DNA of 35,410 nucleotides from Ornithinimicrobium sp. Its GTDB lineage: Bacteria; Actinomycetota; Actinomycetes; Actinomycetales; Dermatophilaceae. The notes under the pieces are model-generated. The model saw only the letters and a list, made by a program, of their open reading frames with translations. It ran no database searches and was not told the origin of the DNA. Positions 1-35,410 of this stretch are shown here, piece after piece (position 1 is the first letter of the stretch; every line of letters begins with the position of its first letter). The translations under genes were made by a program, and so were the position numbers. The stretch lies in NCBI RefSeq assembly GCF_030537745.1, contig NZ_JAUNVI010000030.1, positions 1-35,410 on the forward strand, given 5' to 3'.

Positions 1-1
1 C

Positions 2-964
2 ACGGGCGGCGGGTATGAGCGCGGCGAGCACGAAGGCGCCGTGCACAAGGGCGGCGAGTATGAGCGCGACGAGCGCGAAGGCAGCGAGCACGGCGAGCAG
101 CGCAGAGGCGAGGTGATCGTCGTCTGGGGGCCGGGTGGAAGTCCCGGCCGGACCACCGTTGCGGTCAACCTCGCCGCGGAGCTTGGCAATCCGCTGACCC
201 CGGTCGTTCTCGTCGATGCCGACACCTACGGCGCCAGCGTCGGTCAACACCTGGCGATTCTGGACGAGGTGCCCGGCATCGCGGCGGCTGCGCGGCTCGC
301 GGACCAGGGCAGCCTCGATCGGTCCACGCTGGCCGACCTGGCCCCCGAAGCCCGCCCGGGAATGCGGGTGCTCACCGGCCTCCCGCGCGCCGACCGGTGG
401 CCCGAGCTGCGCGATCCAGCGCTGGCCGACGTGCTGGAGACCTGCCGCGAGCTGGCGCGGTGGACCGTGGTCGACGTCGCCGCCAACCTCGAGCAGGACG
501 AGGAACTGTCCTTCGACACGCTGGCGCCGCGGCGTAACGGCGCAGCACTGACCGCGCTGGACGCTGCGGACAAGGTGGTCGTGGTCGGCGCCGGCGACCC
601 GGTCGGCCTGCAGCGTCTGGTGCGAGGGCTCGATCTGCTCGCACAGCGCTCCTCGTCGCCGCGCACCGTCGTGGTCACGCGGGTGCGGGCCGGGTCCGTC
701 GGTCGCGATCCCGGGCGCCGGATCGCCGAAGCGCTGGATAGGTTCGCCGGGGTGCGGCGCATAGAGCTGATCCCCGAGGACCAGGAGAGCCTGGACGCTG
801 CGCTCCTGCACGGGCAGGCGTTGGCCGAGTCACGACCGAAGAGCCCGGCCCGCCTCGCTATCGCGGCCCTCGCCGAAACGGTGGCCGGAGAAGAATCCGC
901 GCCGCTCGAGCGGCGAGGGGCACGTGCGCGTGGCCGCGGGCTGTTCCGCCGCGCCACCACCTAG
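2..964 (+). CDS. MinD/ParA-like ATPase, Ssd/CpaE type (5' partial)
   Basis: The reading frame is open to the left edge of the window, so the N-terminus is missing and the GTG at 41 is probably internal. The visible part has an Arg/Glu/Gly-rich stretch with a 15-residue repeat. A P-loop ATPase domain follows: VIVVWGPGGSPGRTTVAVNL is a deviant Walker A, then VLVDADTYGASVGQHL is the MinD-type switch segment, then WTVVDVAANLE is Walker B-like. Both lysines of the canonical KGGxxGK[ST] motif are replaced (P and R). As far as I recall, the mycobacterial Ssd (septum site determining) and actinobacterial CpaE-like families also lack the usual lysine. The likely role is in septum placement or a Tad/Flp-type secretion system at the membrane; this is inference, since no pilus gene is in the window. 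DUF6912 follows on the same strand. Confidence 0.8.
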   Translation, partial: TGGGYERGEHEGAVHKGGEYERDEREGSEHGEQRRGEVIVVWGPGGSPGRTTVAVNLAAELGNPLTPVVLVDADTYGASVGQHLAILDEVPGIAAAARLADQGSLDRSTLADLAPEARPGMRVLTGLPRADRWPELRDPALADVLETCRELARWTVVDVAANLEQDEELSFDTLAPRRNGAALTALDAADKVVVVGAGDPVGLQRLVRGLDLLAQRSSSPRTVVVTRVRAGSVGRDPGRRIAEALDRFAGVRRIELIPEDQESLDAALLHGQALAESRPKSPARLAIAALAETVAGEESAPLERRGARARGRGLFRRATT

Positions 965-984
965 TCCCGCGCTGGGACGTCGGG

Positions 985-1002
985 CCAGGTGCTGACACCT
1001 GG
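985..1002 (+). terminator. Hairpin after the Ssd-like gene
   Basis: CCAGGTG and CACCTGG form a perfect 7-bp stem with the loop CTGA, 21 bases after the upstream stop codon. There is no T run, so it is a T-less hairpin terminator or possibly an operator for the next gene. Confidence 0.35.
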
Positions 1003-1065
1003 ACACCGGTCTGGAACGATGAGGGTGTTCATTGCACCGCCAGATCGGCAACCACAGGAGAAGAC

Positions 1066-1533
1066 ATGGCCACAGTCCGTTGCTACCTGCCGCTGAGCGT
1101 GCGGCAGCTGGAGGCGTTGAGCCGGGACCGGCATCTGCGTGGTCCGCTGGACGCCTTCGCGGTGACCGAAGCAGTCCGCGCCGCGAACCCAGCCGGCGTC
1201 GAGGATGAATGGGAGTACGCCGCGCTGCAGCAGGCGGCGCGTGGGCAGGCCGAGGCGGGCCAGCCGATCCTGATCGCCGCGATCGACCTCGCCAAGGCTG
1301 ACGTCACCAGGGACGACAAGGCCGTCTCGGCAAGTGTGCACATCGGCGACCTGGACCTGCCCAGGGTGGCCTCGCTGCACCTGGGCGACGATGTCGTCGC
1401 CGGGCAGGCGGGGGTGCTCGAGGCGGGGACGGTCCAGGTGGGGTCTGCCATCGAGCTGTCCTGGTATGACACCACCGAACTGGACCACGTCGTCGAGCTC
1501 GCGCAGGCGTCGAGCCCCCCGGCGAAGGCCTGA
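1066..1533 (+). CDS. DUF6912 family protein
   Basis: This 155-residue soluble protein has no signal peptide or membrane segment. Its start MATVRCYLPLSVRQLEAL and its overall pattern fit the actinobacterial DUF6912 family, whose function is unknown. The ATG at 1066 is preceded by AGGAG (from 1055) at normal spacing. It is co-directional with the Ssd-like ATPase 101 bases upstream, and from memory this neighbourhood recurs in related genomes. The family assignment rests on recognition of the sequence, and I assign no function. Confidence 0.75.
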   Translation: MATVRCYLPLSVRQLEALSRDRHLRGPLDAFAVTEAVRAANPAGVEDEWEYAALQQAARGQAEAGQPILIAAIDLAKADVTRDDKAVSASVHIGDLDLPRVASLHLGDDVVAGQAGVLEAGTVQVGSAIELSWYDTTELDHVVELAQASSPPAKA

Positions 1534-1552
1534 TCAACCGACGAACCACCTG

Positions 1553-1578
1553 GGCCCTGGCCATGAGGCCCGAGGGCC
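1553..1578 (+). terminator. GC-rich hairpin after the DUF6912 gene
   Basis: GGCCCT (1553-1558) pairs with AGGGCC (1573-1578). Inside it GGCC pairs with GGCC around the loop ATGA, leaving a two-base bulge (CG). This ten-pair stem lies 19 bases after the stop and before the pruA promoter. It has no T tract, as is common in actinobacteria. Confidence 0.45.
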
Positions 1579-1605
1579 AGCCGCGAGCCCCCCAGCCTGA
1601 CGACC

Positions 1606-1630
1606 TACCCTGGTGAACAACACTTCACCA
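1606..1630 (+). promoter_or_regulatory. pruA promoter with overlapping inverted-repeat operator
   Basis: TACCCT (1606-1611) is a good -10 box and predicts a start near 1618. TGGTGAA (1611-1617) and TTCACCA (1624-1630) form a perfect inverted repeat with a 6-base spacer, centred on the predicted start site. That position suits a repressor. No convincing -35 box is seen. Confidence 0.5.
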
Positions 1631-1647
1631 CGATCAACGGAGACCAC

Positions 1648-3276
1648 ATGGACGCCATCGTCGACGTGCCCACGCCCCAGAACGAGCCGGCGCTCTCCTA
1701 TGCGCCGGGAAGCCCTGAACGGTCCGAGCTCGAGGTGACGCTGGCCACGATGGCCTCCACCCCCGTCGATCTCCCGCACATCATCGGCGGCCAGCCCGTG
1801 CAGGGCGCTGGTGCCCCGATCGACGTCGTCCAGCCGCATGCGCATCAGGAGGTGCTGGGCACCCTGCGCGATGGCACCGCCAAGGACGCGCAGGCCGCGA
1901 TCGACGCCACGGTCGCCGCCAGCTCGGGCTGGCGCGCGCTGTCGTTTGAGGACCGTGCCTCGATCGTGCTCAAGGCTGCCGACCTGCTCAGCGGTCCGTG
2001 GCGAGCGCGGATGAACGCCGCCACGATGCTCGGCCAGTCCAAGACCGCCTACCAGTCCGAGATCGATGCCGCCTGCGAGCTGGCCGACTTCTGGCGCTTC
2101 AACGTCTTCTATGCGCGCCAGCTCCTCGCGGAGCAGCCGATCCGCAATAGCGCCGGCACCTGGAACCGCATCGACCAGCGGCCCCTCGAGGGCTTCGTGT
2201 ATGCCGTGACGCCGTTCAACTTCACCGCGATCGGCGGCAACCTCCCCACCGCACCGGCGCTGATGGGCAACACCGTGGTCTGGAAGCCGGCACCCACACA
2301 GCAGCGTGCGGCGAGCATCACGATGGAGCTGCTGATGGCAGCGGGCCTGCCGGACGGCGTGATCAATATGGTGACCGGCGTGGGGCCGGAGATCTCTGAC
2401 GTCGTGCTGGCCAGCCACGAGCTCGCCGGCATCCACTTCACCGGCTCGACCGCGGTCTTCAACATGTTCTGGCACGAGATCGGTGCCAACCTGTCCCGCT
2501 ACCGGTCCTACCCGCGGATCGTGGGCGAGACCGGCGGCAAGGACTTCATCGTCGCCCACCCCAGCGCTGACGTGGACGTGCTGCGGACGGCGCTCGTGCG
2601 CGGCTCGTTCGAGTACCAGGGCCAGAAGTGCTCCGCCGCCTCGCGCGCCTATGTCCCGGCCTCGCTGTGGAAGGACCTCAAGGACGACCTCGTGCAGGTC
2701 ACCGAGAGCCTGACCGTCGGGGATGTGCGCGACCTGTCCAACTTCATGGGCGCGGTCATCGATGCCAAGGCGTTCGCCAAACACAAGTTGGTCATCGACG
2801 CGGCCCACAAGGACGACGCCGTCGAGATCATCGCCGGCGGGACCTATGACGACTCCGAGGGCTGGTTCGTGCGGCCGACGATCGCGGTGGTCGACGACCC
2901 CGCTCACGAGATGGTCACGACGGAGTACTTCGGCCCCATCCTGACGGTCTACGTCTACCCGGACGGCCAGTGGAGCAGCATGCTCGACCAGATGGAGTCG
3001 GTGGCGCCCTATGCGCTGACCGGCGCCATCATCGCGCAGGACCGCGCGGCCATCGCGGAAGCCAGCGAACGACTCCGCTTCGCTGCTGGCAACTTCTATA
3101 TCAACGACAAGCCGACCGGCGCGGTCGTCGGGCAGCAGCCGTTCGGTGGCGCCCGGTCCTCGGGCACCAACGACAAGGCGGGCTCGGCGGCCAACCTGCA
3201 GCGGTGGATCAACACCCGCGTGATCAAGGAGACCTTCGTCCCCGCGACGGACCACCGTTACCCGCACATGGGCTGA
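1648..3276 (+). CDS. pruA: L-glutamate gamma-semialdehyde (P5C) dehydrogenase
   Basis: This NAD-dependent aldehyde dehydrogenase oxidises glutamate-gamma-semialdehyde, from proline or arginine breakdown, to glutamate. It is 542 residues long, typical of stand-alone PruA/RocA. The catalytic glutamate is E294 in GETGGKDF and the nucleophile is C328 in EYQGQKCSAASRAY. FTGSTAVF is the cofactor-binding turn and QQPFGGARSSGTNDKAG is the PruA-like C-terminal signature. The ATG follows CGGAG at about 6 bases. No proline dehydrogenase lies beside it, although actinobacteria often pair the two. The product feeds the NAD-glutamate dehydrogenase about 1.2 kb downstream. A perfect inverted repeat over the promoter suggests regulated expression. 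Confidence 0.95.
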   Translation: MDAIVDVPTPQNEPALSYAPGSPERSELEVTLATMASTPVDLPHIIGGQPVQGAGAPIDVVQPHAHQEVLGTLRDGTAKDAQAAIDATVAASSGWRALSFEDRASIVLKAADLLSGPWRARMNAATMLGQSKTAYQSEIDAACELADFWRFNVFYARQLLAEQPIRNSAGTWNRIDQRPLEGFVYAVTPFNFTAIGGNLPTAPALMGNTVVWKPAPTQQRAASITMELLMAAGLPDGVINMVTGVGPEISDVVLASHELAGIHFTGSTAVFNMFWHEIGANLSRYRSYPRIVGETGGKDFIVAHPSADVDVLRTALVRGSFEYQGQKCSAASRAYVPASLWKDLKDDLVQVTESLTVGDVRDLSNFMGAVIDAKAFAKHKLVIDAAHKDDAVEIIAGGTYDDSEGWFVRPTIAVVDDPAHEMVTTEYFGPILTVYVYPDGQWSSMLDQMESVAPYALTGAIIAQDRAAIAEASERLRFAAGNFYINDKPTGAVVGQQPFGGARSSGTNDKAGSAANLQRWINTRVIKETFVPATDHRYPHMG

Positions 3277-3303
3277 GCCGAAGTCGCTGGTGGGGGCGGC
3301 TCG

Positions 3304-3816
3304 TCAGTGGCTCGCGAGCCACTCCTGCGCTATCTGCTGCTCCATCCGGACCGTCTCGCGGATCTGCGGGGCGATGGCGGCCTCGATCTTTTTGCCCAGG
3401 ATCGGGATATTGGCCTCCAGGTCGCCCTCCACGACGTGGTCGGTGTGCTGCCCGGCCGACCCTGCGGACCTGCGTAGGTAGATCCCGCCAAGGAAGTGGA
3501 CCGGGGTGCCGGGCAGATCGATCGACATGGCGCCCTCGCGCTCACCGTCGGCGTCCGCAGCACCCCATCGCACCGTCTCGACCACGAGCAGCTGCGGGCC
3601 GGTCAGGGCCCGCGCGAAGTCGGGCAGCTGGTCTGATGGCAGGTGGCGCTGCGTCGTCACGACGGTGTCGCCGGAGGTGGCGTCTACCTCGACGTCGACG
3701 GTCTGGTCGAGCGCGCCGGAGCGCTCGCGCCGCATCTCCTGATAAGCCGGATCGCACAACATGGTGAAGACCCGTCGCGGGTCGGCGGCGTGCTCAACGG
3801 TCTCGGTGATCCTCAT
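3304..3816 (-). CDS. DUF2505 (SRPBCC-like) protein
   Basis: This 170-residue protein begins MRITETVEHAADPRRVFTML, the typical start of DUF2505 proteins, which have a START/SRPBCC-like beta-rich ligand-binding fold. No catalytic residue, signal peptide or membrane helix is evident. The family's ligand is unknown to me. The ATG at 3816 is fixed by a TAGGTT box ending six bases before it, a leaderless arrangement. The upstream co-directional gene ends at 3844, so the promoter sits in the 27-bp gap. It converges on pruA with only 27 bp between the stops. Confidence 0.85.
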   Translation of the reverse strand: MRITETVEHAADPRRVFTMLCDPAYQEMRRERSGALDQTVDVEVDATSGDTVVTTQRHLPSDQLPDFARALTGPQLLVVETVRWGAADADGEREGAMSIDLPGTPVHFLGGIYLRRSAGSAGQHTDHVVEGDLEANIPILGKKIEAAIAPQIRETVRMEQQIAQEWLASH

Positions 3817-3822
3817 GACCCA

Positions 3823-3828
3823 AACCTA
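3823..3828 (-). promoter_or_regulatory. -10 box of leaderless DUF2505 gene
   Basis: Read on the minus strand, TAGGTT is followed by six bases and the ATG at 3816, so transcription would start on the A of ATG. Confidence 0.55.
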
Positions 3829-3843
3829 CTGGGTGTCGGCCCC

Positions 3844-4344
3844 TCAGCCGAGCTCGCGGAGCCGTCGGCCCAGAGACTGCAGCTTGCGCAGGACCACGCC
3901 CTTGTGGCCGAGGGTCAACCGCCCGGCGCGCTCGAGGTCGGCGGCGTGGTCCAGCAGGTCCGCCAGGTCGAGAGCGACCTGGCCAGCTGGCGCTGCCCAG
4001 GCCACCGAGTGCTGCGTGAAGACGGAGGCAGCCCGGCGCAGCGACCCGGCACAGGCGCGGCACGAGGCATGGTCCAGCGATCTGGGCAGGCCCCCGATTG
4101 CCCCGACGACCGTCGGCCGGGCCGAGGGCGACGCCGCGCCGGAGGCGAGGTCGACGAGCAGGTGGGAGAGTGAGTCGACCAGGGCATCGCCGAGCGAGCT
4201 CGCCTCCGGCCAGCCAAGGTCGGCGGACTCGCCCTGGAGGTCGTCCACCGCTGCCAGCGCCGCCGCCCGCCGCACAGCGGCTGCGGGCGGGGCAGACGCG
4301 CTCGTGCCTGGCGCGCTCGCCGCATACCCCCGAGGATCAGGCAT
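3844..4344 (-). CDS. Hypothetical protein, helical, with one CxxC
   Basis: I do not recognise this 166-residue protein. It has an Ala/Pro-rich N-terminal tail of about 25 residues and then largely predicted helix, with a single CRAC motif in the middle and a basic C-terminal end (RKLQSLGRRLRELG). No signal peptide or transmembrane segment is evident. Two things argue that it is real: GC-rich third codon positions in this frame, and a TAGAGT box exactly six bases before its ATG. It diverges from the glutamate dehydrogenase gene and shares a regulatory region with it. The lone CxxC could bind metal or be redox active; that is speculation. Confidence 0.7.
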   Translation of the reverse strand: MPDPRGYAASAPGTSASAPPAAAVRRAAALAAVDDLQGESADLGWPEASSLGDALVDSLSHLLVDLASGAASPSARPTVVGAIGGLPRSLDHASCRACAGSLRRAASVFTQHSVAWAAPAGQVALDLADLLDHAADLERAGRLTLGHKGVVLRKLQSLGRRLRELG

Positions 4345-4350
4345 GTGATC

Positions 4351-4356
4351 ACTCTA
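4351..4356 (-). promoter_or_regulatory. -10 box of leaderless 166-residue protein gene
   Basis: TAGAGT on the minus strand, six bases, then the ATG at 4344. Confidence 0.55.
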
Positions 4357-4365
4357 GGTGGGATC

Positions 4366-4379
4366 GAGGGTGCACCCTC
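4366..4379. promoter_or_regulatory. Perfect 14-bp palindrome in divergent promoter region
   Basis: GAGGGTGCACCCTC is fully self-complementary. It lies 9 bases upstream of the minus-strand -10 box and overlaps the expected -35 region of the plus-strand promoter (-10 at 4399). It is well placed to control both divergent genes. I do not recognise the regulator. Confidence 0.45.
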
Positions 4380-4398
4380 TGGTCCATCCCCAGGCGAG

Positions 4399-4404
4399 TA
4401 GGCT
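4399..4404 (+). promoter_or_regulatory. Probable -10 box of the NAD-glutamate dehydrogenase gene
   Basis: TAGGCT predicts a start near 4411 and a leader of about 47 bases containing GAGGAG before the ATG at 4458. Confidence 0.45.
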
Positions 4405-4457
4405 CAAAGCTGCGCACGATGGCGTGCGTCACGCCACAACCGAGGAGCTTTGCTGCG

Positions 4458-7400
4458 ATGGGGTCCCCCGCGACGCTGATCGACCGATTCTTCCACCACG
4501 CCACTGAACAGACCTCAGGGCGTGACCCGGACCAACTGACCGCAGCAGTCGCTTCGATAGCCCAGCTTTCCGCGCAACGGACCGCCGGAGTTGCGGCGGT
4601 ACGCGTCCTCAACCCCAGCATGGAGACCGACGGCTGGTCCGGTCGGCACACGGTGGTCCAGGTCGTCACCGACGACATGCCCTTCCTGGTCGACTCCGTG
4701 CTCGGCGAGATCGCCCGCCACGGTCTGCACGTTCACCTGCTCGCGCACCCTCAGCTCGTCGTGGACGAGACCACCGGCGAGGTCCTCGACCTGGAGCCGC
4801 GGCAGGCGAAGGGTGGCCAGCGCATCGAGTCGTGGATGTTCGTGGAGGTCGACCGACTGCCCCAGGAGGAGGACCGCGACGATCTGCGCAGCGGTCTGTC
4901 GGGTGTGCTGGCCGATGTCCGTCGGGCCTGCGCCGACTGGGGCGCCATGCGCCAGCGGGCGCGGTCGATCATCGCGGACCTGCAACTGGCTGCCCCAAGC
5001 ACCGTCGACCCCGAGACTGTCGCGCCGACGATCGACTTCCTCAGCTGGCTCGATGACAACCACTTCACCTTCCTGGGCTACCGCTCCTATGACCTCGTCG
5101 AAGAGTCGGACGCCTCCTATCTGCGTTCGGTCCCCGGCAGCGGGCTGGGCATCCTGCGCGACGATCCCGACGCAGAGCCGTCGCTGAGCCCCCTGCGGCC
5201 CGAGGCGGTGGTGACGGCCCGCGAGCCCCGGCTGCTGACCGTGACCAAAGCCAACACTCGTGCGACGGTGCACCGGACCGTGCCGCTGGACTACCTCGGG
5301 ATCCGCAGGTTCGACGCCGACGGCAACGTGGTCGGTGAGCAGCGTTTCCTGGGGTTGTTCACGCAGAGCGCCTACAACGAGTCGACCGAACGCCTCCCGA
5401 TCGTCGGTGCCAAGGTCAGGGAGATCCTGGCCGCCAGCGGGTTCGCGCCGGACAGCCACTCGGGCAAGGACCTCGTCAGCGTGCTGGAGGGCCTGCCTCG
5501 TGATGAGCTCTTCCAGGCGCCGGTTGACTATCTGCAGACCACCGCTAACGACGTCCTCCATCTGCTCGAGCGACCCTCGGCCCACGCCTACGTGCGACCT
5601 GACGAGTTCGGCCGGTTCGTCAGCGTCCTGGTGTTCCTGCCGCGCGACCGCTACAACACCACGAGCCGCCTGCGCGTGCAGCACCTGCTCGAGGAAAAGT
5701 TCGACGGCACGCTCGCCGACCAAGCGACCCGGATCGGCGATGGCCCCCTAGCGCAGCTGCACTTCGTCCTCCGGCTCCCCAGGGACGGTGATCGCCCGTC
5801 CGTCGACCTGGTGGCTCTGCAGACCGAGATCGCGACGGCCACCCGCACCTGGCACGACGGCCTCGCAGATGCGGTCACTGCCGGGGTGGGGGACCTGGCC
5901 GAGGCAGGTGACCTGGTCGCGGCGTATGGCGATGCGTTCCCCGAGGCCTACAAGGAGGACTTCGACGGCGAGTCGGCCTACTTTGACCTCACCCGCCTCG
6001 CGGCCCTCCACAGCGAGGCCGCTTCCGCTCGGCCGCATCTGCACAGCGAGTCGGTCGACAGTGCGTCCGAGCGTCGGATGAAGATCTACCGGGTCGAGGA
6101 AATGTCGTTGACCGACGTCCTGCCGGTGTTCTCTGACTTTGGGCTCGAGGTCACCGTGCAACGACCCTACGAGCTCGACCCCGGCGCGAACGGCACCCCC
6201 AGCTACATCTACGACTTCGGTCTCCGCGCCGCGTCTGAGCAGATCTGGACCGGCACGGGCGAGCGCAGCGAGGAGGAGATCGCCGCCGCCTTCGAGGATG
6301 CTTTCGCGGCGGTATGGAGCGGTGCGGCCGAGTCCGACACCCTCAACTCGCTCGTCCTGACGGCCGGGCTGGACTGGCGACGCGTGGTGATCCTGCGTGC
6401 CCTGGCTCGCTACTCCCGCCAGATCGCGTCCCCGGGCCTGCACCACATCGAGGAGGCGTTGGTCGCCAATCCGGCGATTGCGCACCAGATCGTCGAGCAT
6501 TTCACCGTGCGCTTCGACCCGGACCTCCAGCTTTCTACGCAGGACCGTCAGAGGGCGGCCGACGAGCTCGCGGTCACGCTCGAGGCTGGGCTCGACGAGG
6601 TCGCCAGCCTCGACCAGGACCGCATCCTGCGCTCTATCGTCGCGCTGGTGAAGGCCGCCGTGCGCACCAACTTCTACCAGCTGGACGAGTCGGGGGCGCC
6701 CAAGCCCTACGTCTCGATCAAGTTGCTGCCGCAGGAGCTGCCGATGCTGCCCGAGCCGCGGCCGGCTTTCGAGATCTGGGTCTACGCACCCCGCGTCGAG
6801 GGCGCGCACCTGCGCTTCGGCGCGGTGGCGCGAGGCGGGCTGCGATGGAGCGACCGACGCGAAGACTTCCGCACCGAGGTGCTCGGACTGGTCAAGGCGC
6901 AGACGGTGAAGAACGCGGTGATCGTGCCCACCGGCTCCAAGGGGGCCTTCTTCGCCAAGCAGCTCCCACCGTCCTCAGACCGGGAGGCGTGGTTGGCCGA
7001 GGGCGAAGCTGCCTACACCACCTTCATCGAGGGCATGCTCGACATCACGGACAACCGCACCATCGACGGCGTCGTGGCGCCGGAGAGGGTCATCCGCTAT
7101 GACGGGGACGACACCTACCTGGTCGTCGCCGCCGATAAGGGAACGGCGAAGTTCTCCGATTTGGCCAACAGCATCGCCCAGTCCTACGGATACTGGCTCG
7201 ACGACGCCTTCGCCTCCGGCGGCTCCGCGGGTTACGACCACAAGGAGATGGGGATTACCGCCAGGGGCGCGTGGGAGTCGGTCAAACGGCACTTCCGCGA
7301 GCTCGGCCTCAACACCCAGGCGCAGGACTTCACGGTCGTGGGCGTGGGTGACATGAGTGGTGATGTCTTCGGCAACGGCATGCTGCGCTCGGAGCACATC

Positions 7401-9245
7401 CGGCTGGTGGCCGCCTTCGACCACCGGCACATCTTCCTCGACCCCGATCCAGACGCAGCTAGCTCGTTCCGCGAGCGGGAGCGGATGTTCTCCCTGCCCC
7501 GGTCCAGCTGGGAAGACTACGACAAGAGCCAGCTCAGCGAGGGTGGCGGCATCTATGCCCGCACCCTTAAGGCCGTCCCGGTCAGCGCTTCGGTCCGCAA
7601 ACGGCTGGGCCTGCCGGGAGGCATCACTTCGCTGCCCCCCAACGACCTGCTCAAGGCGATCCTGCGGGCACCGGTGGATCTGCTGTGGAACGGCGGCATC
7701 GGGACCTACGTCAAGGGCTCGGAGGAGACCAACGCGCAGATCGGGGACCGGGGCAACGATCCGATCCGGGTCGACGGCTTGGAGCTGCGCACCCGGGTCG
7801 TCGGTGAGGGAGGCAACCTGGGGATGAGCCAGCTCGGCCGCGTCGAGGCAGCTCTGACGGGCGTCCAGGTCAACACGGACGCCATCGACAACTCCGCCGG
7901 CGTCGACAGCTCTGACCACGAGGTCAACATCAAGATCGCCCTGACGCCCCTGGTCAAGGATGGCTCGATGACGCTGGAGGACCGCAACGCGCTGCTGCAC
8001 TCCATGACAGAGGAGGTCGCCGAGAAGGTGCTGCGGCACAACTACGACCAGAACGTCCTGCTCGGTAACGGCCGTACCCAGCGCGAGATGATGGCTCCCG
8101 TCCACCGCCGGCTCATCGACTACCTGGAGGAGACCGCTGGGCTGGATCCGCAGCTGGAGTTTCTGCCGGACGACGCCGAGTGGGATCGCCGGGAGCAGGA
8201 GGGGCTCGGGATGACCAGTCCCGAGTTCGCCGTCCTGATCGCGTATTCCAAGTTGGGGATCAAGGAAGCCCTGAACTCCTCGGAGTTCGCCGAGGACCCG
8301 GCGCTGACCCAGACCCTGTTGGACTACTTCCCCGGACCGTTGCGGGAACGCGCGCACGACCAGCTGCTGGCGCACCCGTTGCGCAAGGAGATCATCGTTA
8401 ACGAGGTCGCCAATGCGATGGTCAACCGCGGTGGCGTGAGCTTCGCGTTCCGTGCCGCTGAGGAGACCGGCGCGACCCTGATGCAGATCGCCCGCGCCTT
8501 CCACGTCGTCCGTTCCGTCTTCGACCTACCGACCTTCGTCGAGGCGGTCGAGGAGCTGGACAACGTGGTCGACACAGCGACCCAGACTGAGATGCTCCTA
8601 GAGTTTCGTCGACTGATCGACCGGGCCGAACGCTGGTTCCTCAGCAACCGTTCCCTGAGCAGTGGCATGGACCGTGAGATCGAACGATTCGCCGCACCTG
8701 TCCAGACCCTGGTGCCCCAGCTCGGCGAGCTGCTCCAAGGGTCCGAACGTGAGCGCTGGAAGAACCGGGTGGATTGGGCCATCGAGCGTGGTGTGCCCGC
8801 AAAGCTGGCCGACCGCTATGCCTCGCTCCTGGACAGCTTCTCGCTGCTGGATGTGGTGGAGACGGCGATGCACCTCGAACGTGACGTCGAGGAGGTCGCC
8901 GAGGTCTACTTTGCGGTGTCCGAGGCGTTCAGCATGGACAAGATGCTGACCCACGTCTCCGAGCTGCCGCGAGACGATCGCTGGTCCTCGTTGGCGCGCG
9001 GAGCGATGCGCGACGATCTCTACGGCGTGATGCGGGGACTCACCCGCACCGTGGCTGAGCGCACGACTTCCGGCTCGGACGCGGTCCCGCGGGTCCGAGA
9101 GTGGATGGAGGAGAACCGCGCGGCCTTGGACCGAACGGCCTCTGTGCTCGGCACCATCAACGAGCTCGACGAGCCCGGCCTGGCCCCGCTGTCCGTCGCA
9201 CTTCGGACGTTGCGCGGGCTGGTCCGTCAGGGAGCTGCCGACTGA
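4458..9245 (+). CDS. gdh: NAD-dependent glutamate dehydrogenase, large (180 kDa) class
   Basis: This cytoplasmic enzyme deaminates glutamate to 2-oxoglutarate and ammonia with NAD+. It is 1595 residues long, as expected for the L_180 class (Rv2476c type, about 1600). A long N-terminal regulatory, ACT-like region spans roughly residues 1-700. The catalytic domain contains RFGAVARGGLRWSDRREDFR and then LVKAQTVKNAVIVPTGSKGA (about residues 790-830), holding the substrate-binding lysines. A helical C-terminal region follows. The frame stays open upstream to 4098, but the ATG at 4458 has GAGGAG 10 bases before it and gives the family N-terminus (ATLIDRFFHHATEQ). An in-frame ATG at 4419 is less likely. 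With pruA it forms a proline/arginine to 2-oxoglutarate route. Confidence 0.95.
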   Translation: MGSPATLIDRFFHHATEQTSGRDPDQLTAAVASIAQLSAQRTAGVAAVRVLNPSMETDGWSGRHTVVQVVTDDMPFLVDSVLGEIARHGLHVHLLAHPQLVVDETTGEVLDLEPRQAKGGQRIESWMFVEVDRLPQEEDRDDLRSGLSGVLADVRRACADWGAMRQRARSIIADLQLAAPSTVDPETVAPTIDFLSWLDDNHFTFLGYRSYDLVEESDASYLRSVPGSGLGILRDDPDAEPSLSPLRPEAVVTAREPRLLTVTKANTRATVHRTVPLDYLGIRRFDADGNVVGEQRFLGLFTQSAYNESTERLPIVGAKVREILAASGFAPDSHSGKDLVSVLEGLPRDELFQAPVDYLQTTANDVLHLLERPSAHAYVRPDEFGRFVSVLVFLPRDRYNTTSRLRVQHLLEEKFDGTLADQATRIGDGPLAQLHFVLRLPRDGDRPSVDLVALQTEIATATRTWHDGLADAVTAGVGDLAEAGDLVAAYGDAFPEAYKEDFDGESAYFDLTRLAALHSEAASARPHLHSESVDSASERRMKIYRVEEMSLTDVLPVFSDFGLEVTVQRPYELDPGANGTPSYIYDFGLRAASEQIWTGTGERSEEEIAAAFEDAFAAVWSGAAESDTLNSLVLTAGLDWRRVVILRALARYSRQIASPGLHHIEEALVANPAIAHQIVEHFTVRFDPDLQLSTQDRQRAADELAVTLEAGLDEVASLDQDRILRSIVALVKAAVRTNFYQLDESGAPKPYVSIKLLPQELPMLPEPRPAFEIWVYAPRVEGAHLRFGAVARGGLRWSDRREDFRTEVLGLVKAQTVKNAVIVPTGSKGAFFAKQLPPSSDREAWLAEGEAAYTTFIEGMLDITDNRTIDGVVAPERVIRYDGDDTYLVVAADKGTAKFSDLANSIAQSYGYWLDDAFASGGSAGYDHKEMGITARGAWESVKRHFRELGLNTQAQDFTVVGVGDMSGDVFGNGMLRSEHIRLVAAFDHRHIFLDPDPDAASSFRERERMFSLPRSSWEDYDKSQLSEGGGIYARTLKAVPVSASVRKRLGLPGGITSLPPNDLLKAILRAPVDLLWNGGIGTYVKGSEETNAQIGDRGNDPIRVDGLELRTRVVGEGGNLGMSQLGRVEAALTGVQVNTDAIDNSAGVDSSDHEVNIKIALTPLVKDGSMTLEDRNALLHSMTEEVAEKVLRHNYDQNVLLGNGRTQREMMAPVHRRLIDYLEETAGLDPQLEFLPDDAEWDRREQEGLGMTSPEFAVLIAYSKLGIKEALNSSEFAEDPALTQTLLDYFPGPLRERAHDQLLAHPLRKEIIVNEVANAMVNRGGVSFAFRAAEETGATLMQIARAFHVVRSVFDLPTFVEAVEELDNVVDTATQTEMLLEFRRLIDRAERWFLSNRSLSSGMDREIERFAAPVQTLVPQLGELLQGSERERWKNRVDWAIERGVPAKLADRYASLLDSFSLLDVVETAMHLERDVEEVAEVYFAVSEAFSMDKMLTHVSELPRDDRWSSLARGAMRDDLYGVMRGLTRTVAERTTSGSDAVPRVREWMEENRAALDRTASVLGTINELDEPGLAPLSVALRTLRGLVRQGAAD

Positions 9246-9277
9246 CGCTGCCGGTGGGGCACCCCATGCTCGAGCGT

Positions 9278-9283
9278 TAGAGT
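9278..9283 (+). promoter_or_regulatory. -10 box of leaderless pdtaS
   Basis: TAGAGT, six bases, then the GTG at 9290. There is no Shine-Dalgarno sequence, so the mRNA would start on the initiator codon. Confidence 0.6.
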
Positions 9284-9289
9284 GCGCAC

Positions 9290-10798
9290 GTGCCGTCACT
9301 GCGCGAGACCCTGACCAGGACCAACCTGTCCGCTGCCGCGACTGACTGGCTGCACCGGCTGGTCGCGGACTGGCAGATGGTGGCCGACCTGGCCTTCGCC
9401 GACCTCACGTTGTGGCTGCCCATCGAGCTGGACGCCACTGGTGACCGGGCGGGCTCGACCTGGTTCCTCGCTGCGCACGCGCGCCCCTCGACCGGCCCGA
9501 ACTTCTATCACGACGATGTCATCGGGCGCCCGGCCGAGCCGGGCCGGGAAACCTACCTGAGGCAGGTCTACACCACCGGCCGGTCAATCACGCCGGATGA
9601 GACCGGCTATGTGCGTGAGCAGTTTGTGCCAGTGGTGTGCCAGGGCCGGACCATCGCGATCCTGATCCGGCATACCGATCTGCACAACATGCGTCAGCAG
9701 GGTGGCCTGGAGGTCAACTATCTGCAGATCAGCCAGCAACTGTTCAGGATGATCGCCGAGGGGGACTTCCCGATCGATGGGGCCGCGATCGGGGTGGGGC
9801 GTGGCACCCCGCGGGTCGGGGACGGTGTGGTGCGCCTGACGGCCGATGGCATCATCGACTATGCCAGTCCGAATGCCGTCTCGGCGCTGCGGCGGCTCGG
9901 CCACACCGACCAGGTCAACGGTGCTGACCTGTCGAAGATCGTTACCGACCGGCTGCAGGAGGGGACCACCGTCGATGAGACCGTCCCCCTGGTCCTGACG
10001 GGTCGAGCTCCGTGGGGCAGCGAAATCGAGACAGGCGGGGTCAACCTCACCCTACGCGCGGTGCCGCTGACACGGGGCGGGGTGCGCATGGGCGCCCTTC
10101 TCCTGCTTCGGGACGTCAGCGAGATCCGCCGTCGCGAACGCGAGCTGCTCAGCAAGGACGCCACGATCCGGGAGATCCACCACCGGGTGAAGAACAACCT
10201 GCAGACGGTCGCAGCGCTGCTGCGGCTGCAGTCGCGCCGGCTGGAGGACCCCGCCGCCAAGGAGGCACTAGCCGAGGCGGGACGGCGGCTCACCACGGTC
10301 GCCCTCGTGCACGACACCCTGAGTCAGGGCTTTTCCGAGCAGGTGGACTTCGACGAGGTCGCCAACCGGGTGCTCAAGGCCACCGTCGAGGTGGCCGCCA
10401 CGTCGACCGTCGTCGCGACCGAGCTGCAGGGGACCTTTGGTTCGGTGCTGGCCGGAGACGCCACGCACCTGGCGATGATCCTGGCCGAGCTGGTCCACAA
10501 TGCCGTGGAGCATGGGTTCGAGGAGCGAGAGCTGGCGGCGGGAGCCACCCGGGTAGCTCCCCGGGTGGTGGTCTCGGCCCGACGCCTGAAGATTGCTTCC
10601 CAGGACGGGGTCGAGGTGATGGTGATCGACAACGGGGTGGGCCTACCCGGGGGGGAGCGTCCCGACCGTTCCGGATTGGGGATGCAGATCGTCGAGGCGC
10701 TGATCTCGGACCTGCGCGGTGAGATCTCCTGGAGGACGACGAAGCCGCACGGGACCGTCGTGCGGTTCACCGTGCGGCTGCGTTCCAACGCCAACTGA
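9290..10798 (+). CDS. pdtaS: Sensor histidine kinase PdtaS
   Basis: This 502-residue soluble kinase matches mycobacterial PdtaS (Rv3220c, about 501). An N-terminal GAF-like domain spans about residues 1-150 and a PAS domain about 180-280. A HisKA_2 dimerisation/phosphoacceptor helix follows, with REIHHRVKNNLQTVAALLRL and the histidine pair H297-H298. The C-terminal ATPase domain has an N box (ELVHNAVEHGF) and G box (VIDNGVGLPGG, GLGMQIVEAL). In mycobacteria it phosphorylates the antiterminator regulator PdtaR and responds to metals and nitric oxide; PdtaR is not in this window. It converges on whiB1, the same pairing as Rv3220c/Rv3219. The GTG start is chosen from the leaderless -10 spacing. 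Confidence 0.93.
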   Translation: MPSLRETLTRTNLSAAATDWLHRLVADWQMVADLAFADLTLWLPIELDATGDRAGSTWFLAAHARPSTGPNFYHDDVIGRPAEPGRETYLRQVYTTGRSITPDETGYVREQFVPVVCQGRTIAILIRHTDLHNMRQQGGLEVNYLQISQQLFRMIAEGDFPIDGAAIGVGRGTPRVGDGVVRLTADGIIDYASPNAVSALRRLGHTDQVNGADLSKIVTDRLQEGTTVDETVPLVLTGRAPWGSEIETGGVNLTLRAVPLTRGGVRMGALLLLRDVSEIRRRERELLSKDATIREIHHRVKNNLQTVAALLRLQSRRLEDPAAKEALAEAGRRLTTVALVHDTLSQGFSEQVDFDEVANRVLKATVEVAATSTVVATELQGTFGSVLAGDATHLAMILAELVHNAVEHGFEERELAAGATRVAPRVVVSARRLKIASQDGVEVMVIDNGVGLPGGERPDRSGLGMQIVEALISDLRGEISWRTTKPHGTVVRFTVRLRSNAN

Positions 10799-10799
10799 G

Positions 10800-10813
10800 G
10801 CCGAAGTCTCGGC
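10800..10813. terminator. Small hairpin between convergent pdtaS and whiB1
   Basis: GCCGA and TCGGC form a 5-bp stem with the loop AGTC just after the pdtaS stop. The stem is short and there is no T run, so it is only a possible terminator. Confidence 0.2.
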
Positions 10814-10863
10814 TGTTGGCTTGATGCTGCTGTGGTCTGCCCTGGGTCGGCGGTGGAGAGGGG

Positions 10864-11112
10864 TCAGCCGGCTCGGCGCGCCCTGGCCTTACGACGCTTG
10901 AGGGCACGACGCTCATCCTCGGACAGTCCGCCCCAGACACCAGCGTCCTGACCTGTCTCCAGCGCCCACTTCAAGCAGACGTCAATGACGGGACAGGTCC
11001 GACACACCGCCTTCGCATCCTCGATCTGCTGCAGGGCGGGGCCCGTATTTCCGATCGGGAAGAACAGCTCGGGGTCCTCGTCGAGGCAGGCTGCGCGATC
11101 GCGCCAGTCCAT
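10864..11112 (-). CDS. whiB1: Iron-sulfur transcription factor WhiB1
   Basis: This 82-residue Wbl protein closely resembles WhiB1. It has MDWRDRAAC, DEDPELFFPIGNTGP, the four [4Fe-4S] ligands C9, C37, C40 and C46 (Cx27Cx2Cx5C), the GVWGG turn and a basic tail (RRALKRRKARARRAG). In mycobacteria WhiB1 is an essential, nitric-oxide-sensitive regulator that binds the main sigma factor. AAGGAG precedes the ATG at about 9 bases. It sits tail-to-tail with pdtaS. About 330 bases of non-coding DNA lie upstream, suggesting complex regulation or a long 5' leader. Confidence 0.95.
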   Translation of the reverse strand: MDWRDRAACLDEDPELFFPIGNTGPALQQIEDAKAVCRTCPVIDVCLKWALETGQDAGVWGGLSEDERRALKRRKARARRAG

Positions 11113-11440
11113 CAGTCGTTGCTCCTTGCATCTACCTGCTGTGGGGCAGGGGTATCAGTCATCTCAGCCGCGAGAAGCCGGGGTCCTCGCTGGAGGGAGA
11201 CGACAACGTCTGTGTTCACCATCACTACGCGTGAGCCCGTCGGGAACGGTCACGTTCTTCGTTATTCCGACGCCGTGGTGGTGACGCCTTTGTGCCAACG
11301 CTCTAGAACCGCGCCGTGTTCCATCCTCCCAGAGGGGGGCCCGCCCGCACAAGGGTCTGACCTTAGCCATCCGCCCGAAATGGGTGAGGCGTCAGTCACA
11401 TCGGCGCCCATCCTTCCCACCACCCTGTCCTGCCGTGTGG
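11113..11440 (-). promoter_or_regulatory. Long whiB1 upstream region
   Basis: There is no convincing gene in this 328-base stretch. A minus-strand TAAGGT (11365-11360) is the best -10 candidate and would give a leader of about 240 bases; promoters nearer the gene cannot be excluded. A GC-rich patch lies around 11333-11348. At 11384-11399 is GTGA-N8-TCAC, which resembles a CRP half-site pair but with the wrong spacing. Confidence 0.3.
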
Positions 11441-12649
11441 TCAGCGCGGGAGAACGACCCCGGCCTGCGCCTGCGTGTCATACGCGTATACCTCGGTGCC
11501 GTCGATGAACACGCGCAGGGCACGTGAAGTCAGGTCGAGCGGGTCACCGGACCAGAGCACGACGTCGGCGTCCTTGCCGACCGTCAGCGAGCCGACGCGG
11601 TCCTCGACGCCCAGCACGGTGGCGGGGTTGATCGTGACGGCACGCAGCGCAGCCTCCCTGTCCATCCCCTCTCGCACCGCGAGGGCGACCTGGGTGATGA
11701 GGTACTCGATCGGCACGACCGGATGGTCGGTGATGATCGAGACCTGGACCCCCGCGCGGTCCAGGATGCCCGGCGCCTTGAGCGAACGAGCGCGCACCTC
11801 GACCTTCGACCGGCTGACGATGAGCGGCCCGTAGAGGACCGGCACGCCCTTCTCGGCGAGCAGGTCGGCCATCAGGTAGCTCTCGGTGCCGTGGTCCAGC
11901 ACGAGTTGATAGCCGAACTCGTCCGCCAGCCGCAGCGCGGTCGCGATGTCGTCAGCGCGGTGGCAGTGCTGCCGCCACGGGATCTCCCGGTCCAGCACCT
12001 TGACCAGGATCTCGCTGACCAGGTCGGTGTCGACCGGCTTGTCGTCACCGGCCGCTGCCACCTTGGCCTGGTAGCTGCGGGCTGCGGCGAACGCGCGGCG
12101 GAGGACGAGTGCGACGCCGAGCCGGGTCGAGGGCGTCTTTTTCTGGTCGCCGTAGACGCGCTTGGGATTCTCACCCAGGGCCGACTTCACCCCGGAAGGG
12201 CTGCGCAGCACCATCTCATCGACATACCGGCCGTAGGTCTTGAGGGCGACTGCCTGTCCGCCGATGGGGTTGCCTGAGCCGGGGTTGACGTTGACGGTGG
12301 TGATCCCTCCCATGAGCGCGTCGTCGAAGCCCTGCTCGCGGGGGTTGATCGCGTCGATCGCGCGGGCCGCAGCCATGACGGGGTCGGTCATCTCGTTGGT
12401 GTCCTGGCCGGCCCACCCTTCGCCCTCCTCCCAGACGCCCAGGTGGACGTGCGCGTCGATCAGTCCGGGCAGCACCCAGCCGCCGGCGGCGTCCACGACC
12501 TCTGCATCACCGGGGACCGAGATGCCACTGGCCGGTCCGACGGCTTCGATGCGACCGTCGCGCAGGAGGACGACTCCGTCGTCGAAGGGATCGCCGTCGA
12601 TCGGGACGACGCGGGCACCGACAAGGGCAATGGGCGTGTGGGTTGGCAT
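11441..12649 (-). CDS. Amidohydrolase family protein
   Basis: This 402-residue metal-dependent hydrolase of the imidazolonepropionase-like amidohydrolase superfamily has a TIM-barrel core flanked by a small beta-sandwich. The N-terminal strand region (IALVGARVVPIDG) leads into the metal-binding motif GLIDAHVHLG. Further ligands are likely in QHCHRADDI and LDHGTESY, with a conserved aspartate in SIITDHPVVP. The C-terminal VGSLTVGKDADVVLWSGDPL is the family's sandwich signature. There is no signal peptide, so it is cytoplasmic. The substrate cannot be told from the sequence. The ATG at 12649 follows TAAGGT by six bases, a leaderless start. Confidence 0.88.
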   Translation of the reverse strand: MPTHTPIALVGARVVPIDGDPFDDGVVLLRDGRIEAVGPASGISVPGDAEVVDAAGGWVLPGLIDAHVHLGVWEEGEGWAGQDTNEMTDPVMAAARAIDAINPREQGFDDALMGGITTVNVNPGSGNPIGGQAVALKTYGRYVDEMVLRSPSGVKSALGENPKRVYGDQKKTPSTRLGVALVLRRAFAAARSYQAKVAAAGDDKPVDTDLVSEILVKVLDREIPWRQHCHRADDIATALRLADEFGYQLVLDHGTESYLMADLLAEKGVPVLYGPLIVSRSKVEVRARSLKAPGILDRAGVQVSIITDHPVVPIEYLITQVALAVREGMDREAALRAVTINPATVLGVEDRVGSLTVGKDADVVLWSGDPLDLTSRALRVFIDGTEVYAYDTQAQAGVVLPR

Positions 12650-12655
12650 GGGTCC

Positions 12656-12661
12656 ACCTTA
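12656..12661 (-). promoter_or_regulatory. -10 box of leaderless amidohydrolase gene
   Basis: TAAGGT on the minus strand, six bases, then the ATG at 12649. Confidence 0.55.
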
Positions 12662-12722
12662 AGCAGTCCGGCTGGACGTGCCTACGCGGTCCGTCGCTGG
12701 TGGCCTCAGTGGGTGCGGATGA

Positions 12723-13523
12723 TCAGTGGCCGGGCGTGACCTGCTCGGGAGCACGGAGGGCGAGGACGCAGTCGGGACATAGGCCGTGCTCGGGGAGCCG
12801 GTAGAACAGGCAACAGCCGGAGCGGACGAAGAGCTCGTGAGGATCAGCCATGACGCCGCCGATCCCGGCGGGCAGACCGTCAGGTGCGCGGACCGATCCG
12901 CCCTGCGCCAGCCGTGGATGGCCCAGCAGCTCCCGTGCCAGGGCCCAGGCCGCGGCCGCGCGTCCCGGATGCTGCTGCGCGAGCACGCGGGCCGCGCCGA
13001 CCAGCGAAGACGCAGCGTTGCTGATCAGGACCCGGTCGGCGGTCTGGCCGACCCTGGAGCAGGCCTCGTTCAGGGTTGCGAGGCTGCCGTCGACGACCAG
13101 GTCCCCGATCACCTGGGCGGCCTCGGACAGGCTCGACACGGCATACCCCGCCTCCGGGTCGCGGACACCCAGGGGAACTGCGCCGCCGTGCTCGGGGCTC
13201 GCGACCAGCGCGTCAGGGGACAGGTCTGGCACCCAGCCGTGCAGCACCGCAGCCGCCAGCGCCGGAGACCAGAGGCGGGAGGCAAGCCCGACCTGAGTCG
13301 CGGAGACAGCGACGCGGGGGTCGACATCGACGATCGCCATCCCCGTGCTGGCCGCCAACGCGGCGCGCACGCTCGCAAAGCGGGTGGTCAAGGCGTCGTC
13401 GGCCAGCACCTGTGCCCAGGGCAGCGCGCCCGACTCTGGAGCAGCGACCAGCGCGGAGAATCCTCCGAGGGCCTGCAGGTCAGACAGGACCTGCACGCCC
13501 TCGACGGCGGACGGACCGGTCAC
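12723..13523 (-). CDS. FhuF-like [2Fe-2S] protein
   Basis: This protein has about 266 residues. Its C-terminus carries SGCCLFYRLPEHGLCPDCVL, the CCx10Cx2C pattern that binds [2Fe-2S] in FhuF-type ferric-siderophore reductases. The rest is helical and Ala-rich, as in actinobacterial FhuF-like proteins. The likely role is reductive iron release from a siderophore in the cytoplasm. The reading frame extends into ppdK, but the GTG at 13523 lies 7 bases after the ppdK stop and removes the overlap; no good Shine-Dalgarno sequence is visible, so the start is uncertain. It is probably co-transcribed with ppdK. No siderophore uptake gene is in the window. Confidence 0.8.
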   Translation of the reverse strand: MTGPSAVEGVQVLSDLQALGGFSALVAAPESGALPWAQVLADDALTTRFASVRAALAASTGMAIVDVDPRVAVSATQVGLASRLWSPALAAAVLHGWVPDLSPDALVASPEHGGAVPLGVRDPEAGYAVSSLSEAAQVIGDLVVDGSLATLNEACSRVGQTADRVLISNAASSLVGAARVLAQQHPGRAAAAWALARELLGHPRLAQGGSVRAPDGLPAGIGGVMADPHELFVRSGCCLFYRLPEHGLCPDCVLALRAPEQVTPGH

Positions 13524-13530
13524 GGGCCGC

Positions 13531-16197
13531 TCAGTCGTCGGAGCTGGCGGAGTCGAGCACCGCGCGCGCAGCGGCGAAGCGCGCGATGGGCACCCGGAAG
13601 GGTGAGCAGGAGACATAGTCGAGGCCCAGCGTGTGGAACAGGTGGATCGACGCCGGGTCGCCACCATGCTCACCGCAGACGCCGACCTTGAGGTCCGGCT
13701 TCACGGACCGGCCGCGGTCGGTCCCGATCTGGACGAGGCCACCGATGCCGTCGCGGTCGATGGACTCGAACGGGTTGGCTGGGATGACGTCCTCGCTCAC
13801 GTAGGCCGACAAGAAGCCGCCCTCGGCGTCGTCCCGGCTGATCCCGATGCCCGTCTGGGTCAGGTCGTTGGTGCCGAAGGAGAAGAAGTCGGCGTACTCG
13901 GCGATCTGGTCGGCGACGATCGCTGCGCGGGGCAACTCGATCATGGTGCCGACGTGGACCTCGAGCTCTTCACCCGCGGACGTGAGCTCCTCGGTGATCG
14001 CGCGCTCGACCACCTCCCGCTGCGCCTTGAGCTCAGAGGCGAAGGCCACCAGCGGGATCATGATCTCCACGGTGGCGGTCTCTCCCTCCCGCTCGCGGAC
14101 CGCCAGGGCGGCCCGGACGACGGCTCGTGCCTGCATCTCGGGGATCTCCGGATAGAGCATGCCCAGTCGGCAGCCGCGGGTGCCGAGCATCGGGTTTTGC
14201 TCGTGCAGGCGCTTGACGGAAGAAAGTAGGGTGCGGGCCCGGTCGAGCTCGTCGGCGTCGCCCCCGGTGAGCTGGAGGCGCTGCACCAGCAGCGACTGCT
14301 CGACCAGGTCAGGAAGGAACTCGTGCAGCGGTGGGTCGAGCAGTCGGACGGTCACGGGCAGACCCTTCATCGCGGTGAAGATGCCCTCGAAGTCTTCCTG
14401 CTGCATCGGCAGGATCTTCTCCAGCGCCTCTGCACGGTCTTCGATGGTGTCCGCCAGGATCATCTCGCGGACCGCGGGCAGGCGGTCAGCGGCCATGAAC
14501 ATGTGCTCGGTGCGGCACAGCCCAATACCCTCGGCGCCCAGCTCGCGCGCCTTGGCAGCATCTTCGGCCGTGTCGGCGTTGGCGCGGACCCCGAGCCGAC
14601 GGATCTGGTCGGCCCAGCCCACGATGGCCTCGAAGTCCTCGTTGACCTGCGGCGGGACGAGGGTGAGCGCCTCCCCGAAGACGTCGCCGGTAGACCCGTC
14701 GAGGGTGATCAGGTCGCCCTCATGGAAGACCCGGTCGCCGACCGTGAGGGTCTTGTCGCCGGTGTTGATCCGGATGGCCTGGGCGCCGGCCACGCAGGGC
14801 TTGCCCATGCCCCTGGCCACCACTGCTGCGTGTGAGGTCATGCCACCGTGGGCAGTCAGGACGCCCTGAGCCACGATCACGCCCGCGATGTCATCGGGGG
14901 TCGTCTCGTAGCGCACCAGCACGACCGGCTCGTTCACACCGCGGGTCGCTGCCGTCTCAGCGTCGAAGACCAAGCCTCCGACGGCCGCGCCGGGGGAGGC
15001 CGGCAAGCCCTTGGTGATGGCGGTCTTGCCGTGCTCGGGGTCGATCGCGGGGTGCAAGAGCTGGTCGAGCTGGCGGGCCTGGATGCGCTGGAGCGCTTCC
15101 TCGCGGCGCAGCACGCCCTCCTCCACGAGGTCGCGTGCCACCTTCAGCGCCGCGGCAGCGGTGCGTTTGCCGTTGCGGGTCTGCAGCAGATAGAGCGTGC
15201 CGTCCTCGACGGTGAACTCGATGTCCTGCATGTCCTTGTAGTACGCCTCTAGGTCTGCCATGGTGCTGATCAGGTCTCCATAGGCCTGCGGCAGCACGTC
15301 CTCCATCTCGGCCAGCGCGCGCGGGGTGCGGATGCCCGCGACGACGTCCTCACCCTGCGCGTTGAGCAGGAACTCGCCATAGAGTTCCTTGGCGCCGGTG
15401 GAAGGGTTGCGGGTGAAGCAGACCCCCGTCGCAGACGTCTCGCCACGGTTGCCGAAGACCATCTGCATGACGTTGACGGCGGTGCCGAGGTCATCGGAGA
15501 TGTCGTTGGCCCGGCGATAGACGCGGGCGCGGGGCGTGTCCCAGGACAGGAAGACGGCGTCGATCGCGCGCTTGAGCTGCTCGCGCGCGTCGCCGGGCAG
15601 GTCGCGGCCCAGCTCCTGGCGGGAGACGCGTTTGAAGATCTCGACAAGCTCCTGCAGGTCAGCGACCGTGAGGTCGGTGTCCTGCTGGACCCCGCGGCGC
15701 GCTTTGAGCGAGGTGAGCTCGTCCTCGTAGACGTGCGGAGGCACCCCTTCGACAACTTCGCCATACATCGCCAGGAACCGACGGTAGGAGTCCCAGGCGA
15801 ACCGCGGGTTGTCGGACTCCGCCCCCAGCGACTCGACCGTGTCGTCTCCGACGCCCAGGTTGAGGATCGTGTCCATCATGCCGGGCATGGAGGTCACGGC
15901 GCCGGAGCGGACCGAGACCAGCAGCGGCTTGTCCTTGCCGCCCAAGGTGCGGCCGGTGCGCTCCTCCAGCCGCGCCAGGGAGTCCTGGATGTCGTCCCAC
16001 AGCCCCTCCGGCCAGGCGCCGGCCGCATTCATGGTGTCCACGCACGCCGCCGTGGTGACGGTGAAGCCGTCCGGCACCGGGATCCCCATGCTCTTCATCT
16101 CTGCCAGGCCCGCCCCCTTGCCGCCGATGAGTGACTTCAACGAGGCGTTGCCCTCGGACATGTCGTAGAGGTATCTGGCTGCGGTGTTCCCGGTCAT
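13531..16197 (-). CDS. ppdK: Pyruvate, phosphate dikinase
   Basis: This enzyme interconverts pyruvate + ATP + Pi with PEP + AMP + PPi. It is 888 residues long, the standard bacterial PPDK length. The N-terminal ATP-binding domain starts SLIGGKGAGLAEMKSMGIPVP. The swivelling phosphohistidine domain holds GGMTSHAAVVARGMGKPCV, with H456 as the phosphocarrier and T454, two residues earlier, as the regulatory phosphorylation site of the PPDK family. The C-terminal PEP/pyruvate barrel ends with VGVCGEHGGDP, catalytic C841. The ATG at 16197 is preceded by AGGAAG. Its regulator gene lies immediately upstream on the same strand, consistent with control by ADP-dependent phosphorylation. Confidence 0.97.
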   Translation of the reverse strand: MTGNTAARYLYDMSEGNASLKSLIGGKGAGLAEMKSMGIPVPDGFTVTTAACVDTMNAAGAWPEGLWDDIQDSLARLEERTGRTLGGKDKPLLVSVRSGAVTSMPGMMDTILNLGVGDDTVESLGAESDNPRFAWDSYRRFLAMYGEVVEGVPPHVYEDELTSLKARRGVQQDTDLTVADLQELVEIFKRVSRQELGRDLPGDAREQLKRAIDAVFLSWDTPRARVYRRANDISDDLGTAVNVMQMVFGNRGETSATGVCFTRNPSTGAKELYGEFLLNAQGEDVVAGIRTPRALAEMEDVLPQAYGDLISTMADLEAYYKDMQDIEFTVEDGTLYLLQTRNGKRTAAAALKVARDLVEEGVLRREEALQRIQARQLDQLLHPAIDPEHGKTAITKGLPASPGAAVGGLVFDAETAATRGVNEPVVLVRYETTPDDIAGVIVAQGVLTAHGGMTSHAAVVARGMGKPCVAGAQAIRINTGDKTLTVGDRVFHEGDLITLDGSTGDVFGEALTLVPPQVNEDFEAIVGWADQIRRLGVRANADTAEDAAKARELGAEGIGLCRTEHMFMAADRLPAVREMILADTIEDRAEALEKILPMQQEDFEGIFTAMKGLPVTVRLLDPPLHEFLPDLVEQSLLVQRLQLTGGDADELDRARTLLSSVKRLHEQNPMLGTRGCRLGMLYPEIPEMQARAVVRAALAVREREGETATVEIMIPLVAFASELKAQREVVERAITEELTSAGEELEVHVGTMIELPRAAIVADQIAEYADFFSFGTNDLTQTGIGISRDDAEGGFLSAYVSEDVIPANPFESIDRDGIGGLVQIGTDRGRSVKPDLKVGVCGEHGGDPASIHLFHTLGLDYVSCSPFRVPIARFAAARAVLDSASSDD

Positions 16198-16250
16198 CTC
16201 GCTGCTTCCTCACACTTTCGTGCGCGGCCCCAGTGCCGCGTCCTGCCCTG

Positions 16251-16256
16251 ACTTTA
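16251..16256 (-). promoter_or_regulatory. Probable -10 box of ppdK
   Basis: TAAAGT on the minus strand in the 81-base gap before ppdK predicts a leader of about 47 bases that includes the AGGAAG ribosome site. ppdK may therefore be transcribed independently of the upstream regulator gene. Confidence 0.4.
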
Positions 16257-16278
16257 TCGCCACCTCGCGAGGAGCAGA

Positions 16279-17118
16279 TCAACGGCCTCTGGAGGACTCC
16301 CGCCGCTTCTGGACGATCTCGATAACTCGCCCCGCGGCCTCTTCCAGGGCGAGGTCGGTGGTGTCGATGACCGGGCATCCAAAGTGGCGCTGGATGGCCG
16401 AGACCTGATCGAGCTCGTCGAAGATCGTCACCAGGTCGGTGTAGCCGTCGCGCTGCACCGCCGAGGAGCCGAGCGCCCTGACCCGACGGGTGCGGATCTG
16501 CGCCAACCGCTCCGGGTCGATGGTCAGCCCGACGATCTTCCAGCGCTGCACGTCGTTGAGCTCAGTGGTCACCGGCAGGCCGGGCACGAGCGGGATGTTG
16601 GCGGTCTTGTAGCCGAGGTAGCCCAGATACATCGACAGCGGTGTCTTACCTGAGCGGCTCACCCCAATGAGCACGATGTCGGCCTCACGCAGGTGGTTGG
16701 AGAGGTTGCCGTCGTCGTTGGCGATCGAGAACTCCATGGCCTGCACGCGCTTGAAGTAGTCATCGCTGACCCCGACAGGGTGGACGACGCGCGAAGGGTC
16801 CTGACCGGTCGCGGCCTTGAGCGCGACCAGTGCCTGGTCGAGCAGGTCGGCGTGCGGCAGCCCGCGCTCGGTGCACAGCTGTGCCACCGCCCCTCGGAGG
16901 GCTTCGTCGACCACGGTGGAGAAGACGACGATCCGGCTCCGCTCGGGGTGCATGCGCGCGAACGCATCGTGCAGACCCTCCACCGTGCTCTGACGAGGGT
17001 GCCGGATGATCCGCACTTCGGAATCGACATACTGCGCGGCCGCTGCCCGGGCCACCCGCGCCGCGGTGTCGCCGGTGGAGTCGGCGATGATGTGGACCTC
17101 GATGGGGGTGTCGATCAT
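16279..17118 (-). CDS. PPDK regulatory protein (bifunctional kinase/Pi-dependent phosphorylase, DUF299)
   Basis: This 279-residue protein of the PDRP/PpsR family phosphorylates the active-site threonine of PPDK with ADP and removes it with Pi. It has EVHIIADSTGDTAARVARAA at the N-terminus and the P-loop GVSRSGKT (G152-T159). YLGYLGYKTANIPLVPG follows the P-loop, and VIDTTDLALEEAAGRVIEIV is near the C-terminus. All are family hallmarks. The adjacent ppdK, with a Thr two residues before the catalytic His, makes PPDK the obvious target. The ATG at 17118 is six bases after TAGCCT, a leaderless start. Confidence 0.95.
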   Translation of the reverse strand: MIDTPIEVHIIADSTGDTAARVARAAAAQYVDSEVRIIRHPRQSTVEGLHDAFARMHPERSRIVVFSTVVDEALRGAVAQLCTERGLPHADLLDQALVALKAATGQDPSRVVHPVGVSDDYFKRVQAMEFSIANDDGNLSNHLREADIVLIGVSRSGKTPLSMYLGYLGYKTANIPLVPGLPVTTELNDVQRWKIVGLTIDPERLAQIRTRRVRALGSSAVQRDGYTDLVTIFDELDQVSAIQRHFGCPVIDTTDLALEEAAGRVIEIVQKRRESSRGR

Positions 17119-17124
17119 GGAGTC

Positions 17125-17130
17125 AGGCTA
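17125..17130 (-). promoter_or_regulatory. -10 box of leaderless PPDK-regulator gene
   Basis: TAGCCT on the minus strand, six bases, then the ATG at 17118. Confidence 0.6.
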
Positions 17131-17139
17131 CGGCGTGTG

Positions 17140-17397
17140 TCAGACGGGCTCGTTGCGCTCGCCGGGGGCCGAGCCGTCGGTGGGCGCGAGGCCTTCGACG
17201 TCGGCCGGAGCCTCGGCCTCGGTCGGTGGCTCGTCGGTCGGGTCCTGCGCCGGGGCAGCCGCAGCGAGGACGGGCCCCTCCTGTGGCTCGTTCTGCGGGT
17301 CTTCTTCCGGCGGGGTGCCGAAGGCACCGCCGACGAAGGTCCCGGTCGGCTTCTGGTCTGGCTCGGGGGCGGAGGTCGCGTCAGTCATGCCTGCCAT
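17140..17397 (-). CDS. Small Pro/Glu/Ala-rich hypothetical protein
   Basis: I do not recognise this 85-residue, acidic, low-complexity and probably disordered protein. It contains runs such as PEPDQKPTG and PPTEAEAPADVEG and no cysteine. A TGTFVGGAFG segment is the only part that looks ordered. The start is one of two close ATGs (17397 or 17388). A CAGGGT box lies five bases upstream of the first, suggesting near-leaderless transcription. Its first codons are the same as those of divergent miaA (MAGMT), because the two starts lie in a 17-bp inverted repeat. It could be spurious, but the promoter and position favour a real gene. Confidence 0.55.
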   Translation of the reverse strand: MAGMTDATSAPEPDQKPTGTFVGGAFGTPPEEDPQNEPQEGPVLAAAAPAQDPTDEPPTEAEAPADVEGLAPTDGSAPGERNEPV

Positions 17398-17481
17398 CCT
17401 TGACCCTGACCGGGAGCCGAGCAAGTGGGCGTGGCAGACCGGCCGCGATCAGGAGAGGCGTCAGAGGATGGCAGGCATGAC
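17384..17481. repeat. 17-bp inverted repeat (with a 12-bp direct repeat) spanning two divergent starts
   Basis: Bases 17384-17400 and 17465-17481 are perfect reverse complements (17 bp), each containing an ATG pair that begins a divergent gene. In addition TGACCGGGAGCC occurs as a direct repeat at 17407-17418 and 17478-17489. Confidence 0.85.
17403..17408 (-). promoter_or_regulatory. Possible -10 box of the 85-residue protein gene
   Basis: CAGGGT on the minus strand, five bases before the ATG at 17397. Confidence 0.35.
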
Positions 17482-18469
17482 CGGGAGCCAGCGCGAACCC
17501 ATCGGCGTGTCGTCGCGGGCGAGGGAACAAGCGCCGGTGGTCGCCGTCGTCGGGCCGACAGCGACCGGCAAGTCCGACCTCGGGGTCGCCCTCGCGCTCG
17601 CGGTCGGGGGCGAGGTCGTCAACGCGGACGCTTCTCAGTTCTACCGGGGGATGAATGTCGGCACGGCCAAACTGCCGCTCGCCGCGCGACAGGGCATCCC
17701 CCACCATCAGCTGGACGTGCTCGACGTGACGCAGGAAGCCAGCGTCGCGACATACCAGCTCGATGCCCGCGCCGACCTCGACGCGATCCGCGCCCACGCA
17801 ATGGTGCCGGTCGTCGTCGGGGGCTCGGGACTCTATGTCCGCGCGCTGCTGGACCGGCTCGAGATCCCGCCGACCGATCCGGACGTGCGGGCACGGTGGG
17901 AGGAAGAGCTGGGACGCGTGGGCGCACAGCAGCTGCACGCTCGGCTCGCCGACGCGGACCCGGTGGCCGCTGCCTCGATCGAGCCGCGCAACGGTCGACG
18001 CGTCGTGCGGGCCTTGGAGGTCATCGAGCTCACCGGGCGGCCGTTCAGCGCCACCATGCCGACGCGGGAGTTCGTGGTCCCCACAGTGATGATCGGACTG
18101 CGATCGCCCCGCGAGGTCCTCGACGAGCGCATCGCGACCCGGGCAGTGCGGATGTGGCGCGAGGGTCTGATCGAGGAGGTCCGCGGGCTGCTCGAGATGG
18201 GGCTGCGGGAAGGCAGGACCTCCTCCCGCGCGGTCGGTTATGCGCAGGCGCGGCGCCAGCTGGACGGGGAGCTCACGCAGGAGGAGGCGATCCTGGACAC
18301 GGTCGTCGCGACCCGGCGGCTCGCGCGGCGACAGGAGCGGTGGTTCGGCCCGGATCCGCGGATCACCTGGTTGGAGCATGACGCGCCCGACCTGCTCGAG
18401 CAGGCGCTCGCGGTGTGGGCTGGCGCCGATGGGCTCGCGATGGATCGGTGGCGGTCGCGCGCGAGGTGA
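17468..18469 (+). CDS. miaA: tRNA dimethylallyltransferase MiaA
   Basis: MiaA transfers a dimethylallyl group to N6 of A37 in tRNAs reading codons that start with U. The P-loop is VVAVVGPTATGKSDLGVALA, followed by the substrate motif VNADASQFYRGMNVGTAKL. The HHQLDVLDV segment and the VVVGGSGLYVRALLD and NGRRVVRALEV motifs are also typical. The C-terminal region carries SSRAVGYAQARRQL and TRRLARRQERWF, the usual tRNA-binding end. The frame is open far upstream; the ATG at 17468, after AGGAGAGG, gives 333 residues, close to family length. In many actinobacteria dapF follows miaA; here the next gene is a convergent methyltransferase 9 bp away. Confidence 0.95.
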   Translation: MAGMTGSQREPIGVSSRAREQAPVVAVVGPTATGKSDLGVALALAVGGEVVNADASQFYRGMNVGTAKLPLAARQGIPHHQLDVLDVTQEASVATYQLDARADLDAIRAHAMVPVVVGGSGLYVRALLDRLEIPPTDPDVRARWEEELGRVGAQQLHARLADADPVAAASIEPRNGRRVVRALEVIELTGRPFSATMPTREFVVPTVMIGLRSPREVLDERIATRAVRMWREGLIEEVRGLLEMGLREGRTSSRAVGYAQARRQLDGELTQEEAILDTVVATRRLARRQERWFGPDPRITWLEHDAPDLLEQALAVWAGADGLAMDRWRSRAR

Positions 18470-18478
18470 CGACGCACC

Positions 18479-19141
18479 TCAGACGGGTCGCGAGGACGCC
18501 GCAGCGCGAGTGACGCGAAGGACGCGGAAGCCTTTGCTGATGGCGTACCGATTGACCTCGACCTTGCCCATGAGCTCGGGGAGGGTGCGAGCCAGCCAGC
18601 TCTGCAGGGAGTCCGAGCCCAGGTTCTTCTGCACGACGAGGTAGGCGGCGCTGTCCGGGAGGTCCGGGCTGCCTGGTGCCAGGCGCGGCAGCCAGGTGAC
18701 CATCAGTTCGTGCAGGGCGGCGTTGCCGACCCGGATCGGTGGGTTGGACCAGATGAGGTCGAAGGTGGTGTCCGGGTCGACTTCCTCGGGGGTGGAGACC
18801 TGGACCCCGGTGCAGCCCAAGGCTTGCGCGTTGCGGCGGCACAGGTCGAGAGCGCGTGCGTTGACGTCGACGGCATGGACGGTGGCAGCGGGCGAGAGCA
18901 TCGCCATGGTCAGGGCAAGGGGTCCCCATCCGCAGCCGAGGTCAAGGAAGGTGCCGGTCTTGGGGGGCGCGGGCGCCTCCTTGAGCAGGACGGCGGTGCC
19001 TTTGTCGACGTGGCCCGGTGAGAAGATCCCGCCGGCACTGAGGATCTCGACATCGCGACCTGCCAGGAGTGCCTGGCGGCGCCGGAGCTCGCCGTCGGAG
19101 GCGGGCTGGGCGGTGAAGTAGTGGTCCTGCGAGGCGGGCAT
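18479..19141 (-). CDS. RsmC-like class I SAM methyltransferase
   Basis: This 220-residue protein corresponds to the catalytic domain of RsmC/RlmG-type rRNA guanine-N2 methyltransferases (MJ0882-like). It contains GGIFSPGHVDKGTAVLL, the SAM-binding loop FLDLGCGWGPLALTMA, and the catalytic SNPPIR motif. It lacks the N-terminal duplicated domain of E. coli RsmC, as is usual for the short actinobacterial form. The target is probably 16S or 23S rRNA, which is inference from family. The ATG at 19141 is chosen because TAGACT lies eight bases upstream and because it gives MPASQDHYF. The gene is divergent from hflX and convergent with miaA. Confidence 0.85.
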   Translation of the reverse strand: MPASQDHYFTAQPASDGELRRRQALLAGRDVEILSAGGIFSPGHVDKGTAVLLKEAPAPPKTGTFLDLGCGWGPLALTMAMLSPAATVHAVDVNARALDLCRRNAQALGCTGVQVSTPEEVDPDTTFDLIWSNPPIRVGNAALHELMVTWLPRLAPGSPDLPDSAAYLVVQKNLGSDSLQSWLARTLPELMGKVEVNRYAISKGFRVLRVTRAAASSRPV

Positions 19142-19149
19142 GGCCGTTG

Positions 19150-19155
19150 AGTCTA
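19150..19155 (-). promoter_or_regulatory. -10 box of RsmC-like gene
   Basis: TAGACT on the minus strand, eight bases before the ATG at 19141, so the leader would be zero to two bases. Confidence 0.5.
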
Positions 19156-19237
19156 GTGAGCCGGGGGCAGAAATCAGTGGCTCAGGGCGTTGACCGGTGA
19201 GAGAGTGGAGCAGCAGCACCCGACACCAAGGAGACCT

Positions 19238-20755
19238 TTGACTCAGCACGATCCCGACAAGCACGAGTCCCCCCGATCCTCCGTCCTGCAACTTCGCGCC
19301 GCAGCGATAGACGACCAGGAGGTCGTTTCGGGCCGGGAGACGGGCGCCTGGGAGTCCGAGGACTCAACTGGCCGGGACGGCGACCAGTTCGACCGAGAGG
19401 ATCGGGCGGCACTGCAGCGCGTCCGTGGACTCTCGACCGAGTTGGAGGACGTCAGCGAGGTCGAGTATCGCGAGCTGCGACTGGAGCAGGTCGTCCTGGC
19501 CAGCGTCTGGGAGGACAACGGCCAGACTTCGCTGGAGGATGCCCAGAACTCACTCCGTGAGCTAGCCGCACTGGCGGAGACAGCCGGGTCAGAAGTTCTG
19601 GACGGCGTGATCCAACGACGCCTCAAGCCGGACCCGGCCACCTATCTGGGCTCGGGCAAGGCCGCAGAGCTGCGCGATATCGTCGCGGACACCGGCGCGG
19701 ACACCGTCGTCGTCGACGGCGAGCTCGGCCCGTCGCAGCGCCGCGCGCTGGAGGATGTCGTCAAGGTCAAAGTGATTGATCGGACCGCGCTGATCCTGGA
19801 CATCTTCGCCCAGCATGCCAAGAGCAAGGAAGGTCGTGCACAGGTCGAGCTGGCGCAGCTGCAGTATCTGCTGCCGCGGCTGCGCGGCTGGGGCGAGTCG
19901 ATGTCCCGTCAGGCGGGCGGCCGGGTCGCCGGGGGTGAAGGCATCGGTTCCCGAGGCCCTGGTGAGACCAAGATCGAGCTGGACCGCCGGCGCATCAACA
20001 CCCGCATCGCCAAGCTGCGCCGCGACATCGTCGGGATGAAGACGGTCCGCGACACTAAGCGCAGCGGTCGCCGCAACAACAGGATCCCCAGCGTGGCGAT
20101 CGTCGGCTACACCAACGCTGGCAAGTCTTCGATCCTCAACCGACTCACCGGTGCGGGCGTGCTGGTGCAGAACCAGTTGTTCGCCACCCTGGACCCCACT
20201 GTCCGGCGGCACGAGTCCGCCGAGGGTCGGATCTACACGTTGTCCGACACGGTCGGCTTCGTCCGGTCGCTGCCGCACCAGCTGGTCGAGGCCTTCCGCT
20301 CGACGCTGGAGGAGGCTGCGGAGGCGGACGTCCTTCTGCACGTGGTCGACGGGTCGCACGCCGACCCGGAAAGCCAGATCGCGGCGGTCCACGCGGTGCT
20401 CGCGGAGGTCGACGAAGGCAGCCCGCTGCTGCTTCCGGAGATCATCGCGGTCAACAAGGCCGACCTGGCGCAGCCCGAGGTGCTGCACCGGCTCGCGCTG
20501 CTCTATCCCCATGCTGTCGTCGTCTCGGCACGCACCGGGCAAGGTATGGACGACTTGCTCGCGCTCGTCGAGGACACGCTGCCCCGGCCCCAGATCCTCG
20601 TCGACGTGCTCGTGCCCTACACCCGCGGTGACCTCGTCGCGCGACTGCACGAGGAGGCGCAGATCCTCACCGAGGAGCACACCTGCGAAGGCACGCGGCT
20701 CACGGCAAAGGTCGATGAGGACCTGCAAGGGCACCTGAGCGAGTTCGCCGTCTAG
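19238..20755 (+). CDS. hflX: Ribosome-associated GTPase HflX
   Basis: HflX binds the 50S subunit and splits or rescues stalled 70S ribosomes, notably under heat or antibiotic stress. An acidic N-terminal extension is followed by the HflX domain: VVDGELGPSQRRALEDVVKV, then RAQVELAQLQYLLPRLRG, then GGIGSRGPGETKIELDRRRI-like coil sequence. The GTPase domain has G1 GYTNAGKSSI (from about residue 290), then LFATLDPT, G3 DTVGFVR and G4 NKAD. The TTG at 19238 follows AAGGAG by 4 bases and gives 505 residues; a TTG at 19190 is also in frame but has no ribosome site. Confidence 0.93.
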   Translation: MTQHDPDKHESPRSSVLQLRAAAIDDQEVVSGRETGAWESEDSTGRDGDQFDREDRAALQRVRGLSTELEDVSEVEYRELRLEQVVLASVWEDNGQTSLEDAQNSLRELAALAETAGSEVLDGVIQRRLKPDPATYLGSGKAAELRDIVADTGADTVVVDGELGPSQRRALEDVVKVKVIDRTALILDIFAQHAKSKEGRAQVELAQLQYLLPRLRGWGESMSRQAGGRVAGGEGIGSRGPGETKIELDRRRINTRIAKLRRDIVGMKTVRDTKRSGRRNNRIPSVAIVGYTNAGKSSILNRLTGAGVLVQNQLFATLDPTVRRHESAEGRIYTLSDTVGFVRSLPHQLVEAFRSTLEEAAEADVLLHVVDGSHADPESQIAAVHAVLAEVDEGSPLLLPEIIAVNKADLAQPEVLHRLALLYPHAVVVSARTGQGMDDLLALVEDTLPRPQILVDVLVPYTRGDLVARLHEEAQILTEEHTCEGTRLTAKVDEDLQGHLSEFAV

Positions 20756-20756
20756 T

Positions 20757-20778
20757 CCGCGCGGTCGCAGTCGCGCGG
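20757..20778 (+). terminator. GC hairpin just after hflX
   Basis: CCGCGCG and CGCGCGG form a perfect 7-bp stem with an 8-base loop, one base after the TAG stop. There is no T run, so the terminator role is tentative. Confidence 0.35.
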
Positions 20779-20840
20779 GCGAGCGCCTGGATCGTCCACC
20801 GCGACCCTCTTGCGGTAGCGCGAGCGACCCTGCGGTGTGG

Positions 20841-20846
20841 CAGGGT
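20841..20846 (+). promoter_or_regulatory. -10-like box of leaderless glycosidase gene
   Basis: CAGGGT, six bases, then the GTG at 20853. It deviates from TANNNT at the first base. Confidence 0.4.
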
Positions 20847-20852
20847 GGATTA

Positions 20853-23588
20853 GTGAGTTCCGAGCCGAACACCCACGACCAGCGCGACGACCCCAACGAC
20901 CACCCCGACGATCTCCAAGACGCGTGCGACGAGTCTCAGAGCAGCGTGGAGCATCGTCGGATCGCCGAGTCCGACGACCCGAAGTCGGCCTGGCGCCGAT
21001 GGGGGCCCTACGTCTCGGGCCGCCAGTGGGGCACCGTTCGCGAGGACTACTCCGAGGACGGCGACGCCTGGGGCTACTTCCCGTTCGACCACGCACATCT
21101 GCGGGCCTACCGCTGGGGAGAGGACGGCCTGGCGGGGCTCTGCGACGTCGAGGGTTACCTCAACGTCGGGGTCGCCCTGTGGAATGGTGCCGACGATCGG
21201 CTCAAGGAGCGCTATTTCGGGCTGACCAACCCCCAGGGCAACCACGGCGAGGACGTCAAGGAGTACTGGTGGGCGTTGGAGGGCACCCCCACGCACAGTT
21301 ATGCGTCCTGGCTCTACCGCTACCCGCAGGCGGCCTATCCCTACGAGGCCCTGATCAACCACGGGCGCGGTCTGGATGAGGACGAGTACGAACTTAGCGA
21401 CACCGGGATCCTGGCGGACAACCGCTTCTTCGACGTGCAGGTCACCCACGCCAAGGCCAGCCCGAGCGACATCTGCATCGAGATCTCGGCGACCAACCAG
21501 GGTCCCGATGCCGCACCTCTGCACCTGCTGCCGCAGGTGTGGTTCCGCAACACCTGGAGCTGGGGCCTGGACGACCGCCGGCCCAGCCTTGCGCTCGCGG
21601 ACGGCCAGCAGGAGTCGGTGACTCTGCTCGCCGACCATCACCGGCTCGGCCGAGTCGTCATCACCCCCGAAGGCGGAGCGGCCGGCGAGCCGCGGGTTTT
21701 GTTCTGCGAGAACGAGACCAACTTGGCCACCCTCTACGGTGAGTCGGCAGTGCCCGCCGACTACACCTCCTACCCCAAGGACTCCATCAACCGGGCTGTC
21801 GTGCACGGCCAACCCGACGCCGCCAATCCCCACCAGCACGGCACCAAGATGGCTTTCTGGTGGACCTTTGAGGAGGTCGCGCCGGGGGAGACCGTGACCA
21901 TCCGGCTGCGGCTGACCGAGATCGATGGCCGGCCCGACCCCAGCCCGACCTTCGATGACGTGCTCACCCGGAGGTCGGCCGAGTGCGAGGAGTTCTACGC
22001 CGCGGTGCTGCCGGATGACACCAGCGAGGAGGACGCCCTGATCAGCCGGCGTGCCTTCGCCGGACTCCAGTGGGGCAAACAGCTCTATCTGTATGACGTA
22101 GCTCGTTGGCTGGAGGGGGACCCGGCTCAGCCGCCGCCGCCAGAGAGTCGTCTGCAGGGTCGTAACCACCACTGGCAGCACGTCAAGCTCTCCGAGGTCA
22201 TCTCGATGCCGGACGAGTGGGAGTACCCGTGGTTCGCCACCTGGGACCTCGCCTTCCACTGCGTGGCGATCGCGCACGTCGACCCATGGTTCGCCAAGTG
22301 GCAGCTGCTCCTCATGTGCCGAGAGTGGGTGATGAACCCCAATGGTGAGCTCGCCGCCTACGAGTGGGACTTCTCGGACGTCAACCCTCCGGTGCACCCG
22401 TGGGCCGCCTGGCAGGTCTATGCGATCGACGGCAGCCGCGACCGGGACTTCCTGCAGCGCGTGGTGCTCAAGATGCTGCTCAACTTCCCGTGGTGGGTGA
22501 ACCGGAAGGACAGTGAGGGGTCCAACATCTTCGAGGGCGGCTTCCTCGGGATGGACAACATCGGGCTCTTCGACCGGTCCGACCCTCTTCCCGACGGCCA
22601 ACGGCTCGAGCAGGCCGACGCCACGGCCTGGATGGGGATGTTCTGCCTCAAGATGCTGCGGATGGCGATGGAGCTGGCCCGCGAGGACAGCGCCTGGGAT
22701 GAGGTGGCGACGAAGTTTCTTGTGCACTTCCTGGCGATCTCGGAGGCGATGGAAGACATCGGCACCAAGCACGTCTCGCTCTGGGACCCACAGGATGAGT
22801 TCTTTCACGATGTGCTGGTCGATGAGCACGGTGAGCCCCACCGCATGCCGGCCCACTCGATGGTCGGGCTGCTTCCGCTCGCCGGCGTCTCGCTGGTGCC
22901 CAACTGGGTCGCCTATGAATTGCCGGACCTGACCGAGTTTTTCGACGGCTGGACGCGCCGCCGCCCTGAGCTCGCCGATGCGCTGCTGCATACCAACCAT
23001 CGCGGCTACTCCCTGCGCACGTTGTCGATGGTCGACAAGGGCCAGTGGATGGCGATCGTGCGGCGGATGCTCGACGAGGGGGAGTTCCTCTCGCCCTACG
23101 GCCTGCGTTCGCTCTCGGCGGCGCACCGCGACGGGTTGGAGGTCACCATCGAGGGGCAGGACCTGTCCTTGGCCTACGTGCCGGGCGAGTCCAACTCGCG
23201 GATGTTCGGCGGCAACTCCAACTGGCGCGGACCGGTGTGGATGCCGGTCAACGCGCTCCTGGTCGACGCCGTGCGGACCTACGGCCGGTCCGCGGGTGTG
23301 GGTGCCACCATCGAGTTGCCGACGGGCTCCGGGCATCAGATGCCGATCACCGAGGTCGCAGACGAGCTGCAGGACCGCCTGGTGGCGCTGTTTCGCCCCG
23401 GGCCGGACGGGCGTCGGCCGTCGACGCCGCGGGACCACCCCCGCGGTGAGCTGTGGGACGCGCACCCGACCTTCAGCGAGTACTTCCACGGCGACACCGG
23501 TGCCGGCCTCGGCGCATCCCATCAGACCGGGTGGACGGCCCTCGTGGCGCACTTCATCTGCGCTCCGCACGGCATCAGGAACCGATGA
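20853..23588 (+). CDS. GH63-like (MGH1-type) glycoside hydrolase
   Basis: This cytoplasmic (no signal peptide) protein of about 911 residues resembles the GH63/MGH1-like alpha-glycosidases such as the glucosidase and mannosylglycerate-hydrolase group. An N-terminal beta-rich region spans about residues 20-370. The (alpha/alpha)6 barrel follows, containing [20 protein letters not shown], where the Asp is the likely general acid. [20 protein letters not shown] near the C-terminus is the conserved second substrate-site segment. The substrate is not evident; trehalose-, mannosylglycerate- or glucosylglycerol-like solutes are possibilities. The in-frame GTG at 20853 is preferred over an upstream GTG because of its leaderless -10 spacing. 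Confidence 0.85.
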
Positions 23589-23602
23589 ACGAGTCGGCCT
23601 CG

Positions 23603-23608
23603 TAGTCT
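23603..23608 (+). promoter_or_regulatory. -10 box of leaderless fdhD
   Basis: TAGTCT, seven bases, then the ATG at 23616. It lies within the 27-bp gap after the glycosidase gene. Confidence 0.55.
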
Positions 23609-23615
23609 TGCTGGC

Positions 23616-24470
23616 ATGACCCGCGTCACCCAGCGTCGCCGCGTCACCAGGCTCAGCGCCGACGGTGGCGTGCGTGAGCGACCGGACACGCTCGCTGGGG
23701 AGGAGCCGTTGGAGATCCGCGTCAACGGCACCTCCCTGTCCGTGACGATGCGCACGCCGGGCAACGACTTCGACATGGCCGTCGGCTTCCTGCACGGCGA
23801 GGGTGTGGTCTCGACCTGGTCGGACGTGCAGCGGATCGACTACCGATCGGGGATCGGTGCAGACGGGCTGCGCGACTACAACGTCGTCAACGTCGAGCTC
23901 GTGGAGGGCGTCCCGCCGCCGGACGCCGGGCTGGAGCGTCACGTCTACACTTCCTCCTCCTGCGGGGTCTGCGGAACCGCCTCGATCGAGGCGGTGAAAC
24001 GGACCGGGGTGCACGGCGCGATCGTCGACGACACCACCTTCGCGCTGTCGCAGCTGCTGGCGCTGCCGGGTCAACTGCGCGAGTCGCAGGCGGTGTTCGA
24101 CAAGACCGGTGGCGTGCACGCGGCGGGGCTGTTCGTGCCCACCGCGGACGGCGGGCTCGAGCTGGCCTGCCTGCGCGAGGACGTGGGGCGCCACAACGCC
24201 GTCGACAAGGTCATCGGCTGGGCCCTGCGCGAGATCGGTATGCCGTTGCGCGGCACCGTCATCCAGGTGTCCGGCAGGGCGTCGTTCGAGCTGGTCCAGA
24301 AGTCCGTCCTGGCCGGTATCCCGATGTTGTCCGCGGTGTCAGCACCCTCGTCGTTGGCGGCCGACCTGGCGCAGGAGTCGGGGATGACGCTCATCGGCTT
24401 CAACCGGGGCACCTCGCTCAACGTCTACACGCAGACCCAACGGGTGCGCGTCGAGGCTGTGGACGGCTGA
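23616..24470 (+). CDS. fdhD: Formate dehydrogenase accessory sulfurtransferase FdhD
   Basis: FdhD passes sulfur from a cysteine desulfurase to the molybdenum (bis-MGD) cofactor of formate dehydrogenase. This 284-residue protein has the mobile-loop cysteines SSCGVCG (C116 and C119), preceded by DFDMAVGFLHGEG. LREDVGRHNAVDKVIGWAL and GRASFELVQKSVLAGIP are family signatures, and the C-terminal GFNRGTSLNVYT is typical. No formate dehydrogenase or molybdopterin gene is in the window, so it acts on an enzyme encoded elsewhere. It lies between the glycosidase and the DinG-like gene but has its own promoter. Confidence 0.95.
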   Translation: MTRVTQRRRVTRLSADGGVRERPDTLAGEEPLEIRVNGTSLSVTMRTPGNDFDMAVGFLHGEGVVSTWSDVQRIDYRSGIGADGLRDYNVVNVELVEGVPPPDAGLERHVYTSSSCGVCGTASIEAVKRTGVHGAIVDDTTFALSQLLALPGQLRESQAVFDKTGGVHAAGLFVPTADGGLELACLREDVGRHNAVDKVIGWALREIGMPLRGTVIQVSGRASFELVQKSVLAGIPMLSAVSAPSSLAADLAQESGMTLIGFNRGTSLNVYTQTQRVRVEAVDG

Positions 24471-24493
24471 GCGGAGAGGTGGGTGGCACCGCA

Positions 24494-24499
24494 TACCCT
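24494..24499 (+). promoter_or_regulatory. -10 box of leaderless dinG-like gene
   Basis: TACCCT, six bases, then the GTG at 24506. Confidence 0.55.
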
Positions 24500-24505
24500 G
24501 AAGCC

Positions 24506-26725
24506 GTGCCCGACTTCCCCGACCTGACGACCCTCCTCGACGCCGCGGTCCGCGCCGTGGGCGGGGCTGACCGGCCGGGACAGGTGCAGATGGCCCAAGC
24601 CGTGGAACGTGCCGTGGAGCGGGAGGAGCACCTGCTCGTGCAGGCCGGGACGGGCACCGGCAAGTCGCTCGCCTACCTGGTGCCGGCGATCGCGCACGCG
24701 TTCCGCACCGGTAAGCCGGCGATCGTCGCCACCGCCACCCTCGCCCTGCAGGCACAGATCGTGGACCGGGACCTGCCGCGGATCGCTGAGGCGCTCGCGC
24801 CGCTGCTCGGGCGGCGCCCGACGTTTGCGCTGGTCAAGGGCCGCTCCAACTACCTCTGCCAGCACAAGCTGGTCGGCGGATTTCCTGAGGACGACGAAGC
24901 GGCGCTGCTCTCCCTCGGATCGGTGGACCGGGAGCGTTCCAGGCTGGGCGATGAGGTCACCAGGCTGCGTGAGTGGGCCGAGCTCACCGAGTCCGGCGAC
25001 CGCGACGAGCTGGTGCCGGGCGTGAGCAACCGTGCCTGGCGGCAGGTCTCGGTCAACGCGCACGAGTGCCTGGGCAGCCGGTGTCCGATGGTGGCCGAGT
25101 GCTTCGTCGAGCTCTCCCGTGAGGCGGCCAAGGAGGTCGACCTCATCGTCACCAACCATTCCTTCATGGCCATCGATGCCTTCGAGGGACGGTTCATGCT
25201 GCCCGAGCACGACCTGCTCGTCGTGGACGAGGCCCACGAGCTCACCGACCGGGTCACCTCGACGATCACCGACGAGCTGACCTCGTCCTCGGTCTCAGTG
25301 GCCGCACGTCGTGCCGGCAAGGGTGAGGCGGCGGCGCGCCTGGAGGAGATGACCGACCTCCTGGCAGACGTGCTCGCAGACCTGCCGGACGGCAAGCTCA
25401 CCGCGCTGCCCGAGCGGCTCGTCACCACTTTGCAGCTCGTCCGCGACGCTGCCCACGCGACGCTCTCCGAGATCAAGCCGGACAAGGGGGCGGAGGTCGA
25501 CGGAGCCAAGCAGATGGCCCTCGCGGCGGTCGACGACGTCCACGACGTCACCTCCCGGGTGCTGGAGGAGCGCGACCTGGACGTCGTGTGGGTCAATCAC
25601 GACCAGCGCCGCGGCGCGGTCCTGCGCGTCGCCCCGATGAGCGTGGCGATGATGGTGCGCGAAAAGATCTTCCAGGAGCGCACCGTCGTCCTGACGTCCG
25701 CCACCCTGGAGCTCGGCGGCTCCTTCGATGCAGTCGCGGGCACCATCGGGCTTCGCGGCGCGGGCTCGCCGCCGTGGGAGGGGCTCGACGTCGGGTCGCC
25801 GTTCGACTATCCGCAGCAGGCGATCGCGTATGTCGCCAAGCACCTTCCGCCGCCCGGTCGCGACGGCGCGCCAACGGTCGTGTTCGACGAGATCGAGGAG
25901 CTGGTCCGCGCGGCCGGTGGGAGGACGCTAGGGCTTTTTAGCTCACGCCGGGCTGCGGAGGCAGCTGCCGAGGAGATGCGCGCCCGCCTGGCCGACGACG
26001 GCATCACCGTGCTCTGCCAGGGTGATGACCAGCTGCCGACGCTGGTGCGCAGGTTCGCCACCGACGCGTCGACGTGCCTGTTCGGCACCCTGTCCCTGTG
26101 GCAGGGCGTGGACGTGCCAGGCTCCGCCTGCCAGCTCGTCATCATCGACCGCATCCCCTTCCCTCGGCCCGACGATCCGCTCTCCTCCGCCCGCACCGAG
26201 GCGATCTCCCGGATGGGCGGCAACGGCTTCATGGCCGTCTCAGCCACGCATGCGGCGCTCCGGCTCGCGCAGGGCGCGGGCCGACTGATCCGCCGCAGCG
26301 ACGACCGCGGCGTCATCGCGTTCCTCGACTCGCGGATGATCTCCGCGCGCTACGCGTCGTTCCTGCAGAAGTCGCTGCCTCCCTTCTGGCCCACGACCGA
26401 CCGGACGCTGGTGCTGCGCGCGCTCAGCACACTGGACGAGACCGCCTCCGACGTCGAGCCCGTCTTCGAGCCGGGTGCGCGCGGGATCGGTGGGGCACCG
26501 CTGGTCGGCCCCAGCGCCGCAGCGTCTGCGGCCGCTCAGGGCACGGTTCCGGTCGCCCGGTCTCCGCGCACCGCCGTGACCGGTGGCCACGCCTGGACGC
26601 AGGAGCAGGACGAGGAGCTGCGGGAAGGCCTCGCCTCCGCGGTCACCGTCGAGGAGCTCGCCGAGCATCTTGAGCTCGCTCCTGACCTGGTCACGGCCCG
26701 CGTCAACCAGCTCGGCCTGGTGTGA
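24506..26725 (+). CDS. dinG: DinG-like ATP-dependent DNA helicase with C-terminal extension
   Basis: This 739-residue XPD/DinG-family superfamily 2 helicase acts 5' to 3' and can unwind DNA damage structures, R-loops or G-quadruplexes. Motif I is AGTGTGKSLAYLVP (K53). Cysteines C118, C188, C193 and C199 are placed as in the [4Fe-4S] domain. Motif II is VVDEAHEL (D241). Motif V/VI segments are FGTLSLWQGVDVPG and QGAGRLIRRSDDRG. The last 50 or so residues (HAWTQEQDEELREG through AEHLELAPDLVTARVNQLGL) look like a small helix-turn-helix module following a Ser/Ala/Pro-rich linker. The GTG at 24506 is chosen from the leaderless -10 box over a codon 27 bases upstream. Confidence 0.92.
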   Translation: MPDFPDLTTLLDAAVRAVGGADRPGQVQMAQAVERAVEREEHLLVQAGTGTGKSLAYLVPAIAHAFRTGKPAIVATATLALQAQIVDRDLPRIAEALAPLLGRRPTFALVKGRSNYLCQHKLVGGFPEDDEAALLSLGSVDRERSRLGDEVTRLREWAELTESGDRDELVPGVSNRAWRQVSVNAHECLGSRCPMVAECFVELSREAAKEVDLIVTNHSFMAIDAFEGRFMLPEHDLLVVDEAHELTDRVTSTITDELTSSSVSVAARRAGKGEAAARLEEMTDLLADVLADLPDGKLTALPERLVTTLQLVRDAAHATLSEIKPDKGAEVDGAKQMALAAVDDVHDVTSRVLEERDLDVVWVNHDQRRGAVLRVAPMSVAMMVREKIFQERTVVLTSATLELGGSFDAVAGTIGLRGAGSPPWEGLDVGSPFDYPQQAIAYVAKHLPPPGRDGAPTVVFDEIEELVRAAGGRTLGLFSSRRAAEAAAEEMRARLADDGITVLCQGDDQLPTLVRRFATDASTCLFGTLSLWQGVDVPGSACQLVIIDRIPFPRPDDPLSSARTEAISRMGGNGFMAVSATHAALRLAQGAGRLIRRSDDRGVIAFLDSRMISARYASFLQKSLPPFWPTTDRTLVLRALSTLDETASDVEPVFEPGARGIGGAPLVGPSAAASAAAQGTVPVARSPRTAVTGGHAWTQEQDEELREGLASAVTVEELAEHLELAPDLVTARVNQLGLV

Positions 26726-26755
26726 GCAGGACGGCGCACTGTCGGCGCAGCGTGG

Positions 26756-26761
26756 CAGGCT
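26756..26761 (+). promoter_or_regulatory. -10-like box of leaderless holA
   Basis: CAGGCT, six bases, then the GTG at 26768. Confidence 0.4.
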
Positions 26762-26767
26762 GAGCCC

Positions 26768-27751
26768 GTGACAGCGCCGTTGGAGTTCGCCCTCATCACG
26801 GGCCCTGAGGAGATCTACGCCGAACGAGGCGTGGACTCGGTCGTGGAAGCCGTGCGCTCGCTCGAGCCGGAGACCACCGTGGTCAAGCTCTATGCCGCGA
26901 CCTATCAGCCCGGCGAGCTCCTGGTCCACGCCAGCCCGAGCCTGTTCGGTGGATGGACGGTCATCGTCGTCCACGACATGGACGAGGCCGACGACGCGCT
27001 CGTCGACGACCTGCTCAGCTATCTGGACCAGCCCGCCGACGGAGTCACCCTCGTGGTCCGGCACAAGAGCGGCAACCGCGGCAAGAAGGTGCTGGACACC
27101 TTCAAGAAGCGCAACGCTCGGCTGATCGAGGCCAAGGCGGTCAGAAGCGAGCGCGACAAACTGGAGTTCGTCAAGCACGAGTTCCGCACGGCCCGCCGCA
27201 GAATTCTCGAAGACGCCGCCCTCGCCCTCGTCCAGGCTATCGGCAAGGACATGCGCGAGCTGGCGGGTGCCTGCGCCCAGCTGATTCGTGACGTCGAGGG
27301 CAGCATCGACGTCCAGGACATCCACACCTACTACGGCGAGCGCATCGAGACCACCGCCTTCAAGGTGGCCGAGGCCGCGCTCCAAGGTGATGAGCGCGCG
27401 GCGATGGGCCTGCTGCGCCACGCCATGCTCGGGGGCCTGGACCCCGTGCCGATCGTCGCCGTGCTCGCGATGCAGCTCCGCCAGGTCGGCAAGGTCGCTT
27501 CTGCGGGCAGCGGCAACTCGGGCCAGGTCGCTCGCGACTTGGGCATGGCGCCATGGCAGGTGGACCAGGCTCGCCGCGTCGCCCAAGGGTGGGACGGCCC
27601 GCGGCTGGGTCGGGCGATCGAAGCCGTCGCCAGGGCGGACGTCGACGTCAAGGGTGGGCTTCGCACCGAGGCCTCCGTGCGCAGCCCGGAGTATGCCGTG
27701 GAGCGGGCCGTCCTGCAGGTGTGCCGCGCGCGGAATCCAGGCGGCGCATGA
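26768..27751 (+). CDS. holA: DNA polymerase III delta subunit
   Basis: The delta subunit opens the beta sliding clamp as part of the clamp loader. This 327-residue protein fits HolA: N-terminal LITGPEEIYAERGVDSVV (degenerate P-loop region), then YLDQPADGVTLVVRHKSGN, then the conserved KGKKVLD-like NRGKKVLDTFKKRNARLIEAK. The helical C-terminal collar domain holds LRHAMLGGLDPVPIVAVLAMQLRQV and RDLGMAPWQVDQARRVAQGW. The GTG is placed by the leaderless -10 box. Its stop overlaps the next gene's ATG (ATGA), implying translational coupling. Confidence 0.93.
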   Translation: MTAPLEFALITGPEEIYAERGVDSVVEAVRSLEPETTVVKLYAATYQPGELLVHASPSLFGGWTVIVVHDMDEADDALVDDLLSYLDQPADGVTLVVRHKSGNRGKKVLDTFKKRNARLIEAKAVRSERDKLEFVKHEFRTARRRILEDAALALVQAIGKDMRELAGACAQLIRDVEGSIDVQDIHTYYGERIETTAFKVAEAALQGDERAAMGLLRHAMLGGLDPVPIVAVLAMQLRQVGKVASAGSGNSGQVARDLGMAPWQVDQARRVAQGWDGPRLGRAIEAVARADVDVKGGLRTEASVRSPEYAVERAVLQVCRARNPGGA

Positions 27752-28173
27752 GCGAGCCGCGCCGGACGTTCTGGCACCTCGCGGAGCAGGTCCACTGGGA
27801 CGCGGCCCTACGGTCGGGCCACTACGACCAGTCCACGCTGGGCGCGACGCTCCAGCAGGTTGGCTTCATCCACTGCTCCTACCCCGAGCAGCTCCCCGGC
27901 GTCGTCAAGCTCGTCTACTCGCGGGTCAGCGCCCCCCTGGTCGTCCTGGAGATCGACCCGGAGCGGTTGGCGGCCGCGGCGATCGAGGTCCGCGACGAGC
28001 CTGGTGACCCGCACCTGGGCGGGCCTAGCGCCGACAACCCCGCGCCGGAGCTCTTCCCGCACGTCTATGGCGCGCTCCCCGTATCGGCGGTCGCCCGCAC
28101 CCGCCCCGCGGCGGTGGAGCGGGGCTGGCTCGACCTCGCGCCCTGGGCGGACACCCCATACCCGCAGGAGTAG
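27748..28173 (+). CDS. DUF952 domain protein
   Basis: This 141-residue protein begins SEPRRTFWHLAEQVHWDAAL, then GFIHCSYPEQLPGVVKLVYS, then VVLEIDPERL and ELFPHVYGALPVSAVART. These are the DUF952 signatures, in which conserved His, Cys and Glu residues resemble an ADP-ribosyltransferase-like or glutathione-S-transferase-associated small fold; the function is unknown. The ATG overlaps the holA stop by four bases, so it is probably co-translated with holA. The longer open frame from 27553 overlaps holA and is not used. Confidence 0.88.
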   Translation: MSEPRRTFWHLAEQVHWDAALRSGHYDQSTLGATLQQVGFIHCSYPEQLPGVVKLVYSRVSAPLVVLEIDPERLAAAAIEVRDEPGDPHLGGPSADNPAPELFPHVYGALPVSAVARTRPAAVERGWLDLAPWADTPYPQE

Positions 28174-28261
28174 CACCCCGAGAGCGACTCCCGAACGCGT
28201 GGATGGCTCTTCAGTCAATGACTCTGGGTCAGCAGTGGTAGCGGTCCTGGGGCCGGCAGGC

Positions 28262-28267
28262 CAAGAT
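28262..28267 (+). promoter_or_regulatory. -10-like box of leaderless tmsA-like gene
   Basis: CAAGAT, six bases, then the GTG at 28274. The first base deviates from TANNNT. Confidence 0.4.
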
Positions 28268-28273
28268 GAGGAC

Positions 28274-29671
28274 GTGGACGACTTCCAGCCGGGAGGCGCG
28301 GTCCGGACCACGGCTTACGTCGCCGCCGTGAGCCGGGCCCGCGCGGCCTGGGCCGACCTGCTGCCCGATGAGCCCGTGCGGCTCGCCAAGGGCACCTCCA
28401 ACCTGTTTCGACGCAGGGAGGACGTCACCGGCCCGCGGCTGCGACTGGATGGCCTGACTGGCGTCTTCGACCTCGATGAGGAGGCAGGCACGGCGCTGGT
28501 GGGCGGGTTGACGACCTACGAGCAGCTCGTGGAGGAGCTGCTCCCGCGGGGTTGGATGCCGCTGGTCGTGCCACAGCTGCGCACCATCACCATCGGCGGC
28601 GCGGTCGTGGGCCTGGGCATCGAGTCGACCTCCTTCCGCAACGGCCTGCCGCACGAGTCGGTGCTCGAGGCTGACGTGCTCACCGGCACCGGGGAAGTCC
28701 TCACGGCACGTGCCGGCGGAGCGCACCGCGACCTGCTGCGCGCGCTGGCCAACTCCTACGGGACGCTCGGATACTGCCTTGGCCTGGTCATCGAGCTCGA
28801 GCCGACGTCGCGGTATGTCGTGCTGAAACACGTGCGCGTCAGTGACCTGACGGCGTTGGTCGAGGTGATCTCGACGGTCATGGCGCAGCGCGAGCACGAG
28901 GGGGAGCAGGTCGACTTCGTCGATGGGGTCGTCTTCAGCGGGACCGAGGCCTATCTGACGCTGGGGCGGTGGGCGGAGACGACCGAGGGGATCGGGATTC
29001 CCAGCGACTACGGCGGTCAGCAGATCTACTACCGCTCGATCCAGCACCGACGCACTGACGTGCTCACCGCCAAGGACTACCTGTGGCGCTGGGACACGGA
29101 CTGGTTCTGGTGCTCCCGGGCCTTCGGTGCACAGCAGCCCAGGATCCGGCGGCTCTGGCCTCGACGGCTCCGGCGCAGCGACGTCTACTGGAAGATGATG
29201 GCCTTCGAGCAGCGGCACGGGGTGGTCGAGCGCCTCCAGCGGTGGCGCGGGAGGCCGGAGGAGGAGCGCGTGGTGCAGGACGTGGAGATCCCGCTGGAGC
29301 GGACCGCAGAGTTCCTCACGTGGTTCCTGACCAGCCTCCCGATCCAGCCGCTGTGGATCTGCCCCGTGCGGCTGCGGGGTGAGCAGATCTGGCCGCTCTA
29401 CCCGATGGAGCCGGGACAGGACTACGTCAACGTCGGCTTCTGGTCGGCGGTGCCGATCGAGCCGGGCGCCGAGCGCGGCGCGGTCAACGCGGCCATCGAG
29501 GCGAAGGTGAGAGAGCTGGGCGGGCACAAGGGCCTCTATTCGACGGCAACCTACGACGAAGAGACCTTCCGCCAGCTCTACGGTGGCGACGAATATGCGC
29601 GGGTCAAGGCGCGCTACGACCCTGATGGGCGTTTCCCGACTCTTTACGACAAGGTGGTGCGAGCCCGATGA
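28274..29671 (+). CDS. tmsA: FAD-dependent reductase of 10-methyl fatty acid synthesis (TmsA/BfaA-like)
   Basis: This 465-residue FAD-binding oxidoreductase belongs to the DprE1/DHCR24-like group. The FAD-binding_4 domain covers about the first 190 residues (RLAKGTSNLFRR, VGGLTTYEQLVEELLPRGWM, VVPQLRTITIGGAVVGLGIE). A substrate domain follows. The next gene is a CFA-type methyltransferase overlapping by ATGA. This pair is known in actinomycetes: the methyltransferase makes a 10-methylene acyl chain from oleoyl lipid and the reductase saturates it with NADPH to give 10-methylstearate (tuberculostearate-type). The role is assigned by family and pairing. The frame is open back to 27860; the GTG at 28274 is preferred for its -10 box and for clearing the DUF952 gene. 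Confidence 0.82.
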   Translation: MDDFQPGGAVRTTAYVAAVSRARAAWADLLPDEPVRLAKGTSNLFRRREDVTGPRLRLDGLTGVFDLDEEAGTALVGGLTTYEQLVEELLPRGWMPLVVPQLRTITIGGAVVGLGIESTSFRNGLPHESVLEADVLTGTGEVLTARAGGAHRDLLRALANSYGTLGYCLGLVIELEPTSRYVVLKHVRVSDLTALVEVISTVMAQREHEGEQVDFVDGVVFSGTEAYLTLGRWAETTEGIGIPSDYGGQQIYYRSIQHRRTDVLTAKDYLWRWDTDWFWCSRAFGAQQPRIRRLWPRRLRRSDVYWKMMAFEQRHGVVERLQRWRGRPEEERVVQDVEIPLERTAEFLTWFLTSLPIQPLWICPVRLRGEQIWPLYPMEPGQDYVNVGFWSAVPIEPGAERGAVNAAIEAKVRELGGHKGLYSTATYDEETFRQLYGGDEYARVKARYDPDGRFPTLYDKVVRAR

Positions 29672-30942
29672 GCAAGACGGCGGCGGAGATCTTTGCGCTG
29701 CTCGTCGGCCCAGAGGCCAACGTGCAGGTGGTGGCCTACGACGGGTCCCGCAGCGGTGACCCGAGCGCGCGGGTGCTCCGGATCGAGTCGGAACGCGCGC
29801 TGCACTACCTGCTCACGTCCGCCAGCAGCGAGCTCGGCTTCGCGCGCGCGTACCTGTCCGGTGACCTGGTCATCGAGGGGATGGACCAGGGCAATCCCTA
29901 TGCCGAGATCACGCTGCTGCGAGAGGAGCTGGGGGTGACCACTCCCGGGCTGCGGAGCCTGCCCCGCCTTGCTTCCGCCTTCGCCGCGGTGCGACCCACC
30001 CCGCCACCGCTGCCACCGGAGGAGACGCCGTCCCGGGCCCGGCGCCTGCTGGAGGGTCGGCGCCACAGCCGGCACCGTGATGCGCTCGCAATCTCCCACC
30101 ACTACGACGTGTCCAACAGGTTCTATGAGCTCGTGCTCGGCCCCTCGATGGCCTACACCTGCGCGATCTACCCCAGCGTCGAAGCGACGTTAGAGGAGGC
30201 GCAGTTCACCAAGCATGAGGTGATCTGCCACAAACTCGGACTGCAGCCTGGGATGCGGCTGCTCGACGTCGGCTGCGGGTGGGGCGGGATGGTGCGGCAT
30301 GCGGTCCAGCATTTCGGCGTGACGGCCGTGGGGGTCACCCTCTCGCAGCAGCAGGCCGAGTGGGGGCAGGCCAAGATCGTGGAGCTCGGCCTGAGCGACC
30401 GCGCCGAGATCAGGCATGGCGACTATCGAGATATCACCGAGCGTGGCTTCGACGCCGTGTCCTCCATCGGCCTGACCGAACACATCGGGGTGGCGCGCTA
30501 CCCCGCCTACTTCGGCTTTCTCCGGGACCGGCTCCGCGACGGTGGACGGCTGCTCAACCACTGCATCACCTGGACCGACAATCGGCACCAGCCGATGGCC
30601 TCGGCCGCCTTCGTCGAGCGCTACGTCTTCCCCGACGGCGAGCTGGCTGGCTCCGGCACCCTCGTTTCGTCGATCGAGGATGTCGGGCTGGAGGTGCGTC
30701 ACCACGAAAACCTGCGCGAGCACTACGCCCTCACCTGCGCGGCCTGGAGCGACAACCTCAGCGCCCACTGGGAGGAGTGCGTGAGCGAGGCGGGCCCCGG
30801 CAAGTCTCGGGTCTGGGGTCTCTACCTGGCGGGTTCCCGCCTCAACTTCGAGCGCCGCGGTATGGAGCTGCACCAGATCCTGGCCGTACGCACCTCCCAG
30901 GCCGGTGAGTCCGGGCTAGGCACCGCGCGCATCGTGAGCTGA
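29668..30942 (+). CDS. tmsB: SAM-dependent fatty acyl methyltransferase, CFA-synthase family (TmsB/BfaB-like)
   Basis: This 424-residue member of the cyclopropane-fatty-acid synthase family probably acts on membrane phospholipid acyl chains. An N-terminal domain (about 1-120) includes the ELGFARAYLSGDLVIEG segment. The catalytic part has HYDVSNRFYELVLGPSMAYTCAIY, SAM loop LLDVGCGWGGM, VTLSQQQAEW and the active-site segment SIGLTEHIG. The ATG overlaps the reductase stop (ATGA), a tight two-gene operon. With the reductase it most likely makes 10-methyl branched fatty acids; plain cyclopropanation is the alternative but would leave the reductase unexplained. A third gene, tmsC, found in some operons, is not seen here. 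Confidence 0.87.
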   Translation: MSKTAAEIFALLVGPEANVQVVAYDGSRSGDPSARVLRIESERALHYLLTSASSELGFARAYLSGDLVIEGMDQGNPYAEITLLREELGVTTPGLRSLPRLASAFAAVRPTPPPLPPEETPSRARRLLEGRRHSRHRDALAISHHYDVSNRFYELVLGPSMAYTCAIYPSVEATLEEAQFTKHEVICHKLGLQPGMRLLDVGCGWGGMVRHAVQHFGVTAVGVTLSQQQAEWGQAKIVELGLSDRAEIRHGDYRDITERGFDAVSSIGLTEHIGVARYPAYFGFLRDRLRDGGRLLNHCITWTDNRHQPMASAAFVERYVFPDGELAGSGTLVSSIEDVGLEVRHHENLREHYALTCAAWSDNLSAHWEECVSEAGPGKSRVWGLYLAGSRLNFERRGMELHQILAVRTSQAGESGLGTARIVS

Positions 30943-30965
30943 GGGACCGCGCAGTCTGGGAGGCC

Positions 30966-31011
30966 TGTGGCAGGGGTGACCGTCCGGTGTGGCAGGGGTG
31001 ACCGTCCGGTG
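30966..31011 (+). repeat. 22-bp perfect tandem duplication upstream of rpsT
   Basis: The unit at 30966-30987 is repeated exactly at 30988-31009, and the next two bases continue the period. Each copy contains ACCGTCCGGT, a near-palindrome (ACCG-TC-CGGT). It lies 24 bases after tmsB, just upstream of the predicted rpsT promoter. Confidence 0.85.
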
Positions 31012-31027
31012 AGAGTTTGGGGTGGAC

Positions 31028-31057
31028 TTGGGGGATGGGCGGTCGCGCTGGTAGATT
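31028..31057 (+). promoter_or_regulatory. Probable rpsT promoter
   Basis: TTGGGG (31028-31033), an 18-base spacer and TAGATT (31052-31057) form a plausible housekeeping promoter, giving a leader of about 165 bases before the rpsT GTG. The 31064-31227 leader has CAG-rich repeats and no gene I can support. Confidence 0.45.
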
Positions 31058-31227
31058 TACGCGTTGCGTGCGTGCTCAACAGTGCGCACCACAGGCAGAT
31101 CAGCAGCAGCATTATCAGCAGCATCGCGCACGGACCAGCCGCCAGGGCATCCCCACGCTCAATCCTGGGCCGTGCGTTCGTCGCCCTCACGACATCAGAC
31201 CAACACTTCTGCAGGAAGAAATACTTC

Positions 31228-31494
31228 GTGGCAAACATCAAGTCCCAGATCAAGCGCGTCAAGACCAACGCCAAGCGCACCGAGCGCAACCGGGCTGCCA
31301 AGTCCGAGTTGCGCACGTGGGTCCGCAAGTTCCGCGAGGCTGCGGACAGCGGCGACGCCGCCAAGGCCTCCGATGCGCTCAAGCTGGCCTCCAAGAAGCT
31401 CGACAAGGCGGTGTCCAAGGGCGTTCTGCACGCCAACCAGGCCGCCAACAAGAAGTCAGCGATGGCCAAGCGCTTCAGCAGCATCGGCGCCTGA
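31228..31494 (+). CDS. rpsT: Small ribosomal subunit protein bS20
   Basis: This 88-residue basic protein begins [26 protein letters not shown] and ends [20 protein letters not shown], the bS20 pattern of long helices that bind 16S rRNA. The GTG at 31228 follows AGGAAG by about 9 bases. A non-AUG start is also known for E. coli rpsT, where it takes part in autoregulation; whether that applies here is not known. The frame is open upstream to 30967 but that stretch has no bS20 character. The long leader suggests post-transcriptional control. Confidence 0.97.
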
Positions 31495-31536
31495 GACCAA
31501 CGGCGACGCAGGCTCACCAGCCCGCGCAGCAGGATC

Positions 31537-31592
31537 CGCTGCAGGCGCCCCCTGCCCTGATCTGATCAGGGCAGCAACGGGCGCCTGCGGCG
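31537..31592 (+). terminator. Large two-part hairpin after rpsT
   Basis: The outer stem pairs 31537-31550 with 31579-31592 (14 pairs including one G-T). The inner stem pairs CTGCCCTGA (31552-31560) with TCAGGGCAG (31566-31574), loop TCTGA. The internal loop is one base against four. It lies 42 bases after the rpsT stop with no T run, and its right arm overlaps the -35 zone of the next promoter. Confidence 0.6.
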
Positions 31593-31599
31593 TATCCGC

Positions 31600-31605
31600 T
31601 AGACT
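31600..31605 (+). promoter_or_regulatory. -10 box of the leuS leader transcript
   Basis: TAGACT predicts a start near 31612, four bases before an ATG. No other TANNNT box occurs between here and leuS, so this is the likely leuS promoter. Confidence 0.5.
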
Positions 31606-31615
31606 TATCGCCATC

Positions 31616-31651
31616 ATGACGACCCGTTGCGTGCTTACGCAGCCGCGCTGA
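31616..31651 (+). CDS. Candidate leuS leader peptide (11 residues)
   Basis: ATG to TGA encodes MTTRCVLTQPR. It begins about four bases after the predicted transcript start, a near-leaderless position. The single Leu codon is CTT, uncommon beside the CTG and CTC used throughout this window, and it falls in the loop of a small hairpin (TGCGT/ACGCA). The stop codon lies at the edge of a 9-bp hairpin, and a terminator follows 24 bases later, then leuS. This layout matches ribosome-mediated attenuation. With only one Leu codon, the sensed amino acid is uncertain. Confidence 0.45.
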   Translation: MTTRCVLTQPR

Positions 31652-31673
31652 ACGACGCACCACCCAGCGCGGC
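31642..31673 (+). other. Hairpin overlapping the leader-peptide stop codon
   Basis: GCCGCGCTG (31642-31650) and CAGCGCGGC (31665-31673) form a perfect 9-bp stem with a 14-base loop. A ribosome at the CTT codon or the stop would cover the left arm. Confidence 0.55.
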
Positions 31674-31675
31674 GG

Positions 31676-31703
31676 ACCCCTCCTGATCGAGAGGGGTTTT
31701 TTT
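31676..31703 (+). terminator. Intrinsic terminator in the leuS leader (candidate attenuator)
   Basis: ACCCCTC (31676-31682) pairs with GAGGGGT (31691-31697) around an 8-base loop. A run of seven T residues (31697-31703) follows. This is the only classical T-tract terminator I see in the window, and it ends 43 bases before the leuS ATG. Confidence 0.75.
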
Positions 31704-31746
31704 GTGCACAAGGACATCTTCGACAGGCCAGGACAGGACGAGGACG

Positions 31747-34668
31747 ATGAGCGAGCGCACCCCGGAACACCGGTACACCGCTGAGCTGGCGGGGCAGATC
31801 GAGGCCCGCTGGCAGGACCGCTGGGAGTCCGAGGACACCTTTGCCTCAGCCAACCCGGCCGGGCCGTGGGCGGCGCCGGACGATCCGCGCCTGAAGAAGG
31901 GCCACACCATCGTCATGGACATGTTTCCCTACCCGTCGGGGGCCGGGATGCATGTCGGACACCCCCTGGGTTATCTCGCGACCGACGTCTACAGCAGATT
32001 TCTGCGCACCACCGGCCAGAACGTGCTCTACACGATGGGCTTCGACGCTTTCGGGCTGCCGGCCGAGCACTACGCCGTACAGACCGGTCAGCACCCGCGC
32101 GTCACCACCGAGGCCGCGATGGCCACCTACCGACGCCAGATGCGGATGATCGGGCTGTCCCACGAGCAACGACGCGGCTTCGCCACCATCGACCCTGACT
32201 ACTACCGCTGGACCCAATGGATCTTCACTCAGATCTTTGAGTCCTGGTATGACGAGTCCGCGCCCGCGCGGCGCGGGTCAGGGACCGGCAGGGCGCGTCC
32301 GATCAGAGACCTGGTCACGCAGTTCGAGGGGGGCGAACGCTCGACCCCGGATGGTCGCGCGTGGGCCGAGCTCACCGCCCGCGAACGATCAGACATCCTG
32401 GATCAGCACCGGCTTGCCTACGTCTCGGCGGCACCGGTCAACTGGTGTCCTGGTCTGGGCACGGTGCTGTCCAACGAGGAGGTCACCGTGGACGGCAAGT
32501 CCGAGCGCGGCGACTTCCCCGTCTTCAAGCGCAATCTGAGCCAGTGGAAGATGCGCATCACCGCCTACGCCGATCGACTGGTTGACGACCTGGACCGGCT
32601 CGACTGGCCGGAAAAGGTCCGGCTGATGCAGCGCAACTGGATCGGGCGGTCCTTCGGGTCAGACGTCACCTTCGGCTCGATCCCCACCGTGGACGGCGGC
32701 ACCACCGGCCTGGAGATCTTCACCACCCGGCCGGACACGATCTTCGGTGCCACCTTCATGGTCGTCGCGCCCGAGCACCCCGTGCTGGCGCAGATCGTCC
32801 CGCCCGCCTGGCCCGAGGGCACCCACCCGGCCTGGACCGGTGGCGCGGCCGACCCGCGCACGGCGGTGTCGACATACCAACGAGAAGCCTCGTCCAAGAG
32901 CGACCTCGAGCGTGAGCGGCACGACGCCAAGCACAAGACCGGGGTCTTCACCGGCGCGTGGGCGACCAACCCGGTCACCGGCACTGCGCTGCCGGTGTTC
33001 GTGGCCGACTACGTGCTGATGGGCTACGGCACCGGCGCGATCATGGCGGTGCCGGGGCAGGACCAGCGGGACTGGGATTTCGCCAAGGCTTATGAGCTGC
33101 CGATCATTCGTACGGTCCAGCCGACCCCCGAGCACCCCCAGGACGAGGCGTTCACGGGCGAGGGCCCGGCGATCAACTCGGTCACTGACGGGTTGAGCCT
33201 GGACGGGATGGGCGTGGCCGAGGCCAAGGAGGCGACGATCGCCTGGCTGGAGGAGCAGGGGGTCGGGACCCGGCAGGTCACCTACCGGTTGCGGGACTGG
33301 CTCTTCAGTCGGCAGCGTTACTGGGGTGAGCCTTTCCCGATCGTCTGGGACGCTGACGGCATCGCGCACTCAGTGCCCGATGCGATGCTGCCGGTGAAAC
33401 TGCCGGAGGTGCCGGACTACAGCCCGCGGACCTTCGACCCGCAGGACGCGCAGTCCTCGCCCGAGGCGCCGCTGGCGCGCGCGGGCGAATGGGTCGAGGT
33501 CGACCTTGACCTGGGGGAGGGCCTGGGTGTGCAGCGCTATCGCCGAGAGACCAACACCATGCCCAACTGGGCTGGCTCGTGTTGGTACCACCTGCGCTAC
33601 CTGGATCCAGCCAACACCGAGGCGCCCGTGGACCCGGCCGTCGAGAGCTACTGGATCGGCCCGCGACCGGCACCGGTCGCCAGCGCGCCACCCGGTGCGA
33701 CGGACCCCGGCGGTGTCGACCTGTATGTCGGTGGGGTCGAGCATGCCGTGCTGCACCTGCTCTACGCCCGCTTCTGGCACAAGGTGCTCTTCGACCTGGG
33801 TTATGTCTCCAGCGAGGAGCCGTTCCGCCGGCTGATCAACCAGGGCATGATCGAGGCCTACGTCTACCGTGACCAGCGCGGTTTCCCCGTCCCCGCAGCC
33901 GAGATCGAGGAGCACCCGTCCACGGACGGTGGCGCCTCGACCTACACCTGGAAGGGCGAGCCCGTCACTCAGGAGTACGGCAAGATGGGCAAGTCGCTCA
34001 AGAACGTCGTTACCCCTGATGAGATGTGTGAGCAGTACGGCGCGGACACCTTCCGCGTCTACGAAATGTCGATGGGGCCGCTGGAGCAGTACCGCCCGTG
34101 GGAGACCCGCGCGGTCGTCGGCTCCCAGCGCTTCCTGCAGCGGCTGTGGCGCAACGTCATCGACGAGGAGACCGGGGAGGTCGCCGTCGTCGACGACGCG
34201 ATGGCCGAGGCGACCGACAAGGCGCTGCACAAGACGATTGAGGGCGTGCGCGCCGACTTCGCGGCGCTGCGGACCAACACCGCGATCGCCAAGATGATCG
34301 AGCTCAACAACCACCTGACCAAGCTGGACGTCGTGCCGCGTGCCGCCGTCGAGCCGCTCGTGCAGATGGTCGCGCCGGTCGCGCCGCACCTGGCAGAGGA
34401 GCTGTGGTCGCGGCTGGGGCACGCGGACTCGCTGGCCTACGAGCCGTTCCCGGTGGCCGACCCGGCCAAGTTGGTCGAGGACACCGTCACCGCGATCGTG
34501 CAGGTCAAGGGCAAGGTCCGGGACCGGTTGGAGGTGCCGGCCGACATCGACGCGGCGTCGCTGGAGGCGCTGGCGCTGGCCAGTCCCAAGGTGGTGGCGA
34601 TCATTGACGGAGCGCCGGTGCGCAAGGTCATCGTCCGGGCCCCCGGCCTGGTCAACGTGGTCGTCTGA
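31747..34668 (+). CDS. leuS: Leucyl-tRNA synthetase
   Basis: This class I synthetase charges tRNA-Leu. It is 973 residues long. The HIGH motif is HVGH (from H69) in [15 protein letters not shown]. The editing (CP1) domain spans roughly residues 280-500, with a [12 protein letters not shown] segment. The KMSKS motif is KMGKS (K746) in [12 protein letters not shown]. The catalytic domain also has the usual [12 protein letters not shown]. Actinobacterial-type inserts occur near residues 160-215 and 620-650. The ATG at 31747 follows GAGG at about 4 bases and removes a 15-codon open extension. No separate promoter is evident, so expression probably depends on read-through of the upstream terminator. 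Confidence 0.97.
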
Positions 34669-34687
34669 GGAAGAGCGCGATGTTGCG

Positions 34688-35410
34688 ATGACTGTCCACG
34701 TGATCACTGACACCACGTCCTGCCTGTCCACGGAAATGGCCAAGCGGGCGGGGGTGACGATCGTGCCGCTGCACGTGAGCGTCACTGGACGCCGGACCTT
34801 TGAGGCGCGCGAGATCACGCCTGGCGAGGTCGCGGAGATCATGACCAAGGGCAAGGAACGGGTGTCGACGTCGCGGCCCTCGCCGGGGGAGTTCGTCGCG
34901 GCTTACCGCAACGCGGCGGCACGGACCGGCGCCGACCGGCTGGTGTCGGTCCACCTGTCCTCGTCGGTGAGCGGGACGGTCGAGGCTGCCGAGCTTGCCC
35001 GTGACGAGCTGGCTGGGCAGATCGAGGTCGAGGTCGTCGACTCGCGGGTCCTGGGGCTGGCGCTCGGGTATGCGGTGCGTGCGGGGGCAGGCGCAGCGGC
35101 CGCCGGGGCCAGCGTCGAGGAGGTGGTGGCGATCGTGCGCGCACATGCCGACGCGAGCCGGACCTGGTTCTACGTCGACACTCTCGAGCACCTGCGGCGC
35201 GGGGGGCGGATCGGCCGAGCTCAGGCCCTGCTCGGGTCCGCGCTGGCGATCAAGCCGTTGCTGACGATCCGGGACGGTGAAGTGCACCCCGCGGATAGGG
35301 TCCGGACCCGGGCCAAGGCGCTCGCCAAGTTGGTGGAGCACGCGGTGGCTGAGGTCGAGGCAGCACGCGAGGCCGAGGTGGAGGTGCGGATGGCGGTGCT
35401 GCAACTGGCC
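34688..35410 (+). CDS. DegV family fatty-acid-binding protein (3' partial)
   Basis: The frame runs off the right edge after 241 codons. It begins MTVHVITDTTSCLSTEMAKR, then TIVPLHVSVTGRRTFEAREITPGE. STSRPSPGEF carries the conserved Ser/Thr pair that contacts the fatty acid head group. VSVHLSSSVSGTVEAA, VVDSRVLGLALG, the RRGGRIG signature and LLGSALAIKPLLTIRDGEV all match DegV (EDD fold) proteins. In Gram-positive bacteria these bind fatty acids; in firmicutes the FakB forms present them to the FakA kinase. It starts 19 bases after leuS and is probably in the same operon. AGGAAG lies a rather long 14 bases upstream, but no other in-frame start is close. Confidence 0.9.
   Translation, partial: MTVHVITDTTSCLSTEMAKRAGVTIVPLHVSVTGRRTFEAREITPGEVAEIMTKGKERVSTSRPSPGEFVAAYRNAAARTGADRLVSVHLSSSVSGTVEAAELARDELAGQIEVEVVDSRVLGLALGYAVRAGAGAAAAGASVEEVVAIVRAHADASRTWFYVDTLEHLRRGGRIGRAQALLGSALAIKPLLTIRDGEVHPADRVRTRAKALAKLVEHAVAEVEAAREAEVEVRMAVLQLA

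Follow-up and report, generated by a model that had tools for sequence, protein, structure and literature searches.

A conserved leader upstream of leuS in Ornithinimicrobium sp., probably a leader-peptide attenuator with a single leucine codon

Results

The leucyl-tRNA synthetase gene (leuS) of Ornithinimicrobium sp. is preceded by a short leader, here called leuL, that is a real element with a functional appearance. Sequence comparison suggests that it probably acts as a ribosome-mediated, leucine-dependent transcription attenuator of leuS. The leader lies between rpsT and leuS in the window, which is the whole stretch of DNA that was analyzed (35,410 nucleotides, contig NZ_JAUNVI010000030.1). 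A sequence-only reading of this DNA had proposed a leader-peptide attenuator of leuS, and the proposed kind of element is supported by conservation, which extends to the ORF, its CTT codon, the hairpin at the stop codon, and the terminator. The parts, with the evidence for each, are as follows.

31541..31588, + strand: long inverted repeat after rpsT (sequence)
31600..31605, + strand: -10-like box TAGACT, proposed leuL-leuS promoter (sequence; TAnnnT comparison among leaders)
31616..31651, + strand: leuL, probably leaderless leader-peptide ORF MTTRCVLTQPR* (sequence; congeners; published Streptomyces lividans leuL2)
31634..31636, + strand: CTT, the sole Leu codon of the window leuL and proposed control codon (CTT at this position in 102/106 unique leaders)
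31642..31650, + strand: RNA segment 1, GCCGCGCTG, 5' arm of the stop-codon hairpin (fold, alignment, covariation counts)
31665..31673, + strand: RNA segment 2, CAGCGCGGC, 3' arm of the stop-codon hairpin (fold, alignment, covariation counts)
31674..31703, + strand: intrinsic terminator, GGACCCCTC / ctgatcga / GAGGGGTTT + T7, segments 3 and 4 (fold, terminator scan, aligned terminators of relatives)
31747..34668, + strand: leuS, leucyl-tRNA synthetase, proposed controlled gene (LeuS matches; ATG at 31747)

The leuL ORF comprises 11 codons and a stop (ATG ACG ACC CGT TGC GTG CTT ACG CAG CCG CGC TGA; 31616 to 31651). This ORF, the 9-bp hairpin at its stop codon, the terminator with T7, and leuS after them can all be read between 31600 and 31747, where the sequence-only reading had placed them. 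The CCGCG of segment 1 begins 9 nt past the first base of CTT. The stop-codon hairpin (31642-31650 with 31665-31673) spans the leuL stop and is present in the MFE fold. The terminator stem (31674-31682 with 31691-31699) and T7 at 31697-31703 were obtained from both the fold and the terminator scan, which gave two overlapping calls in 31450-31800 versus a shuffled mean of 0.2. No Rfam family reached the gathering score anywhere in the window. Folding energy was rejected as weak evidence, with a z score of -1.3 for the whole leader of 148 nt and 17 of 200 shuffles equally stable. Since folding energy alone is insufficient, it is conservation that places the element beyond chance.

LeuS was matched in 182 of 186 family genomes, and the upstream regions were compared for 110 of the 182, made up of 29 loci of the genus (window included) and 81 others. 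Ornithinimicrobium sp. CNJ-824 and sp. INDO-MA30-4 are among the best LeuS relatives that have a name; the leader and upstream bases are the same as in the window in CNJ-824 (L005) and in a further locus of the same genus (L091). In 90 of the 110 loci, an ORF containing CTN-N6-CCGYG stands ahead of a terminator-like hairpin, a count that comes from 91 regular-expression matches after L149 was discarded by eye as false, and the motif is absent from 20 loci, L149 counted among them.

Individual loci were inspected by eye. One of the 20 motif-less loci (L110) carries a leuL variant, MTVFRLLLIQAVLS*, in which the CCGCG core is swapped for other complementary arms and the 6-nt distance from CTT is unchanged. 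Another of the 20 (L144) carries a degenerate leuL, VAQHRLRRQPR*, with CGC (Arg) at the CTT position; it retains the hairpin arm and the terminator-like hairpin and is a possible decay intermediate. In further family loci, e.g., L142 and L146, no leuL was seen in the 260 nt upstream.

To be selected, a leader had to contain CTN-N6-CCGYG, start in frame, and reach a stop within 45 nt, and this selection inflates the counts of frame, spacing, and codons among the resulting 106 unique leaders. Of these, 72, the window among them, were aligned (alignment A1) and used for a covariance model; leaders with odd terminators (L141, L180, L031, and L111) were dropped before alignment, as was any row whose similarity to an earlier one exceeded 0.93. 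The model matched 129 of 246 sampled class genomes at an E value of at most 0.01, and 99 of these at 1e-6 or better; three genomes of this sample (G000, G007, and G147) were also sources of training rows. A LeuS motif was located 271 to 373 nt past CTT in each of the 30 best-match loci fetched. The model replaced a strict DNA pattern that matched 13 of 296 class genomes and had 0 control matches, yet missed the window because the window loop differs; the LeuS motif follows in 12 of the 13 strict-pattern loci and not in L194. No covariance-model match was obtained in the 11 genomes listed for family f4.

In the window's own genome, the leuL site scored 59.5 bits and the next-best site 21.2 with this model, which was trained partly on the window. 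The next-best site (L238, G000:C85:29696-29781; E value of 0.04) lies upstream of an ilvB-like acetolactate synthase gene and has the ORF MHFSVVLIT*, with a terminator-like hairpin and a T run after it, which is a known kind of leader (ilvL). Two strong leuL matches occur in a single genome, G390 (3.0e-15 and 3.5e-12). Many weaker matches in class genomes have E values between 1e-5 and 1e-2, and some of these may be other attenuators, e.g., that of ilvB.

The promoter assignment in the window rests on comparison because the consensus scan called no promoter anywhere in 31450-31800. A TAnnnT box stands 5 to 12 nt upstream of ATG or GTG in 105 of the 106 unique leaders, and in all 105 the start is in frame with CTT. 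The -10 box of the sequence-only reading is present as TAGACT at 31600-31605 and agrees with this comparison, and it found no backing in the scan. Ten nucleotides separate TAGACT from the ATG of leuL, a spacing that points to a probably leaderless start.

These observations also bear on another reading, in which the terminator is an ordinary one that ends the upstream rpsT transcript, the ORF is meaningless, and leuS has an unseen promoter downstream. On the strand that carries leuS, rpsT ends at position 31494, and in 21 of the 29 genus loci it is found no more than 1.5 kb ahead of leuS, which is consistent with such a terminator. Nevertheless, the region before leuS retains the ORF, CTT, spacing, and hairpin in many genera. 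In addition, as noted earlier from the sequence, no second promoter is visible, none being called at 31704-31747, though the same scan also misses the leuL promoter. We consider this reading highly improbable. The long inverted repeat at 31541-31588 has no T run and was not called by the terminator scan; it is perhaps the end of the rpsT transcript.

The most constant feature of leuL is a rare Leu codon, CTT, 6 nt ahead of CCGYG in the 5' arm of the hairpin. The comparison with relatives that the sequence-only reading had proposed for the ORF, CTT, and terminator came out in favor of conservation, with the ORF, a CTN codon 6 nt before CCGYG, and a terminator-like hairpin kept in 90/110 family loci and with the Leu codon at the fixed position being CTT in 102 of 106 unique leaders. 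CTT is otherwise rare, contributing 29 of the 846 Leu codons across 15 window genes. When the spacing was left free (0 to 15 nt), a Leu-Leu pair ahead of CCGYG and a terminator was matched in 100 of 190 upstream regions, and in 94 of these the spacing was 6 nt. The stop lies 6 nt past the first base of CTT, ahead of CCGCG, in 17/106 leaders and 15 nt past it, beyond CCGCG, in 87/106. Since the 6-nt spacing is the same with either stop position, the constraint on it seems to lie in the RNA rather than in the peptide.

In theory, attenuation becomes more sensitive through the use of codons seldom found in bulk mRNA and through which of the synonymous codons is chosen. The rare synonymous codon CTT in leuL agrees with this.

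A small hairpin with CTT in its loop had also been described. The stem can be written (TGCGT-GCTT-ACGCA) and is absent from the MFE fold. Among the leaders, a stem of at least 4 pairs around the Leu codon occurs in 76/106, versus a mean of 61 when the codon order was shuffled, and one of at least 5 pairs in 44/106, versus 26; both differences are modest.

The observation that the window leuL has only one Leu codon is correct. Congeners mostly have three, and several encode MTTRCVLLLTQPR*, with three Leu codons; relative to these, the window ORF is without CTCCTC (two Leu codons) and has kept CTT. By this comparison, the window leuL has been reduced to one Leu codon from the run of three seen in its congeners, the codon retained being the one most constant among relatives. 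Counted over the CTT position and the eight preceding codons, the leaders have from 1 to 6 Leu codons, with one in 3 of the 106, two in 10, three in 71, and four in 20. The three single-Leu leaders are those of the window (L001), L114, and L117, and all carry CTT, where the regular expression demanded CTN and allowed any third base.

The same reduction would be expected of a decaying remnant that has lost two Leu codons and its leucine response and that lowers leuS transcription by a fixed amount. Besides the codons missing relative to the same-peptide congeners, the terminator loop and the -10 box of the window are unlike those of these congeners, and no pairing between segment 2 and the terminator loop is predicted for the window; in other loci of the family, leuL was not seen by eye (e.g., L142 and L146) or looks degenerate (L144). 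Against this, the window keeps CTT in frame and at the 6-nt spacing, its CCGCG hairpin and T7 terminator are intact, and the other two single-Leu leaders likewise carry CTT. Decay is in our judgment unlikely, and a working attenuator remains the preferred reading.

The helices of the proposed attenuator were analyzed for covariation. Helices 1:2 and 3:4 together pair in 92.8% of cells, and in at most 52.8% when the structure is slid. There are 33 double-changed cells versus 11.8 in whole-structure shuffles, with 0 of 500 shuffles reaching 33, and 30 of the 33 fall in helix 1:2; when the structure is slid by -1, 25 double-changed cells remain. Two other measures are weaker, these being the number of pairs with a double change (6 versus 4.2; 33 of 500 shuffles reach 6) and the number of pair types (15 versus 13.2; 72 of 500 reach 15). 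Not every measure shows clear covariation of 1:2; the complementarity of its arms is kept through changes. In Micromonosporaceae loci, CCGTG is found with CACGG or a G-U variant.

The sequence-only reading had found no antiterminator competing with the terminator stem, and this caveat holds, as none convincing is predicted in the window. The candidate joins GCGCGG in segment 2 to CCTGYGY in the terminator loop, with at least 4 pairs in 71/106 leaders; five Streptomyces-type leaders (L008, L019, L026, L028, and L037) fold 2:3 with 5 to 8 pairs. This pairing showed no covariation, with 83.5% paired cells versus 83.8% in shuffles, and with 80.7% and 88.1% when slid by -2 and +2, respectively. Its energy showed no gain over loop shuffles (mean of -5.83 versus -5.98, lower in 44/106 leaders), nor did the expected pairs (3.19 versus 3.31, higher in 59/106; Wilcoxon P of 0.90). 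When the ribosome site (segment 1) was removed from the partition function, pairing of segment 2 with the loop rose in 96/106 leaders, largely because segment 2 is freed. The search for alternative structures advised by the sequence-only reading thus found 2:3 pairing possible in many relatives and none in the stalled-state MFE fold of the window, where two calculations gave 0.24 and 0.85 expected pairs and an antiterminator is not predicted. A pairing of the Leu codon run with the 3' arm of the terminator, seen by eye, was dropped: a stalled ribosome would cover the run, so that the pairing would act with the wrong sign.

The proposed attenuator could also do without a base-paired antiterminator. 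Hairpin 1:2, at 0 to 3 nt from the terminator stem, would then help the terminator, and a ribosome on CTT would remove this help. Segment 2 lies 1 to 3 columns from the terminator stem in the alignment and directly adjoins it in the window, and changes are compensated in 1:2 and not in 2:3, in line with such assistance. The antiterminator hairpins reported for Streptomyces (PMC1262725) and the 2:3 folds of the five Streptomyces-type leaders speak for base pairing instead. We regard assistance without an antiterminator as possible but doubtful.

Discussion

The leader would work as follows. Transcription would start at the ATG or no more than a few bases from it, as the -10 spacing suggests, and leuL would be translated without a Shine-Dalgarno sequence. 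With charged tRNA-Leu for CTT plentiful, the ribosome would pass CTT and leave at the stop, upon which segments 1 and 2 would pair. Segment 3 would then be free to pair with segment 4, and RNA polymerase would stop in the T run near 31703. With this charged tRNA scarce, the ribosome would wait with CTT in the A site and cover CCGCG, so that 1:2 could not form, the terminator would be disturbed, and leuS would be transcribed. A ribosome footprint extends about 12 nt beyond the first base of the A-site codon; because CCGCG lies 9 to 13 nt downstream, a ribosome on CTT would mask segment 1. Loss of 1:2 could result in readthrough in either of two ways. Segment 2 may delay the terminator through the pairing with the terminator loop that is possible in relatives, or the adjoining hairpin 1:2 may assist the terminator, an assistance that would be gone.

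Tentatively, and with more doubt than conviction, we propose that CTT serves as a one-codon ruler. A single rare CTT, 6 nt before the hairpin, would be the decisive signal in many genera of the class, with the waiting ribosome just covering the 5' arm and the other Leu codons being accessory; the window would be a natural minimal version working with one. The element was seen across many genera of the class, and what varies least in it is one codon and one spacing. Its single-Leu copies offer natural experiments on the minimum number of control codons required by an attenuator.

Synthetase genes are also controlled by T-box riboswitches, which respond to the level of charged tRNA and bind tRNA directly. 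The control of a synthetase gene is common to the T-box and the proposed leuL mechanism, and direct tRNA binding sets the T-box apart; no T-box covariance-model match at the Rfam gathering score was found in the window. Leaderless polycysteine ORFs were reportedly described in mycobacteria by Canestrari in 2020. Like leuL, they are leaderless, amino-acid-sensing short ORFs, with Cys codons in the mycobacterial case, and translation attenuation is named as their mode in PMC13236596. The ilvB/ilvL attenuator of actinobacteria (PMC1262725; for Mycobacterium tuberculosis ilvB1, PMC13236596) resembles leuL in having a short branched-chain leader peptide and a terminator. Unlike leuL, it controls biosynthesis and uses Val, Leu, and Ile codons, and the genome of the window has its own candidate, MHFSVVLIT* (L238).

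The closest counterpart is found in Streptomyces. The sequence-only reading knew of no leuS attenuator described in actinobacteria, and the belief that there is none is wrong: classical leuS attenuators were predicted in Streptomyces coelicolor and Streptomyces avermitilis in 2005 (PMC1262725), and leuL2 of S. lividans, listed in 2021 (PMC8079986), is leaderless, encodes MRAVRLLLSEPR*, and stands before leuS together with a terminator. In the PMC papers surveyed, reports of a leuS attenuator are confined to Streptomyces; a comparative study published by Lopatovskaya et al. in 2010, outside this survey, may already document part of the wider spread of leuL. As leuL2 is described, it and the window leuL both lie before leuS, both are leaderless mini-ORFs ending in L-[ST]-[EQ]-P-R-stop, and both have an intrinsic terminator. 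They differ in that the window has one Leu codon and leuL2 three, and an antiterminator is not predicted in the window. The window leuL lies just upstream of leuS, is a short ORF with Leu (one codon only) and presumably leaderless, and is separated from leuS by a terminator. It also shares one alignment and model with loci encoding the published MRAVRLLLSEPR* (L019, L026, and L216, which stand in the same alignment or among the same model matches as the window). By these sequence features, the window leuL belongs to the actinobacterial leuS attenuator (leuL2) family.
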